A DNA stretch of 64,000 nucleotides from NCBI GenBank assembly GCA_900318145.1, contig ONJM01000010.1, positions 24,252 to 88,251 on the forward strand, in the 5' to 3' direction. The notes under the pieces were generated by a model. That model saw only the letters and a program-made list of their open reading frames with translations. It was not told the DNA's origin and searched no databases. Origin of the DNA: an uncultured Eubacteriales bacterium (lineage in GTDB: Bacteria > Bacillota > Clostridia > Christensenellales > Aristaeellaceae). The position numbers and the translations under genes were made by a program. Positions 1 through 64,000 of the stretch are shown piece after piece (position 1 is the first letter of the stretch; every line of letters begins with the position of its first letter).

Positions 1-234
1 GCGCGGATTGAGAAGAACCGGGTAAAGATCCCGCCCATCTTCGGGCTGATCGCGGAAAAAGGCGGCGTCAGCGAGCACGATATGTTCAACACCTACAACA
101 TGGGCGTGGGGATGAGCGTGGTCGTTCCGGCAGCGGAAGCGGACAAAGCCCTGCGGATCCTGCGGGCGAACGGCGTGGAAGCTTATGTGATCGGTGAGAT
201 TGCCGAGGGGGACCGAAAGATCGAGATCATCTGA
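1..234 (+). CDS. purM: Phosphoribosylformylglycinamidine cyclo-ligase, C-terminal part (cut by window edge)
   Basis: Only the last 77 residues are present and the reading frame is open to the left edge. The tail carries the PurM-type segment DMFNTYNMGVGMSVVV followed by an alpha/beta stretch ending IAEGDRKIEII. PurM (AIR synthetase) closes the imidazole ring of FGAM to give AIR with ATP, the fifth step of IMP synthesis, in the cytosol. It ends 12 bp before purN and is the first visible gene of a purine operon running to purL and fhs. The assignment rests on the conserved tail and on the neighbours. Confidence 0.9.
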   Translation, partial: ARIEKNRVKIPPIFGLIAEKGGVSEHDMFNTYNMGVGMSVVVPAAEADKALRILRANGVEAYVIGEIAEGDRKIEII

Positions 235-246
235 TGGAGGACGGAC

Positions 247-864
247 ATGAGCGGAATGAAAGCCCGGATCGCTGTGCTGGTTTCCGGCGGCGGAACCAAC
301 CTGCAGGCCATTCTGGACGCGGAAAAGCGAGGGGAGATTCCCCATGGTCAGGTGACGATGGTCATCAGCGACCGGGCCGGCGCATACGCGCTGGAGCGCG
401 CCGCGAAGGCGGGGATCCCTTCTCTTGAAATCAACAAAAAAGCCTGCGGCGGTCAGGCGGCCTTTGAGGAAAAACTGATCGCCGCTTTGGAGGAAAACCG
501 GACGGATCTGATTGTGCTGGCCGGCTTTCTGAGCATTCTGACGGAAAGCTTCACGTCGAAATATGCCCGGCGGATCGTGAATGTGCATCCGAGCCTGATC
601 CCCAGCTTCTGCGGCGCGGGATTCTACGGCCTGAAGGTGCACGAGGCGGCGCTGGCGCGGGGTGTGAAGGTGACCGGCGCCACGGTGCACTTTGTGAACG
701 AAATTCCGGACGGCGGGGAAATCATCGCCCAGAAGGCCGTGGAGATCCGGGAAGGGGACACGCCGGAGATTCTGCAGCGCCGGGTGATGGAACAGGCGGA
801 ATGGATTATCCTGCCGCAGAGTGTTGAGAAAGTCTGCAATGAGATTATTACCCGGAAGGGATAA
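247..864 (+). CDS. purN: Phosphoribosylglycinamide formyltransferase (GART)
   Basis: 205 residues, the normal PurN length. It transfers formyl from 10-formyl-THF to GAR, giving FGAR, in the third step of the purine pathway. The N-terminal SGGGTNLQ loop (about residues 13-20) is the phosphate-binding motif. The catalytic triad is visible as Asn112 and His114 in NVHPSLIP and Asp155 in IPDGGEII. The ATG at 247 follows a GGAGG at good spacing. It lies 12 bp after purM and 16 bp before the IMP cyclohydrolase, so it is co-transcribed. Confidence 0.96.
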   Translation: MSGMKARIAVLVSGGGTNLQAILDAEKRGEIPHGQVTMVISDRAGAYALERAAKAGIPSLEINKKACGGQAAFEEKLIAALEENRTDLIVLAGFLSILTESFTSKYARRIVNVHPSLIPSFCGAGFYGLKVHEAALARGVKVTGATVHFVNEIPDGGEIIAQKAVEIREGDTPEILQRRVMEQAEWIILPQSVEKVCNEIITRKG

Positions 865-880
865 AAGAAGGGAAAAACAT

Positions 881-1600
881 ATGGACATCTACAAAATCAG
901 TACCATCGAGGAACTGCTGGCGGACAACACCTATCCCGGACGGGGCATTATCATCGGAAAGACGCCGGACGGCACCAAAGCCATGACGGCCTACTTCATC
1001 ATGGGCCGCAGCGCCAACAGCCGCAACCGGATCTTCACCGAAAAGAACGGCGAAGTATTTACCGAGCCGTTCGACGCGGGCAAGGTGCAGGATCCTTCCC
1101 TGATCATCTACGCGGCGGTCCGGCAGTATGAGAACAACCTGATTGTGACCAACGGCAACCAGACTAATACGATCTACGACGGGCTGAAGGACGGCAGGTG
1201 CTTCACGAAGGCGCTGGAGAGCCGGGAATTCGAGCCGGACGGTCCGAACTTCACACCCCGCATCAGCGGCATGCTGACATTTGAGGACGGGGACTTCACC
1301 TATCAGATGAGCATCCTCAAGAGCGCGGACGCGGAAGGCAGCGCCTGCAACCGCTTCACGTACAAATACGCTCCGCTCAGCGGGCTGGGCCATTTCCTCC
1401 ACACCTACGTGTGCGACGGGAATCCGATCCCGACCTTCCAGGGCGAACCGGAACGCATCGCGGTCTGCGATGATATCGACGAAGAGACAAACCGGCTGTG
1501 GAACGCGCTGAATGAACAGAACAGAATCAGTCTGTATGTCCGTTACGTGGACCTGAAAACCGGCGCTGCCGAGAACCGGCTGGTAAACAAGAATAAGTGA
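881..1600 (+). CDS. purO: IMP cyclohydrolase, PurO family
   Basis: 239 residues. It matches the stand-alone IMP cyclohydrolase family (PurO, first known from archaea), with the N-terminal signature YPGRGIIIGKTPDG and the following YFIMGRSANSRNRIF. It closes the second purine ring, FAICAR to IMP, the last step of the pathway. I chose ATG 881 (GAAGGG upstream, then MDIYKIS) over the upstream in-frame start at 821, which would overlap purN and adds no family sequence. It sits directly before the AICAR transformylase gene. The two proteins together replace the bifunctional PurH of most bacteria, an arrangement found in some Clostridia. Confidence 0.9.
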   Translation: MDIYKISTIEELLADNTYPGRGIIIGKTPDGTKAMTAYFIMGRSANSRNRIFTEKNGEVFTEPFDAGKVQDPSLIIYAAVRQYENNLIVTNGNQTNTIYDGLKDGRCFTKALESREFEPDGPNFTPRISGMLTFEDGDFTYQMSILKSADAEGSACNRFTYKYAPLSGLGHFLHTYVCDGNPIPTFQGEPERIAVCDDIDEETNRLWNALNEQNRISLYVRYVDLKTGAAENRLVNKNK

Positions 1601-1615
1601 GAAGGAGAGCGCACC

Positions 1616-2800
1616 ATGAAAGAGTTTGAACTGAAATACGGCTGCAACCCCAACCAGAAACCTGCGAAAATCTACATGAAGGACGGCGGCGAGCTGCCTA
1701 TTCAGATCCTGTCCGGCCGCCCCGGATACATCAATTTCCTGGATGCCTTCAACAGCTGGCAGCTGGTGAAGGAACTGAAGGCGGCCCTGGGCCTGCCGGC
1801 GGTAACCTCCTTCAAGCATGTGAGTCCCACATCCGCGGCGGTAGGCATTCCGCTGAGCGATGACCTGAAGAAGGCCTGCTTTGTGGACGATATCGAAGGC
1901 CTGGACGATTCCCCCCTGGCCTGCGCGTATGCCCGTGCCCGCGGAACGGACCGGATGTGCTCCTTCGGCGACTGGGTCGCCATGAGCGACGTTTGCGACG
2001 TAACCACCGCGAAAATGCTGAAGCGGGAAGTTTCCGACGGTGTCATCGCGCCCGGGTATGAGCCGGAAGCCCTGGAAATCCTGAAAACCAAGCGCAAAGG
2101 CAATTACAACATCGTGCAGATTGATCCGGACTACGTGCCGGAGGTGCAGGAAACCAAGCAGGTATTCGGCATCACCTTCGAGCAGGGCCGGAACAACTTC
2201 GAAATCAACCGGGAGCTGCTCAGCGATATCGTGACGAAGAACAGGGACCTGCCGGAATCCGCTGTACGCGACCTGATCATCGCCCTGATCACCCTGAAGT
2301 ACACCCAGTCCAATTCCGTGTGCTACGCGGTGGACGGACAGGCGATCGGCGTGGGCGCCGGCCAGCAGAGCCGCATTCACTGCACGCGCCTGGCGGGTTC
2401 CAAGGCGGATACCTGGTTCCTGCGGCAGCATGAAAAGGTCCTGAACCTGCCCTTCCGGGCAGACCTGGGCCGGCCCGAACGGGACAACGTGATCGACGGA
2501 TATATCAACCAGAACGAAGAGGATGTCTGCGCGGACGGCAACTGGCAGAAGTATTTCACGGCGCAGCCGGCGCCCCTGACGGACGCGGAAAAGAAAGCCT
2601 TCCTGTCCACCCGGCAGAACGTGGCGCTCGGTTCCGACGCTTTCTTCCCCTTCAGCGACAATATTGAGCGGGCGTACCGCAGCGGTGTGAAGTATATCGC
2701 GGAGCCCGGCGGATCCATCCGGGACGACGCGGTGATCGAATGCTGCGACAAGTACGGCCTGGTGATGTGCTTCACGAAGATGCGGCTGTTCCATCATTGA
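1616..2800 (+). CDS. purH: AICAR formyltransferase (stand-alone, without the IMP cyclohydrolase domain)
   Basis: 394 residues, consisting only of the AICARFT half of PurH. It formylates AICAR with 10-formyl-THF to give FAICAR. The active-site Lys-His pair is visible in TSFKHVSP (about residues 64-71). The C-terminal block has the family pattern SDAFFPF, then IAEPGGSIRDD and a closing FHH. The start follows GAAGGAGAGC and is 15 bp after purO. There is no MGS-like N-terminal cyclohydrolase domain, which fits the separate purO gene before it. The symbol purH is used for the transformylase activity only. Confidence 0.93.
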   Translation: MKEFELKYGCNPNQKPAKIYMKDGGELPIQILSGRPGYINFLDAFNSWQLVKELKAALGLPAVTSFKHVSPTSAAVGIPLSDDLKKACFVDDIEGLDDSPLACAYARARGTDRMCSFGDWVAMSDVCDVTTAKMLKREVSDGVIAPGYEPEALEILKTKRKGNYNIVQIDPDYVPEVQETKQVFGITFEQGRNNFEINRELLSDIVTKNRDLPESAVRDLIIALITLKYTQSNSVCYAVDGQAIGVGAGQQSRIHCTRLAGSKADTWFLRQHEKVLNLPFRADLGRPERDNVIDGYINQNEEDVCADGNWQKYFTAQPAPLTDAEKKAFLSTRQNVALGSDAFFPFSDNIERAYRSGVKYIAEPGGSIRDDAVIECCDKYGLVMCFTKMRLFHH

Positions 2801-2811
2801 TGAGTTGATAA

Positions 2812-2882
2812 GATCCTTCACACTGTTGAGGATGACACGCCGGACGCGACGCTCCGTGTCATTCTGAACACGGCGAAGAGTC
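2812..2882. repeat. Imperfect inverted repeat in the purH-purD gap
   Basis: Arms 2812-2838 and 2856-2882 match as an inverted repeat at 20 of 27 positions, several of the rest being G-U compatible in RNA, around a 17-nt GC-rich loop. Each arm resembles the unit GTGTCATCCTGAGC...GAAGGATC that also occurs, better conserved, at 14171-14202. It fills most of the 104-bp purH-purD gap. There is no T-tract, so it is more likely a processing or stability element, or a remnant of a dispersed repeat, than a terminator. Confidence 0.6.
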
Positions 2883-2904
2883 CGATGAATATGAGGTTAC
2901 GGAT

Positions 2905-4188
2905 ATGAAGATTCTGGTAGTCGGCGGCGGCGGCCGGGAACACGCGATCATTAAAAAGCTGAAGGAAAACCCTGCGGTTGAGGAAATTTTCGCCCTGCCC
3001 GGAAACGGCGGCATTGCCGCCGACGCGGTCTGTACCGGTATCGGCGCAAAAGATCTGGACGGGATCGTCGCCTTCGCGCGGGAAAACGGGATTGACTACG
3101 CTGTGGTGGCGCCGGACGATCCGCTGGTGTTGGGCTGCGTGGACGCGCTGGAAGCCGCCGGCGTTCCCTGTTTCGGTCCCCGGAAGAACGCCGCGATCAT
3201 CGAGGGCAGCAAGGTGTTTTCCAAGGACCTGATGAAGAAGTACGGCATTCCCACCGCGGCGTACGAGGTTTTCTCCGATCCGGCGGAAGCGCTGAAGTAC
3301 CTGGAGACGGCGCCGGTTCCGACGGTTGTCAAGGCGGACGGTCTGGCGCTGGGCAAGGGCGTGACGGTGGCAATGACCCGGGAAGAAGCCTTCGGCGCGG
3401 TGCGTGAAATCATGGAGGATAAAAAATTCGGCGCCAGCGGGGACCGGATCGTCATTGAGGAATACCTGGAAGGCCCGGAGGTTTCCGTGCTGAGCTTCAC
3501 CGACGGAACCACCCTGGTACCGATGGTTTCCAGCATGGACCACAAACGGGCGGGCGACGGGGATACCGGCCCCAACACCGGCGGCATGGGAACGATTGCC
3601 CCGAATCCGTACTATACGGAAGCTGTGGCGGCGGAATGCATGGAAAAGATTTTCCTGCCCACGATCCGGGCGATGAAGACGGAGGGCCGTGAATTCCGCG
3701 GCTGCCTGTATTTCGGCCTGATGATCACGAAAGACGGATCGAAGGTAATCGAATACAACTGCCGCTTCGGCGATCCGGAAACCCAGGTGGTGCTGCCCCT
3801 GCTGGAAAGCGACCTGCTGACCGTCATGCAGGCGGTAACCGCCGGAAAACTGGCGGAATGCGAAGTGAAATTCCGGGATGCCAGCGCCTGCTGTCTAGTG
3901 CTCGCTTCAGCTGGTTATCCCGGATCCTACGGAAAGGGATACGAAATTACAATTCCGGAAAACGTGCGCCACAATGTCTATGTGGCCGGCGCTGCGCTGA
4001 AGGACGGGAAGCTTGTAACCTCCGGCGGGCGCGTGCTGGGGATTACCGCGGTGGCGGATACGCTGCCGGAAGCTGTGAAAGGCGCTTATGCACTGGCGGA
4101 ACAGGTGACGTTCGGGAATAAGTATTTCAGGACGGACATTGGGCGAAGAGCCCTTGACTGCCAGCGGCAGAAATCTCAAGGGCTCTGA
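2905..4188 (+). CDS. purD: Phosphoribosylamine-glycine ligase (GAR synthetase)
   Basis: 427 residues. It joins glycine to phosphoribosylamine with ATP, giving GAR. It opens with MKILVVGGGGREHAI, the PurD N-terminal Rossmann motif, then has the ATP-grasp region (VVKADGLALGKGV, about residues 141-153) and GPNTGGMG near residue 222. The ATG follows a weak ribosome site in ATGAGGTTACGGAT. The family normally ends close to YFRTDIGRRAL. Here about 10 more residues (DCQRQKSQGL) are encoded by the first copy of a 62-bp repeat, so the C-terminus looks altered by the duplication. Confidence 0.95.
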   Translation: MKILVVGGGGREHAIIKKLKENPAVEEIFALPGNGGIAADAVCTGIGAKDLDGIVAFARENGIDYAVVAPDDPLVLGCVDALEAAGVPCFGPRKNAAIIEGSKVFSKDLMKKYGIPTAAYEVFSDPAEALKYLETAPVPTVVKADGLALGKGVTVAMTREEAFGAVREIMEDKKFGASGDRIVIEEYLEGPEVSVLSFTDGTTLVPMVSSMDHKRAGDGDTGPNTGGMGTIAPNPYYTEAVAAECMEKIFLPTIRAMKTEGREFRGCLYFGLMITKDGSKVIEYNCRFGDPETQVVLPLLESDLLTVMQAVTAGKLAECEVKFRDASACCLVLASAGYPGSYGKGYEITIPENVRHNVYVAGAALKDGKLVTSGGRVLGITAVADTLPEAVKGAYALAEQVTFGNKYFRTDIGRRALDCQRQKSQGL

Positions 4189-4206
4189 GGTCAACCGAAA
4201 CAAGCA
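4145..4206. repeat. 62-bp direct repeat, copy 1, with nested hairpins
   Basis: This copy matches 4249-4310 at 60 of 62 positions (offset 104 bp; differences at 4183 and 4201). Inside it, AGAGCCCTTGA at 4147-4157 is perfectly complementary to 4176-4186, an 11-bp stem. Its loop holds a second small stem, CTGCC/GGCAG at 4158-4162 and 4166-4170, so the RNA could form a two-tier hairpin. The first 44 bases code for the end of purD and its TGA stop lies at 4186-4188. Confidence 0.9.
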
Positions 4207-4228
4207 GAGGCGGATGTAACGCCTCTGC
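4204..4228 (+). repeat. Perfect 9-bp hairpin between the two repeat copies
   Basis: GCAGAGGCG at 4204-4212 pairs with CGCCTCTGC at 4220-4228 around a 7-nt loop. No U-tract follows, so it is not an ordinary terminator. It lies between the two 62-bp repeats in the purD-purL gap. The loop contains an ATG-TAA start-stop pair (4214-4219) behind an AGAGG, which resembles the start region of purL. Confidence 0.65.
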
Positions 4229-4248
4229 GACGATTGAGGTTGCGGGAA

Positions 4249-4310
4249 GAAGAGCCCTTGACTGCCAGCGGCAGAAATCTCAAGGGGTCTGAGGTCAACC
4301 GAAAAAAGCA
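4249..4310. repeat. 62-bp direct repeat, copy 2
   Basis: Second copy of the 4145-4206 element, ending 13 bp before the purL start codon and just before its ribosome site (AGAGGT, 4311-4316). The 11-bp stem of copy 1 has one mismatch here (C to G at 4287, giving CAAGGGGTCT). The nested CTGCC/GGCAG stem is intact. The hairpin sits where it could influence purL translation or mRNA stability, but that is inference from position only. Confidence 0.9.
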
Positions 4311-4323
4311 AGAGGTCAGGAAT

Positions 4324-7300
4324 ATGGTACACAGAATTTTTGTGGAAAAGAAACCGGGACTGGACAATGAAGCGCGGGAACTGCTGGGCGAAGCCCGGAA
4401 CCTGCTGGGCATCACCGGGCTGGAAAAAGTCCGCCTGCTGAACCGTTATGACGCGGAAGACATGGATCCGGAGCTGTTCCGGCGCGCGGTGAAGACCGTT
4501 TTCTCCGAACCGCAGCTGGATATTGCCACAGAAGAAGCGGATACGGAAGGCGCTGCCGTCTTTGCGGTGGAATACCTGCCCGGTCAGTTCGACCAGCGGG
4601 CGGATTCAGCGGCCCAGTGCATCCAGTTCATCAGCCGGGGTGAACGGCCCCTGATCCGCAGCGCGAAGCTGTACGCCCTGTACGGCAGCCTGACGGCGGA
4701 AGAGATTGCGGAAATCAAAAAGTACGTGATCAACCCGGTGGAAGCACGGGAAGCTTCCCTTGAAAAGCCGGAAACCCTGAAGATCGAATACGCGGTACCC
4801 TCGGAAGTCGCGACGCTGGACGGTTTCACAAAGCTGGACCGGGCGGGCCTGGAAGCCTTTGTGGCGAAATACGGCCTGGCGATGGACGCGGACGATATCG
4901 CGTTCTGCCAGCAATATTTCCTGCGGGAAAAGCGGGATCCCACCATCACGGAGATCCGGATGCTGGATACCTACTGGAGCGACCACTGCCGCCATACGAC
5001 CTTCCTGACGGAAATTGACGGCGTGACCTTCGAGGATCCGCTGCTGGAGAAGGCTTACCGGGATTACCTGGATACCCGCAAAGCGCTGGGCCGGACCAAG
5101 CCGGTCTGTCTGATGGATGTCGCGACGATTGCCGTCCGCGCGCTCAAGGCCCAGGGCAAACTGCCGAAGCTGGACGAAAGCGAAGAGATCAACGCCTGCA
5201 CGGTGAAGATCGAAGTGGAAGCCGACGGAAAGAAAGAGCCCTGGCTGCTGCTGTTCAAGAACGAAACCCACAACCATCCTACAGAGATTGAACCTTTCGG
5301 CGGCGCAGCGACCTGTATCGGCGGCGCCATCCGCGATCCGCTGAGCGGCCGGGCGTATGTCTACGGCGCGATGCGGGTCACCGGCGCGGCGGATCCGACC
5401 GTGCCCGTGAGCGAAACCATTCCCGGCAAGCTGCCCCAGCGCAAGCTGGTAACCACCGCTGCGGCCGGCTACTCCTCCTACGGCAACCAGATCGGTCTGG
5501 CGACCGGTATCGTGGATGAGATCTATCATCCCGGCTACGCGGCGAAACGTATGGAGATCGGCGCGGTGGTCGCGGCGGCGCCGGCGGAAAACGTACGGCG
5601 GGAACGCCCCGAACCCGGGGACATCGTAATCCTGCTGGGCGGAAGCACCGGGCGGGACGGCATCGGCGGCGCGACCGGTTCCTCCAAGGCCCATAACGCC
5701 CACAGCGTTGAAACCTGCGGCGCGGAGGTCCAGAAGGGCAACGCGCCGGAGGAACGGAAGCTGCAGCGGCTGTTCCGGAACGGCGAGGCGACCCGCATGA
5801 TCAAGCGGTGCAACGACTTCGGCGCCGGCGGCGTGAGCGTCGCCATCGGCGAGCTTGCCGACGGACTGGAGATTGACCTGAACGCCGTACCCAAGAAGTA
5901 CGAAGGCCTGGACGGCACCGAGCTGGCGATTTCAGAAAGCCAGGAGCGGATGGCTGTCGTCGTGGCGAAGGAGGACGCGGAAGCGTTCCTTGCCCTTGCG
6001 CGGGAAGAGAACCTGCAGGCCTGCCCGGTGGCGGTGGTCAGGGCGGAACCCCGCCTGGTCATGCACTGGAACGGAAAGAAGATCGTGGACATCAGCCGCG
6101 ATTTCCTGAACTCCAACGGCGCGCCGAAGCACATCCGCATTGCTCCGGCAAAGCCGGAAGCCTGGCGGAGGAAGGCGGAGGGATCCTTCACCGACAATCT
6201 GAAGCGGCTGGCTTCCGACCTGAATGTCTGCTCCCGCAGGGGCCTGAGCGAACGGTTCGACTCCACGATCGGCGCCGGCACCGTACTGATGCCCTTCGGC
6301 GGAAAATACCAGCTGACCCCCATCCAGGCGATGGCGCAGCTGGTCAGCATGGAAAAGAAACACACGGACGACTGCTCCCTGATGGCGTGGGGCTACAATC
6401 CCTTCATCACGGAGAAGAGCCCGTATCACGGCGCGTACCTCGCGGTTGTGGAATCGGTCAGCAAGCTGATCGCCTCCGGCGCGGAATTCCGTGACGTGTA
6501 CCTGACTTTCCAGGAATACTTCGAGAAACCCGGAAAGGACGGCAGGCGCTGGGGCAAGCCTCTGGCCGCGCTGCTGGGCGCCTTTGAAGCCCAGATGGCG
6601 CTGGGAATCGGGGCCATCGGCGGCAAGGACTCCATGAGCGGATCCTTTGAGAAACTGGATGTGCCGCCGACGCTGGTCTCCTTCGCGGTGACCATGGCCA
6701 AAACCGGCGATATCATTTCCCCCGAGACGAAGCAGGCCGGGAACAAGGTAATCCTGATCCGGACAAAGACGGACGCGGACGGCCTGCCGGAAACGGCCTC
6801 CCTGCTGGAAAACTTCGGCAAGGTGACCACCCTGGTCCGCTCGGGAAAAGCCGTCAGCTGCTATACGCCCGGCATGGGCGGGATTGCCGGCGCAATCATG
6901 AAGATGAGCTTCGGCAACGGCCTGGGCTTCCGCTTCGCGGACGGATGGTCCGTGGACGAACTGACGGCCTGGCGCTATGGTGACTTCCTGGCTGAAGTGA
7001 GCGAAGATACGGAAGGTGAACTGCTCGGCGAAGTGACGGACGACGGGAAGCTGTCCCTCGGCAGTGAAGGCGTCGCGCTTTCCGGCCTGCAGCAGCTGTG
7101 GGAGGACAGGCTGGAATCCGTATTTGCCTGCAATATTCCGACGCCCGCGGACAAGGCGGAAAACGTATCCTTTGGTGCAAAGGCCTGGCCGGCGCCGGCT
7201 GTGAAAGCCGCAAAGCCCCGGGTGCTGATCCCGGCCTTCCCCGGTACGAACTGCGAATGCGACAGCGCGAAAGCGGTGCTTGACGCCGGCGCTGAAGCGA

Positions 7301-8010
7301 AGATTGCTGTAATCAACAACCTGACGGCGGAAGGCCTGACCAGGAGCATCGAAAGCTTCGCGGAAGAGATCCGGAAGAGCCAGGTGATCTTTATCCCCGG
7401 CGGATTCAGCGGCGGCGACGAACCGGACGGCAGCGCCAAGTTTATTACGGCGTTCTTCCGCAATGAAGCGGTCAAAGACGCGGTGGCGGACCTGCTGGAC
7501 AACCGGGACGGCCTGATGTGCGGAATCTGCAACGGCTTCCAGGCGCTGATCAAGCTCGGCCTGGTACCCTTCGGAAAGATTATCGATACGGACGAGACCT
7601 GCCCGACGCTGACCTTCAATACCATCGGCCGGCACCAGAGCCGGATCGTGCATACCCGCGTCGCGAGCAACATGAGCCCCTGGCTGCGGGACGTGAATGT
7701 CGGCGATGTGTTCACGGTTCCGATCAGCCACGGCGAAGGCAGGTTCCTGGCGGATGAAGCGACGCTGAAGCGGCTGGAGGAGAACGGGCAGATCGCGACC
7801 CAGTATGTGGATCTGGACGGAAACGCTACAATGAATGTGCGCTTCAATCCCAACGGCAGCCGGATGGCGATCGAAGGCATCACGAGCCCGGACGGCCGGG
7901 TGTTCGGCAAGATGGGGCACAGCGAGCGCTGGGCAAAGGGCCTGTACAGGAACGTGCCCGGCAACTATGACATCGGTATGTTCCGGGCAGCGGTGAAGTA
8001 TTTCAGGTGA
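4324..8010 (+). CDS. purL: Phosphoribosylformylglycinamidine synthase, single-chain (FGAM synthase)
   Basis: 1228 residues, the long form in which synthetase and glutaminase are fused. It converts FGAR, glutamine and ATP to FGAM. The synthetase part has [13 protein letters not shown] (about residues 217-229) and [19 protein letters not shown]. The class I glutaminase starts near residue 965 ([14 protein letters not shown]), with nucleophile Cys1069 in CGICNGFQ and His1136/Glu1138 in SHGEGRF. ATG 4324 follows AGAGGT. An in-frame start at 4234 would add 30 residues read from the repeat and is rejected. fhs follows after 34 bp. Confidence 0.96.
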
Positions 8011-8044
8011 AACCAGACAGACCAACAAACAGGAGGAGAGCAGC

Positions 8045-9724
8045 ATGGCGTATCTGTCCGATATTGAAATAGCCCAGCAGTGTGAAATGAAGCCGATCAT
8101 GGAGATCGCGAAGAGAGCTCACGTGGATGAGAAGTACGTGGAGCAGTACGGCCGGTATAAAGCCAAGATTGATCCGGCGCTGATCGACGAAACAACCCGG
8201 AAGCCCGGGAAGCTGGTGCTGGTGACCGCCATCACGCCCACGCCCGCCGGCGAAGGAAAAACCACCACGACGATCGGCCTGGCGGACGGTCTGAGCCGCA
8301 TCGGCAAGGACGTAACCGTGGCCCTGCGCGAGCCGAGCCTCGGTCCGGTATTCGGCGTCAAGGGCGGTGCCGCGGGCGGCGGATACGCCCAGGTGGTGCC
8401 CATGGAGGATATCAACCTGCATTTCACCGGCGACTTCCATGCCATCGGCGCGGCCAACAACCTGCTGGCGGCCATGCTGGACAACCATATTCAGCAGGGG
8501 AACGCCCTGGGGATCGACGTGAAGAAGATTACCTGGAAGCGCTGTGTGGATATGAACGACCGGCAGCTGCGGTTCGTGGTGGACGGCCTGGGCGGAAGAA
8601 CAAACGGCGTTCCGCGGGAGGATGGGTTCGATATTACCGTGGCCAGCGAAATTATGGCGGTGTTCTGCCTGGCTTCTTCCATGAAGGACCTGAAGGAGCG
8701 CCTGAGCCGGATTATCGTGGCCTACACCTATGACGACAAGCCGGTGACCGCCGGTGATCTCAAAGCGACCGGCGCCATGGCGGCCCTGCTGCGGGACGCC
8801 CTGAAGCCCAACCTTGTGCAGACCCTGGAAGGGACGCCCGCTTTCGTGCACGGCGGACCGTTCGCCAATATCGCCCACGGCTGCAATTCCGTGATGGCGA
8901 CCCGCATGGCGATGCGGATGGGCGACTACACTGTGACGGAAGCCGGATTCGGCGCGGACCTGGGCGCGGAAAAGTTCCTGGATATCAAGTGCCGTATGGC
9001 GGGGCTGACGCCGGACGCGGTGGTCGTGGTCGGTACCGTGCGCGCGCTGAAGATGCACGGCGGACTGGATAAGAAACAGCTGGCGGAGGAAGATCTCGGC
9101 GCTCTGGAAAAGGGCGTTCCGAACCTGCTGCGCCATGTACGCAACATCACGGAAGTTTATCATCTGCCCTGCGTGGTGGCAATCAACCGCTTCCCGACGG
9201 ATACGGACGCGGAGATCGATTTCATCATCCGCAAGTGCCGGGAGCTGGGCGTGAATACCGTACTGAGCACTGTCTGGGCGGAAGGCGGAAAGGGCGGGGA
9301 AGACCTGGCCCGCGAAGTGGTCCGCCTGTGCGAGGAAGAGAAGGGTAATTTCACCTTCAGCTACGATCTGGACATGACCATTGAGGAGAAGCTGGAAGCC
9401 CTGACGAAGAAGATCTACGGCGGCGCCGGCGTAGCTTTGACACCCGCTGCGAAGAAGCAGGCGGAGCGGCTGACAGCGCTGGGCTTCGATAAAATGCCCG
9501 TGTGTGTGGCTAAAACGCAGTACTCCTTCTCCGACGATCCTGCCCTGCTGGGCGCGCCGGAAGGCTTCACGGTCACTGTGCGGAACCTGAAGGTTTCCGC
9601 GGGCGCCGGATTCCTGGTTGCCCTGACGGGCGAGATCATGACGATGCCCGGCCTGCCGAAATCCCCGGCGGCGGAGCGCATCGATGTGGATGAAAACACC
9701 GGAAAAATCACCGGCCTGTTCTGA
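8045..9724 (+). CDS. fhs: Formate-tetrahydrofolate ligase
   Basis: 559 residues, the usual length. It makes 10-formyl-THF from formate, THF and ATP. The P-loop is [16 protein letters not shown] (about residues 61-76), followed by [20 protein letters not shown], both hallmarks of the family. An AGGAGGAG ribosome site precedes the ATG. It is the last gene of the purine operon, where its product feeds PurN and the AICAR transformylase. It may also serve one-carbon metabolism in general. A strong bidirectional hairpin follows at 9768. Confidence 0.97.
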
Positions 9725-9767
9725 TCAGCCGTTGACGGATCTTACAATCAGACCGAAGACGGAACGA

Positions 9768-9806
9768 AAAGGAGCGGCTCTCCCAAATCAGGAGAACCGC
9801 TCCTTT
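9768..9806. terminator. Bidirectional terminator between fhs and cysK
   Basis: AAAGGAGCGG (9768-9777) pairs with CCGCTCCTTT (9797-9806), and TCTCC (9779-9783) with GGAGA (9791-9795), around a 7-nt loop with one mismatch. Short T-runs leave the stem on both strands. The genes fhs (+) and cysK (-) converge here, so one element can serve both. Confidence 0.85.
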
Positions 9807-9831
9807 GCCATTTGCCGGCTGCCAGCCGCTG

Positions 9832-10764
9832 TTACTCCGTGAACAGGGGCGTGGAATAGTACCGGTCGCCGCTGTCCGGCAGCAGGGCAACGATAACCTT
9901 GCCCTTGTTTTCCGGCCGTTTCGCCAGTTCGATGGCGCCGTAGAGGGCAGCGCCGGAGGAGATACCCACGGAGATACCTTCCTTTTTCGCAAGCAGCTTC
10001 GCGGTTTCAAAAGCGTTTTCCGTTGTGGCGGTGAACACTTCGTCATAGACTTTGGTGTTCAGCACGTCTGGCACAAAACCGGCGCCGATGCCCTGGATCT
10101 TGTGGGCGCCGGCGTGGCCTTCGGACAGCACGGGGGAGTCCTTGGGCTCGAGGGCGACGACTTTGATGGCGGGATTCTGCTCCTTCAGGTATTCGCCGGT
10201 GCCGGTGACGGTGCCGCCGGTGCCTACGCCGGCGATGAAGATATCGACTTTGCCGTCGGTGTCCTTCCAGATTTCGGGGCCTGTGGTGGCTTTATGGACA
10301 GCGGGGTTTGCCGGATTCACAAACTGCCCGGGGATGAAGCCGCCGGGAATTTCCTTTGCCAGCTCCTCTGCTTTTGCGATGGCGCCTTTCATGCCCTTTG
10401 AGCCTTCCGTCAGCACCAGCTCGGCGCCGTAGGCTTTCAGGATATTGCGGCGCTCCACGCTCATGGTTTCCGGCATGGTCAGGATAATGCGGTAGCCTTT
10501 GGCGGCGGCGATGGCGGCCAGGCCGATGCCCGTGTTGCCGCTGGTAGGCTCGATGATTACGGACCCTTCTTTCAGGAGGCCTTTTTCTTCCGCATCCTCG
10601 ATCATGGCTTTGGCAATCCGGTCCTTGACGCTGCCGGCCGGATTGAAGTACTCCAGCTTCACCAGCACGGTGGCTTCCAGGCCAAGGGCCTTTTCAATGT
10701 TTGCGACTTCCACGAGGGGAGTATTTCCGATGAGTCCCAGGGTTCCCTTATAGATCTTGGACAT
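9832..10764 (-). CDS. cysK: Cysteine synthase (O-acetylserine sulfhydrylase), PLP enzyme
   Basis: 310 residues. It makes cysteine from O-acetylserine and sulfide. The PLP lysine is Lys47 in NPAGSVKDR. The substrate loop TSGNTG and the PLP phosphate loop [10 protein letters not shown] are present. ATG 10764 follows AGAAGG in a good position. The same frame stays open upstream to 10986, but that stretch covers the promoter, leader peptide and terminator and is not part of the protein. Its own promoter (10970-10998), leader peptide (10851-10937) and hairpin (10810-10830) suggest control by cysteine supply. Confidence 0.96.
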
Positions 10765-10800
10765 AACGCAGCCTTCTTTCTTTTTCAATTTATTCCGGAC

Positions 10801-10830
10801 AAAACAAAACCGGGAGGGTACGCCTCCCGG
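10801..10830 (-). terminator. Terminator/attenuator hairpin in the cysK leader
   Basis: Read on the minus strand, CCGGGAGG (10830-10823) pairs with CCTCCCGG (10817-10810) around a 5-nt loop. The stem is followed at once by UUUUGUUUU (10809-10801). This is a textbook intrinsic terminator, placed 20 nt after the stop of the leader peptide and about 37 nt before the cysK start codon. Such a position makes sense only as a conditional terminator. Confidence 0.88.
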
Positions 10831-10850
10831 GTATTCAGCAATACAGGCAT

Positions 10851-10937
10851 TCAGCAACATCGAACGCCGGCACGCATGAAAACCCCGGGACGCATTATCT
10901 GCATGCGCCGACAGTGCCGCATGATACACCGTGCCAT
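10851..10937 (-). CDS. Cysteine-containing leader peptide upstream of cysK
   Basis: A 28-codon open frame begins [11 protein letters not shown] and ends AGVRCC, then TGA. It has a near-perfect ribosome site AAGGAGG (10953-10947) 9 nt before its ATG and starts about 26 nt after the predicted transcription start. Four of 28 codons are Cys, two of them adjacent at the end (TGT TGC, 10859-10854). A terminator follows 20 nt later. The order promoter, short Cys-rich peptide, terminator, cysteine synthase matches ribosome-mediated attenuation. Cys-rich leader peptides before cysteine genes are known in actinobacteria. I do not know of this one being described. Confidence 0.8.
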
Positions 10938-10969
10938 CCTGCGCGCCTCCTTCCGTTCGTGTTGCGGCT

Positions 10970-10998
10970 ATTCTAACATCAATCACCTACTATGTCAA
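10970..10998 (-). promoter_or_regulatory. Sigma-A type promoter of cysK
   Basis: On the minus strand TTGACA (10998-10993) and TAGAAT (10975-10970) are separated by exactly 17 nt: a consensus -35 and a 5/6 -10. Transcription would start near 10963, so the 5' leader of cysK is about 200 nt and contains the leader peptide and terminator. Confidence 0.85.
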
Positions 10999-11024
10999 TA
11001 GGCGAATTAAAGATTTCAGGTTTT

Positions 11025-12740
11025 TTATCCTTTGACGTCTTCCGCCTCATCTTCCGGTTCCGCGTAAATCAGGAAAGATTCCATGACATATCCTTCCGCG
11101 GCGTCTGTTTTCACATGCACCCAGCCGGGAATGTCGCAGCTTTCCAGCACGATCAGCTGCTGGTGGCGGTAAAGGCGCATAATGATTTCCGCTCCTGCGG
11201 AGGGCTGCGCCCGGAGGTTCAGCGAACTGTCATCGTCGATATTTTCCACGGAAGCCATACGCGCGCCTTCCGGAAGCTCCCCCGTGACGGGCATCAGGGT
11301 TGGACGCGGCGTCGCGGTGGGTGCCGGGCCGGGAACCCGTGCCAGTACGGGCGGCGGGGTCGGCAGCGCCGCGGGTTCCCCCGCGTACCGCTTCAGCACG
11401 GCGCCGGGATAATAGAAAGAAAGGATATCGCGGAAGGTTTTCTGACCCTCTTTGGCCATCTGCTGGGCGCCGCGCTGGCTCATTCCGACGCCGTGGCCGT
11501 ACCGGCCGGCGGTCAGGGTAAAGGAGCTTTCATCCTCCTGTACGGTGATGATTTCGTTGTTGGCGCCGGAAACGCTGAGGCCCAGGGCGATCACCGTCTC
11601 CGGGAAAAGCTCCAGTGTCACCGTAATGGGCAGTCCTGAAATCAGCTGTGAGATGTCCAGATCCTGTTCTGCCGGTTCCCCGGTTTTTTCCGCGGGTGCG
11701 GCGGGTTCGGAAGCCTGCGCGCCGGCGGGATCCAGCGCAAAGGTGATTTTCATCTTCGTCATAAGGCGGCTGGGAGCCGCGTAGCGGGGAGCGGTCAGCT
11801 CCAGGGAGACCAGCCGGGTAACCCGGAAAGCGTTTTCTTCCGGGATCCCTTGCGCAAACAGGGGATTTGCCAGGGCTGCTTTACGCAGCAGCTTTACGAA
11901 GGCGGCGGAGAGACCGGTCCCGTCCCGGTTCAGGACGCAGGTACGCACGGTGGAAGCCGGGTTTTCCGCGTCCCAGGGGTCCTCCGTGACGGCAAAGCAG
12001 CGGGGAGCTTCGCCGCCCCACACATTTGCGGGGAGCTCTGTCTGTCCGCCGTTGGAAGCGCTGTACCAGGCGGTAATCAGCTTCCCGTCGCAGGTAAGCA
12101 CCAGGCCGGCGGTATCGGTGACCGCGGCCTCGGACTTCGGGGAGCTGGAGCTCAGGCCTTTGAAGACCTGGTCGTTGGTTGTATCCACCACGTCCCAGTC
12201 GGCTTTCGGATTCAGATGGTTCAGCGCATAGGTCCGGGCGCAGACCGCCTGTGATTTCAGAGCTTCCTCCGGAAAACCGTCCCCCATTTCATAGGGAACC
12301 ACGCCCTGCAGATATGTTTCCAGGGGCAGCGTCAGAACCGGGATAATTCCGGTGTCCCCGGCGGAGAGGGAAAGGTCTCCCGGATAAAACCCCGTCTGCA
12401 GGTTGAAGCGGATTCCCGGAACCGTGTTTCCGGAGTCCTGCCGCAGGAAGGACAGGGATTTGCCCATATCTGTGGAAAGGCCGGCAGTATGGAGAATCAG
12501 GTGCCCGTCCTCCAGCAGGATGGCGGCTTTTGTTCCGTCGGCCAGCAGCAGCTCGCTGCCGGAAGCGGAGCGGACCAGATACCGCCCGGTGAAGGTCAGG
12601 TCCGCCCGGTCGGCAATATTCAGGCGGCGCAGCAGCACCCGGATTTCGGATGAGGTTTCGCCTTTTGCCGCGGCGCCGGCCGGAATCAGCGAAAGACAGG
12701 CCAGCAGGCAGGCGAGCAGAAGGCAGAGCAGTCTTTTCAT
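11025..12740 (-). CDS. SpoIID/LytB-domain exported protein with C-terminal SH3-like domain
   Basis: 571 residues with a signal peptide (hydrophobic residues 4-24, AGAAA end). The SpoIID/LytB domain spans roughly residues 120-440: LETYLQGVVPYEMGDGFPEEALKSQAVCARTYAL, interrupted here as two blocks, then ITAWYSASNGGQT and the closing GRYGHGVGMSQRGAQQMA. A Pro/Thr-rich linker (about 465-490) leads to a bacterial SH3-like domain (LNLRAQPSAGAEII...GWVHVKTDAAEGYV). SpoIID is a lytic transglycosylase acting on denuded peptidoglycan during engulfment, but the SH3 extension suggests a general wall enzyme here. It follows rarA after 15 bp on the same strand. Confidence 0.85.
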   Translation of the reverse strand: MKRLLCLLLACLLACLSLIPAGAAAKGETSSEIRVLLRRLNIADRADLTFTGRYLVRSASGSELLLADGTKAAILLEDGHLILHTAGLSTDMGKSLSFLRQDSGNTVPGIRFNLQTGFYPGDLSLSAGDTGIIPVLTLPLETYLQGVVPYEMGDGFPEEALKSQAVCARTYALNHLNPKADWDVVDTTNDQVFKGLSSSSPKSEAAVTDTAGLVLTCDGKLITAWYSASNGGQTELPANVWGGEAPRCFAVTEDPWDAENPASTVRTCVLNRDGTGLSAAFVKLLRKAALANPLFAQGIPEENAFRVTRLVSLELTAPRYAAPSRLMTKMKITFALDPAGAQASEPAAPAEKTGEPAEQDLDISQLISGLPITVTLELFPETVIALGLSVSGANNEIITVQEDESSFTLTAGRYGHGVGMSQRGAQQMAKEGQKTFRDILSFYYPGAVLKRYAGEPAALPTPPPVLARVPGPAPTATPRPTLMPVTGELPEGARMASVENIDDDSSLNLRAQPSAGAEIIMRLYRHQQLIVLESCDIPGWVHVKTDAAEGYVMESFLIYAEPEDEAEDVKG

Positions 12741-12755
12741 GATATCAGGCCGTCC

Positions 12756-14090
12756 TTATTTCTTTCGTTGTTCTTCTTTCCAGGCGAGGATCTGTTCCAG
12801 CCGCTCCTTGTAGCGGGCTTCCTGCCCCTGGGTGGTGGGGTGGTAGAAGCGCCGTCCCTTCAGATTGTCCGGCATACATTCCATGGCGGTGATTTTTTCC
12901 TCGTAGTCATGGGCGTATTTGTAGCCTTTGCCGTAATCCAGCTGTTTCATGAGCTTCGTCGGCGCGTTGCGGATGACCAGCGGAACCGGCGCGTCCGGCT
13001 CCTTCTCAATGGCTTCCCGGGCTTCGACCGTCGCCATTTCCATGGCGTTGGACTTGGAAGCCAGGGACATATATACAACGGCTTCCGCCAGGTGTACGTT
13101 GCATTCCGGCACACCGATGAAATGGCAGGCCTGGTAGGCGGCCACCGCCACTTCCATGGCCCGGGGATCCGCCAGCCCGACATCTTCCGCTGCGAAGCGG
13201 AGCACCCGGCGGGCAATATACAGGGGATCCTCACCGCCCTCCAGCATCCGCATCATCCAGTATACCGCGGCGTCGGGATCGGAATTGCGCATGGATTTAT
13301 GCAGGGCGGAAATGATGTTGTAATGCTCTTCCCCGTCCTTGTCGTACATAAGGTTTTTCCGGCTGAGGCACTGGGCGACGATCTCGTCGCTGACGGTGAT
13401 TCCGTCCTCTCCGGCATCACCGTTGAGCACCACCATCTCCAGCGTGCTCAGGGCGCTGCGCGCGTCGCCGTTGCAGAAGTCGGCGATGGATTCCAGCGCC
13501 GCGCTGCTGATGGCCACGTGATCCCGGCCGAAACCGCGGGTGTCAGTCAGCGCCCTGCGGAGCAGTGTCAGGATATCCTGCTTTGTCAGTGCCTGCAGGA
13601 CAAAAACCTTGCAGCGGGAAAGAAGCGCGCTGTTTACCTCGAAGGACGGGTTTTCCGTGGTGGCGCCGATGAGCACGATGCTTCCTTTTTCAACAAAGGG
13701 AAGGAACGCGTCCTGCTGGGCCTTGTTGAACCGGTGTATTTCGTCCACAAACACGATGGTGCGGACGCCGTAGGTCCGGTTCTCCTCGGCTTTCAGCATC
13801 ACCTGCCGGATTTCCCGGATTCCGCTGGTAACGGCGGAGAAATCGATAAAGGTTGCCTGTGTCTGCAGGGCGATGACCCGGGCCAGCGTTGTTTTCCCGA
13901 CGCCGGGAGGGCCCCAGAAGATCATGGAGGAAATGGCGTCGGAGGAGATCAGCCGGCGGAGCACTTTTCCGGGGCCAAGCAGATGCTGCTGGCCGACGAT
14001 CTCGTCCAGCGAGGCGGGCCGCATCCGGGCGGCGAGGGGCTGGCCGGCCAGGGAAGAGGATGCTTCCGGCGGCAGCAGGGTTTCACTCAT
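12756..14090 (-). CDS. rarA: Replication-associated recombination protein A (RarA/MgsA AAA+ ATPase)
   Basis: 444 residues, full length. Walker A is GPPGVGKTT (residues 60-68), Walker B is FVDEIHRF, and sensor 1 lies in IGATTENPSF. The order AAA+ core, helical lid and C-terminal tetramerisation region fits RarA/MgsA/WRNIP1. The protein acts at stalled replication forks. The N-terminal PLAARMRPASLDEIVGQQHLLG is the usual family entry. It is divergent from the TIR genes and probably co-transcribed with the SpoIID-like gene. Confidence 0.95.
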   Translation of the reverse strand: MSETLLPPEASSSLAGQPLAARMRPASLDEIVGQQHLLGPGKVLRRLISSDAISSMIFWGPPGVGKTTLARVIALQTQATFIDFSAVTSGIREIRQVMLKAEENRTYGVRTIVFVDEIHRFNKAQQDAFLPFVEKGSIVLIGATTENPSFEVNSALLSRCKVFVLQALTKQDILTLLRRALTDTRGFGRDHVAISSAALESIADFCNGDARSALSTLEMVVLNGDAGEDGITVSDEIVAQCLSRKNLMYDKDGEEHYNIISALHKSMRNSDPDAAVYWMMRMLEGGEDPLYIARRVLRFAAEDVGLADPRAMEVAVAAYQACHFIGVPECNVHLAEAVVYMSLASKSNAMEMATVEAREAIEKEPDAPVPLVIRNAPTKLMKQLDYGKGYKYAHDYEEKITAMECMPDNLKGRRFYHPTTQGQEARYKERLEQILAWKEEQRKK

Positions 14091-14170
14091 CTGGACTTTC
14101 TTCCTTTCCGGCTTGTTTATCAGTCAGTAACCCGTGGTTGATTCCTCCGCGCCGTTTCGGGTGAACGCTG

Positions 14171-14202
14171 TGTCATCCTGAGCGAAGCGAAGGATCTTCA
14201 TC
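14171..14202 (+). repeat. GTCATCCTGAGCGAAGCGAAGGATC-type repeat unit
   Basis: Positions 14171-14202 carry a well-conserved copy of a unit that also appears in two diverged, oppositely oriented copies at 2812-2882. Units of this kind recur between genes in many bacterial genomes. This one lies in the 250-bp gap between rarA and the TIR pair, 80 bp upstream of the rarA start. The rest of that gap holds a TATAAT on the minus strand (14214-14209, no good -35) and the TIR-side -10. Confidence 0.5.
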
Positions 14203-14281
14203 GGGGCTATTATATCGGATTTCCGGAGGAAAGGAAAGCGAACAAACGATCCGCGGGACAGTGGAATTACGGGAACGGTTA

Positions 14282-14290
14282 TGCTATATT
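14282..14290 (+). promoter_or_regulatory. Possible extended -10 promoter of the TIR operon
   Basis: TGCTATATT (14282-14290) is an extended -10 element 50 bp upstream of the first TIR gene. No convincing -35 is visible 16-18 bp further up. The ribosome site of the gene is also poor (GGGGGAACGCTGT before ATG 14341), so expression may be low. Confidence 0.4.
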
Positions 14291-14340
14291 AGAAAAAAAG
14301 CAGGAAAACCGGAAATGAATACAATACGGGGGAACGCTGT

Positions 14341-17331
14341 ATGAACCAGGGGAATTATCTCGCGTTTATCAGCTACAGGCACCGGGAGAAAGACCAGCGG
14401 GTGTCCTTCCTGCTGCGGAAGGAGCTGGAAAACTGGCATATGCCGCCGGAAGCCGCAGCAATGAAAAACCGGCGGGTGTTCCGGGATACAGATGAACTGC
14501 CGACCAGCAGCGATCTGGGCGCGGATATCGAAAATGCGCTGCGGAGCAGCGATTATCTGATCGCGCTGTGCTCGGAGGAATACCTTGAATCCAGATGGTG
14601 CATGCGAGAAGTGGAGGAATTCCTGAATATGGGCAGGAAGGAGCGGATCCTTCCCGTATTGCTGTCCGGCAAGACGGAGACCGCTGTTCCGGAGGAACTC
14701 CGTGATGTGCCGGCGGCGCTGGATCTGCGGGGAGCGGAGGGCCTGGAGATCAGGCGCAGGATCCGTGCCGCGATACCGGATTTTTTGTCCTGGATGTCGG
14801 GCGTTCCCCGGGAACAGATCCTGGCCCGGGAACGCAGGCATCGGTGGACGGTCGCGCTTTCCGTCGCGGCCGCGGTGACGCTTACACTGACGGGGACGGC
14901 CTTGTACGCGATCCGCACCGCGGACCGCATCTCACGGAAAAACGAAGAAATCCAGGCCGCCACGCTTGCGGCGGAGCGGGCCCGGGCGGAAGCGGAACAG
15001 GAAAAGAAGGAAGCGCAGCTGAAAAACGCGTCCTATCTGACGGAAAGAGCCTGGGAAAAGATCGCGGAAGGAGACCAGGATGCCGCAATTGACATGGCGC
15101 TGCGGGCGCTGCCGGAGGATCTTCACGGGGACGACCGGGAACTGGTGGAGGCGGCCGGCGCCCTGCGTACGGCGCTGAGCATGCCGGCAGTCCGGAAGGA
15201 AAGCTATCAGCTATGGAAATCCCTGGAGACAGATTTTACGGTCACTGGGTGGGAACCGCTCAGGGACGGATACCTGATTCTTTCCGACGGCAGTTACGGG
15301 TCGTCCGAATGGGTCCTTGACTGCTCGGCTGGAACGATCACGGAGGAGGAAAGCGAAAACCGCCGGGAAGCGGCGGAATTTGGATACAGCCGGTTCAGCC
15401 GGATCCATTCGGGACTTGGATCCGTTATGGTGCGGCTCTTTTACGGACGGGAAAAGCAGATGCATGTTTCCTGTACCTATGAGAAAGAACCTTATGAGAT
15501 CGACATGACGCTGGGAGGAGCGCCGTTTTTTGCCGACCGTATCGTGAACGATCCGGAGGATGGATATTTTCTGGCCTGGATGGAAGCGGAAGAGGATCCG
15601 GCGGGAAGTCCGGTCGGCCTGTTTTACGCGCAGCGGGCGGAAGCGATCGCGGCGCTGAAAATCAGCGGTTTCCCGGTTTCTGTTTCCTTTGATCTCAACC
15701 ACCGGCGGGTTGCCGTTGTGGACGGGGAAGGAACGCTGTCGCTGTTTGAAACGGCGACCGGGGAGAAAAAAGCGGTCGTGAAGGGCACCTGGAAACAGGT
15801 CTGTTATCCGAATACCGGCCGGTATTTCTGCGCGGTTTCGGCGGACGGAAAAGCCTATTATTTTGACGCGGTGTCGCTGAAGCCGATTCATGAATTCCGA
15901 TGTGAATCCCCGGTGAAAAGCCTGTTGTATACGGACGGCGAAATCCTCGCCTGCTGTGAAAAGGGTGTCCGGATTTTCAACATGAGCGACGGGGAACAGA
16001 TCTGGAGCCTGACTGCGGAAGAGGAACCGGCGGACGCTGTGTGGACGCGGTACGTCAGCAACCAGCACACGGGGTACAGGGATGGGATTGTCCTGCTGTA
16101 TGAACGGCGTGCGGATATCTATCTGCTGTCCGGTGATACGGACGGTTCCCGGACCCATACTGTTTCCCTGCATCAGAGCGGAGAATCCAGCATGAACCGG
16201 AGTGTGTTTTATTCGCCGGACGGGGAATACATATACCTGGTAAAAAGCAACGGCGGTCTGTCCAAATGGAAGGCGGCAGACGGGACATGGTGCTGGGGCA
16301 TTTCCGGAGAAGGAAATATGAACGCCCAGGGTCACAGCGGGGAAATTGCGCGCCTGTCGAAGGATCCTTCCGTGTTGTGGAAATTAATCCTGAACAACGG
16401 GCACGGAATACAGAAAATCAACGCGGAAACCGGAGAGATCATCTATACCGCATTATGGGGCGAGCGGGGCAAAAGCCTGACCGCGCCGAAGGAAGACTGC
16501 ACCGGAACAAGGGGCCTGGTGGAGTCTGCGTTCGCTTCCGGGCCGTTGATTGTTTTTGACACGCGTACCGGAGACAAGATCTGGGAAAAGGATATCAATA
16601 CGTGCGGAGCCGTGTTCTCTCCGGACGGAAAAGAAGTGTGGTGCATCTGGACCACATACCGGGAAGACGGGCCGATTATGCGCGATACGCAGAAATCATA
16701 TTTCTGCCGGCTGGATACGGAGACAGGGGACGTCCTGGAGGAAAGAGAGATCTGTGAAAAGTCCGGGAATGTCCGCAGGGATGTTTACCTGAACGAGGCG
16801 GAATATGCGGCGGTGGTCGTAATGGATGGACACAGCCCGGTCCGCGTGGATTACCGGACGGGAGAAACTGTCCGCTGGGAGGATGTTGTGGTGAATAGCG
16901 GGGATGAACTGATCTTTCCCTGTGACGGCGGTACAGCGGTCCGGTGGGAGGACCGGGAAAACGACCGGACGCTGGTGCAACGGCTGAATCCGGACGGAAC
17001 CGTCGGCTCGGTGCTGGACGCGGAAACACCGGAAGGCCGCAGACTGGCCGCGGACCGCCGGCAGTATGGCGTGTTTGCCGGCGAGGAAATCGTGCAGATG
17101 CCCGCGGAAGGAGAAACGGCAGTCACGGAGAAAACGGTGAGGCGCCTCTCGGACGGCGCCGTGATGATGGATCTTAAATCGGACAGGTACTATTACGGGA
17201 TCACGGTTGCGCCGGACGGCAGCAGCCTCTGCATCTATGCGTATTACTATATTCCGGTCGTCATTCCGGCGTCGGATCCGGAGACGCTGGCGGAGCTGGC
17301 GAGGCAGCATCTGGGAGGGAACGGGCAATGA
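14341..17331 (+). CDS. TIR-domain transmembrane protein with beta-propeller-like C-terminal region
   Basis: 996 residues. The TIR domain (about 1-150) opens LAFISYRHREKDQ, has FRDTDELP in the BB-loop region and SRWCMRE with Glu90 where NAD-cleaving TIR enzymes keep their catalytic glutamate. A transmembrane helix at about 170-190 is preceded by RERRHR. A charged coiled coil (about 192-225) and a short helical block (MALRALPED) follow, then about 700 residues of repeated beta-strand blades with YFSPDG/FDTRTG-type motifs, as in WD40/PQQ propellers. The positive charges place TIR inside and the propeller outside, by inference. The substrate and trigger are unknown. The next gene overlaps by 4 bp and has the same layout. 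Confidence 0.75.
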   Translation: MNQGNYLAFISYRHREKDQRVSFLLRKELENWHMPPEAAAMKNRRVFRDTDELPTSSDLGADIENALRSSDYLIALCSEEYLESRWCMREVEEFLNMGRKERILPVLLSGKTETAVPEELRDVPAALDLRGAEGLEIRRRIRAAIPDFLSWMSGVPREQILARERRHRWTVALSVAAAVTLTLTGTALYAIRTADRISRKNEEIQAATLAAERARAEAEQEKKEAQLKNASYLTERAWEKIAEGDQDAAIDMALRALPEDLHGDDRELVEAAGALRTALSMPAVRKESYQLWKSLETDFTVTGWEPLRDGYLILSDGSYGSSEWVLDCSAGTITEEESENRREAAEFGYSRFSRIHSGLGSVMVRLFYGREKQMHVSCTYEKEPYEIDMTLGGAPFFADRIVNDPEDGYFLAWMEAEEDPAGSPVGLFYAQRAEAIAALKISGFPVSVSFDLNHRRVAVVDGEGTLSLFETATGEKKAVVKGTWKQVCYPNTGRYFCAVSADGKAYYFDAVSLKPIHEFRCESPVKSLLYTDGEILACCEKGVRIFNMSDGEQIWSLTAEEEPADAVWTRYVSNQHTGYRDGIVLLYERRADIYLLSGDTDGSRTHTVSLHQSGESSMNRSVFYSPDGEYIYLVKSNGGLSKWKAADGTWCWGISGEGNMNAQGHSGEIARLSKDPSVLWKLILNNGHGIQKINAETGEIIYTALWGERGKSLTAPKEDCTGTRGLVESAFASGPLIVFDTRTGDKIWEKDINTCGAVFSPDGKEVWCIWTTYREDGPIMRDTQKSYFCRLDTETGDVLEEREICEKSGNVRRDVYLNEAEYAAVVVMDGHSPVRVDYRTGETVRWEDVVVNSGDELIFPCDGGTAVRWEDRENDRTLVQRLNPDGTVGSVLDAETPEGRRLAADRRQYGVFAGEEIVQMPAEGETAVTEKTVRRLSDGAVMMDLKSDRYYYGITVAPDGSSLCIYAYYYIPVVIPASDPETLAELARQHLGGNGQ

Positions 17332-19286
17332 AGACAGCAAAAGGGATTGAAATCGTATCTCTCCGTACGCCGCTGCATGACCGGATCGCGGAACAGCTGA
17401 GCCGGGATATCCGGAATTACAGGATTCCCGCCGGCGTGCGGAAAAGAACAGGAATCTGCGCGCTTTCGGACGCCGGGGCAGACTGGCTGATTGTTCTCTG
17501 TTCTCCCGGATCACCGGAGGATCCGGATACGCTGGAGGCAATCGCGCGCTTTACAGAAGCAGGGTTGTATCACCGGATTCTGACGGTGCTTGTGGAAGGG
17601 AATCCATCCGAAAGCTTTCCGGAAAGCCTGCTTTTTGAAAAAAAGCCGGACGGTACGGTGGTCAGCCATGAGCCGCTGGCGGCAAACATCGTCGCGAATG
17701 ATGACCGTCAGCGCCTTCGGAAGCTGGAAACGGAGAAGCTGCGGCTGTTTGCGCCGATTCTCGGCGTTTCGTTCGACAGCCTGATGAACCGCAGGCGCAG
17801 GCGGCTGCGCCGGATTGTGCTGACCGCGGCGGCGGTTGTGCTCGCGGCGGCAGGGGCTTTCCTGGGCTATGCCCTCAACCGGATGCAGATCATGGCGAAC
17901 CAGAACGCGACGCTTTCCGCGGTCTACGCCGAAACGGAAGCGGCGCGGGACAAAGCGAGGACGGACCGGGACGAAGCGCGGGAATTCATGGCGCGAAGGG
18001 TCGCCGTACAGGCGGAATCCGTGCTGAAGAGCGGGGACAGCGAGCTGGCACTGCTGCTCTGCCTGGAATACCTGCCGGAAATGCGGCAGATTGCGGAACT
18101 GACGGATGTGCTGGAAGACGCGCTGAACACGCTTTGCGCTGATGGATACGTTCCCGTAACCACCCGGAAGGCCTACCTGCAGTCTGGGAGGCCGATCACG
18201 AAAGGACTCAGGAGCATTCCTGCGGGTATGCCGGAAACTGTGACAATCCGGGTACCGTATCCGGACGGAAAAAGCGGATCGGATGAACTGGCGTACCTGG
18301 AACTGGCGGATACTTACACCCCGGACAATCTGGCGGTATATAAGACCGGTACCCATTACGGATGGAAAGGCGCCTGGATCTGCGAAGCGGACTCGGCGGA
18401 AAGCGGGCGCTTTCTGACAAAACCGGACGGCAGCCTTTACGCCGCGGACGCAGTACGCTTTGCGGGGGAGGGCAGCCTGCTGCTCGCGGAGGCGGAGTGC
18501 CTGTACCGTCTGGATCCGGAAACCGGGAAAGAACTCCCGGTTCAGGAGGGGGAACCGGCGTATTCCTTAATACTTGATTTTCCGGTTGAATATATCTGGC
18601 ACGGGGAAGCCGTTCCCGGAAAAGCGCATGATGTGGGCCGGTTCTGGATTACAGACAGCTTCAAAGACAGGCTGTTCGCGTTAGGCAGGAACGGGTTTTC
18701 GGTTTTTTCCGCCGATCCGGTAAAGCTGCTTTACACGGTATGCGACGAACATACAGCGGAAGCTGAACTCTCGCCGTTTTACAGTTCATACTGGATCGGA
18801 TTCTGCCCGGTGGCCACGCCGGCGGGGGAGCGGTATGTCATTGTCGGTTCAAAGTATGTCTATGACGCGGAGACCGGCGCGCTGCTTTATGAAATCGAGG
18901 ATTACGGGCAGAATCTCGGCGGCCGGATCATGCAGAGTACGGCCGAAGGCTATGTGCCGATTCAGGTCTATGACGTCCTGTATATCTGGGATCTTACCAT
19001 GCGACAGCCTGTAGGGTTTATTCCCGGAGCCTATTACCGGTACACGGTCTGCGGCCCGTACGACGAGGTGACCAACCGCTGCAGCGCGTCGGTGATCGTG
19101 ACGGACAGTGATGAACTGTACGATCTGTCGACAAGTACGGTGGATGGGATGATCTGGGTGCTGAAGGATATGGCGGTGCCTGTTCCGAAAGATCTGGAAG
19201 GAAAAATCGCGCTGGCGCGGGAGCTGCTGGACGGACGAAAGCTGACAGAAGCGGAGCGGTTGAAATACAAGCTTTCCGGTAAATAA
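17328..19286 (+). CDS. Companion membrane protein: degenerate TIR-like domain, TM helix, propeller-like region
   Basis: 652 residues; its ATG overlaps the stop of the first TIR gene (ATGA), so the two are translationally coupled. The N-terminus aligns by eye with the TIR of gene 1: ADWLIVLCSPGSPEDPDTLEA against SDYLIALCSEEYLESRWCMRE, then RILTVLV against RILPVLL. The SRWC motif is gone and Ala71 falls where gene 1 has Glu90, so it is probably not an NADase. The basic run NRRRRRLRR precedes a TM helix (about 163-183), then a coiled coil, the helical block SELALLLCLEYLP, and about 400 residues of beta-rich repeats. The function is unknown; it is perhaps a regulatory partner of gene 1. Confidence 0.7.
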   Translation: MKTAKGIEIVSLRTPLHDRIAEQLSRDIRNYRIPAGVRKRTGICALSDAGADWLIVLCSPGSPEDPDTLEAIARFTEAGLYHRILTVLVEGNPSESFPESLLFEKKPDGTVVSHEPLAANIVANDDRQRLRKLETEKLRLFAPILGVSFDSLMNRRRRRLRRIVLTAAAVVLAAAGAFLGYALNRMQIMANQNATLSAVYAETEAARDKARTDRDEAREFMARRVAVQAESVLKSGDSELALLLCLEYLPEMRQIAELTDVLEDALNTLCADGYVPVTTRKAYLQSGRPITKGLRSIPAGMPETVTIRVPYPDGKSGSDELAYLELADTYTPDNLAVYKTGTHYGWKGAWICEADSAESGRFLTKPDGSLYAADAVRFAGEGSLLLAEAECLYRLDPETGKELPVQEGEPAYSLILDFPVEYIWHGEAVPGKAHDVGRFWITDSFKDRLFALGRNGFSVFSADPVKLLYTVCDEHTAEAELSPFYSSYWIGFCPVATPAGERYVIVGSKYVYDAETGALLYEIEDYGQNLGGRIMQSTAEGYVPIQVYDVLYIWDLTMRQPVGFIPGAYYRYTVCGPYDEVTNRCSASVIVTDSDELYDLSTSTVDGMIWVLKDMAVPVPKDLEGKIALARELLDGRKLTEAERLKYKLSGK

Positions 19287-19303
19287 AGAACAGGCAGAAG
19301 AAA

Positions 19304-19332
19304 GCGCCTTCGCCCGGCGGGGGCGAAGGCGC
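19304..19332. terminator. Terminator between the TIR operon and the anti-sigma-like gene
   Basis: GCGCCTTCGCCC (19304-19315) pairs perfectly over 12 bp with 19321-19332 around a 5-nt loop. On the minus strand it is followed by TTTCTTCTG, so it mainly ends the minus-strand sigma operon. It may also stop plus-strand reads from the TIR genes. Confidence 0.75.
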
Positions 19333-19351
19333 GGGTTCCCGGGAACGGAGA

Positions 19352-20299
19352 TCAGCCTTCTCCGCCCAGGCCGGATTCGTAGACAATCTTTTCAATGACA
19401 CCGGATTCGACATTCACCAGAACGGCGTAGGAGCCATCCTTTTCCGTGCGGGTCTCCGGATTTTGCGTCAGGAAGTACTGCACCTCGAAGCAGGGAACTC
19501 CTTCATGCATGTGGTACCAGGCATTCGGTTCGTCCGCCAGGGGCTGGCAGTAAAGCTCCAGCAGGGCAGCCTGATCCTCCGTCAGTTCATACCGGGCGAT
19601 CACAGCCTCCTTTGCAAGTGTCCGCATCGCTTCTTCAGAAAGCTTCCGGGCTTCCAGCGCGGCGGTCTTTTCTTTTTCCAGGTTTTCAAAATATGCGACT
19701 TTTTCTTCCTGCGTGGATACCGGCTGTTCCCATTCGGCGCCGTGCGCCCGGGCGATGGCAACGGCCTGCGGCAGGAACAGTCCCATATCGCCGGTCGCCG
19801 TGTTGTCCGTGATCATCTGCTTCAGCTGCTCCGCGCCCCATGCTTCCGCCTCATATCCGCCGGCGGTGTCCGCGCCGTCATGGCTCCAGGATATCTCCGC
19901 TTTTCCGTTCTTCACGTCCGCGGTATAGGTCCCCAGCACATACTCCAGATTATCCTTTCCGGTGTAGGTGACCCGGACGGAGCCGTCGCTCTGCTCCGCT
20001 TCCTCCCGGTAGAAGAAGGTCAGCATATCCGGGGTTACGCTGTATTTTTCTGCAATGGCTTTGTCAGCCAGGGCGGACGCGTCCGCTTTCGGGGAGAAAA
20101 TCAGTCCGGCGGCTAGCGCGATGACGGACAGGGAAACGAGAACCATGGCAAATACAAGTCCGAAAGACAGTTTCTTTTTCATAACAGGTGCCTCCTCCTG
20201 GGCGATCCGCTGCATCAGGGCAGGACGGCAGGACGGCAGGCTGTCCAGGGCGGAGAGCCGCCGGTCCATGGAGGCCTTCAGGATTTTCTCATTCTTCAT
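19352..20299 (-). CDS. Single-pass membrane protein, probable anti-sigma partner of the ECF sigma factor
   Basis: 315 residues with a cytosolic N-terminus of about 43 residues (MKNEKILKASMDRRLSALDS), one TM helix (about 45-66) and a large outer domain of about 245 residues with no recognised fold. The gene overlaps the sigma gene by 11 bp, and GGAGGA in the end of the sigma gene serves as its ribosome site. Such coupling is typical of sigma/anti-sigma pairs. I see no zinc-binding HxxxCxxC motif, so it is not a ZAS-type anti-sigma factor. The role is inferred mainly from its position. Confidence 0.6.
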   Translation of the reverse strand: MKNEKILKASMDRRLSALDSLPSCRPALMQRIAQEEAPVMKKKLSFGLVFAMVLVSLSVIALAAGLIFSPKADASALADKAIAEKYSVTPDMLTFFYREEAEQSDGSVRVTYTGKDNLEYVLGTYTADVKNGKAEISWSHDGADTAGGYEAEAWGAEQLKQMITDNTATGDMGLFLPQAVAIARAHGAEWEQPVSTQEEKVAYFENLEKEKTAALEARKLSEEAMRTLAKEAVIARYELTEDQAALLELYCQPLADEPNAWYHMHEGVPCFEVQYFLTQNPETRTEKDGSYAVLVNVESGVIEKIVYESGLGGEG

Positions 20300-20792
20300 C
20301 GTACCATTCCTCCAGTTCGCCTTTCAGCATCGTTTTCGCTTTCTTTAAACGGTAATTGACGGTGGAACGGGGAGCACGGAGCACTTTTGCGATTTCCTCC
20401 AGGTTCATGCCCTGGTACCAGCGCAGCAGCGTTACTTCCTTCAGCCTCGGCGGCAGGGACATCACCGCACGCGTAACGGTGTCATCCCGCTCCTCGAAGG
20501 GTACGGCGCCTTCCGGCAGGCTGTCCGGGGATACGGACCGGTCCGTATTCCGGAACCAGGAGCTCTTCAGCTGATCCTTGCATTGGTTGACGGCGATGCG
20601 CGTCAGCCATGTTTTTTCGTCTGCTTCGCCGCGGAAACGGTCATAGTGTTTCCAGGCCTTAAAGAATGTTTCCTGCACTGCGTCTTCCGCCAGGGCGGCA
20701 TCGCCCAGATAGGCGAAGCAGAGATGAAGGATCGGCTTTTCCCACCGGGCAATCGCGTTTTCCAGCCATTCCCGGCGCGGATCCTGTGCCAT
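20289..20792 (-). CDS. ECF-type RNA polymerase sigma factor
   Basis: 167 residues with only the two ECF domains. Sigma-2 has LAEDAVQETFFKAWKHYDRF and TWLTRIAVNQCKD. Sigma-4 has LPPRLKEVTLLRWYQGMNLEEIA and the recognition helix APRSTVNYRLKKAK. ATG 20792 is preceded by AAAGGAGG; an in-frame GTG at 20813 lies upstream of that ribosome site and is rejected. The downstream membrane protein is the likely anti-sigma factor. A possible self-recognised promoter (20817-20844) lies just upstream. Confidence 0.9.
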   Translation of the reverse strand: MAQDPRREWLENAIARWEKPILHLCFAYLGDAALAEDAVQETFFKAWKHYDRFRGEADEKTWLTRIAVNQCKDQLKSSWFRNTDRSVSPDSLPEGAVPFEERDDTVTRAVMSLPPRLKEVTLLRWYQGMNLEEIAKVLRAPRSTVNYRLKKAKTMLKGELEEWYDEE

Positions 20793-20816
20793 GCGGCTCC
20801 CTCCTTTCGTCACTGA

Positions 20817-20844
20817 TTAGACGAGGCTGCGGATAAAAGTGTCC
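20817..20844 (-). promoter_or_regulatory. Possible ECF-type autoregulatory promoter
   Basis: On the minus strand GGACAC (20844-20839) lies 15 nt before CGTCTAA (20823-20817). A CGTC-type -10 is typical of ECF sigma factors, and such genes often transcribe themselves. The CGTC element is about 25 bp before the start codon. Confidence 0.4.
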
Positions 20845-20962
20845 AAAACCGTGAAAAAGAAAATTATGGATTATCATTTTCCGGAATTCATACTATCCGG
20901 CCGGCTTTTTCCCGTCAATCCCCGGGACTGCGGAAAAAAGCCTTTTCTGTCTCCGGATCCTC

Positions 20963-20971
20963 TGATATAAT
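20963..20971 (+). promoter_or_regulatory. Extended -10 promoter of the glycosidase gene
   Basis: TGATATAAT (20963-20971) is a perfect extended -10. The -35 region (around 20943, TTTTCT) is poor. The gene starts 75 bp further down, with AAAGGAG before ATG 21046. Confidence 0.6.
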
Positions 20972-21045
20972 CACGGCAGAAGGAATGATCCGGAATAAGG
21001 ACAGATCCAAAGTGAATATCGGGAAGACACGAAAGGAGCAGACGG

Positions 21046-23322
21046 ATGGACGTTAAGAAACTGGTTTCCCAAATGACGCTGGAGGAAAAGGCCGGCCTTT
21101 GTTCCGGCGACGATTTCTGGCACACAAAGGCTGTGGAGCGGCTGGGAATTCCCCGGGTAATGGTCAGCGACGGCCCCCACGGACTGCGCAAACAGGACGA
21201 TGCGGCGGATCATCTGGGAATCAACGACAGCATCAAGGCGGTCTGCTTTCCCGCCGCCAGCGCAACGGCGGCGTCCTTTGATCCGGACATGATCCGGGAA
21301 ATGGGGGAAGCCCTGGGTGACAGCTGCCAGCATGAGAAGGTATCCGTCCTGCTGGGGCCGGCGGTCAATATCAAACGGTCACCGCTGTGCGGCCGGAATT
21401 TTGAGTATTTTTCCGAGGATCCGTATCTGGCGGGGAAAATGTGCGCCGCGCTGATCCAGGGCGTGCAGAGCCGGAATATCGGCACCAGTATCAAGCATTT
21501 TGCCCTGAACAACCAGGAACACCGCCGGATGAGCAGTTCTTCCGACTGTGACGAGCGCACCATGCGGGAGATTTATTTCCCGCCGTTCGAAACCGCGGTG
21601 AAGGAAGCGAAGCCCTGGACCTTCATGTGTTCCTACAACAGGATCAACGGCGTATACGCCTCCGAGAATCCATGGCTCCTGACGGACGTGCTGCGGAAGG
21701 AATGGGGCTTTGACGGTTATGTGATGTCCGACTGGGGCGCCGTCAGCAACCGGGTTGCCGGCGTGGCGGCGGGACTGGATCTGGAAATGCCCGCATCCGG
21801 CGGCGTCAATGACCGGAAGATCGTGGAAGCCGTGAAGGCCGGAAAGCTGGATGAGAAACTGGTGGACCTGGCCTGTGAACGGATCCTGGAGATTTCATAC
21901 CGGTATCTGGAAAACGCGAAGCCGGATACACCCTGGGATCAGGAAAAGCAGCACGCCCGGGCGGCGGAGATCGCCGCGGACTGCATGGTGCTGCTGAAGA
22001 ATGACGGGGATCTGCTGCCGCTTTCGAAGGAGGATACGGCAGCCTTCATCGGAGAGTTTGCCGAAAAGCCCCGCTTCCAGGGCGGCGGAAGCTCTCACAT
22101 CAACTGCTTCAGGACCACCAGCGCCGTGGAGGCGGCAAAGGCTGCCGGCCTGAAGGTAACCTACGCGCCCGGTTATTCCGTGGAGAAAGATGAGCTGACG
22201 GATGAACGCCTTGCGGAAGCCGTTGCGGCGGCGAAAAAGGCGAAGGCCGCAGTGGTGTTCGCCGGCCTGCCGGATTCCTACGAGTCCGAAGGATACGACC
22301 GGACGCATATGCGGATGCCGGAATGCCAGAACCGTCTGATTGAAGCGGTGGCGGAAGCCAATCCAAACACGGTGGTGGTGCTGCACAACGGTTCCCCGGT
22401 GGAAATGCCCTGGATCGGCAAAGTCCGCGGTGTGCTGGAAGCTTATCTAGGCGGCCAGGCCGTCGGTGAGGCCGCGGTGCGGGTGCTGTTCGGCGACGTG
22501 AATCCTTCCGGCCACCTGCCGGAATCCTTCCCGGTTCAGCTGGAGGACAACCCCTCCTTTCTGTATTACGGCGGGGAAGGCAACCGGACAGAGTACCGGG
22601 AAGGCGTTTTTGTGGGATACCGGTACTATGACAAAAAGAAGATGAACGTGCTGTTCCCCTTCGGGTTCGGCCTGTCCTATACGACCTTCGCGTTCAGCGG
22701 CCTGAAGCTCAGCGCGGAAAGCATCCGGGATACGGACACCCTCACGGTGACGGCCACCGTGACCAATACCGGGAACCGCGCCGGCAAGGCGGTGGCGCAG
22801 CTGTATGTCGGGGATACGGAAAGCACGCCTATCCGTCCGGTGCGGGAACTGAAGGGATTCCGGAAAGTCTTCCTGCAGCCCGGGGAAAGCCGGGAGGTTT
22901 CCTTTACGCTGGACAAGCGCTCCTTTGCCTACTGGAATACGGAAATTCACGACTGGCACGTGGAGACCGGTGATTTTACCATCGAAGTCGGGGACTCCAG
23001 CCGGAATCTGCCGTTGTGCGCGGCGGTGAAGGTGGAGTCCACCGTGGAACTGCCCCGGCACTATACGCAGGACAGTATCTACCTGGACCTGATGGCGGAT
23101 CCGAAAGCAAAGAAGATCATAACCGGTTTCATGAAGAAGACCATGGAGATCTTCGGCACGGAACAGCGGGAGGAAGATTCCACGGAAGCCGCAAAAGAAG
23201 CAATCACAGAGGAAATGACCATGGCGATGATGAAGTATATGCCGCTGCGCGGCATGCTCAGCTTCGGCGGCGCTGAAAACGCGGAAGAGATGGAGAAACT
23301 CATACAGCAGCTGAACGGGTAA
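21046..23322 (+). CDS. Glycoside hydrolase family 3 protein, cytosolic beta-glucosidase-like
   Basis: 758 residues without a signal peptide, so probably cytosolic. The N-terminal TIM barrel has RVMVSDGPHGLR and the conserved KHFALNNQE, with nucleophile Asp229 in YVMSDWGAV. The second alpha/beta domain (about 310-540) carries GLPDSYESEGYDR, and a fibronectin type III-like domain follows (about 580-670; VTATVTNTGNRAGKAVAQLYVGD, split). A Glu/Met-rich tail of about 80 residues is unusual. Family 3 enzymes remove terminal sugars (beta-glucosides, xylosides, N-acetylhexosamines); the substrate cannot be read from the sequence. Confidence 0.9.
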   Translation: MDVKKLVSQMTLEEKAGLCSGDDFWHTKAVERLGIPRVMVSDGPHGLRKQDDAADHLGINDSIKAVCFPAASATAASFDPDMIREMGEALGDSCQHEKVSVLLGPAVNIKRSPLCGRNFEYFSEDPYLAGKMCAALIQGVQSRNIGTSIKHFALNNQEHRRMSSSSDCDERTMREIYFPPFETAVKEAKPWTFMCSYNRINGVYASENPWLLTDVLRKEWGFDGYVMSDWGAVSNRVAGVAAGLDLEMPASGGVNDRKIVEAVKAGKLDEKLVDLACERILEISYRYLENAKPDTPWDQEKQHARAAEIAADCMVLLKNDGDLLPLSKEDTAAFIGEFAEKPRFQGGGSSHINCFRTTSAVEAAKAAGLKVTYAPGYSVEKDELTDERLAEAVAAAKKAKAAVVFAGLPDSYESEGYDRTHMRMPECQNRLIEAVAEANPNTVVVLHNGSPVEMPWIGKVRGVLEAYLGGQAVGEAAVRVLFGDVNPSGHLPESFPVQLEDNPSFLYYGGEGNRTEYREGVFVGYRYYDKKKMNVLFPFGFGLSYTTFAFSGLKLSAESIRDTDTLTVTATVTNTGNRAGKAVAQLYVGDTESTPIRPVRELKGFRKVFLQPGESREVSFTLDKRSFAYWNTEIHDWHVETGDFTIEVGDSSRNLPLCAAVKVESTVELPRHYTQDSIYLDLMADPKAKKIITGFMKKTMEIFGTEQREEDSTEAAKEAITEEMTMAMMKYMPLRGMLSFGGAENAEEMEKLIQQLNG

Positions 23323-23355
23323 TAAATAATAAACAAGCTTCATCCGGATAAAAGG

Positions 23356-23384
23356 AACTGCCGCTCCGAACAGGGCGGCAGTTT
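23356..23384. terminator. Bidirectional terminator between glycosidase and MATE gene
   Basis: AACTGCCG (23356-23363) pairs with CGGCAGTT (23376-23383) around a 12-nt loop, with short T-runs on both strands. It lies between two convergent genes. Confidence 0.7.
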
Positions 23385-23406
23385 CATCTTGCGAAAGGAA
23401 AGGATT

Positions 23407-24756
23407 TTAAATTTCCCTTGTCAGGTTTTTCACCCACTTGTATTTCCGGAAACGGTACATGACCCAGGGGATTTTTCCGACTTCATCCAGGCAGGTGCAG
23501 GCGTATACCGCGAGTACGGGCCAGTGAAACACAAATGCGCCGAGCAGCGCCAGCGGGATGGCGACGCCCCACATGCAGACCGCCAGGGAATACATATCGA
23601 ACACCGTATCCCCGCCGCCGTCCAGCACGCCGTTGATCGTGACGGTGTTGACGCTGCGGCCGATCATATAGACCGCCATGATGATCATCATACCGGTCAG
23701 GTGGCGCTGGGCTTCCGGGCTCAGGATCACCATCCGGACCACCAGGGGTGTAAGGGCCAGCACCACGGCGGTGGAAGCGAAGCCGATAATATAGGAAATG
23801 TTTTTCAGCCTGATTCCGTAGGCTTTTCCCTTTTCCAGCCTTCCGGCACCCAGTTCGTTGCCGACCATGATTCCTGCCGCGCTGCCCACGCCGTTGCAGA
23901 CGCAGCAGATCAGGTCCCGCACGACGGCAGCCACGGAGTTGGCCGCGGCTGCGTCTGTTCCCATATGGCCCATGATCGCGGTGTAGGATGTGAATCCGAC
24001 GCCCCAGAACAATCCGCCGCCCAGCAGGGGAAGGCATTGCTTCCGGAAATCCTTCGCCAGTTCCTTCTGCCGTTCGAAAAACCGGTTCCATGCCGGCCGC
24101 ACATAGCTTTCTCCCCGGGAAACCCAGAGGCAGAGAACGAGCTCAATGGCCCGGGAAAGCGTGGTCGCCAGGGCCGCACCCCGCGCCTCCATCCGCGGCG
24201 CGCCCAGCAGGCCGAAAATAAAAATACTGTTCAGCAGGATGTTCAGGACCACGGCGCTGCTGGAAATCCAGGCGCAGGGCCCCACATGATCCGTGACCTT
24301 CATGGAGGTCAGGTAGCATTCGCAGATCCCTGTGATCAGATAGGAAAAACCGGCAATACGCAGATAGCTGCCGCCGATTTCGATGATCGGATCATCGTGG
24401 GAGAAAAGGCGCATCAGCGTTTCCGGCATGATTTCGCAGGCGGCGAAAAAAAGCAGCGAGATCAGTCCGTTCCACCGGAGCATGAGATTGAAAAGCCTCC
24501 GCAGCGTTGCCCTGTCTCCCTTGCCGAAGTATTGGGCGCCGAGGATGGCCCCCGCGGCGGTGACGGACATGAGGAACATGTTCTGCACAAACTGGATCTG
24601 GGTGGCCAGCGAAACCGCAGTCATCTGGTTCTGCGTCACCTGCCCCAGCATCAGGGCGTCCGCCGCCGCAACCGCCGCCAGCATCAGACTCTGGAAGGCG
24701 ATAGGCAGCGTCAGCTTTTTCAGCTTGCCGTTGAATTCTTTTTTGTCAATTTCCAT
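23407..24756 (-). CDS. MATE family multidrug/toxin exporter
   Basis: 449 residues with about 12 hydrophobic segments in two halves. The first half starts LTLPIAFQSLMLAAVAAADALMLG (given here as one motif in two parts around PIA and ADA), the usual MATE entry. It would expel cationic compounds using a Na+ or H+ gradient. ATG 24756 follows AGAGGTCACC; a longer frame to 24801 has no ribosome site. The neighbour on the other strand is an acyltransferase-like gene, and the substrate is unknown. Confidence 0.88.
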   Translation of the reverse strand: MEIDKKEFNGKLKKLTLPIAFQSLMLAAVAAADALMLGQVTQNQMTAVSLATQIQFVQNMFLMSVTAAGAILGAQYFGKGDRATLRRLFNLMLRWNGLISLLFFAACEIMPETLMRLFSHDDPIIEIGGSYLRIAGFSYLITGICECYLTSMKVTDHVGPCAWISSSAVVLNILLNSIFIFGLLGAPRMEARGAALATTLSRAIELVLCLWVSRGESYVRPAWNRFFERQKELAKDFRKQCLPLLGGGLFWGVGFTSYTAIMGHMGTDAAAANSVAAVVRDLICCVCNGVGSAAGIMVGNELGAGRLEKGKAYGIRLKNISYIIGFASTAVVLALTPLVVRMVILSPEAQRHLTGMMIIMAVYMIGRSVNTVTINGVLDGGGDTVFDMYSLAVCMWGVAIPLALLGAFVFHWPVLAVYACTCLDEVGKIPWVMYRFRKYKWVKNLTREI

Positions 24757-24910
24757 GGTGACCTCTTTATTTACGATGCCGTACCCCTGTGCGCGAAGCA
24801 AAGGATCCGATTGCCGACGCGGCTATTATATGGTTACCGTTTCGGGCAAGTCAAGAGAAAACGGCGCCGGAAAAGCACGGTAAAAAGGACTTTTACGGTA
24901 CAGGAACGTT

Positions 24911-24919
24911 TGCTATAAT
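24911..24919 (+). promoter_or_regulatory. Extended -10 promoter of the acyltransferase-like operon
   Basis: TGCTATAAT (24911-24919) is a perfect extended -10, about 58 bp before ATG 24978. The -35 (TTTTAC, 17 bp upstream) is weak. Confidence 0.6.
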
Positions 24920-24977
24920 AACAGGGCACAGAGCAAAATCAGAAAACCGGCGCGGAATTCGGGAGGAGATACTGTTA

Positions 24978-26717
24978 ATGGACTGGATGTACCTGTTCTA
25001 TTTTTTTCTGGCCACGCTGATTTTTTTCGGGGCGAAAAGTACCGGCCGGGGGAACTGGAACGAAGAGTATACTTCGCTGAAGCAGACAAAGATTCTGCAG
25101 GGCATCACGGCTTTGGGGATTGCGCTGCACCATATGGCGCAGAAAACCTGCGCGCCCTGGCATCCGCGGATTTATATGGTTCACGGTCTGGATCCCTTTA
25201 TTCCCATGGGATATATGCTGGTGTCCGTGTTCCTGTTCTGCAGCGGGCTGGGCCTGTACAAGAGCTGGAAAATCAAACCGGGTTACCTGAAAGGTTTTTT
25301 CCGCAGGCGGATCCTGCCGATCATCATCGCTTTTTACCTGTCCGAGATCATCTATACCGCTGTCCGTCTGGCGATGGGGGAGAAGATGGACACGGTGACG
25401 GTGCTCTGGTACCTTTCCGGACTGCATATGGCGAATTTCAACGCCTGGTATGCGATCGTCATTCCGTTTTTCTACCTTGTGTTCTGGGCGGCCTTCCGGT
25501 TCTGCCGGCGGGAATGGCTTGCCATTTCCCTGGTCATCCTCTTTGTGCTGGGCTATACGGCCCTCGGCGCCGCCATTGACCACCAGAACGACTGGTGGAT
25601 GCGGGGGGAATGGTGGTATAACAGCGCGATGCTCTTCCCGCTGGGGATGATATTCGGAAAGCATGAAGCAAAAATCACAAAAGTGCTGAAAAAAGGATAC
25701 TGGTTCTGGCTGATCCTTTTCTTCGCGGGATTCTTCCTGCTGTACCAGCAGTCGGAATGGCTGATCGGCCGCCGCCTGGGATACTATGTCTACGGGCCGG
25801 ACAAAGTGGTCAGACGCATGCTGAGCGCGGGAACCCAGTGGGTTGTGGGATTCTTCTATACAGGCTTCTGGTTCCTGATGATGATGAAGATCCGGCTGGG
25901 CAACAGGGTCACCGCCTGGCTCGGCGCCGTGACGCTGGATTTCTATCTGATGCACGGCATTTTTGTGGAACTGTTCGGATACAATTTCCTGGACATAGCA
26001 AAGAGTATTTACTATATAAAGAATGTTCCGCTCTATATTGCCGCGGTGCTGGCGGCCTCCGTCCCGTCGACGCTCCTGTTCCGGTGGATCCGGATTAAGG
26101 TGACGGAATGGACGCAGAAAAAGGAACGTCCGGAGGGCGAGCCCTCCGGGAAAAAAGAATCTCTGCGTGCCCGGCTGCGTCGGCGGAAGAAGGAAAGGGC
26201 TCTGAGAGAACGGGGCAGGGTCCGCAGCTATCTGGTACCGGCGGTGACTGTGCTGTTTCTGCTGGGCTTCTACTTTGCACTGGCGTCAGGCCGGAATAAG
26301 GATGAGCATGTTTTTGTGATGAATCGCCTGGAAATCCGGGTTCCTGTTTATTTTTCAAGGGAGCGGGCGGACGAAAGAAATGCGCTGTTTAAATGTACCG
26401 GAGAAGGGAAAAAAGCTTCTTATCTGATTGCGGATGAAAGAATTCCGGATGCGTCGGAACGGGAGCAGGGATCGCTGGAAAGCCTGGAAAGCTGTGAATG
26501 GCTGACGGAGCAGGAGGCGTACACAAATCCCCAGGGTGTCCGGATGATCCGTGGAATTGTCATAACGAACGGCATCCGGGAACGGCGGTACTATATTGAA
26601 TGTGAAAACAGCCATCTGATGGTGATCCGTATGTCGGAAGACGACCGGTATTACAATGTGCAGGACTGTGAAGAGGCAATGCGGCAGACGGCGGACAGCA
26701 TCCGGCCGGCAAAATAA
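24978..26717 (+). CDS. Acyltransferase-3-like membrane protein with an extra C-terminal exported domain
   Basis: 579 residues. Residues 1-380 hold about ten TM helices and resemble acyltransferase family 3, including an early LHHMAQK His motif (about residues 50-56) and a late DFYLMHGIF. Such proteins acylate sugars or wall components. After a basic cytosolic stretch (RLRRRKKERALRERGR) comes one more TM helix (about 420-438) and an outer domain of about 140 residues with no recognised fold. ATG 24978 has GGGAGGAG upstream. The in-frame extension to 24789 runs through the promoter and is rejected. Confidence 0.75.
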   Translation: MDWMYLFYFFLATLIFFGAKSTGRGNWNEEYTSLKQTKILQGITALGIALHHMAQKTCAPWHPRIYMVHGLDPFIPMGYMLVSVFLFCSGLGLYKSWKIKPGYLKGFFRRRILPIIIAFYLSEIIYTAVRLAMGEKMDTVTVLWYLSGLHMANFNAWYAIVIPFFYLVFWAAFRFCRREWLAISLVILFVLGYTALGAAIDHQNDWWMRGEWWYNSAMLFPLGMIFGKHEAKITKVLKKGYWFWLILFFAGFFLLYQQSEWLIGRRLGYYVYGPDKVVRRMLSAGTQWVVGFFYTGFWFLMMMKIRLGNRVTAWLGAVTLDFYLMHGIFVELFGYNFLDIAKSIYYIKNVPLYIAAVLAASVPSTLLFRWIRIKVTEWTQKKERPEGEPSGKKESLRARLRRRKKERALRERGRVRSYLVPAVTVLFLLGFYFALASGRNKDEHVFVMNRLEIRVPVYFSRERADERNALFKCTGEGKKASYLIADERIPDASEREQGSLESLESCEWLTEQEAYTNPQGVRMIRGIVITNGIRERRYYIECENSHLMVIRMSEDDRYYNVQDCEEAMRQTADSIRPAK

Positions 26718-26744
26718 TTCATCAGGATCCGGGAGGGAAAGAAA

Positions 26745-27239
26745 ATGCCGAGAGTTATCGTGGTATGCGGAAGGCTGTGCAGCGGGAAGACAACTTATGC
26801 AAAAAAACTGCGCGACGAATGCGGCGCAATGATCCTTTCAGCGGATGAGCTGATGCTGGCGCTTTTTCCGGAGGGCGCCGGGGAAAAACATGATATTTAT
26901 GTACGCAGGACGGAGGATTACCTGCTGAACCTGTCGCTGCAGATCCTGCAGGCGGGTACGGATGTGATCCTGGACTGGGGGCTCTGGACGCCGGAGCTGC
27001 GGCGTAAAATCCGGTCGTTCTACAACGACCACGGAGTGAAGCTGGAGGTGATTTACCTTCGGCTCAGCGAAGAGGAATGGCAGCGGAGAATCCGGAAAAG
27101 GAACGCCGCGGTGGAGCAGCAGATGAACCGGGCGGCATATTATGTGGACGAGGGCCTTCTGCAAAAATTCAAGGATCTTTTCCGGGAACCTTCCGCGGAG
27201 GAAGTGGACCGGATTATCGACAGCAAACCGTCAGAATAA
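26745..27239 (+). CDS. Small P-loop kinase-like ATPase (AAA_33 type)
   Basis: 164 residues. The P-loop is GRLCSGKTT (residues 9-17), followed by ILSADELML, where the Asp resembles the acceptor-binding site of small kinases, then DVILDWGLWT (Walker B-like) and a basic lid region EEEWQRRIRKRN. The fold is that of zeta-toxin/polynucleotide-kinase-like small-molecule kinases. The substrate is unknown. It follows the acyltransferase-like gene by 27 bp with GGGAGGGA before ATG, so it is probably in the same transcript. Confidence 0.75.
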   Translation: MPRVIVVCGRLCSGKTTYAKKLRDECGAMILSADELMLALFPEGAGEKHDIYVRRTEDYLLNLSLQILQAGTDVILDWGLWTPELRRKIRSFYNDHGVKLEVIYLRLSEEEWQRRIRKRNAAVEQQMNRAAYYVDEGLLQKFKDLFREPSAEEVDRIIDSKPSE

Positions 27240-27284
27240 AAAGCTTAAGGAACGCACCTCCACTACATCTTGTGGTGTGCGTAC

Positions 27285-27314
27285 AACCCGAAACGATAAC
27301 AGTTTCGGGTTTTT
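27285..27314 (+). terminator. Terminator after the kinase gene
   Basis: AACCCGAAAC (27285-27294) pairs over 10 bp with GTTTCGGGTT (27302-27311), with a 7-nt loop and a T-run to 27314. A second, weaker hairpin lies just upstream (ACGCAC 27252-27257 with GTGCGT 27277-27282, enclosing CCAC/GTGG). From 27315 to 27468 I see AT-rich sequence without a gene, then the promoter of the sugar importer. Confidence 0.85.
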
Positions 27315-27468
27315 GCGCCTGTATCGCGCAGATACAAAATTTGTACACACTTTTTTTTCAACGATTTAGAAAACAAGGATGCTGATGGCAAAAGGCTGTT
27401 AACGTTTCCAATTTTCCGCGGATATGTAGGATACGGGACAAAAAATGGCAAAATACAACATATTGTGC

Positions 27469-27497
27469 TTGCAAAAAAAATGCAAACAGAGTATACT
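27469..27497 (+). promoter_or_regulatory. Promoter of the sugar importer with an overlapping palindrome
   Basis: TTGCAA (27469-27474) and TATACT (27492-27497) are 17 nt apart. The -35 is part of a palindrome TTGCA-7 nt-TGCAA (27469-27485) that could bind a regulator. The 5' leader to the AAAGGAGG before ATG 27609 is about 105 nt. Confidence 0.65.
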
Positions 27498-27608
27498 TCA
27501 TTTCGCTATTGAGGAATTGAATCGGATTTATGAGGATGTCGATAACAGCGGGATCGCTGTTTGAGAATATTGCGGCACTGCCGCGAAAAATAAAAGGAGG
27601 AACCCCGT

Positions 27609-28973
27609 ATGAAGAAAGTCCTTTCCCTGGTCCTGGCTCTGGCTCTCGTGCTGGGCTGCGCAAGCTTCGCGACTGCTGAAAATGCCAAAATCAAACTGGT
27701 TGTTTATTCCTTCACCAACGAACTGCAGGGCATGATCGAAAAGTATTATGCTCCGAATCATCCGGAAATCGAGTTCGACTTCCAGATCTATCCGACCGAC
27801 GGCAGTGCTTACACCACCAAGGTTGATACCCTGCTGGGCAGCGATGCCACCAGCGACGAAGCTCCCGACATCTTCACCCTGGAAGCTGCGTTCGTAAAGC
27901 ACTATGTCGAAATGGACTGGACCGGCGACCTGAAGAGCATCGGCTTCACCGATGATGAACTGTCTGTTGCGTTCCCCGTCATGGCGCAGATCGGCCAGAA
28001 CTCTGCCGGCGTGCAGAAGGGCCTGTCCTGGCAGTCCACCCCCGGCGTCCTGATGTATCGTGCTTCCCTGGCTGAGAAGTACCTGGGCGTGACCTCTCCT
28101 GAAGAAATGCAGGCGAAGGTTGCTGACTGGGATACCTTCCTCGAGACCGCTGAAGAACTGAAGGAAAAGTCTGAAGGCGCCTGCAAGATGATCACCGGCT
28201 CCGGCGACATCTGGAACGCTTACGCCTATCAGCGCAGTGCCGGCTGGGTTGTCGATGGCAAACTGAACATCGATGACGAGCTGCTGGACTTCGAAGAACT
28301 GGTTAAGACCATGTATCAGGATGACCTGACCCAGAAGGCCGGTGCCTGGGGCGAGACCTGGTTCGCCGGTATGCAGGGCGTGAATGAGACGCTGTGCTAC
28401 TTCCTGCCCACCTGGGGTCTGCACTACACCCTGAAGCCCAACTGCGGACAGGGCACCAATGACAAGATGACCGAAGAAGAACTGTCCACCTACAACCTCG
28501 AGAACGGCAACGGCACCTATGGTGACTGGCGCATCACGGACGGCCCCGTGGCTTACAGCTGGGGCGGCACCTGGATGGGCATCAACGCTGCCAAGGCTGC
28601 TACCGCGGACGACGCCAAGAAGGCCGCTATGCATGACCTGATCAAGTTCTTCACCCTGGATGATGACTTCCTGACCCAGTACGCTGCGGACAGCGGAGAC
28701 TTCGTGGGCAGCGCAAAGGCTGTGGAAACCATTCTGGCCAACGGCGGCACCCCGAACCCCTTCCTGGGCGGACAGGATCACTACGCCATCTTCGCCAAGG
28801 CCGCTTCCCTGGCCAACGGCGCTCTGATGAGCCAGTATGACGACACCATCAACGACCTGTGGAGCAAGAACGTTACTGCTCCTTACGAAGCTGGCGAAGT
28901 GGATCTCGACACCGCGATCGCGAACTTCAAGGCTGCTGTGGCTGCTGCCATCAACACCATCACTGTTGAATAA
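27609..28973 (+). CDS. Sugar ABC transporter substrate-binding protein (family 1 type)
   Basis: 454 residues. It has a signal peptide (MKKVLSLVLALALVLGC); the LVLGC could act as a lipobox, although cleavage after ATA further on is also possible. The mature part has the long two-lobe layout of family 1 binding proteins for oligosaccharides, with DEAPDIFTLEAAFV, a late YSWGGTWMGI and W/Y-rich stretches fit for stacking on sugars. Codon use is richer in GCT, GAA and AAG than in the neighbours, as expected for a very abundant protein. It is followed by a strong hairpin and two permease genes. Confidence 0.88.
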   Translation: MKKVLSLVLALALVLGCASFATAENAKIKLVVYSFTNELQGMIEKYYAPNHPEIEFDFQIYPTDGSAYTTKVDTLLGSDATSDEAPDIFTLEAAFVKHYVEMDWTGDLKSIGFTDDELSVAFPVMAQIGQNSAGVQKGLSWQSTPGVLMYRASLAEKYLGVTSPEEMQAKVADWDTFLETAEELKEKSEGACKMITGSGDIWNAYAYQRSAGWVVDGKLNIDDELLDFEELVKTMYQDDLTQKAGAWGETWFAGMQGVNETLCYFLPTWGLHYTLKPNCGQGTNDKMTEEELSTYNLENGNGTYGDWRITDGPVAYSWGGTWMGINAAKAATADDAKKAAMHDLIKFFTLDDDFLTQYAADSGDFVGSAKAVETILANGGTPNPFLGGQDHYAIFAKAASLANGALMSQYDDTINDLWSKNVTAPYEAGEVDLDTAIANFKAAVAAAINTITVE

Positions 28974-29013
28974 TCAGCCCTGATCCTGAAAAAGGTTGCT
29001 AAAAAGCAGTCTT

Positions 29014-29047
29014 GCGGGGCTGTCTCCTGCGAGGGAGGCAGCCCCGC
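29014..29047 (+). terminator. Strong hairpin between binding-protein and permease genes
   Basis: A 14-bp stem, 29014-29027 with 29034-29047 (one G-U pair), with a 6-nt loop and no long T-tract after it. In ABC operons a hairpin here often stabilises the binding-protein mRNA and lowers permease expression, which is the likely role. Confidence 0.75.
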
Positions 29048-29074
29048 TTCTTGCAAGAAAGGTTTTCGCTTTTT

Positions 29075-29127
29075 CTTGCGTAAGCGCTTATAGAAGCGCA
29101 TCTCTGCTATATCAACGTTTACGCAAG
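29075..29127 (+). promoter_or_regulatory. Palindromic sites before the permease genes (CcpA/LacI-like)
   Basis: TAAGCGCTTA (29081-29090) is a perfect 10-bp palindrome that matches the core of catabolite-response (cre) and other LacI-family operators. It lies inside a larger inverted repeat, CTTGCGTAA (29075-29083) and TTACGCAAG (29119-29127). The position is 50-100 bp upstream of the first permease. The regulator is not in the window. Confidence 0.5.
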
Positions 29128-29175
29128 GGAAAGCGCCTTGCTGTTTCCTATTTAATCTTGAAAAGGGGTGGAGGT

Positions 29176-30150
29176 ATGCAGGCTCAACCGGCGGTAAAAA
29201 AGAAGGTCAAATCCGTCAGCTACAGCCACTGGGGCTATATATTTATAGCGCCGTTCTTCATTGTTTTCCTGATTTTTCAGCTGTATCCCATTTTCTTCAC
29301 GTTCCGCACTTCCCTGACGGACGCGATGGGCTGGGAAAAGATTCTGAATAACAGCATCATCGGTTTCGACAACTTCAGGCAGCTGTTCGACTCCAGCAGT
29401 CTGGTCTTTCCCAAATTCTGGGGCGCGCTTGGGAACACCATGATCATGTGGTTCTTCAACTTCGTTCCCCAGCTCGGCTTCGCGCTGATCCTGGCCAGCT
29501 GGTTCACTGACAGCCGGCTGCACCTGAGGGGGCAGGGCTTCTTCAAGACCACGATCTTCATGCCGAACATCATCACCGCCGCGACGATCGGTATGCTGTT
29601 TATGTCCCTGTTTGCGTTCCCGGTGGCCCCGGTCAACACTTTCCTGCAGACCTCCGGTCTGGTGAACATGCCGGTCAACTATTTCCGGTCTGTGGAATGG
29701 AGCCGCGGCCTGATCTCCTTCATCCAGTGGTGGATGTGGACCGGCAATACGATGATCATCATGATCGCCGGCATTTCCGGTATCAACCCCAGCCTGTTTG
29801 AAGCGGCGCTGGTGGATGGCTGTTCCAGCCGTCAGACCTTCTGGAAGATCACCCTGCCGCTGATCAAACCCATCCTGATCTATAACCTGACCACCTCCCT
29901 GGTCGGCGGCCTCACCATGTTCGATGTTCCGCACATGATGACCCAGGGCGACCCGAACGAAACGACCAACACGGTTGCGCGTTTCATTTACACCCAGGGT
30001 TTCACGGGATCCCACAACTTCAATATGGCCAGTGCGGCCTCCATTGTGCTGTTCGGTATCATTATCATTGGCTCCCTGGTGATCCGCTATGTGCTGAATG
30101 AGCATGAGCCCAAGCCCGGTAAGCTGGCGAAGAAGGGGGCGATCAAATGA
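29176..30150 (+). CDS. Sugar ABC transporter permease, MalF-like
   Basis: 324 residues with six TM helices. The first lies in GYIFIAPFFIVFLIFQLYP (about 20-38). The cytosolic coupling loop reads NPSLFEAALVDGCSSRQTFWKITLPLI in part, the EAA motif of sugar permeases (EAALVDG...F..ITLP). The start ATG 29176 is read from AAGGGG with spacing of about 7; a longer frame to 28996 would run through the hairpin. It overlaps the next permease gene by 4 bp (ATGA). Confidence 0.9.
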   Translation: MQAQPAVKKKVKSVSYSHWGYIFIAPFFIVFLIFQLYPIFFTFRTSLTDAMGWEKILNNSIIGFDNFRQLFDSSSLVFPKFWGALGNTMIMWFFNFVPQLGFALILASWFTDSRLHLRGQGFFKTTIFMPNIITAATIGMLFMSLFAFPVAPVNTFLQTSGLVNMPVNYFRSVEWSRGLISFIQWWMWTGNTMIIMIAGISGINPSLFEAALVDGCSSRQTFWKITLPLIKPILIYNLTTSLVGGLTMFDVPHMMTQGDPNETTNTVARFIYTQGFTGSHNFNMASAASIVLFGIIIIGSLVIRYVLNEHEPKPGKLAKKGAIK

Positions 30151-31667
30151 AACCCGTAAAGAAAATAGTCTTTGCCGTTCTCATTGTTATCACCCTGGTG
30201 GCTATGTTCATTCCGATTGCCGAGTTTCCGGAAAACACGGCCGGAGCTTTGAGCGACGAGATCACAAAGCAGCAGGGCAAGGTGGAGAGTGCCCAGTCCC
30301 AGCTGGACCGCTGGATCGCCGGCGGGAAAAAATCGGAAGCTGATATCCAGAAACAGCGCGACAAGGTCCAGAAGGAACAGGACAAGCTGAACGCGCTGCT
30401 TGCGGAACAGGAAGCCGCCAGTTCGCAGAGCGGTTCCGGCCTGAGCTATGCGCTCCTGCCCGGAAAGCTGCCCGCCGAGCTGGAAGTTGATATGGCGGTC
30501 GTCAACCAGTACAAGCTGTATGACGGCTGGAACATGGCTAACAATGAACGGATCAGCGAGGAATGGAGTTTCAATCCGTTCTATATCTGCATCTGGGCCG
30601 CCTTCGGCCTGCTTGCTGTGGCGCTGGTGCTTGTCATGCTTACGGGTGAAAAACCCGCCAGCAAGCTTTACACGTTCTCCAGCTTCGCACACCTGCTGGG
30701 TATCATCCTGATTATCTACAGCCTGATCCGGCTGACCGCGATCCCGGTCAAGCTTCCGTACGGCAACGCGCAGATCAGTGTATTTGTCGCGATCCTGCTG
30801 GTTGCCTGCCCGATCGTTGCCTTCGCGATGCATATCACCTCCGTACACAACAGTAAGCGGAGCATGATCTATGTGTTCTGTTCAATCCTGAGCCTGCTGG
30901 CAATCGTTCCTTTCTGGCTGATGATTGTGAACGCGACCCGTTCCAGCCAGGATATCCAGCGGAGCGTCAGCGTGATCCCCGGAAACTTCCTGGGCAGCAA
31001 CTGGCAGGTACTGACCAGCAAGAACTGGAATGTTGCCACCGGTTTCCGCAACAGTGCGATTATCGCTTTCGGATCCACAATCCTGAGCGTGTACTTCTCC
31101 GCGATGACAGCCTACGGGTTTAAAGTATACCAGTTCAAGGGCAATAAACTGCTGTACGCTGTGGTTATGGCGATCATCATGATTCCCGGACAGGTTACCG
31201 GTACCGGTTTCTTCATGTTCATGTATCAAATCGGTATGACCAACAACCTGCTGGCGCTGATCATTCCGTCCATCGCGGCGGCTTCGACCGTGTTCTTCTT
31301 CCGGCAGTATCTGGAGGCCAACTTCCAGGTGTCCCTGGTGGAAGCGGCCCGTATCGACGGCTGCGGCGAGTTCCGGATCTACAACAAGATCGTGCTGCCG
31401 ATCATGGTGCCGGCCATGGCAACCATGGGAATTATGGCGATGATCGGTTCCTGGAATAACTACCTGACGCCTTTGATGCTGCTGTCCGATGCCAGCCTTA
31501 AGACCCTGCCGATGATGGTGCAGGAGCTGCGCGGCGATATCTACCGCACAGAGTACGGTTCCATCTATCTGGGCCTGACCCTGACCGCGCTGCCGCTGAT
31601 GATCGTGTACTTTGCTTTCAGCAAGTACATCATTGCCGGTGTTGCGCTGGGCGGCGTCAAGGAATAA
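30147..31667 (+). CDS. Sugar ABC transporter permease, MalG-like, with a long N-terminal extension
   Basis: 506 residues, against about 280 for the family. The last 280 form a normal MalG-type permease with EAA motif VEAARIDGCGEFRIYNKIVLP. The first 225 are extra: one TM helix (about 7-23), an outer coiled coil (about 38-92; KQQGKVESAQSQLDRW, then KQRDKVQKEQDKLNALLAE) and three or four more TM helices (about 138-235). The extension may contact the binding protein or the substrate outside, by inference. No ATPase gene is present, so a shared MsmX-like ATPase encoded elsewhere is likely. Confidence 0.85.
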   Translation: MKPVKKIVFAVLIVITLVAMFIPIAEFPENTAGALSDEITKQQGKVESAQSQLDRWIAGGKKSEADIQKQRDKVQKEQDKLNALLAEQEAASSQSGSGLSYALLPGKLPAELEVDMAVVNQYKLYDGWNMANNERISEEWSFNPFYICIWAAFGLLAVALVLVMLTGEKPASKLYTFSSFAHLLGIILIIYSLIRLTAIPVKLPYGNAQISVFVAILLVACPIVAFAMHITSVHNSKRSMIYVFCSILSLLAIVPFWLMIVNATRSSQDIQRSVSVIPGNFLGSNWQVLTSKNWNVATGFRNSAIIAFGSTILSVYFSAMTAYGFKVYQFKGNKLLYAVVMAIIMIPGQVTGTGFFMFMYQIGMTNNLLALIIPSIAAASTVFFFRQYLEANFQVSLVEAARIDGCGEFRIYNKIVLPIMVPAMATMGIMAMIGSWNNYLTPLMLLSDASLKTLPMMVQELRGDIYRTEYGSIYLGLTLTALPLMIVYFAFSKYIIAGVALGGVKE

Positions 31668-31685
31668 GCGAAAGCCTAACGTTTG

Positions 31686-31719
31686 CAGAACCTCTGAGGA
31701 TTTCAGGGGTTCTGTTTTT
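31686..31719 (+). terminator. Terminator after the sugar permeases
   Basis: CAGAACCTCTGA (31686-31697) pairs with 31703-31714 over 12 bp (one G-U), with a 5-nt loop and TTTTT at 31715-31719. Confidence 0.9.
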
Positions 31720-31768
31720 ATGCGCTTTTCCGGTTTTCTGAAAGATCTGTATTTCCGCGGGATTACAG

Positions 31769-31797
31769 TTGGAAAAAACCGCTTCTTCATATATGAT
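31769..31797 (+). promoter_or_regulatory. Promoter of the secreted glycosidase gene
   Basis: TTGGAA (31769-31774) and TATGAT (31792-31797) are 17 nt apart. Just downstream lies ACTGT-4 nt-ACAGT (31805-31818), a short palindrome placed where a repressor could block initiation. Confidence 0.55.
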
Positions 31798-31844
31798 AAG
31801 AATAACTGTCTGTACAGTATTCAACCGATGGAGGCGAAAAACAG

Positions 31845-33635
31845 ATGATGAAGATTTGCAGAAAGCTCCTGGCGGTTCTTTGCTGCCTGGCGCTCTGTGT
31901 CCCTGCTGCAGTGTCCGGCGCTGAGAGCAGATACGCGGGTATGACCGCGGAGGAAATCACGGCGCAGCTGACACTGGAACAGAAAGCATCCCAGATGGTG
32001 CAGCCGGCCTGCTACAATATTCCTTTCGAAGAAATGGAATATGCCTGCTACGGCAGCATCCTTTCCCAGGGCGCGCACCTGAACGACGCTGAATGGCGGG
32101 ATTATACTGCTGCTTTCCAGCGCGCCGCCCTGGCCTCAGAAGCCGGTGTTCCCTATATTTACGGACAGGATGATGTGCACGGTGTGAACTACTGCGTCGG
32201 AGCGGTCTACTTTCCCCAGAATATCGGCTTGGGCGCGGCAAACGACGAGGACCTGATGTACAGGATCGGGCAGATCACCGCGGATGAAGCGAAGCTCTGC
32301 CATATGCTGTGGAATTTCGCACCGGTGGTCGCACGGTCTGTGGATCCCCGCTGGGGCCGGACATATGAGAGCTACGGCGCCGACCTGGACATTATCACCC
32401 GGCTGAGTACCGCTTATACCCGCGGCCTGGTGGAGAACGGCATTGTCGCCTGCCCGAAGCATTTCTTCGGGGACGGCAATGTTGCCTTCGGCACCGGCGA
32501 GAGCCGGGACGTGCCCCGGCTGATCGACCGCGGGGAGGCGACGCTTTCCGATCAGGAAATCGCGGAGCTCCTTTCCGTATACCAGGCGCAGATTGATGCC
32601 GGCGCCCAGACGGTGATGGCCAGCTTCTCTACCCTGAACGGTGTCAAGATGCATGAGAACAAGCAGTATATCGACCTGCTGAAAAATGAAATGGGACTGA
32701 AGGGGTTTGTTGTCAGCGACTGGGAAGCCGTAAGCCAGACTTCCCCCGTGGATTACATGAGTCAGGTTGTCGCCGTGGTGAACGCGGGCGTTGATATGCT
32801 GATGGAAGCGGACCATTTCCGGGAAGCCAGGGCCTGCATTATATCCGCTGTGAAGGCCGGCCTGATCCCGCAGGAACGGATTGACGACGCGGTCCGGCGG
32901 ATTATCCAGGTGAAAATGGACGCCGGAATCCTGGAGGATCCGATGTGTGAGGCGGTCGAAACCGTTCAGCCGGCTGTCGGCTCGGAAGTATACCGGGCTG
33001 TGGCGGAGGAAGCGGTGGAGAAGAGCCTGGTGCTGCTGAAGAACGAAGGAAACGTACTTCCGCTGAAATCCGGCACGGCAGTTTATATTACAGGACCCGC
33101 GGCGGATCATGACCAGGCGCAGTGCGGCGGCTGGACGGTGGCGTGGAACGGGAGCCCGGAAAAAAATGTACCTGGCGTTACCTCCATTCTTGAAGGCTTC
33201 CTGCAGAAAGCGGACGAGTACGGAATCCGGGTTATCACGAAAGAATCGGAGGCGGACCAGGCGGACGTTGTGCTTCTGGCGGTAGGCGAAGAGGCTTACG
33301 CGGAATGGAACGGAGACGCGGCGGATCCGGATCTTTGCGGTTCGCTCGGGCTGGCCGGAAACAGGGCAGCCATGGAAAAGGTACGGAAGCTCGGGAAGCC
33401 GGTAGTTACCTGCATCGTCGCCGGACGTCAGGTACTGATCAGCGATTACATCGATCAGTGGGACGCGGCGGTCATGTGCTACCTGCCCGGCTCCGAAGGC
33501 CAGGGCGTAGCGAATGTCCTGTGCGGGCGGAAACCATTTACCGGAAAGCTTCCGAGCCCCTGGTACAGTTCCATGGACCAGCTGGGGACAGGGGAATCCT
33601 GGCTTCCTGCCGGGTACGGCCTGACGGCGGAGTAA
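31845..33635 (+). CDS. Secreted glycoside hydrolase family 3 protein
   Basis: 596 residues with a signal peptide (hydrophobic 8-24, end VSGA). The family 3 barrel has PYIYGQDDVHGVNY, ACPKHFFGDG and nucleophile Asp292 in FVVSDWEAV. The alpha/beta domain (about 385-596) carries KSLVLLKNEGNVLPL and ends in the family tail FTGKLPSPW. It lacks the fibronectin-like domain of the other family 3 enzyme at 21046 and is exported. It lies just behind a sugar importer, so it may release sugars for that importer; this is inference. It ends 16 bp from the convergent MFS gene. Confidence 0.88.
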   Translation: MMKICRKLLAVLCCLALCVPAAVSGAESRYAGMTAEEITAQLTLEQKASQMVQPACYNIPFEEMEYACYGSILSQGAHLNDAEWRDYTAAFQRAALASEAGVPYIYGQDDVHGVNYCVGAVYFPQNIGLGAANDEDLMYRIGQITADEAKLCHMLWNFAPVVARSVDPRWGRTYESYGADLDIITRLSTAYTRGLVENGIVACPKHFFGDGNVAFGTGESRDVPRLIDRGEATLSDQEIAELLSVYQAQIDAGAQTVMASFSTLNGVKMHENKQYIDLLKNEMGLKGFVVSDWEAVSQTSPVDYMSQVVAVVNAGVDMLMEADHFREARACIISAVKAGLIPQERIDDAVRRIIQVKMDAGILEDPMCEAVETVQPAVGSEVYRAVAEEAVEKSLVLLKNEGNVLPLKSGTAVYITGPAADHDQAQCGGWTVAWNGSPEKNVPGVTSILEGFLQKADEYGIRVITKESEADQADVVLLAVGEEAYAEWNGDAADPDLCGSLGLAGNRAAMEKVRKLGKPVVTCIVAGRQVLISDYIDQWDAAVMCYLPGSEGQGVANVLCGRKPFTGKLPSPWYSSMDQLGTGESWLPAGYGLTAE

Positions 33636-33651
33636 AGCGGAACAGCGCCGG

Positions 33652-34749
33652 TTACCAGAACGAGAAGAAATACCCGGCCAGCGGGGATAAGACCATCATA
33701 ATGATGGAAAATGTAAAGCTTTCCATAGAAATGAGGGTGGCGCGCTGCCCGGACGGGAACATTGACTGCAGGCGCGTGTTGGTGCGGACCTGGAGCGCGT
33801 CGTCCGCCAGGGCGGCAATGAAACCGCCGGCGGTCATCCACAGCGCCGCCCCCGTATGCTCCAGCAGAATCCCAGACAGCACCAGGGCTGCAGAAACGGC
33901 GAAGACCGTTCTGTAGCTCTGGTTTTTAAATTTCAGGATTATTCCTGCGCCGAGGATACCGCCCAGTTCCATCGCAAAGAGTGCCGGCCCGAGCCATTTG
34001 TCCGGAAGGCCGGCAACCGTAAGTTTTGCCTGCAGGAAGAACAGCAGCAGAATATCCGCCGCGCCGATCAGCGAGTTGGTCATCATCAGCAGGAAAGCCT
34101 TCGTTTCTTTCCGCAGGAAACGCAGGCTGTCCCGGAAACAGTCCAGCAGCGCTCTGCCTGCGGAGGAAACCGCGCTCTCGGGGACGGAATCAGCCGGACG
34201 GATTTCCTTCAGGGTGGAAAGCAGCGCCAGCTGAATCAGGCTGGTGACGATCCCTGCTGCGTAAGCGGCGCGGTATCCGATAACCAGAGCGAATCCGGCG
34301 CACAGCGTTGAAATGCCGCCGCACAGGCGGTAGATGATCAGCTGGTTTGACGCATACCGGTCATAGGTTTTTTCCTGCCCGGCGGACTTGAGGGAATCAA
34401 AAGCCAGCGCGTCGCCGGAACCGGAGGCGAAGCTGTCGCAGACCGCATACAGGGCAATGGCCAGGCATACCGGCGGAAGACTGCCGGACAGGATCATGAC
34501 AGCGCTGGCGGCGATATGGATTACGGTGCCGGCCAGCAGCATTCTTTTTCGGCCATAGACATCTGCCAGCGTTCCGGATGGGATTTCCGTCAGAAGGCTG
34601 GCGATATGGTAACAGGTTTCCGCCAGCCCGATCTCCACCAGGGAGAACCCCCTGGACGCGAGAATGGCGACCCAGGCTCCGGTCAGGGAAAGGTTGGCGA
34701 GCATGGAGGAAGCGTAAAGCTTCCGGATCTGATTTTTGATTTTTTGCAT
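33652..34749 (-). CDS. Major facilitator superfamily transporter
   Basis: 365 residues with about 11-12 TM helices. The loop 2-3 motif is GTLADVYGRKRMLL, the MFS signature G-x3-D-x2-G-R-R/K. The protein resembles drug or small-solute exporters, and the substrate is unknown. AAGGAG lies before ATG 34749. An inverted repeat covers its ribosome site region (34758-34788). Confidence 0.88.
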   Translation of the reverse strand: MQKIKNQIRKLYASSMLANLSLTGAWVAILASRGFSLVEIGLAETCYHIASLLTEIPSGTLADVYGRKRMLLAGTVIHIAASAVMILSGSLPPVCLAIALYAVCDSFASGSGDALAFDSLKSAGQEKTYDRYASNQLIIYRLCGGISTLCAGFALVIGYRAAYAAGIVTSLIQLALLSTLKEIRPADSVPESAVSSAGRALLDCFRDSLRFLRKETKAFLLMMTNSLIGAADILLLFFLQAKLTVAGLPDKWLGPALFAMELGGILGAGIILKFKNQSYRTVFAVSAALVLSGILLEHTGAALWMTAGGFIAALADDALQVRTNTRLQSMFPSGQRATLISMESFTFSIIMMVLSPLAGYFFSFW

Positions 34750-34757
34750 AATAAAAA

Positions 34758-34788
34758 CTCCTTAACATCATTATAAACGGTTAAGGAG
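34758..34788. repeat. Inverted repeat in the MFS leader
   Basis: CTCCTTAAC (34758-34766) and GTTAAGGAG (34780-34788) are perfect 9-bp arms with a 13-nt AT-rich spacer. On the minus strand the second-read arm contains the AAGGAG ribosome site of the MFS gene, so RNA pairing would hide it. As DNA it could also be an operator. Confidence 0.6.
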
Positions 34789-34841
34789 AACATATGCCCG
34801 GAGAAACCGGTTTCAAGGTGACAGACGGTCATCGCCGGCTG

Positions 34842-34885
34842 AAAAAAGGCATACTTCCCCCTTACAGGGCAGCAATAACGCCTTT
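34842..34885 (-). terminator. Probable terminator after the TIM-barrel-like gene
   Basis: On the minus strand AAAGGC (34885-34880) pairs with GCCTTT (34850-34845), with further weak pairing inside and a T-run to 34842. It lies about 95 nt after the stop at 34981. Nothing else was seen in 34789-34980; a short plus-strand frame there overlaps the gene and has no support. Confidence 0.5.
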
Positions 34886-34980
34886 AAACAGCAGCACGTT
34901 GAGCATCTTCCACAGCATGAAGCCGAACCTCCTTTGCAGGGAAAGCATAATACAGGCGGCCGGAATTGTCAATGAGGAAC

Positions 34981-36753
34981 TCAGCGGAGAATCCGGTAAA
35001 GCTCATATTTGCCGGGCATGGCCTGAAGCTCGAAGACAGTTTCGCCGTCCTTTCTGTACAGCGGAGGGATCCGGACGGTTTCTCCGGTACGGAAATCCTT
35101 CCGTACAGGCATTTCCAGCGCTTCCGCGTCACCGGTGACATGGAGGTATACGGCGGAGGGCTGTGCCTGGGAGGTTACGTAGGGATACAGGATCAGGGTG
35201 CCGTTGTCATAGGGGAAAATGCTGATGCCCGCTTTGCATTCCAGCCAGGCGCCGCCCGCCGGAAACTCGGCGCGGATGCGGGTCAGGGCTTTGCCGGGGA
35301 ATTTGTAGAAATCCGGGAAGCTGTCCGGAACGGCAAGGGTCCACAGCTGGCCTTTGCCGTAGGTATCCTTCAGGAGGATGCCGAAGCTTTCCTCCGTATC
35401 GCCGACTTTGACAACCGCCCAGGTGGCATTGTTCCGGAATTCGCAGACGGGCAGCCCGATTTCCTCCGTTCCGGTGGGATAATCCACCCGGCGGGCGGGG
35501 CCGGAGGCTTCGATCCGGTAACGGCGGCCGCGGATTTTCCGGCCGGTGAAACGGATGGAGGTCATCCGCTGAATGCCGCGGTCCATGGCCGCTTCCAGGA
35601 ATCCGCAGGTGACCAGGGCTTTTCCGCCTTCCGCCACATATTTTTCCAGCTTTTCCACGACGTCCGGATCGCAGGCGGAGGAACGGGTCAACAGGATATA
35701 AGGGGCCTTCTCCGGCCAGTACGGGGCGAGCATGACCGGCAGGCCGCACATGCCCAGGAAGTCCTGCACATTGTCCTCGCCCTGGCAGTCATCCGGCAGA
35801 TAGCACTGAATGCCGACCGGGTTTCCACAGTGGTCCAGCACTTCGTCCAGCTTGTCCAGGTGGTATCCAAGCGGCGGAATGAAGGCGCTGTCCGCAAGGG
35901 CCTGGAAACAGAACATCATCAGCTCCTTCGGCTTTGAGAAGGCGGTCAGGAACGCCTGCTCCAGATACTGTTCCGTAATATGCAGATCGAAGGGATCGAA
36001 CCAGCCGCCGCCGTTATGCCCCGGCCACATGGATTCGAAATAGGTCATCAGGGAATAGCTCAGGTACCGGGGCAGGTGCTGATCCGTGGTGACGGTGTCG
36101 CGGGCTTCGGTGCCGGTGTAGATCCGGTCGAAGAGCTTTCGCTGCGCTGCGGGGTTGTAGCCGGTTTCCTGGTAGCTTTCCGCCCAGTTGGGATACTTGA
36201 TGGTGATTTTGCAGTCCGGGTTCGCTGCCTTCACGGGGCCGATGATGAAGTCCCGGCTGACCTTTTCCATCAGGGCCAGGCGGTATGCCTTCCAGCTGCC
36301 GTCCGTGATGCCGTGTTTCCGGTTGAAGGCGTCCCGGCCGTTCCGGCATGCTTCACAGGTGCAGTTGGTGAAGAAGAAATCGTCGATGATGAACTCGCTG
36401 AAATGCTTTCCCAGGAAGGAGCATACCTCCCTGAGCCGGGAGAGCATCTTTTCGTCGTTGTAGCAGAAGGTATCAAAGAGCCGCTGCTTCGGAGCGTCCC
36501 CTTCAGGGGTCCGGATGGTGGTGGTAAGGCCGCCGGCGACTTCCACGCCATGGGCTTCAAAGACCTCCCGGCAGAGTTCCAGGCGGTCTTCGTCCGCCAG
36601 GACACTGCCGCGGAAGGGTTCCAGGTATACCTTGTCAACCCGCATGTATTTCTCAAAGAACCGCAGGTCTTTTTCCAGTTTTTCCTTTTCAGCCCGGGCG
36701 GTTCCCTGCGCGACGAAATAGTATACAAGCCTGAAGTTCCGGTAGTTGCCCAT
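34981..36753 (-). CDS. Uncharacterised TIM-barrel-like protein, possible glycosidase
   Basis: 590 residues, no signal peptide. I recognise no named family. The first 350 residues alternate strands and helices as in a TIM barrel, with FIIDDFFFTNCTCEACR (an acidic pair followed by a C-x-C-x2-C cluster), KITIKYPNWAES and TGTEARDTVTTDQH. A second part (about 355-470) looks like a flavodoxin-like domain (LVTCGFLEAAMDRG), and a beta-sandwich tail follows. This order is seen in several glycosidase-like families. ATG 36753 follows AAGGGG; the frame continues to 37080 but has no ribosome site there. Confidence 0.6.
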   Translation of the reverse strand: MGNYRNFRLVYYFVAQGTARAEKEKLEKDLRFFEKYMRVDKVYLEPFRGSVLADEDRLELCREVFEAHGVEVAGGLTTTIRTPEGDAPKQRLFDTFCYNDEKMLSRLREVCSFLGKHFSEFIIDDFFFTNCTCEACRNGRDAFNRKHGITDGSWKAYRLALMEKVSRDFIIGPVKAANPDCKITIKYPNWAESYQETGYNPAAQRKLFDRIYTGTEARDTVTTDQHLPRYLSYSLMTYFESMWPGHNGGGWFDPFDLHITEQYLEQAFLTAFSKPKELMMFCFQALADSAFIPPLGYHLDKLDEVLDHCGNPVGIQCYLPDDCQGEDNVQDFLGMCGLPVMLAPYWPEKAPYILLTRSSACDPDVVEKLEKYVAEGGKALVTCGFLEAAMDRGIQRMTSIRFTGRKIRGRRYRIEASGPARRVDYPTGTEEIGLPVCEFRNNATWAVVKVGDTEESFGILLKDTYGKGQLWTLAVPDSFPDFYKFPGKALTRIRAEFPAGGAWLECKAGISIFPYDNGTLILYPYVTSQAQPSAVYLHVTGDAEALEMPVRKDFRTGETVRIPPLYRKDGETVFELQAMPGKYELYRILR

Positions 36754-36894
36754 TGCGGTATCCCCTTTTTTCTTTTTGCCTATTCTATCATGCGGCCCGC
36801 TGAAACACCACGGTTTTTCCAATAAAAGGCAATCGATTGAATGATATGTTTTCCGCACGGCGTGCGGTTCTTTGCGGGAGGCCGGGCTGTTCGC

Positions 36895-36923
36895 TTGAAA
36901 AGCGGCGGAGGAGAGGATACAAT
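36895..36923 (+). promoter_or_regulatory. Promoter of the zinc-ribbon membrane protein gene
   Basis: TTGAAA (36895-36900) and TACAAT (36918-36923) are 17 nt apart, both 5/6 matches. ATG 36957 lies 34 bp downstream. Confidence 0.75.
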
Positions 36924-36956
36924 AGCGGAGAGAAATGATAAAGGCGGGAGACGGGG

Positions 36957-37781
36957 ATGGCGCGGACGGCGTATTGCAAACGGTGCGGGAAAGAAGTGGA
37001 CGCGGGGGAAATGTGCCCCTTCTGCGGCACCCGCCTGGGGAAAAACGCGGCCCATGCGGCCTGGTGCGCCGAGCGGACACCGGTGAAGGACTGGATGTAC
37101 TGGAACACGGTGATGCGCCTGCTGCTGCCCGGCGCGTTGGTGATCGTGATTCTGGTGATCCTGCTGGAAGGTGTTTCCGGCGGAATCGGCGCGGTGGAAA
37201 AGATGCTTTCCTCTGCGTTCCTTCCGGTTCTGGGGATTCTGCTGGGAACTGTGCTGCTGGTGGTTTTCCTGGTGTTGCTGCTGCAGGGGAAGGAACTGTC
37301 CGATTTTGTGGTGGACAGCCGGGGAATCCATGAAACCCGGTACCTTCCGGATCCGACGCCGCTCAGGCTGATCCTGCGGATGAAGGCGCCGGCGCTGCCT
37401 GAAGAGGGCGAATCGCGGGTGGTGAAGCTCGGGGAGCGTCATATCGCTTGGAAAGACGTGGCCCGGGTGCAGCTCTGGCCGGAAAAGTGCATCGTGCTGT
37501 TTTATGCGCCTGCCTGGTGGCTTCGGATTCCGGTGGTGTGCACGCCCTTTACCTGGGAGGACACCATGGAGTACATCCGGGAAAAGCTGGGCCGGAAAAA
37601 GAAGGTATCCCTGCCGGCGTCCCTGACGGTGCAGGCGCCGGCCGCCGGCCGGCGTGCAGCGCGGAGCGCCCCGGAGTATACGGAACCGGAAACGGCGCAG
37701 CTGTATATGGATGAACTGCCGGTGTCCGGCGGCGCCCCGGAAGTCCCGGAAACACAGGAATCGGAGGAGCGGGACCCTTGA
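36957..37781 (+). CDS. Membrane protein with an N-terminal zinc ribbon
   Basis: 274 residues. Cys7, Cys10, Cys20 and Cys23 form a zinc ribbon (YCKRCGKEV...MCPFCG). Two TM helices follow (about 55-75 and 83-105), then a cytosolic domain of about 100 residues resembling PH-like folds (VVDSRGIHETRY...RHIAWKDVARVQLWP, with a breakpoint) and a Pro/Glu-rich tail. The function is unknown. It is a typical small envelope-linked protein of Clostridia and ends inside the promoter of the next gene. Confidence 0.6.
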   Translation: MARTAYCKRCGKEVDAGEMCPFCGTRLGKNAAHAAWCAERTPVKDWMYWNTVMRLLLPGALVIVILVILLEGVSGGIGAVEKMLSSAFLPVLGILLGTVLLVVFLVLLLQGKELSDFVVDSRGIHETRYLPDPTPLRLILRMKAPALPEEGESRVVKLGERHIAWKDVARVQLWPEKCIVLFYAPAWWLRIPVVCTPFTWEDTMEYIREKLGRKKKVSLPASLTVQAPAAGRRAARSAPEYTEPETAQLYMDELPVSGGAPEVPETQESEERDP

Positions 37782-37806
37782 CACGGCAGGGGTTACCCGG
37801 TAAAAT
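37778..37806 (+). promoter_or_regulatory. Promoter of the Ig-like repeat protein gene
   Basis: Consensus TTGACA (37778-37783) and TAAAAT (37801-37806), 17 nt apart. The -35 overlaps the TGA stop of the preceding gene. A GGAGCC/GGCTCC hairpin (37874-37889) lies in the leader just before the AAGGA ribosome site. Confidence 0.8.
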
Positions 37807-37897
37807 AATATAGATGTCCTGTATCCATCTGTATGGGAATTCCGCTGATGCCGATTGGCAGAGGAAGGAGGAGGGAGCCTCCGGGCTCCGAAGGAAT

Positions 37898-39820
37898 ATG
37901 AAGAAACGCCTTTTGCTGGGTCTGGCGCTGGGACTTGTGTTTGCGCTGTGCTTCGCGGTTTCAGCCATGGCGGGCCCCCAGCTGGATTGCAAGGGAGAAC
38001 TGCCTGGCGGCTACTCGTTTACCGGTCCGGAAGAAATCACGGTTCGGATTGACGTGCGCAACGCGGGCGACGAGGATATGCCCGGCCCTGTGAAGCTGCT
38101 TTACCCGAACCTGGAGCAGGTGGAGGAATTCGGTTCTCCCACGCTGGCCGCGGGCAGCAGCAGGAACTGGGAAGGCACCTGGAAAGTAACCCAGCAGGAG
38201 CTGGAAGCCGGAGAGATTAATTTCTATGTCTATTATCCCGTGAAGAACGCGGAAACCGGCGAACTGGACAACAAGGGCAAGAAGCTCAGCTTCAAGATCA
38301 GCTACGCCGGCGCGGAGCCGGAGCTGTCCATCAAGCGTTCCTTCCTGCCGGCGGTTGCCCAGAAAAACCAGGAAGTCAGCGTGATTTACGAGATCAGGAA
38401 TACCGGCACGGCGGAAGTCGCCAATGTGACCGTGAAGGAAAACGAAGCCATCTCCACGACGGCCGGCGCCATCAAGAGCATCGCCCCCGGAGAATCCGGG
38501 AAGATCGTTTTCACCGCCAAGATGGGCACAAAGGACCTGACAAGCGAAGCCACCGTTACCTATAAAGCGGGCGGCAAGAACTACACCGAAAAGGTGGAAG
38601 CCGCCGCGATCAAATACGGAACCATGGACCTGACGGCGACCCTGACGGCGGACAGGAAGGGCGGCGCGCCGGGAGACACGGTGAAGCTGACCCTGAAGCT
38701 GAAGAATTCCGGCAAGGCGGATATCACCGGTGTTTCGGTGGCGGATGAATTCCTTGGTACCGTGTTCAGCGACGAAACCATCCGGGCCGGTGAGACGGTA
38801 ACCCTGGAAAAGGATATGACCGTAACCGAAACGACGGACGTCCAGTTTGTGATTAAGGGAAGCGCGGCGGACGGCAGCACGCTTGAGACCGCGACCGGCC
38901 GGGTGCATGTGGTGGCCACGGATCCCGCGAAGCAGGTTGTGCTGAGCGTGGAAGCCAGCGCGGACCGGGAGGAAGTTTACAGAATTCCCGGCGGCATTGT
39001 CCGTTTCACGATCACCGTGCGCAACGAGAGCACGGTGGATGTTTCCAATATTTCGGTGAAGGCTGTCGACAAGGAAGTATATTTCTTTGAAAGCATTCCC
39101 TCCGGTGCGAGCCGTACGGTAACCCGGGACATGGAAATCAGCATGGCCGGCGTGTTCCAGTTCACGGCGAACGCGAAGGACGAGCTGGGCCAGGTGGTTT
39201 CCTTTGCCAGCAACTCGATTCCGATTGCGTACGCGCCGCCGACCCCTGTGCCTACGGAAGCTCCGCTGGTGACGCCGCTGGCGCCGGTGACGGTCGCAAT
39301 GCCGGAAGCCACTGCCGCGCCGAACTGGATCGGCCAGGCGGAACAGGCCGCGAACTCCGCGAAATGGATTCTTGCCGGGATTGCCGGCGTGCTGGCGGTG
39401 CTGCTGCTGATCGGCGCCGTGCGCAGAGGACACAGCCGGAGCCAGTCCAACAAAGCGATGGATCATCTGGAAGGCGCCAATTACCGCGATTACAGTATCG
39501 CGCCGAAGGGCAGAAGGCGGAACGAGATTACGAGCGGTGAGGAAGAACACAGGGAAGAAGCCGCTGAACCGGAACCTGAAAAGCCTGAACCCGTGAAAGA
39601 AGAAAAGAAAGACGAGCCGATGGCTGAAACCCTGAAGCGCCTGTACAACGAAACGGAAGAAAGCGCGAAGGGAGCCGCTGAAAAAGCGGCCGAAACGGCG
39701 GAAGAAGCGGCCGGAGCGGCGGAGGAAGCGGCGGAAGACGTGAAGGAAGCAGCGGAATCCGCGGAACCCGCGGCCAGCACCGTGCAGGACGCGAGCCGCC
39801 GCAGGAGATCCAGAGGCTGA
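37898..39820 (+). CDS. Exported, membrane-anchored protein with Ig-like (CARDB/DUF11-type) modules and an Ala/Glu-rich tail
   Basis: 640 residues. A signal peptide (about 1-24, end AMA) is followed by about four beta-sandwich modules of 100-110 residues, each with the pattern VRIDVRNAGDEDM / VIYEIRNTGTAEV / LTLKLKNSGKADI / FTITVRNESTVDV. A Pro/Thr linker (about 445-475) leads to a TM helix (about 490-510). A cytosolic tail of about 130 residues is extremely rich in Ala, Glu and Lys and ends in RRRRSRG. ATG 37898 has AAGGA. The role is unknown: a surface scaffold with an intracellular helical tail. Confidence 0.65.
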   Translation: MKKRLLLGLALGLVFALCFAVSAMAGPQLDCKGELPGGYSFTGPEEITVRIDVRNAGDEDMPGPVKLLYPNLEQVEEFGSPTLAAGSSRNWEGTWKVTQQELEAGEINFYVYYPVKNAETGELDNKGKKLSFKISYAGAEPELSIKRSFLPAVAQKNQEVSVIYEIRNTGTAEVANVTVKENEAISTTAGAIKSIAPGESGKIVFTAKMGTKDLTSEATVTYKAGGKNYTEKVEAAAIKYGTMDLTATLTADRKGGAPGDTVKLTLKLKNSGKADITGVSVADEFLGTVFSDETIRAGETVTLEKDMTVTETTDVQFVIKGSAADGSTLETATGRVHVVATDPAKQVVLSVEASADREEVYRIPGGIVRFTITVRNESTVDVSNISVKAVDKEVYFFESIPSGASRTVTRDMEISMAGVFQFTANAKDELGQVVSFASNSIPIAYAPPTPVPTEAPLVTPLAPVTVAMPEATAAPNWIGQAEQAANSAKWILAGIAGVLAVLLLIGAVRRGHSRSQSNKAMDHLEGANYRDYSIAPKGRRRNEITSGEEEHREEAAEPEPEKPEPVKEEKKDEPMAETLKRLYNETEESAKGAAEKAAETAEEAAGAAEEAAEDVKEAAESAEPAASTVQDASRRRRSRG

Positions 39821-39843
39821 TATCCGAAAGAGCATAAAGGGAA

Positions 39844-39878
39844 GGTCCCGCAGGAAACTGTTTCCCGCGGGATCTTTT
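39844..39878 (+). terminator. Terminator after the Ig-like repeat protein gene
   Basis: The 14-nt arms 39844-39857 and 39861-39874 pair with one G-U and one A-C mismatch across a 3-nt loop, followed by TTTT. Confidence 0.8.
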
Positions 39879-39915
39879 CGGTGGTACCCGATTGCTGAGA
39901 AAAGAGGAGAATGGA

Positions 39916-41283
39916 ATGAGAAAACGCTGCCGCCGGATTATTGGGTTTTGCCTGGCGCTGGCAATGATCCCCGGACTGGTCATCCCGGCTGCGGCCGCGG
40001 CGGAAACGCTGCAGGACTGCCACAGGGTCACCGCCTCCTGCAAGGATACAAAAGCAAAGAATAAATCCGTCGTGCGCCTGTGGCGCGTGGAGACGGCGCT
40101 GGACGAAGTGACGAGGGAAGTCAACGGAATCGCGGAGCAATGGGCGGAAGAACTGGGAAGCGATCTGCCCGCGGCAAAGAATACCGGGGACGGAAACAGC
40201 CGGCTGGACGTGGAAATCCGTTACAGCCGGACGGGACTGAGCTGGATGAGCTTCATGGTGCAGGCGCGGACGATCTTTCACCGGCAGCTGACGGACCAGC
40301 GGTTCACAACCCTGACCTATGACATGAAAACCGGGCTGCGGATAACGCTGGATCTGATTTTTGACGAGGATTCCGACGCCTGGAACCTGATGGCGGAGCG
40401 GGTGCGGGAAACGCTGCGGAGCTACTGGCCGGACATGGAGCCGGACGCGGAGGAGCTGGAAAAGCTGTGTTCCCGCGAAGCGCTGAGGAAAGCGGATTTC
40501 ACGCTGCACGGAATGTCCCTGGTGCTGCATTATCCGGCGTCCCTGCTGTATGAAGGCAAAAACACCCTGATGGAAGTCACCTTCTTCTATCCGGAAATCC
40601 GGAGCATGATGAACGAGAAGGCCCGGGAAGAAACGGATAACCTGACGTACTATAAAACGGTCGCGCTGACATTTGACGACGGCCCCAAGAACCCGAGAAG
40701 CGCAAACGTGCTGGACGCGCTGATGGAAAAGGGAATCCGTGCCACTTTCTTCTGTATCGGCAACCTGGTGAAGAACGGCGCCTGGATTGTACAGCGGGAG
40801 CATGACGAGGGCCACGCGGTGGCGTCGCACAACTGGAATCACAACGATACGCGGAAGAGCTACGCCAAGACGCTGCGGGCCATGCCGGAGAAGGTGAACA
40901 AGGTCATGACGGAGACCATCGGGATCCCGGTGCGCTATGACCGGGTGCCCGGCGGGCTGTACCCGCCCATGGTGAAGGCCAAGGTGGAATGGGCCTTTAT
41001 CCAGTGGAGCCTGGACACGTACGACTGGCGGGGCCGGACGCCCAATGAAGTGCTTTACAGCGTGAAGAAGAAGATCGCGGACGGGGATATTATCCTGTGC
41101 CACGATATCAAGGAATACGCGCCGAAATCCACCCGGAAGATCGTGGATTACCTGGAGGAGAAGGGATATATCTTCCTGACGGTGGACGAACTGTTTGCCA
41201 AGGACGGGGTGGAGCTGGAAATCGGCCAGGTGTACTACCGGTGCGCGGACGGGGACACGTCCAAGAAGCCCGGAGGGACCTGA
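39916..41283 (+). CDS. Exported polysaccharide deacetylase with an N-terminal RsiV-like domain
   Basis: 455 residues with a signal peptide (about 1-30). Residues about 35-225 resemble DUF3298/RsiV-type domains (TLTYDMKTGLRITLDLIF). Residues about 245-440 form the NodB deacetylase domain: TFDDGP with Asp254 and Asp255, metal ligands His305 and His309 in SHNWNH, and DLSVDTYDWRGR-like WSLDTYDWRGR. It would deacetylate peptidoglycan or another N-acetylated glycan in the wall. ATG 39916 follows AGAGGAG; a TTG at 39892 in frame is rejected. Confidence 0.9.
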   Translation: MRKRCRRIIGFCLALAMIPGLVIPAAAAAETLQDCHRVTASCKDTKAKNKSVVRLWRVETALDEVTREVNGIAEQWAEELGSDLPAAKNTGDGNSRLDVEIRYSRTGLSWMSFMVQARTIFHRQLTDQRFTTLTYDMKTGLRITLDLIFDEDSDAWNLMAERVRETLRSYWPDMEPDAEELEKLCSREALRKADFTLHGMSLVLHYPASLLYEGKNTLMEVTFFYPEIRSMMNEKAREETDNLTYYKTVALTFDDGPKNPRSANVLDALMEKGIRATFFCIGNLVKNGAWIVQREHDEGHAVASHNWNHNDTRKSYAKTLRAMPEKVNKVMTETIGIPVRYDRVPGGLYPPMVKAKVEWAFIQWSLDTYDWRGRTPNEVLYSVKKKIADGDIILCHDIKEYAPKSTRKIVDYLEEKGYIFLTVDELFAKDGVELEIGQVYYRCADGDTSKKPGGT

Positions 41284-41311
41284 AACACGGAAATACGCAA
41301 AACACATAACG

Positions 41312-41337
41312 GCGCGGCGCTTCAGCCGCGCTTTTTT
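41312..41337 (+). terminator. Terminator after the deacetylase gene
   Basis: GCGCGGC (41312-41318) pairs with GCCGCGC (41325-41331), 6-nt loop, TTTTTT at 41332-41337. Confidence 0.92.
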
Positions 41338-41361
41338 CTGTTGCGCACCGGGGAAGAAAAA

Positions 41362-41370
41362 TGATATAAT
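41362..41370 (+). promoter_or_regulatory. Extended -10 promoter of secA
   Basis: TGATATAAT (41362-41370), a perfect extended -10 about 58 bp before the secA start. The -35 (TTGCGC, 41341) is weak. Confidence 0.65.
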
Positions 41371-41427
41371 ATTCTGTATTTATATGCCCGTCTTTTGACG
41401 GGACAAAACCCCTGTAAGGAGCGTAAC

Positions 41428-44139
41428 ATGCTTGATTTTCTGAAGAAGATGCTGGGCGGCGGCAACGAAGCGCAGCTGAAAAAGCTGAAAAAGCCCGTGG
41501 ACGACGTCATGGCCCTGGAAGATGAATACAGAAAGCTCACGGACGAGCAGCTGCAGGCGAAGACCGCGGAATTCCGCGAACGCCTGCGGAAGGGCGAAAC
41601 GGAGGACGACATTCTGCCCGAAGCGTTTGCCACCGTGCGCGAGGCGGCGGACCGAGTGCTGGGGCTGCGGCCCTACCGGGTGCAGGTGCTGGGCGGCATT
41701 GTGCTGCACCAGGGCCGGATTGCCGAAATGAAAACCGGTGAAGGCAAAACTCTGGTTTCCACCATGCCGGCATATCTGAACGCCCTGCGGGGCGAAGGCG
41801 TCCATATCGTGACGGTGAACGACTATCTGGCGCGCCGCGACAGCGAATGGATGGGCAAGGTGCACCGTTTCCTGGGGCTTTCCGTGGGCCTGATTGTTCA
41901 CGACCTGGAGCCGCAGGAACGCCGGGCCGCCTACGCCTGCGATATTACCTACGGCACCAACAATGAACTTGGCTTTGACTACCTGCGGGACAATATGGTG
42001 ATCCGCAGGGGAGACCTGGTGCAGCGGGGCCATGCTTTTGCCATCGTGGACGAGGTGGACTCCATCCTGATCGACGAGGCCAGGACGCCGCTGATTATTT
42101 CGGGCCAGGGCGAAAAGAGCACGGAGCTGTACGACCGGGTGGATACCGTGGTCCGCACGATGCGGCAGGGCGTGCACTTCGAGATCGAGGAAAAGAAGAA
42201 GGCTGTCACCCTGACGGACGAAGGAGCGAAAAAGGTGGAGACTGCCTTCGGGATCGAAAACCTGAACGATCCGGAGAACAGCGAACTGAACCACCATGTG
42301 AACTGCGCCCTGCGGGCGGAATTCATCATGAAGCGCGACGTGGATTACGTGGTGCAGAACGGCCAGGTTATCATCGTGGATGAATTCACGGGGCGCCTGA
42401 TGATCGGCCGGCGGTACTCGGAAGGTCTGCACCAGGCAATCGAAGCCAAGGAACACGTGAAGGTGGAGCGGGAAAGCAAGACGCTGGCCACCATCACCTT
42501 CCAGAATTATTTCCGGATGTACCGGAAGCTGAGCGGTATGACCGGTACAGCCAAGACGGAGGAAGCGGAATTCCAGGGAATTTACTCCCTGGACGTCGTG
42601 GAGATTCCCACCAACCGGCCCAACGTGCGCAAAGACCTGGAAGACATGGTGTACAAAAACAAAAACGCCAAGTTCCAGGCGGTGCTGGACAGCATCGAGC
42701 AGCGGCATGCCACGGGTCAGCCGCTGCTGGTGGGCACCATCAGCGTGGAAATCAGCGAAATGCTCAGCGCGATGCTGAGGAAGCGCGGCATTCCCCATGA
42801 AGTGCTGAACGCCAAGAACCACGCGAAGGAAGCGGAAATCGTAGCGCAGGCGGGCCACTGGGGCGCTGTGACAATCGCTACCAACATGGCCGGCCGCGGT
42901 ACCGATATCCTGCTGGGCGGCAATCCGGAGTTCATGGCCCGGAAGGCACTGCGCCAGGAGAACCAGGACCTGGAGGACGAAGTCATTGAGGAAGCCGTCG
43001 GCCACAGCGAGCATGTAAGCGAGGAAGTGCTTGCGGTCCGGAAACGGTACAACGAGCTGTATACGCAGTTCAAAAAGGAGACGGACGCGGAGCACGAACG
43101 GGTGCTGCAGACCGGCGGCCTGCATATTATCGGTACGGAACGGCACGAGAGCCGCCGGATTGACAACCAGCTGCGGGGCCGCAGCGGACGCCAGGGCGAT
43201 CCGGGTTCCACACAGTTCTTTATCAGCCTGGAGGACGATCTGATGCGCCTGTTCGGCAGCGAACGGATCGGTGCCATGGTGGACCGGCTGGGCCTGAAGG
43301 ATGACGAGCCGCTGACGGCGGGCCTGCTGACGAAACAGATCGAGAACGCGCAGAAGCGGATTGAAAACCGGAACTTCGAAGCCCGCAAGCACGTCCTGGA
43401 GTACGACAACGTCATGAACCGGCAGCGCGAGGTGATCTACGGCCAGCGCCGCAGGGTGCTCATGGGCGAGGATGTGAAGGACAGCATCCTGAAGATGGCG
43501 GACCACGTGATCGATTTCGCCGCGGGCCGCTGGATGAACAGCGAGGATCCGCAGGAATGGGAGTGGCGTGAAGCCACGAATTACCTGGAGAACCTGTGCA
43601 ACCATCACGGGGCGCTGGAAGAGAACCGCGCCCTGGCTGACGCGGAGAAACGGGACGAGTTCGTCGGTGCGCTGAAGGAAGACGCCCGCGCGTTCTACGC
43701 GGAACGCGAAAAGATGATGGAAGAAATCCACGTGGACATGCGCGAAGTGGAGCGGGTTATGCTGCTGCGAAGCGTGGATACCCGGTGGATGGATCATATT
43801 GACGCCATGGATCAGCTGCGGGACGGTATCGGATTCCGGGCGTACAGCGGCAAGAACCCTGTTACGGAGTATCAGATTGAAGCGTCCCATATGTTTGAGG
43901 AGCTGAATCATCTGATCCGGGAGGATACGGTACGCCGGGTATACCAGACCAAGGTGCAGGTAACGCCGGAGCGGGTGCAGACAGCGAAGCCCACGGAAGC
44001 GCGCCTGGCGGGGGACGGCCCGCGGCAGCCCCGGCGGGTGAAACCTTCCCAGAAGATCGGAAGGAACGATCCCTGCCCCTGCGGAAGCGGCAAGAAATAC
44101 AAGAACTGCTGCATGCTCAAGGAACAGCAGCAGCCGTAG
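41428..44139 (+). CDS. secA: Preprotein translocase ATPase SecA
   Basis: 903 residues. SecA drives Sec-dependent export with ATP at the membrane. Walker A is MKTGEGKT (about residues 102-109), Walker B lies around [14 protein letters not shown], and motif VI includes [13 protein letters not shown]. The C-terminal zinc tail is [16 protein letters not shown], needed for SecB or ribosome contact. ATG 41428 follows AAGGAG; an in-frame start at 41395 is rejected. The gene is the first of a housekeeping run ending at 50615. Confidence 0.98.
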
Positions 44140-44232
44140 CAGCCGGCGAACGGTGGAACTGAAGGCTGTGCCGCTCCCCGGAGCGGCTTACGGAAGAAGC
44201 GCTGAAGAAACAGCGGGAATCAGGAGAAGAAT

Positions 44233-45339
44233 ATGCTGGAACTTGAACAATACGCCCAGGACATCACAGGGATCCGGAAAAGCATTCTTGCCGCCGGCGA
44301 AGCCCTGCATATCGACCATATGCGGGAGCAGATCGACGAGCTGACGGAGGAAATGAACCAGCCGGAATTCTGGAACGACACGGACCGTTCCAGCCGGGTC
44401 AACCAGAAGCTGGGCCATCTGAAAAACAAACTGGAGCACTATGAGCGTCTGCTTTCCACTGCCGACGACATCGATACCATGATGGAACTGGCGAAGGAGG
44501 AAAACGACGAGGGCATGGTACAGGAAGTCGGGGAGGAGCTTACCCGGCTGAAGGAGCAGGCGGACGCTCTGGAGCTGGAAACGCTGATGCGGGGCGACTA
44601 TGACGACAGCGACGCGGTACTCAGCCTGCACGCCGGCGCCGGCGGAACCGAAGCCCAGGACTGGACGCAGATGCTGTACCGGATGTACACCCGGTACTGT
44701 GAGCGCATGGGCTTTGAGGTGAAGCTGCTGGACCTGCTGGACGGCGATGAGGCGGGGATCAAGAGCGTGACCTTTGAGGTCAGCGGCGACCACGCCTACG
44801 GATACCTGCGGGGCGAAAAGGGCGTGCACCGGCTGGTGCGGATCAGCCCGTTCGATTCCAACGCCCGCCGGCATACGAGCTTCTCCAGCCTGGATGTGGC
44901 GCCGATCCTGGAGGACGACAACGGCGAGATTGAAGTCGATATGAAGTATGTGCGGGTGGATACCTACCACTCCAGCGGCGCCGGCGGCCAGAACGTCAAC
45001 AAGACCAGCTCCGCCGTCCGCATGACGTACGTGAAGGACGATGTGACCATCGTGGTGGCCTGCCAGACGGAGCGGGACCAGGTGCAGAACCGGGCTACCT
45101 GCCTGAAGATGCTGAAGGCCAGGCTGTTGGAACTGAAGGAACGGGAAAAGGAACAGCAGATGGCGGATATCAAGGGCGAGATGAAGAAGATCGAATGGGG
45201 CAGCCAGATCCGTTCCTATGTTTTCCAGCCATACACCATGGTGAAGGATCACCGGACGAATTATGAGAGCGGAAACATTGACGATGTCATGAACGGCAAC
45301 CTGGAAGGCTTCGTGACGGCGTACCTGAAGATGCAGTGA
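44233..45339 (+). CDS. prfB: Peptide chain release factor 2, without programmed frameshift
   Basis: 368 residues. RF2 ends translation at UGA and UAA. The anticodon-like tripeptide is Ser205-Pro206-Phe207, and the catalytic GGQ is Gly251-Gly252-Gln253 in SSGAGGQNVNKTSSA. The frame is continuous from ATG 44233 (AGGAGA upstream). The usual internal UGA near codon 26, which autoregulates RF2 in many bacteria, is absent; the corresponding stretch reads GEALHIDHM in one frame. It lies 93 bp after secA. Confidence 0.96.
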   Translation: MLELEQYAQDITGIRKSILAAGEALHIDHMREQIDELTEEMNQPEFWNDTDRSSRVNQKLGHLKNKLEHYERLLSTADDIDTMMELAKEENDEGMVQEVGEELTRLKEQADALELETLMRGDYDDSDAVLSLHAGAGGTEAQDWTQMLYRMYTRYCERMGFEVKLLDLLDGDEAGIKSVTFEVSGDHAYGYLRGEKGVHRLVRISPFDSNARRHTSFSSLDVAPILEDDNGEIEVDMKYVRVDTYHSSGAGGQNVNKTSSAVRMTYVKDDVTIVVACQTERDQVQNRATCLKMLKARLLELKEREKEQQMADIKGEMKKIEWGSQIRSYVFQPYTMVKDHRTNYESGNIDDVMNGNLEGFVTAYLKMQ

Positions 45340-45352
45340 CCGGAGGCGGGAC

Positions 45353-46048
45353 ATGAAGCGCAGCAAAGCCGCCGGAGCGGCGTTCGCGCTGGCTGCCGTC
45401 CTCTTCTGGATCACCCTGGTGATCCGGTGGATCGCCGGGGACGGCGCGCTGATGGCGGCGGAGATGCTGGCAGCTGCGCCGCCGGAGCGGACGGGCCTGG
45501 CCGCGGAGGAATACCCGGCCGTGGGCAGCCTGACCGCTGCCTTTCTGACGGGAACGGGCCGGTTTCAGATGGTCCGGGCCGGGGCGAACGGCGAAGAGAT
45601 CCAGTATTTCCATGATTATGAGGAAGCCCACATGGAGGATGTCCGGGGGCTGATCCGGCTGGACACCGCTGTGATGCGGGTTGCTCTGGCGGCTGCGGCG
45701 CTGCTGCTGGCCACGGGGATCCTGCTGCGGGACGCCCGGGCTTTCGGCCGCGGAATCCTGTGGGGACTGGGAATCCTGCTGGCGGTACTGGCGGCCTTCC
45801 TGGTCTGGGCGCTGGCGGATTTTGAAGGCCTGTTCGTGACCTTCCACCGGGTAGCCTTCACCAATGACGGATGGCTGCTGGATTCCCGGACGGACCTGCT
45901 GATCCGGCTGATGCCGGAGAGCTTCTTTATACGCCTGGGGATCCGGGGGCTGATGCGGGCGCTGGCGATGCCCGCCGCCCTGGCCGCCGCGGCCGGGATC
46001 CTGCTGCGAAAGAGGAAAAACACCGTCACAGACGGACAGAAGCGTTGA
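45353..46048 (+). CDS. DUF1461 (TIGR01906-type) integral membrane protein
   Basis: 231 residues with about four TM helices (about 8-26, 102-122, 128-148, 200-220). The signature of the family, FHRVAFTNDGWLLD followed by RTDLLIRLMPESFF, is clear at about residues 164-192. The function is unknown. The gene is 13 bp after prfB and 4 bp before tsaD, so it is co-transcribed. Confidence 0.85.
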   Translation: MKRSKAAGAAFALAAVLFWITLVIRWIAGDGALMAAEMLAAAPPERTGLAAEEYPAVGSLTAAFLTGTGRFQMVRAGANGEEIQYFHDYEEAHMEDVRGLIRLDTAVMRVALAAAALLLATGILLRDARAFGRGILWGLGILLAVLAAFLVWALADFEGLFVTFHRVAFTNDGWLLDSRTDLLIRLMPESFFIRLGIRGLMRALAMPAALAAAAGILLRKRKNTVTDGQKR

Positions 46049-46052
46049 ACGT

Positions 46053-47138
46053 ATGATGAACTATGAAGCGATGAGCCGCGCGAAGGCGGAGGAACTCAGG
46101 AAAAAGGACAGGGTGCGGATCCTGGCCCTGGAGACCAGCTGCGACGAGACGGCCGCGGCGGTGATTGAAAACGGGCGGGTGATCCTGAGCAATGTGGTGT
46201 TCAGCCAGATTGACCTGCATGAGCTGTACGGCGGCGTGGTGCCCGAGATTGCAAGCAGGGCCCATATGGAGGCCTGCGACAGGGTGATTGACCAGGCGCT
46301 GCGGGAAGCCGGCATGACGCTGGCGGAAACGGACGCGCTGGCGGTGACCAAGGGCCCCGGCCTGGTGGGGGCGCTGCTGACCGGCGTCAACTGCATGAAA
46401 GGGCTGGCCTTTGCCGCGGGAAAGCCGCTGGTGGGCGTGAACCATATTGAAGGCCATGTCAGCGCAAATTATCTGTCGCATCCGGACCTCGAGCCGCCGT
46501 TTCTGTGCCTGGTGGTTTCCGGAGGACACAGCCATCTGGTGGAAGTGACGGATTACGGTGAATACCGGCTGCTGGGGCAGACGGCGGATGACGCGGCGGG
46601 GGAAGCCTTTGACAAGGCCGCGCGGGTACTCGGACTGCCGTATCCAGGCGGGCCGCGGATGGACGCGCTGGCGGAGGAAGGGAATCCCGAAGCCTTTACG
46701 CTGCCGAAACCGAAAACGGCCGGGAAATACGATTACAGCTTCAGCGGGCTGAAGACCGCGTTCATCAACACGGTGCACGGCCTGGAACAGCGGAAGGAAC
46801 CGCTGCCGAAGGCGGATCTGGCCGCCAGCTTCCGCCGGGCGGTATGCGGCGAGCTGATGGGGAAGGCGGAGGCACTGCTGAAGGACAGCGGCCGGAAGGA
46901 AGCTTTCGCGATGGCGGGGGGAGTTTCCGCCAACCGGGAACTTCGCCGGATGGCGGGGGAGATGTGCCGGAAGCTCGGGGTCAGGCTGTATATGCCGGAG
47001 ATCCCCCTGTGTACGGACAACGGCGCGATGATCGGCAGCGCGGCCTATTACCGGCTGATGCGGGGCGAAACCGCCGCGCTGAACATGAACGCGGAGCCTG
47101 CGCTCCGGCTGTGCGAACAGGGAATTACATATGAATGA
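46053..47138 (+). CDS. tsaD: tRNA N6-threonylcarbamoyladenosine synthase subunit TsaD
   Basis: 361 residues. With TsaB and TsaE it transfers threonylcarbamoyl to A37 of ANN-decoding tRNAs. It starts [14 protein letters not shown] (about residues 24-37), has metal ligands His131 and His135 in NHIEGH, and VVSGGHSHL and the late [10 protein letters not shown] typical of the ASKHA fold. It overlaps uvrA by 8 bp. An N-terminal stretch of about 22 residues is longer than in most homologues; the later Met ([12 protein letters not shown]) is an alternative start. Confidence 0.96.
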
Positions 47139-49983
47139 ATATCTGGAAATCCGGGGTGCCCGGGAACATAATCTGAAAAACATCAATGTACGGATTCCGC
47201 GCGACCGCCTGACCGTCATTACCGGCCTGAGCGGAAGCGGAAAAAGCTCGCTGGCCTTCGACACGATCTATGCGGAAGGCCAGCGCCGCTATGTGGAGAG
47301 CCTGTCCAGCTATGCCCGCCAGTTTCTCGGGCAGATGGACAAACCGGACGTGGACAGCATTGAAGGCCTGAGCCCGGCGATCTCCATCGACCAGAAAACC
47401 ACCGGGCGGAATCCCCGTTCCACCGTGGGTACGGTTACGGAGATCCACGATTACCTGCGCCTGCTGTGGGCCCGGGCCGGCGTGCCGCACTGTCCCCGGT
47501 GCGGCAGGGAGATCCGGAAGCAGTCCGTGGACGAGATCGTGGACGCGGTCTGCGCCTGCCCGGACGGCACAAGGATGCAGGTGCTGTCCCCCCTGGTGCG
47601 CGAACGGAAGGGAGAACACAGGGACCTGCTGGCGAACGCCCGGAAGAGCGGGTATGTGCGGGTGCGTATTGACGGCGTGATGTATGACCTGGAGGATACG
47701 CCGGATCTGGACAAAAAGAAGAAGCATACCATCGAGATCGTGGTGGACCGCCTGATCCGCCGGGACACGAAGGAATTCCGCCAGCGGCTGGCGGAGGACA
47801 TCGAAGCGGCGGCGGTAAAAGGCGCCGGCCTGGTGATTGTGGACTGTTTTGATCTGGGTGAAACGCTGTACAGCATGAACTATGCCTGTCCGGACTGCGG
47901 AGTCTCCATTGAGGAGTTGACCCCGCGGATGTTCTCCTTCAACAGCCCGTTCGGCGCGTGCCCTGCGTGCACCGGCCTGGGAATCCGGATGGTGATCAGC
48001 CGGGAAGCGGTGTTCCCGGATGAGAGCCTGAGCCTGCGGGAAGGCGCGCTGACAGCCATGGGGTTCAATACGGGGGAGGAAAACGGCATAGCCGCCCAGT
48101 ATTTCACAGCCATGGGCGAGAAATACGGCTTTACCATGGACACGCCGGTGGAGAAGATCAGCCGGGAAGGAATGGACGCGCTGCTGTACGGGACCGGAAA
48201 GGATCAGATCACCATCCGCTACGAGGGCAGCCGGGGGATCACCAGCTACAATACTGCATTTGAAGGGATCATACCGACCCTGGAGCGGCGGTACCATGAG
48301 ACTTCTTCGGAAGCCATGAAACAGGCTTACGAAGAATATATGGTGGAGGAAATCTGTCCGGAGTGCGGCGGTATGCGGCTGAAACCGGAATCCCGCGCGG
48401 TCACGGTGGGCGGAAAAAGCCTGCCGGAGGTCAGCAATATGAGCATCCTCGAGGCCCGGAGCTTTTTCGGCAGCCTGGCGCTGGAGGGAAACAGCCGGAT
48501 TATCGCGGACCAGATCCTGAAAGAAATCGACGCGCGTCTCGGATTTCTCAGCGACGTTGGACTGGGCTACCTGACGCTCAGCCGTGCTGCCGGTACCCTG
48601 TCCGGCGGCGAGGCGCAGCGGATCCGCCTGGCTACCCAGATCGGCAGTGCGCTGATGGGTGTGCTGTACATCCTGGACGAGCCTTCCATCGGGCTGCACC
48701 AGCGGGACAACGCGAAGCTGATCGCCACCCTGAAACGGATGCGGGATCTTGGAAACACAGTCATTGTGGTGGAGCATGATGAGGAAACCATGCGTGCCGC
48801 AGACTGGATCGTGGACGTGGGGCCCGGGGCGGGCGCCCATGGCGGACGGATCATCGCGGAAGGAACGGCGGAGCAGATCTGCGCAAACCCGGACAGCCTC
48901 ACCGGTGCGTATCTCAGCGGAAGGAAAAGGATTCCGCTGCCCGCGGCGAGGCGGAAGCCCACGGGATACCTGAAGGTGCATGGCGCCGCGGAGCATAACC
49001 TGAAGCATATCGACGTGAAAATCCCCCTGGGTGTGCTGACCTGTGTCACAGGCGTCAGCGGCAGCGGCAAGAGCAGCCTGGTGAACGAGATTCTGTACAA
49101 GCATCTGGCCCGGAAGCTGAACCGGGCCCGGACGAAGCCCGGGAAGTTTGACAGTATGGAAGGCCTGGAGCTGCTGGACAAGATCATCATGATCGACCAG
49201 AGCCCCATCGGCCGGACCCCCCGGAGCAATCCCGCCACGTATACCGGGCTGTTCGACCTGATCCGGAAGCTGTACGCCATGAGCCCTGAATCGAAAGTCC
49301 GGGGCTTCCGGGAAAACCGGTTTTCCTTCAATGTAAAGGGCGGCCGGTGTGAAGCCTGCCAGGGCGACGGCATGAAAAAGATCGAGATGCATTTTCTGCC
49401 GGATCTGTATGTGCCGTGCGACGTGTGCGGCGGAAAGCGGTACAACCGGGAAACCCTGGAAGTCACGTGGCAGGGAAAGAATATCAGCGAAGTGCTGGAT
49501 ATGACCGTGGAGGAAGCGCTGACCTTCTTTGAAAATCATCCGCAGATCCTGCGGAAGCTGGAAACCCTCAGCGACGTCGGTCTGGGATATATGCAGCTGG
49601 GGCAGCCTTCCACGACGCTGTCCGGCGGCGAGGCCCAGCGGGTGAAGCTGGCGACGGAACTGAGCCGCCGCGCGACGGGAAAGACCATCTATCTGCTGGA
49701 CGAGCCGACCACGGGCCTGCATACGGCGGACGTGGACCGGCTGATTCAGGTGCTGCAGCGGCTGACGGACGCCGGGAACACGGTGCTGGTGATCGAGCAC
49801 AACCTGGACGTTATCAAGGTAGCGGACCGGATTATCGATCTGGGGCCTGAAGGCGGCGACGCCGGCGGCTATATCGTGGCGGAAGGCACACCGGAGCAGG
49901 TTGCGGCGAACGAAGCGTCCTATACGGGGCAGTATCTGAAAGCGGCGATCAGTCAGGGCGGCAGCGGGAGGAAGAAGGCATGA
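47131..49983 (+). CDS. uvrA: Excinuclease ABC subunit A
   Basis: 950 residues. UvrA recognises bulky DNA lesions and loads UvrB. There are two ABC modules: Walker A at GLSGSGKSS (residues 32-40) and at GVSGSGKSS (about 641-649), and ABC signatures [14 protein letters not shown] and [14 protein letters not shown]. Zinc-finger cysteines are present in [23 protein letters not shown] and CEACQGDG...CDVCGGKR. The gene starts inside the end of tsaD and its stop overlaps the start of the next gene (ATGA). Confidence 0.98.
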
Positions 49984-50615
49984 AGCGGTTCAGAACGTTT
50001 ATCGGCGGGGTGCTGGCAGGCATCAGTATCGCCATCGGCGGAACGGTCTTCCTTTCCCTGGAGAACAAGGTGCTCGGCGCTTTGTTCTTCACGGTAGGGC
50101 TGTTTGCGGTCTGCACCTTCGGATTCAATCTGTTTACCGGGAAGGTCTGCTATGTGTTTGACCAGAACCGGGAATACGCGCTGGATCTGCCCCTGATCTG
50201 GCTCGGCAACCTGGCCGGCACATTCCTGACGGCGCTGGCGGAGAGTGCCACGCGGATCGGACCGGCCCTGGCGGAAAGGGCGCAGGCGATCTGCGCCGTG
50301 AAGCTGAACGACGGGTTCGTGAGCATTTTCTTCCTGTCCTTCTTCTGCAACGTGCTGATCTGGCTGGCGGTGGAGGGGTTCAAAAACAATCCCCATCCCG
50401 CGGGGAAGTATCTGAGCCTGTTCTTCGGGGTGGCGGTATTCATCCTGTGCGGGTTTGAACACTGTGTGGCAAACATGTATTATTTCTCCGCGGCGGGCAT
50501 GTGGAGCTGGAAAACGCTGGCCTGGGTGCTGGTGATGACGCTGGGAAACAGCGCCGGCGGCGTGTTCTTCCCCCTGCTGCGGAAGCTGCAGCAGAAGCAG
50601 GATAAAAAAGCCTGA
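49980..50615 (+). CDS. Formate/nitrite transporter (FNT) family protein
   Basis: 211 residues with six TM helices, shorter than FocA (about 280). Helix 5 carries [16 protein letters not shown], the FNT motif with the pore histidine, and helix 2 has [19 protein letters not shown] with the broken-helix TG. FNT channels carry formate, nitrite, hydrosulfide or lactate. Formate would fit the fhs gene in this genome, but that is inference. It overlaps uvrA by 4 bp. Confidence 0.88.
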
Positions 50616-50638
50616 AAACAGTTGAAAATACACAGAGA

Positions 50639-50681
50639 AAACAGCTGTTTCCTTGACGGGCTTTTTCTCCGGACGTATGAT
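50639..50681 (+). promoter_or_regulatory. liv promoter with an upstream 12-bp palindrome
   Basis: TTGACG (50653-50658) and TATGAT (50676-50681) are 17 nt apart, each 5/6. Two bases upstream of the -35 lies the perfect palindrome AAACAGCTGTTT (50639-50650), at the place of an activator or repressor site. Confidence 0.7.
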
Positions 50682-50713
50682 AAAGCAACAAATCATAAGG
50701 AGGGAATCCTGCT

Positions 50714-51844
50714 ATGAAGAAGATTATTGCATTGGTTCTTGTGCTGTGCCTGGCGCTGGCTGCTTCCGCTGCACTGGCGGAAGACCTGGTTCTGAAGATT
50801 GCTCATATCGGCCCGCAGACCGGCGGCGCGGCTGTGTACGGCCTGGCCACCTACCGCGGCGCGAAGATCGCGGCGGATGAGATTTCCGACGCGGACAACG
50901 GGATTAAGGTTGAGCTGCTGAACGAGGACGACACCCATGATGCCGAAAAGGCCGTGAACGCGTACAATAACGTCATGGAACAGGGCGCCCAGATGATCGT
51001 CGGCACCACAACAACCGCACCCTGCATCGCGGTTGGCGCGAAAGCGTTTGAGGAGCGCGTATTTATGCTGACGCCCTCCGCTTCCTCCACGGATGTTACC
51101 GCGGACAAGGACAATGTCTACCAGCTGTGCTTCACAGACCCGAACCAGGGATCCGCTTCCGCCGCCGTTATCAACGAAAAGAAGCTGGGTACCAAAATTG
51201 CTGTGATCTACAACAACGCGGACGCTTATTCCACCGGTATCTACCAGACCTTCAAGACCAAGGCGGAGGATCTGGGACTGGAAATCGTATCCACCACCAC
51301 CTTCACGGATGAAACCACCGATTTCTCCGTCCAGGTCGCGGACGCCAAGGACAAGGGCGCGGATCTGGTGTTCCTGCCCATCTACTACACCCCCGCTTCC
51401 CAGATCCTGATTGCTTCCAGCAGCATCGGATATACCCCCACCTTCTTTGGTGTGGACGGTATGGACGGTATTCTGACCCTGGAAGGCTTTGATACTTCCC
51501 TGGCGGAAGGCGTCATGCTGCTGACCCCCTTTGTTGCGGATGCCAAGGACGAGCTGACCGTGAATTTCGTAGCGAAGTATCAGGAGCAATACAAGGAAGT
51601 GCCGAACCAGTTCGCCGCGGACGCATACGACTGCATTTATGCGATGGTTGAAGCTGCGAAGATCGCCGGCGTTCAGACCGGGGATGCCGCGGAGGATATC
51701 TGCGACAACATGATCGCTGCCATGCAGCAGCTGAAGATCACAGGCCTGACCGGCGCCATGACCTGGAGCGCCAACGGTGAAGTTGACAAAGTGCCCACGG
51801 CCATGATTATCAAGGACGGCAAGTACGTAGGCCTGGACAACTGA
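50714..51844 (+). CDS. livJ: Branched-chain amino-acid ABC transporter substrate-binding protein
   Basis: 376 residues with a signal peptide (about 1-22, end ALA). The type I periplasmic-binding fold begins LKIAHIGPQTGGAAVYG, continues VGTTTTAPCIAVG and LTPSASSTDVT (ligand-binding Ser/Thr loops), and ends TGLTGAMTWSANGEV, a family hallmark. The substrate is inferred as Leu/Ile/Val or a related amino acid or amide. AAGGAGGG precedes ATG. It heads livJHMGF and is separated from livH by a strong hairpin. Confidence 0.92.
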   Translation: MKKIIALVLVLCLALAASAALAEDLVLKIAHIGPQTGGAAVYGLATYRGAKIAADEISDADNGIKVELLNEDDTHDAEKAVNAYNNVMEQGAQMIVGTTTTAPCIAVGAKAFEERVFMLTPSASSTDVTADKDNVYQLCFTDPNQGSASAAVINEKKLGTKIAVIYNNADAYSTGIYQTFKTKAEDLGLEIVSTTTFTDETTDFSVQVADAKDKGADLVFLPIYYTPASQILIASSSIGYTPTFFGVDGMDGILTLEGFDTSLAEGVMLLTPFVADAKDELTVNFVAKYQEQYKEVPNQFAADAYDCIYAMVEAAKIAGVQTGDAAEDICDNMIAAMQQLKITGLTGAMTWSANGEVDKVPTAMIIKDGKYVGLDN

Positions 51845-51860
51845 CCGGAAGAGACCATAC

Positions 51861-51891
51861 AATCCGGCCGCGGGATTTCCCGGGCCGGATT
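51861..51891 (+). terminator. Hairpin between livJ and livH
   Basis: AATCCGGCC (51861-51869) pairs with GGCCGGATT (51883-51891), and CGGGA (51871-51875) with TCCCG (51878-51882). It is followed by TTCCTGTTTTT. It is partly terminator-like and would keep livJ mRNA in excess over the rest of the operon. Further on, 51947-51961 is a near-perfect palindrome GTCGGGA-C-TCCCGAC close to the livH ribosome site. Confidence 0.8.
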
Positions 51892-51980
51892 TCCTGTTTT
51901 TCCGCAGGGACAGAGCGCGCGGCGCGTGTTAAAATGGGAAAGATATGTCGGGACTCCCGACGAGGGGGAGGAAAAAGACC

Positions 51981-52862
51981 ATGGTGTTCCTGTCCAACCT
52001 GGTAAACGGTATCAGCCTGGGCAGTATCTATGCCATCATTGCGCTGGGTTATACGATGGTGTACGGTATAGCCAAGATGCTGAACTTCGCGCACGGCGAC
52101 GTGATCATGGTGGGCGCGTATATTGTTTTCTGCGCCGCGCAGTACTGGAATCTGCCTCCGGTTCTGTGCGTGATCGCGGCAATGCTGGTGTGCACCCTGC
52201 TGGGCATCACGATTGAGAAGCTGGCCTACAAGCCGCTTCGCCAGGCGACCGGCCTGGCGGTGCTGATTACCGCCATCGGCATGAGTTACCTGCTGCAGAA
52301 CACGGCGCTGCTGATCTGGGGAGCCAATCCCAAGGTGTTCCCGAGCCTGTTTGCCTTGGATACCATCTGGCTGTTCAACGGGCAGCTGGCGATTAAACCG
52401 GAAACGCTGATTACGATTGCCGCGAACATCGTTATTATGACCGCGCTGACGCTGTTCATTGCGAAGACGAAGACAGGGAAAGCCATGCGCTGCGTGTCGG
52501 AAGACCGCGGAGCGGCGGAACTGATGGGAATCAACGTAAACCGGACAATTTCCGTTACGTTTGCCATCGGCTCCGCCCTGGCGGCTATCGCGGGCCTCCT
52601 GCTGTGCTCCTCTTATCCGCAGCTGATGCCGACGACCGGTTCCATGCCCGGTATCAAGGCCTTCACGGCGGCGGTGTTCGGCGGAATCGGCTCCATTCCC
52701 GGCGCGATGCTGGGAGGCGTTCTGCTGGGAGTGATCGAAATATTCGGCAAGGCCTACATCTCGACGGAGCTGGGAGACGCGATTGTTTTCGCGGTGCTGA
52801 TTATCGTGCTGCTGGTACGGCCGACCGGCCTGCTCGGCAAGCCGATCCGTGAGAAGGTGTGA
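51981..52862 (+). CDS. livH: Branched-chain amino-acid ABC permease LivH
   Basis: 293 residues, about eight TM helices. It begins LVNGISLGSIYAIIALGYTMVYG and continues MLNFAHGDVIMVGAY, both typical of LivH; the coupling region has AVFGGIGSIPGAMLGG. ATG 51981 follows GGGGGAGGA; an upstream frame to 51945 crosses the palindrome and is rejected. Confidence 0.94.
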   Translation: MVFLSNLVNGISLGSIYAIIALGYTMVYGIAKMLNFAHGDVIMVGAYIVFCAAQYWNLPPVLCVIAAMLVCTLLGITIEKLAYKPLRQATGLAVLITAIGMSYLLQNTALLIWGANPKVFPSLFALDTIWLFNGQLAIKPETLITIAANIVIMTALTLFIAKTKTGKAMRCVSEDRGAAELMGINVNRTISVTFAIGSALAAIAGLLLCSSYPQLMPTTGSMPGIKAFTAAVFGGIGSIPGAMLGGVLLGVIEIFGKAYISTELGDAIVFAVLIIVLLVRPTGLLGKPIREKV

Positions 52863-52872
52863 GGTGAGCGGT

Positions 52873-53925
52873 ATGAAGACAAAGAAATCAAGAATGATCA
52901 CCTCACTGGTTACCTATGCCGTGCTGATCCTGCTGTTTGTGATCCTGACGGTGATGATCAATAACAAAACCATTTCCAGAACGCTCAAAGGGCAGCTGAT
53001 TCCGATCTGCAGCTGGATCGTTATGGCGGTTTCCCTGAACCTGGTGGTCGGGATCAGCGGCGAGCTGAGCCTTGGTCATGCCGGATTCATGAGTATCGGC
53101 GCTTTTTCCGGAATCATCACGTCCGGATGGCTGCTGAACGGTTTTCAGATGGAGGATCCCGCGCTGCGGCTGCTGATTGCCATAGCCGCCGGCGGCGTGA
53201 TTGCCGGGGTCGCCGGCGCGCTGATCGGTATTCCTGTCCTGCGGCTTCGCGGCGACTATCTGGCGATCGTGACGCTTGCGTTCGGTGAAATCATCAAGAA
53301 CGTCATGAACTGCGTATATGTTTCAGCGGAAGGACGTTCTCTTCACTGGGGCTTCCTGAACGGCGACCTGCCCGGAACGCTGCTGCTGAACGGTCCGATG
53401 GGTGCGGTAAAGGTGAAGACAATCGCCACGTTCACAGCGGGTTTCATCCTTGTGATGTTCTCTCTGGTGGTCGTGCTGAACCTGGTCAATTCGCGGTCCG
53501 GCCGCGCGATCATGGCGGCAAGGGACAACCGGATTGCCGCGGAAGCGATGGGAATCAACATCACGAAGTACAAAATGATGGCGTTTGTGACGGCTGCGGT
53601 GATGGCCGGCATGGCAGGCGCGCTGTACGGCCTGAGCATGGCGACGCTCCTGCCCACGAAGTTCAGTTTCAACGAATCGATCAACGTGCTGGTCTTTGTG
53701 GTACTCGGCGGCATCGGGAATATCCCCGGCTCCGTCGTCTCCGCGGCCGCGCTGACGATTCTGCCGGAGAGGCTGCGTTTCCTGCAGAATTACCGGATGC
53801 TGGCCTACGCGGTTCTGCTGATCCTGGTAATGCTGCTGAGCAATAATCCGCTGCTGAAGAGCCTGTGGAGGAATCTTTTCTCCGGGATCAGAGGAAAGCG
53901 GAAAGAGGAGGAGATGCGGGCATGA
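52873..53925 (+). CDS. livM: Branched-chain amino-acid ABC permease LivM
   Basis: 350 residues, about nine TM helices. LivM signatures are GISGELSLGHAGFMSIGA, LRLRGDYLAIVTLAFGEI and VLGGIGNIPGSV. ATG 52873 has GAGGTGA upstream; an in-frame GTG at 52849 overlaps livH. It pairs with LivH to form the channel, and its stop overlaps the livG start (ATGA). Confidence 0.94.
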   Translation: MKTKKSRMITSLVTYAVLILLFVILTVMINNKTISRTLKGQLIPICSWIVMAVSLNLVVGISGELSLGHAGFMSIGAFSGIITSGWLLNGFQMEDPALRLLIAIAAGGVIAGVAGALIGIPVLRLRGDYLAIVTLAFGEIIKNVMNCVYVSAEGRSLHWGFLNGDLPGTLLLNGPMGAVKVKTIATFTAGFILVMFSLVVVLNLVNSRSGRAIMAARDNRIAAEAMGINITKYKMMAFVTAAVMAGMAGALYGLSMATLLPTKFSFNESINVLVFVVLGGIGNIPGSVVSAAALTILPERLRFLQNYRMLAYAVLLILVMLLSNNPLLKSLWRNLFSGIRGKRKEEEMRA

Positions 53926-54782
53926 GTGAGCGGAAACACAGGCAGCAGACGCAGATGGTTCCATACCCGTCCAAATCCTTTGTTCCCGAGCGGGACCTGG
54001 GTTTTATGCCGGTTCTGGAATGCAGCCATCTGGGCATTGAGTTCGGCGGCCTGAAGGCTGTGGACGACTTCAGCGTGGTGATGGGCAAAACGGAGATCGG
54101 CGGACTGATCGGCCCGAACGGCGCCGGCAAGACGACGGTGTTCAACCTGCTGACAAAAGTATACCAGCCTACCCACGGCACCATGATGCTGGAAGGCAGG
54201 GATATGGGCAACATGACGACAGTGGACGTCAGCAAGGCCGGTATCGCCCGGACGTTTCAGAATATCCGCCTGTTCAACAACATGACGGTGGAGGAAAACG
54301 TGCGGATCGGACTGCACAACCAGATCCGCTGCGGAATGTTCAGCGGAATCCTGCGGATGCCGAAATACTGGAAGGCGGAGAAGGAGCAGCATGAAAAGAC
54401 GCTGGAGCTGCTGAACATCTTTGATATGGCCGGAATGGCGGACGAACGCGCGGGCAGCCTGCCCTACGGCGCGCAGCGGCGCCTGGAGATCGTCCGCGCG
54501 CTGGCGACAAATCCGAAGCTCCTGCTGCTGGACGAGCCGGCGGCCGGCATGAATCCCCATGAGACCGAGGAACTGATGGAAAATATCACAAAGATACGGG
54601 ATCAGTTCCGGATCGCAATCCTGCTGATCGAGCATGACATGAGCCTGGTAATGGGGATCTGTGAGGATATCTGTGTGCTGAATTTCGGAAAGATCATTGC
54701 CAAGGGAACACCGGAGGAGATCCAGGCGAATCCGGCGGTTATCGAGGCCTACCTGGGAAAGCGGAAGGAGGCGGAAGCATGA
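53922..54782 (+). CDS. livG: Branched-chain amino-acid ABC ATPase LivG
   Basis: 286 residues. Walker A is GPNGAGKTT (about residues 65-73), the signature is LPYGAQRRLEI, Walker B is LLLLDEPAAGMNP and the switch is IEHDM. The AAGMNP after Walker B is typical of LivG. The first 27 residues are an extra basic stretch. ATG 53922 overlaps the livM stop; it overlaps livF by 4 bp. Confidence 0.94.
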   Translation: MSERKHRQQTQMVPYPSKSFVPERDLGFMPVLECSHLGIEFGGLKAVDDFSVVMGKTEIGGLIGPNGAGKTTVFNLLTKVYQPTHGTMMLEGRDMGNMTTVDVSKAGIARTFQNIRLFNNMTVEENVRIGLHNQIRCGMFSGILRMPKYWKAEKEQHEKTLELLNIFDMAGMADERAGSLPYGAQRRLEIVRALATNPKLLLLDEPAAGMNPHETEELMENITKIRDQFRIAILLIEHDMSLVMGICEDICVLNFGKIIAKGTPEEIQANPAVIEAYLGKRKEAEA

Positions 54783-55504
54783 GCGAGGCTGCAAATCTCC
54801 CGCTGCTGAAGGTGAACGATATCCATGTTTACTACGGCGCGATCCATGCGATCAAAGGAATATCCCTGGAAGTGAACGAAGGGGAGATCGTCACGCTGAT
54901 CGGCGCCAACGGCGCCGGAAAATCCACCACGCTGAACACCATTGCCGGGCTGCTGAAGCCGCGGCAGGGTTCCATTGCGTTCGCCGGTATGCCGGTGGAC
55001 GGCACCGCGGCCAGCAAAATGGTTTATAAAGGGTTGAGCCTCTGCCCGGAAGGGCGGCGGATCTTTCAGCAGATGACTGTACGGGAAAACCTGGAGATGG
55101 GCGCTTTCAGCCGGCCGAACGAGGAAGTGGAAGCATCCATGGAGCGGGTGTACGGCTTCTTCCCGCGCCTGAAGGAACGTGAGAAGCAGGTGGCCGGAAC
55201 CCTGTCCGGCGGCGAGCAGCAGATGCTGGCCATGGGGCGCGCGCTGATGAGCAAGCCCCGCCTGATGATGCTGGACGAGCCCAGTATGGGCCTTGCGCCG
55301 ATCCTGGTGGAACAGATCTTTAACATCATCCGCGGGATGAACGAGGCGGGTACCACGATTCTGCTGGTGGAACAGAACGCGCAGATGGCGCTCTCCGTGG
55401 CAAACCGCGCCTATGTAATGGAAACAGGGCGGATCACCATGGAAGGCGACGCAGACAGGCTGATGCATGACGACAATGTCCGGAAAGCCTATCTTGGAAG
55501 CTGA
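54779..55504 (+). CDS. livF: Branched-chain amino-acid ABC ATPase LivF
   Basis: 241 residues. Walker A is GANGAGKST, the signature LSGGEQQMLAMGRALM, Walker B LMMLDEPSMGLAP and the switch VEQNA, all typical of LivF. It forms a heterodimer with LivG. It is the last gene of the operon; yebC behind it has its own promoter. Confidence 0.95.
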   Translation: MSEAANLPLLKVNDIHVYYGAIHAIKGISLEVNEGEIVTLIGANGAGKSTTLNTIAGLLKPRQGSIAFAGMPVDGTAASKMVYKGLSLCPEGRRIFQQMTVRENLEMGAFSRPNEEVEASMERVYGFFPRLKEREKQVAGTLSGGEQQMLAMGRALMSKPRLMMLDEPSMGLAPILVEQIFNIIRGMNEAGTTILLVEQNAQMALSVANRAYVMETGRITMEGDADRLMHDDNVRKAYLGS

Positions 55505-55520
55505 CCGAGTGCGTGAAAGC

Positions 55521-55550
55521 TTGACGCGGCGGAATACGCAATGCTATAAT
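55521..55550 (+). promoter_or_regulatory. Promoter of yebC
   Basis: TTGACG (55521-55526) and TATAAT (55545-55550) with 18 nt between them and an extended TG (TGCTATAAT). Confidence 0.82.
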
Positions 55551-55587
55551 ATCCCGTATTTTTATTGATTTTCCGGGAGGAGATAAT

Positions 55588-56337
55588 ATGTCCGGTCATT
55601 CCAAATGGCATAATATTCAGGCGAAAAAGGGCAAGGCGGACGCGCAGCGCGGCGCGGTATTCACCAAGATCGGCCGTGAGATCGCCATCGCGGTGCGGGA
55701 AGGCGGCGCCAATCCCGAGTCCAACGGCAAGCTGCGGGACATCATCGCCAAGGCCAAGGCCAACAATATGCCCAACGACAATATTCAGCGTTCCATCAAG
55801 AAGGCCAGCGGAGAGCTGAGCAACGTCGTATACGAGGAGATCACCTACGAAGGCTACGCGCCCGGCGGCGTGGCGGTGATTGTGGACACGATTTCCGACA
55901 ACCGCAATCGCACGGCCAGCGACATCCGCCACTGCTTCGCCAAGTACGGCGGAAACCTGGGGACCACGGGATCCGTAGGCTTCATGTTTGACGAGCGCGG
56001 CGTGCTGGTGGTTGAGCGCGAGCCCGGCAGCGATGAGGACGAGATGATGATGACCGCCCTGGACGCCGGCGCGGAAGACGTGAAGGTGGAAGAGGAAGTA
56101 TACGAAATCCTCACCGCTCCCAACGATTTCAGCACTGTCCGTGAAAACCTGGAGAAGCAGGGCTTCACGTTCCTGTCCGCGGAAGTGCAGAAGATTCCGC
56201 AGAACACCGTGGCCGTGACCGATCCGGATACGGTCCTGAAGATCCAGAAGATGCTGGACCTGCTGGAAGAAAATGACGACGTGCAGAACGTGTTCCACAA
56301 CGCGGACCTGCCCGAGGAAGACGAAGAGGACGACTGA
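55588..56337 (+). CDS. yebC: YebC/PmpR family protein (TACO1-like)
   Basis: 249 residues, full length. It begins [19 protein letters not shown] (given up to the motif) and has the [21 protein letters not shown]-type block. The family was long called a transcriptional regulator; recent work also places it at the ribosome, helping with difficult sequences such as proline runs. The tail is acidic (LPEEDEEDD). GGGAGGAG precedes ATG. Confidence 0.95.
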
Positions 56338-56351
56338 TACGGAATGAATAT

Positions 56352-56383
56352 GCCGCCGCTGCCCGGTGAAGGGTACCGGCGGC
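56352..56383 (+). terminator. Probable terminator after yebC
   Basis: GCCGCCG (56352-56358) pairs with CGGCGGC (56377-56383), with CCC/GGG pairing inside the loop, followed only by TTT. Transcription into the next gene is possible. Confidence 0.5.
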
Positions 56384-56413
56384 TTTCTGCTGTAAAGGAA
56401 GGAGAGAATTGTT

Positions 56414-57580
56414 ATGGGTCTGAAGGAGCAGCTGACAGCCTGCCTGGAGCGGGCGGTGGAAAACCACGAGGCCGCCGGCATCAATCTGCTGATCTGCCGG
56501 GACGGGGAGGAATTCTGTTACGCTCAGGCAGGATACGCCGACATTGCGGCCGGCAAACCGGTGGCGCGCGATTCCATTTTCCGGCTTTACAGCCAGTCCA
56601 AACCGATTACCGCCGCGGCGGTGATGATCCTGGCGGACCGGGGAGAGATCGATCTTGCGGACGGCGTGGACCGGTATCTGCCCGGATTTGCGAATCCCCG
56701 GGTGATCCGGCCGGACGGCAGCGTTGTTCCGGCGCTTCGGGCGCCCTGGATTCTGGAGCTGCTGACCATGACGGCAGGCCTGTCCTACCCGGACGCGGAT
56801 CCCGCAGGCCAGGCGGCGGCACGTGTTTTTGAGGAGGATCATGCGCAGATTCTGGCCGGAGGCGGAATGGACACCCTGGAGTTCTGCAACCGGCTGGGAG
56901 AACAGCCGCTGGCCTTTGAACCCGGAACGCACTGGCGCTACAGTACCTGCGCGGATATTCTCGGCGCGGTGGTGGAAGCGGTGAGCGGTAAGCGCTTCGG
57001 GCAGTTCCTGCGGGAGGAGCTCTTCGGGCCGCTGGGCATGAAGGATACGGATTTCTGGGTGCCGGAAGAAAAACGGGACCGGCTGGTGAAATGCTACCGG
57101 CGGATCCCGGGCGGACTGGAGGAATTCAGCAGCCTGCACCTCGCCGTAGGCCGGTATGACCGGCCCCCGGCCTTTGAATCCGGCGGCGCCGGCCTGGTTT
57201 CCACCCTGGATGACTACGCGGCATTCGCCGCCATGCTGCTCAACGGCGGCGTGTACGGCGGGAAGCGGCTCCTGTCCCCGGCGGCGGTGCGGTTCCTGAC
57301 AGCGCCGCGGCTGAGCCCGGAAGTCCGGACGGATCTGTGGGACGGCCTGAGCGGATACAATTACGGCTGCCTGGTACGGAGCTGCGACCGGCCCGGCTCC
57401 CTGAACGTTTTCGGGGAAGAAGGCGAATACGGCTGGGACGGCTGGCTGGGAACCTATTTCATCAACATTCCGGGGCAGCGGATTACCTTCCTGCTGAACC
57501 AGAACGCGCCGGATACGGGGACCGCGGGCGTGACCCGGAAATGCCGGAACCTGCTGGGCGCGAAACTGAGCAAAATGTAA
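56414..57580 (+). CDS. Serine hydrolase of the beta-lactamase/PBP-like (class C, EstB) family
   Basis: 388 residues, no signal peptide, so cytosolic. The SxxK motif is Ser60-Gln-Ser-Lys63 in FRLYSQSKPITAAA, with WRYSTCADILG as the tyrosine motif and a late WDGWLGTYF. Proteins of this type are mostly esterases or peptidases rather than true beta-lactamases. AAAGGAGAGAA precedes ATG. The gap to luxS (57581-57648) is GC-rich with possible strong folding. Confidence 0.85.
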   Translation: MGLKEQLTACLERAVENHEAAGINLLICRDGEEFCYAQAGYADIAAGKPVARDSIFRLYSQSKPITAAAVMILADRGEIDLADGVDRYLPGFANPRVIRPDGSVVPALRAPWILELLTMTAGLSYPDADPAGQAAARVFEEDHAQILAGGGMDTLEFCNRLGEQPLAFEPGTHWRYSTCADILGAVVEAVSGKRFGQFLREELFGPLGMKDTDFWVPEEKRDRLVKCYRRIPGGLEEFSSLHLAVGRYDRPPAFESGGAGLVSTLDDYAAFAAMLLNGGVYGGKRLLSPAAVRFLTAPRLSPEVRTDLWDGLSGYNYGCLVRSCDRPGSLNVFGEEGEYGWDGWLGTYFINIPGQRITFLLNQNAPDTGTAGVTRKCRNLLGAKLSKM

Positions 57581-57648
57581 ATAATCCTGCGCGGCCGCCG
57601 GGCGTCCGGGCCCGGGGCGCGCGGAAGAACGGGGAACGGAGCGGGCAT

Positions 57649-58110
57649 ATGAAGAAAATCGCGAGCTTTGCCATCAACCACGATCTGCTGCGGCCGGGAA
57701 TGTATATTTCCAGGATCGACGGGGACTGCGTAACCTACGATCTGCGGATGAAAACGCCGAACGCGGGGGATTATCTGGATCAGAAAGGACTGCATACCCT
57801 GGAGCACCTGCTGGCCACATACCTGCGGAATACGGACCGGAGCGATCAGGTAATCTATACCGGGCCGATGGGGTGCCGCACGGGCTTTTATCTTGTGATG
57901 CGGGACGCGGTGTCCCCGGCGGAAGCTGTGGAGCTGGTGCGGCAGGCCTTCCGCTTTGCCGCGGAGTTTGAGGGCGATATTCCGGGGGCAAGCCGGATTG
58001 AGTGCGGAAACTGGCTGGAGCACGACGCCGCGGACGCGAAGAAGGAAGCCGCAGCATACCTCCGGGTGCTGGAAAACTGCAGCGCGGATACTATGGTTTA
58101 TCCGGAATGA
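57649..58110 (+). CDS. luxS: S-ribosylhomocysteine lyase
   Basis: 153 residues, normal length. It splits S-ribosylhomocysteine into homocysteine and DPD, the precursor of autoinducer 2. Metal ligands His49 and His53 lie in HTLEH, Cys119 in ECGNWLEH, and the catalytic Cys76 in GCRTGFY. ATG 57649 has only a weak GGGGAACGGAG upstream; the larger frame from 57337 overlaps the hydrolase and is rejected. A strong bidirectional terminator follows directly. Confidence 0.97.
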   Translation: MKKIASFAINHDLLRPGMYISRIDGDCVTYDLRMKTPNAGDYLDQKGLHTLEHLLATYLRNTDRSDQVIYTGPMGCRTGFYLVMRDAVSPAEAVELVRQAFRFAAEFEGDIPGASRIECGNWLEHDAADAKKEAAAYLRVLENCSADTMVYPE

Positions 58111-58142
58111 AAAACGGCCCGCGCGGCTGCGCGGGCCGTTTT
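58111..58142. terminator. Strong bidirectional terminator after luxS
   Basis: A perfect 14-bp stem (58111-58124 with 58129-58142) with a 4-nt loop, AAAA on the left and TTTT on the right. It starts on the base after the luxS stop and lies 14 bp from the end of the minus-strand remnant. Confidence 0.93.
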
Positions 58143-58155
58143 CCGCAAAGGGGCG

Positions 58156-58509
58156 TCAGGCATCCAGCTTTGCTCCGGCGTCCTTCAGCAGTTCGATAAT
58201 CGGCAGATGCTGGGGGCATACGCTCTCGCACTGCCCGCATCCGATACAGTCGGAAGCTTTGCCGTAGCCCTGTCCGATCAGTCCGCCGTAGAAAGCGCGG
58301 GGACGGAAATGATCGCCGTACAGGTTCAGGGTATTGACTGCCCGGAATATATCCGGAATGGAAATGTGCATCGGACAGCCGGGCGTGCAGTACCGGCAGG
58401 AGGTGCAGCCGATCTGCGGGACGTTCAGCATGATGGTGCGAACTTTGTCCACCAGCGCCCTTTCGCTTTCCGACAGCGGTTCAAAATCCGCAAACCGGCT
58501 GAAAAACAA
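58156..58509 (-). pseudogene. C-terminal ferredoxin-like remnant of an aldo/keto reductase
   Basis: The frame encodes about 117 residues with two 4Fe-4S motifs, CTSCRYCTPGCP and CIGCGQCESVCP, plus the linker IPDIFRAVNTLNLYGD. This is the C-terminal third of the ferredoxin-fused aldo/keto reductases common in Clostridia. The catalytic barrel of about 270 residues is missing. The only start is TTG 58509 without a ribosome site, and a TAA stands in frame 13 codons upstream (58546-58548). The break lies against the promoter of the next operon. I call it a truncated gene; a free-standing small ferredoxin is less likely. Confidence 0.65.
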
Positions 58510-58531
58510 ACGGAGTACAGCGGGTCTTTGC

Positions 58532-58672
58532 TTTACTTTCCGTTAAATTCCGGTATAATAGGGGCATCCGCACAGGTTTGGCGCCGGGAGCGAAAGCACC
58601 GGACGCGAAGGCAAACGCGGAAATACTATTTTCGACGGGTATCCGAAGTGAACCCGAACGGAGGAATGCATC
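58532..58672 (+). promoter_or_regulatory. Promoter and structured leader of the S component-coaX operon
   Basis: TTTACT (58532-58537) and TATAAT (58554-58559) with 16 nt between them. The leader of about 105 nt can form three hairpins. In the first, GTTTG 58576-58580 pairs with CAAAC 58612-58616 and encloses a CCGG stem (58584-58587/58599-58602) capped by GC-GAAA-GC. The second is CGGAAA 58618-58623 with TTTTCG 58629-58634. The third is CGGGT 58636-58640 with ACCCG 58652-58656, directly before the GGAGG ribosome site. The GAAA-capped stem followed by GGACGCGAAGG loosely recalls the c-di-GMP-I aptamer, but key parts do not fit. Confidence 0.45.
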
Positions 58673-59278
58673 ATGACAAACAATACAAGGCGCACGAAAG
58701 TTGCGCGGATGACGCTGCTGGCGATGCTGGTGGCGATTTTGATCGTTCTGGCTTACGTGAACATCCCCATGCCCATGGGGCTGAGTATCACATTCAACAT
58801 GATTCCGGTGGCTATCGCGGCGATTGCCATGGGCTTGCCGGGCGGAATGATCGTCGGCGGGGCTTTTGGTCTGATCAGTTTTCTTCAATGCTTCGGTATT
58901 TTCGGTACCAGCGCGCTGGGGGCAGCGCTTGTGAGTATCAGTCCGGTGCTGATGTTTATTCAGCGTTTTGTTTCCCGGCTGATGGTAGGCCTGATTGCAG
59001 CCCTGGTATACCGGGGAATGTGCAAAACAAAAGCGCCGCTGTATCTTCGCGGCGCGGTAACCGGTTTTTCTGCGGCGTTCTTCAATACCCTGTTCTTCAT
59101 GAGCCTGCTGGTGATCTTTTTCGGTCATACTGAGAAGCTGGCGGGGCCGATCGCGGAAAAAGGCGTTCTGATGTATATCATTACGTCCGTAGGCATTAAC
59201 GCAGTAGTGGAAATGGCAGTGGCGGCCCTGGTGACCGGCACGGCATGCGCGGCACTGAAAAAGGCCAGACTATTATAA
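58673..59278 (+). CDS. ECF transporter substrate-binding (S) component, probably for pantothenate
   Basis: 201 residues, about six TM helices, with the N-terminal ARMTLLAMLVAIL and the loop NIPMPMGLSITFNMIPVAIAA in two parts, as in ECF S components. It would capture a vitamin for an energy-coupling module encoded elsewhere. The next gene, coaX, starts 17 bp later and phosphorylates pantothenate, so a PanT-like role is the best guess. GGAGGAATGCATC precedes ATG 58673. Confidence 0.75.
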   Translation: MTNNTRRTKVARMTLLAMLVAILIVLAYVNIPMPMGLSITFNMIPVAIAAIAMGLPGGMIVGGAFGLISFLQCFGIFGTSALGAALVSISPVLMFIQRFVSRLMVGLIAALVYRGMCKTKAPLYLRGAVTGFSAAFFNTLFFMSLLVIFFGHTEKLAGPIAEKGVLMYIITSVGINAVVEMAVAALVTGTACAALKKARLL

Positions 59279-59295
59279 CTAAGGGAGAAACGCAC

Positions 59296-60075
59296 ATGAT
59301 CCTGACCATGGATGTCGGCAACACCAATATCAAAACGGCGCTGTTTGACGGGAAAGAGATGTTCAAATACTGGCGGATGTCCACCAGCATCACTTCAACA
59401 TCGGACGAATACGGCGTGCGGCTGTCCTCCATGTTTGCCCATGAAGGCGTTTCCACGGACGTGGTGGAGGGGATTGTGGTCTCCAGTGTGGTACCCACCA
59501 TCAACTACACGATTGAGCACATGCTGCTGAATTATTTCGGGAAAACGCCGCTGTTTGTGGCTCCCGGCGTGAAGACGGGGATTAATATCCGGTATGAGAA
59601 TCCCCGGGAACTGGGCAGCGACCGGATTGCCAACGCCGTGGCGGCGTATGATGAATACGGCGGCCCCTGTATCTTCATCGACTTCGGAACGGCAACCACC
59701 TTCGGCGTGGTGGACCGGGAAGGCTCTTTCCTGGGCGGCACCATCTGCCCGGGGATCAAACTGAGCAGCGAAGCCCTGGTGACCGGGACGGCAAAGCTGC
59801 CGCGGTTTGAACTGACCCGGCCGGAGAATGTGATCGGGCGGACGACGCTGAGCAACCTGCAGAGCGGCATGTATTACGGATACGTAGGCCTGGTGCGCAA
59901 TATCGTGCGCAAGATCCGGCAGGAGCTGGGGGAGGAAGCCTACGTGGTGGCTACGGGCGGCATGGCGCTGATGATTGCCGAGGAAAGCAAAGTCATTGAC
60001 AAACTGGACGGGCTGCTGACCCTGAAGGGGCTGCGCCTGATCTATGAACGGAATCGGAAGGAAGGAGATAAATAA
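59296..60075 (+). CDS. coaX: Type III pantothenate kinase
   Basis: 259 residues, full length. It phosphorylates pantothenate, the first step of CoA synthesis, and unlike CoaA is not inhibited by CoA. ASKHA phosphate-binding motifs are MDVGNTNIKTALFDG at the start, the central FIDFGTATTFGVVD and GGTICPGIKLS. ATG 59296 follows AAGGGAGAAA; an in-frame start at 59245 overlaps the S-component gene. Confidence 0.96.
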   Translation: MILTMDVGNTNIKTALFDGKEMFKYWRMSTSITSTSDEYGVRLSSMFAHEGVSTDVVEGIVVSSVVPTINYTIEHMLLNYFGKTPLFVAPGVKTGINIRYENPRELGSDRIANAVAAYDEYGGPCIFIDFGTATTFGVVDREGSFLGGTICPGIKLSSEALVTGTAKLPRFELTRPENVIGRTTLSNLQSGMYYGYVGLVRNIVRKIRQELGEEAYVVATGGMALMIAEESKVIDKLDGLLTLKGLRLIYERNRKEGDK

Positions 60076-61338
60076 ATGAAAGAGATCGTGCTGGGACTGC
60101 TGGGACTGGGAAACATCGGCGGAGGCGTCTGGGACCTGATCCGCGAATTCGGCGGTGAGACGGCGAAGCGCACAGGTATCCGGCTGAAGGTGAAAAAGGC
60201 CCTGGTGCTGGACAAAAGAATTCACGGCGGCAAGGAAGTGCCCGAGGAAGTGCTGACCACCGACCGCAACGATATTCTGGAGGATCCGGAAATTCAGATC
60301 GTCTGTGAATTCCTGGGCGGCGAACAGCCGGCGGCTTCCATGATGCTGCGGGCGCTGGAAAACGGGAAGTCCGTGGTGACCGCCAACAAGATGGCGCTTT
60401 CCCTGCATTTTGACGAGCTGCGGGAAATGGCGAAGAAAACCGGCGCAGGCCTCTATTATGAAGCCAGCGTAGGCGGAGCCATCCCGATCATCAACGCGAT
60501 CCAGAGTCCCCTGATTTCCAATCACATTGAGCAGATTATGGGAATCGTGAACGGCACGACCAACTATATTCTCACGCGGATGGCGGCGGAGGGCGCCGAA
60601 TACGAAACCGTCCTGAAGGACGCGCAGCGCCTGGGGCTGGCGGAGCCGAATCCCGAAGCGGACGTGGAAGGCATGGATGCCCAGTACAAGCTGAGCATCC
60701 TGGGTTCCATCGCGTTCCACAGCCGGGTACGCGTGGAAAATGTGTACCGGGAAGGCATTACGAAGATCAATTCCGAGGATATCGCTTTCGGTCGTGAAAT
60801 GGGATATGTGCTGAAGCTTCTGGCTATCGGCAAGGACAACGGCGATTCCATCGAGGCGAGGGTACATCCGGCGTTCCTGCCGGCGGACCATCCGCTGGCC
60901 CGGGTGGACGGCTCCCTGAACGCGGTATACCTGTTCGGCCATTCCTTCCGGGACATGATGCTGGAAGGCCGGGGCGCCGGAGATACGCCGACAGCCAGCG
61001 CGATCGTGGGCGATATTATCCAGGCGGCGCAGAACGCGGTGCATCCGATGCCCTATCTGCGGGAAGATCCCCTGCCTGTGGCGGATGACTGGCACAGCAA
61101 GTATTTTATCCGGATGAAGGCCAAGGACGCGCCGGGCGTGCTGGCGGAGGTAACCGGCAAGCTGGCGAAGGCGGGCATTTCTGTTTCCGCGATGATGCAG
61201 AAAGACGCCGCGGCGGACGGCAAGGCTACCCTGATTGTGATTACCCACGTGGCGTCCGAGAAGGCGGTGCAGCGGGTTGTGAAATCCCTGAACCCGGAAA
61301 TCTGCAGGGTTGAGAACGTTATCCGTGTTGAGAACTGA
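60076..61338 (+). CDS. hom: Homoserine dehydrogenase with ACT domain
   Basis: 420 residues. It reduces aspartate semialdehyde to homoserine, on the way to threonine and methionine. The NAD(P) loop is LLGLGNIGGGV (about residues 7-17). Catalytic-domain motifs are VVTANKMALS, YYEASVGGAIPII and GIVNGTTNYIL. An ACT domain (about residues 345-418; DAPGVLAEVTGKLAKAGIS) suggests feedback by threonine. The ATG directly follows the coaX stop, with the ribosome site GAAGGAG inside coaX. Confidence 0.96.
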   Translation: MKEIVLGLLGLGNIGGGVWDLIREFGGETAKRTGIRLKVKKALVLDKRIHGGKEVPEEVLTTDRNDILEDPEIQIVCEFLGGEQPAASMMLRALENGKSVVTANKMALSLHFDELREMAKKTGAGLYYEASVGGAIPIINAIQSPLISNHIEQIMGIVNGTTNYILTRMAAEGAEYETVLKDAQRLGLAEPNPEADVEGMDAQYKLSILGSIAFHSRVRVENVYREGITKINSEDIAFGREMGYVLKLLAIGKDNGDSIEARVHPAFLPADHPLARVDGSLNAVYLFGHSFRDMMLEGRGAGDTPTASAIVGDIIQAAQNAVHPMPYLREDPLPVADDWHSKYFIRMKAKDAPGVLAEVTGKLAKAGISVSAMMQKDAAADGKATLIVITHVASEKAVQRVVKSLNPEICRVENVIRVEN

Positions 61339-61355
61339 AGCATAAGGGAGCAGGC

Positions 61356-63721
<2,366 letters not shown>

Positions 63722-63802
63722 TGCCGACGCCAAGGGGTATACGAACCTTTATGCAGACGAGGTTCTGAAATTCCCGCCAAAAACACGAACATTTTTGACA
63801 GC

Positions 63803-63847
63803 GAGGAACGACAACGTCCGGAGGCGTTGAAATTCCTCATTTTTTTT
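63803..63847 (+). terminator. Terminator after mnmA
   Basis: GAGGAA (63803-63808) pairs with TTCCTC (63833-63838), and CAACG (63812-63816) with CGTTG (63825-63829), separated by a symmetric 3-nt internal loop. Eight Ts follow (63840-63847). Between mnmA and this element I see no gene. Confidence 0.88.
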
Positions 63848-63869
63848 GTAAAAAACCTCAAAAAAACGC

Positions 63870-64000
63870 TTGACATTCCCTTTTTGTTTTGCTATTCTAC
63901 ACAAGCTCGCCTGCGGGGGACCGCGGAAGAGCGAAGCGAACCTTGAAAACGATACAGAGAAGAAACGCGCAATTATAAGGAAAGATCAGCGAAGATTCCA
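63870..64000 (+). promoter_or_regulatory. Near-consensus promoter and leader, probably of an rRNA operon
   Basis: TTGACA (63870-63875) and TATTCT (63893-63898) are exactly 17 nt apart, in an AT-rich surround that includes an A-rich stretch just upstream (UP-element-like). The downstream sequence has no open frame and contains CCTTGAAAAC (63941-63950), a stretch like those before 16S rRNA genes in Firmicutes. The rRNA gene itself lies beyond the window edge. Confidence 0.6.

Follow-up and report, generated by a model that had tools for sequence, protein, structure and literature searches.

The cysK gene in the stretch of DNA analysed here (64,000 nucleotides from an uncultured Eubacteriales bacterium, hereafter the window) is preceded by a leader that probably acts as a cysteine-responsive, ribosome-mediated transcription attenuator and that would be a diverged relative of an apparently undescribed class of leaders in the Clostridia. 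Cysteine attenuation had been proposed for this one gene in the initial annotation; comparison with relatives supports the proposal and extends it to a whole family of leaders, in which the helix that competes with the terminator (P1) covaries, a Cys codon is conserved and sulfur or transport genes follow in all 73 readable cases. The parts themselves, a Shine-Dalgarno (SD)-led open reading frame (ORF) with Cys codons, a terminator and a predicted P1 helix between the leader-coding RNA and the terminator 5' arm, are established at the level of the sequence. Attenuation by the window leader is likely, and less certain than attenuation by the family.

The leader of the window cysK

The promoter, the AAGGAGG, the 28-codon frame with four Cys codons, the 8-bp terminator, the 7-bp alternative pairing and the cysK start all lie where the initial annotation had placed them (Table 1). 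The leader ORF terminates in TGT-TGC-TGA, and the UCCCGGG within it can form seven base pairs with the CCCGGGA of the terminator 5' arm. The hairpin whose loop carries the last two Cys codons resembles, perhaps by analogy, the P3 helix of the family described below. The stop codon of the gene upstream of the leader is at 11025, near the promoter. The cysK frame is itself open upstream as far as a GTG at 10986 (9832-10986, minus strand), crossing the leader in another frame, an extension that is probably mechanical and without meaning.

Table 1. Features of the cysK leader in the window, in the order of transcription
Feature	Position	Strand	Basis or remark
Operator-like imperfect palindrome CCTATTGACATAGTAGG	10986..11002	(-)	read from the sequence; overlaps the -35
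Promoter TTGACA-17-TAGAAT	10970..10998	(-)	consensus match at 11 of 12 positions; TG precedes the -10
Shine-Dalgarno AAGGAGG of the leader ORF	10946..10952	(-)	sequence; AGGAGG-like SDs also precede canonical elements
Leader peptide ORF, ATG...TGA, 28 codons	10851..10937	(-)	ORF translation, shuffle test
Cys codons of the leader ORF	Cys4 10928-10926, Cys9 10913-10911, Cys27 10859-10857, Cys28 10856-10854	(-)	
P1 5' arm UCCCGGG (putative antiterminator), within the leader ORF	10884..10890	(-)	folding; matching position in the canonical family
P3-like hairpin GGCGTTC/GAATGCC	10846..10868	(-)	loop holds the terminal Cys-Cys codons; stop codon between loop and 3' arm
P1 3' arm CCCGGGA	10825..10831	(-)	overlaps the terminator 5' arm, hence mutually exclusive
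Intrinsic terminator CCGGGAGG-CGTAC-CCTCCCGG then TTTTGTTTT	10801..10830	(-)	terminator scan; stem 10830-10810 of 8 pairs, 7 of them G-C, loop of 5; TTTTGTTTT reaches 10801
cysK, cysteine synthase A, 310 aa	9832..10764	(-)	ATG at 10764; TIGR01139 452.6 bits, cut-off 350.95

Among 5000 dinucleotide-preserving shuffles of 10801-10970, which sample non-uniformly, an SD-led ORF with at least four Cys codons arose in 9, and one that in addition ended in Cys-Cys arose in 1. The region 10600-11150 holds two terminator-like sites against 0.7 expected, one of them the cysK leader terminator, and one promoter-like site against 0.5 expected. Over its full length the leader shows no exceptional folding (z -1.47 by single-sequence folding), so that folding of the single sequence is no proof and comparative evidence carries the case. 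As a test of the switch, single-sequence folding was rejected, the two states not being separated.

A class of leaders in the Clostridia

When the window leader was used as a DNA query against 45 genus genomes, mostly its promoter segment was recovered, and several of the loci so recovered had other leaders of a common design. This canonical design consists, in order, of the operator-like CCTATTGACATAGTAGG, an AGGAGG-like SD, an ORF with a conserved core and, further downstream, TGCCCGGGAG. The core, TGT(Cys)-CGA-ATG-C-N4-CTCCCGGGCA, lies inside the SD-led ORF and encodes CRM-x-x-SRA, apart from which the leader peptides are highly variable. TGCCCGGGAG forms the 5' arm of an intrinsic terminator and pairs with CTCCCGGGCA to give P1; the conserved Cys codon stands 14 nt ahead of this helix. 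Cys codons near the end of the ORF are optional in the canonical relatives.

The core pattern, with at most two mismatches, is found in 29 of the 45 genus genomes (reversed-pattern control, 0 of 45), and a looser version, again with at most two mismatches, in 58 of 300 genomes of the taxonomic family, some of them by chance (reversed control, 3). At least 119 stretches in GTDB genomes contain the exact pattern, and among the matches listed (80 titles) are Lachnospiraceae, Ruminococcaceae, Oscillospiraceae, Saccharofermentans, Blautia and Anaerovibrio lipolyticus DSM 3074, the last a Negativicute. The exact pattern also occurs in a record titled Eggerthellaceae (L167), yet no in-frame start was found there within 70 nt, and the presence of the element in the Coriobacteriia is for this reason doubtful. 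Whole-genome searches with model R1, the E-values of which are rough, found the element in 31 of 45 genomes of the genus (E up to 1), 49 of 300 of the family (E up to 0.01) and 13 of 391 of the class (E up to 0.001), so that its distribution is patchy. Elsewhere in the genome from which the window comes there are two canonical copies, one before metY and one before the gene for a MetN-like ATPase.

The window copy among cysK leaders

The window leader scores 15 bits with model R1 (E 0.03 in 64 kb). It has TGTCGGCGCATGC...TCCCGGGG, and neither the exact TGTCGAATGC nor the 14-nt spacing; without an in-frame TGTCGAATGC-N4-CTCCCGGGCA and a significant score it is a diverged relative of the CRM-SRA class and not a member. 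Common to the window and the canonical leaders are the operator-like site, the AAGGAGG-led ATG and the Cys codons, and GGAAGGAGGCGCG is identical letter for letter in the window and in locus L270. In three genomes of a sister genus, cysK genes 92-93% identical to that of the window have a canonical element immediately upstream (67-76 bits), which was also found by an independent model search.

As a general feature of cysK within the genus, the leader did not hold up. Of 30 genus loci inspected by eye, 21 are leaderless, with no more than an operator-promoter and a short 5'UTR; in four cysK follows metY, with a canonical element upstream, and in five it has a longer leader. The closest cysK, at locus L017 (94% identical), is preceded by a promoter, an SD, an ORF ending Arg-Cys-stop and a CCGGGAG terminator, in that order. 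Its P1, TCCCGGA:TCCGGGA, differs from the TCCCGGG:CCCGGGA of the window by a compensated change from G-C to A-U. This leader is not predicted to switch, the terminator being formed at 0.73-1.00 with the ribosome at any codon.

It could be argued from the leaderless majority of genus loci, from the divergence of the window copy and from the predicted inertness of L017 that the window leader is a decaying relic, in which the ORF and the terminator are remnants of a canonical attenuator and cysK is governed only by the operator-like site over its promoter. We regard such decay as unlikely: the window retains its terminator, SD, Cys codons and P1 helix, the changes in P1 compensate each other, and an intact terminator deprived of antitermination would leave cysK strongly down. 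Attenuation is still the preferred reading of the window leader, with the operator-like site over the -35 probably providing a second, independent control.

Sites similar to the operator-like palindrome of the window lie ahead of many canonical elements and of many cysK loci among the 30 of the genus. The palindrome at 10986-11002 resembles what we take to be an operator of the Rrf2 type (a regulator of the Rrf2/IscR/CymR kind is suspected). A CCTATTGAC-N4-TAGG-like palindrome over the cysK -35 is also found before leaderless genes that by eye resemble cysteine desulfurases (L012, L040).

Leaders built in other ways also occur before cysK. A second kind in the taxonomic family (L292, L296, L299, L303, L305) has a tiny ORF ending LRPG(L/M/H)CWRC-stop, with MRPG in L299, the end of which directly follows AACCTATTTGAAAGGTAGG-like DNA; no obvious terminator accompanies it, and L295 and L297 have forms close to it. 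Other, differently constructed Cys-rich leader ORFs precede cysK at L279, L301, L304, L314, L316 and L317, some of them with terminators. The cysK leaders of L024 (ORF MSRSRGCMCQ...) and L026 (ORF MSRSRVCMCRR...) have TCCCGGG, no terminator being seen in either, and possibly represent translational control or decay.

Conservation of the pairing and of the reading frame

The canonical elements were recounted as 142 distinct ones, 20 of which occurred in more than one locus, after four hits at contig edges had been dropped. Though the search used the 5' motif alone, TGCCCGGGAG (at most one mismatch) is present 30-220 nt downstream in 139 of them, the partner being missing in L127 (at one of two sites), L132 and L213. 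The three helices counted, P1 (CTCCCGGGCA:TGCCCGGGAG), P2 (approximately ATGGC:GCCAT) and P3 (approximately GGGGCG:CGCCTC), covary in two alignments. The first, A2, comprises 75 of 108 listed elements, hand-picked by a near-exact pattern and the presence of the P1 partner, so that its near-complete P1 pairing is partly a matter of selection; both sides have changed in 12 of 22 pairs, a number attained in 3 of 500 shuffles, and the covariation score was attained in none of 500. The second, A3, has 75 rows fitted to model R1 and was built from 74 chosen loci; one row (L247 minus), an antisense shadow, was kept when pairs were counted and set aside for the counts of Cys positions and downstream genes. 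Both-side changes here affect 15 of 22 pairs, as against none as high in 500 shuffles and 7-12 with the partner strand slid, and 92.8% of the cells are paired, as against 23-53% in the slid versions. Four of the loci in A3 (L270, L271, L273, L276) had been retrieved because they carry cysK, and their sites were also found independently by the model search alone.

Since the shuffles of both alignments ignore kinship among the elements, more weight is to be given to the slid versions and to the several compensated forms of P1, namely GGACA:TGTCC (7 rows), GGGCT:AGCCC, GGGTG:CGCCC and CCAGG:CCTGG. The CCGGGAG strand belongs to both P1 and the terminator, and the two structures exclude each other. 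An intrinsic terminator lies between the leader ORF and the gene in the window as well as in the family, and its exclusive antiterminator is represented by the covarying P1 in the family and by the 7 bp in the window.

The reading frame is conserved to a similar extent. When the best combination of SD and start was chosen for each element in any frame, it proved to be in frame with the TGT in 140 of the 142 distinct exact-pattern elements and open through the TGT in 139; L101 and L167 are out of frame and L169 has a stop before the TGT. Earlier counts, which overlap, gave an in-frame SD start in 44/44 (L084 probably being a chance hit) and in 119/121, the latter set overlapping that of the genus. 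The distance from start to TGT varies among canonical elements, with the frame kept. Among 74 model-aligned elements, Cys stands directly before CGAATG in 68, one codon earlier in five and two codons earlier in one, and is absent from none. Other positions at which Cys is frequent are codons -1 (83/133), +16 (41/130) and +26 (31/51), and also +8 (45/133), inside the stretch where a ribosome favours the terminator. Loss of the frame or of the Cys codons in related genomes had been named in the initial annotation as evidence that would tell against attenuation; the open SD-led frames and the retention of Cys in 74/74 speak to the contrary for the family, and for the divergent leader of the window itself the comparison yielded a single close counterpart, L017.

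The CGAATGC that follows the Cys codon is conserved at the nucleotide level, synonymous positions included (columns of A2 and A3), and has no evident pairing partner. It would sit in the channel of the ribosome, and neither attenuation nor pairing explains its conservation; a CGAATG:CATTTG helix, considered as the cause, was rejected, being present in metY-type copies and broken in permease-type copies. This unexplained conservation, together with the conserved and covarying arrangement of P1, P2 and P3, is what might be expected of a metabolite-binding riboswitch, with an aptamer that overlaps an ORF by chance. Such an overlap would nevertheless hardly keep the starts in frame over variable distances and the Cys codon in the same place, and no Rfam family matches the window or the loci searched, all of which argues that a riboswitch is very improbable and that the translated leader is the better reading.

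Predicted effect of ribosome position

The folding of the canonical elements was predicted with a ribosome mask covering the stretch from 15 nt before to 12 nt after the first base of the A-site codon (n = 130, four of 134 having been dropped for want of a T-tract or of a terminator helix with 4 or more pairs). When the A site held the conserved Cys codon, the mean pairing probabilities were 0.86 for P1 and 0.21 for the terminator; one codon further on they were 0.68 and 0.43, two codons on 0.17 and 0.80, and from three to eleven codons on about 0.00 and about 0.89. On these values the antiterminator remains intact up to and including the conserved Cys codon, and no further. In 107 of the 130 elements, P1 exceeds 0.5 with the ribosome at the Cys codon and the terminator exceeds 0.5 four codons on. 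P1 also wins without a ribosome (0.77 vs 0.25 for the terminator), so that the repressed state of the family must rest on timing, and the leading ribosome would then be crossing P1 as the terminator is synthesised. Of 124 elements with a ribosome placed at the stop codon, only 53 favour the terminator. The idea that a second cluster of Cys codons is positioned for stalling found no support as a rule for the family, late Cys codons giving a P1 of 0.59 and late non-Cys codons one of 0.60.

For the window, the prediction without a ribosome is 0.60 for the terminator and 0.35 for P1. P1 rises to 0.93, 0.91, 0.84 and 0.89 with the ribosome at Cys4, Cys9, Cys27 and Cys28, respectively, and the terminator reaches 0.79-0.99 with the ribosome at zero-based codons 12-22. 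The non-Cys codons 2-9 likewise give high P1 (0.61-0.93), and the positions that favour P1 in the window are therefore not specific to Cys. Stalling at Cys4, Cys9 or Cys27 gives a P1 of at least 0.52, favoured in all 18 footprint settings, and the predictions for Cys28 and the stop codon flip with the footprint assumed. The initial annotation had proposed folding the leader with a ribosome on the terminal Cys-Cys codons (10854-10859): such a stall favours P1 throughout at Cys27 and in only some settings at Cys28. The difficulty raised there, namely the location of the alternative arm upstream of this stall site, is largely resolved, since the conserved Cys codon of the canonical elements precedes the arm, as do Cys4 and Cys9 in the window.

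Genes downstream of the leaders

The regulatory codons match the pathway downstream, Cys codons preceding cysK in the window and metY, cysK and transporter genes in the relatives. The 73 readable model-aligned elements stand before metY (43), ABC permease or ATPase genes (14), genes for binding proteins (9), cysK (5, of which four come from loci fetched as such) and M20 peptidase genes (2); one further row, besides the antisense L247 minus, has no readable downstream gene. The pattern-based set, readable in 141 of 142 cases, gives metY 87, binding proteins 31, ABC 17, M20 4, cysK-like 1 and other 1. Representative products include an OAH/OAS sulfhydrylase (TIGR01326, above cut-off), an NlpA lipoprotein, a permease of the polar amino-acid type and an M20 protein; the representative ABC ATPase has a NIL domain and scores below the cut-off of the MetN model. 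That the terminator ends a separate small transcript, or that the peptide acts as a free product, with cysK not attenuated in either case, is the least probable explanation, for although the upstream stop codon lies near the promoter and short ORFs may be functional in themselves, promoter, ORF and terminator are all directed into cysK, the same order recurs before the sulfur and transport genes in each of the readable cases, and the peptides vary strongly apart from CRM-SRA.

Relation to known leaders

Attenuation of the trp type employs a leader ORF containing codons for the amino acid of the pathway, a terminator and a mutually exclusive antiterminator, the choice between which is decided by ribosome stalling; without translation, the trp leader terminates. 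The leaders described here share the pathway codons, the terminator and the exclusive antiterminator. They differ in that the antiterminator pairs RNA from within the ORF directly with the terminator 5' arm, and in that the canonical copies are predicted to antiterminate in the absence of a ribosome, whereas the window copy leans to the terminator.

Searches of Rfam 15 gave no family match in the window, in 14 loci or, at E up to 1, in five loci. The T-box model RF00230 is unmatched in the window, and control by a T-box at this site was rejected; T-box matches occur elsewhere in all 45 genus genomes, 34 of them over the cut-off. The leader peptides tried had no match in NCBIfam and no convincing one in Pfam, where one peptide gave two weak hits below threshold. 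No cysteine leader from clostridia was found in the open-licence literature, mostly judged by title and abstract, which makes this a weak sign of absence.

Cysteine leaders are known from other lineages. In mycobacteria and their relatives, polycysteine leaders place Cys codons in a short ORF upstream of sulfur genes (PMC1262725), as is the case here; that lineage is a different one, however, and the available text of the reports describes the leaders in Mycobacterium as lacking conserved terminators, puts the Cys runs near the stop (PMC1262725; PMC13236596 citing Canestrari et al. 2020) and does not mention CRM-SRA. The uORFC-8-2 motif, exclusive to cysS in Rhodobacterales (Alphaproteobacteria) according to the portion of its report that was available, has in common with the present leaders tandem Cys codons, a terminator and proposed ribosome-mediated attenuation (PMC8632094). 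The present leaders, by contrast, are mostly clostridial and precede metY, cysK, transporter and M20 genes, a location before cysS not having been encountered among them. Bacilli have a histidine leader peptide ahead of hisS/hisZ, likewise a rare case of leader-peptide attenuation in the Firmicutes, with a different amino acid and different genes; the authors of the 2010 survey that reported it, in the part available, knew of no leader-peptide systems demonstrated beyond the Proteobacteria and Actinobacteria, apart from the ermC leader (PMC2965389).

Proposed mechanism and significance

When Cys-tRNA is scarce, the ribosome would stall at an upstream Cys codon, which in the window could be Cys4 or Cys9. 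The stalled ribosome would leave P1 free to pair with the terminator 5' arm, and RNA polymerase would read into cysK. With plentiful cysteine, the ribosome would proceed and cover the P1 5' arm during synthesis of the terminator, and transcription would end near 10801.

More broadly, and judging from comparison of sequences, we lean slightly towards the view that these leaders form an undescribed class of cysteine-sensing leader-peptide attenuators spread across several families of Clostridia, Negativicutes and perhaps Coriobacteriia. The single conserved Cys codon would place the front edge of the waiting ribosome against the antiterminator, such that the canonical copies would be ON by default and be turned OFF only once the ribosome passes that codon. 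The CGAATGC in the ribosome channel would add a second function, and the cysK copy of the window would belong to a fast-evolving branch.

If this is true, the class, with its covarying fold and its recurrence ahead of genes for the synthesis and transport of cysteine and methionine, would add a sulfur-sensing switch to the regulation of rumen and gut Clostridia that are hard to culture, and would give a function to short ORFs that have no Pfam or NCBIfam name. It would also supply well-defined elements, including that of the isolate Anaerovibrio lipolyticus DSM 3074, for the study of how the position of the ribosome sets the terminator.
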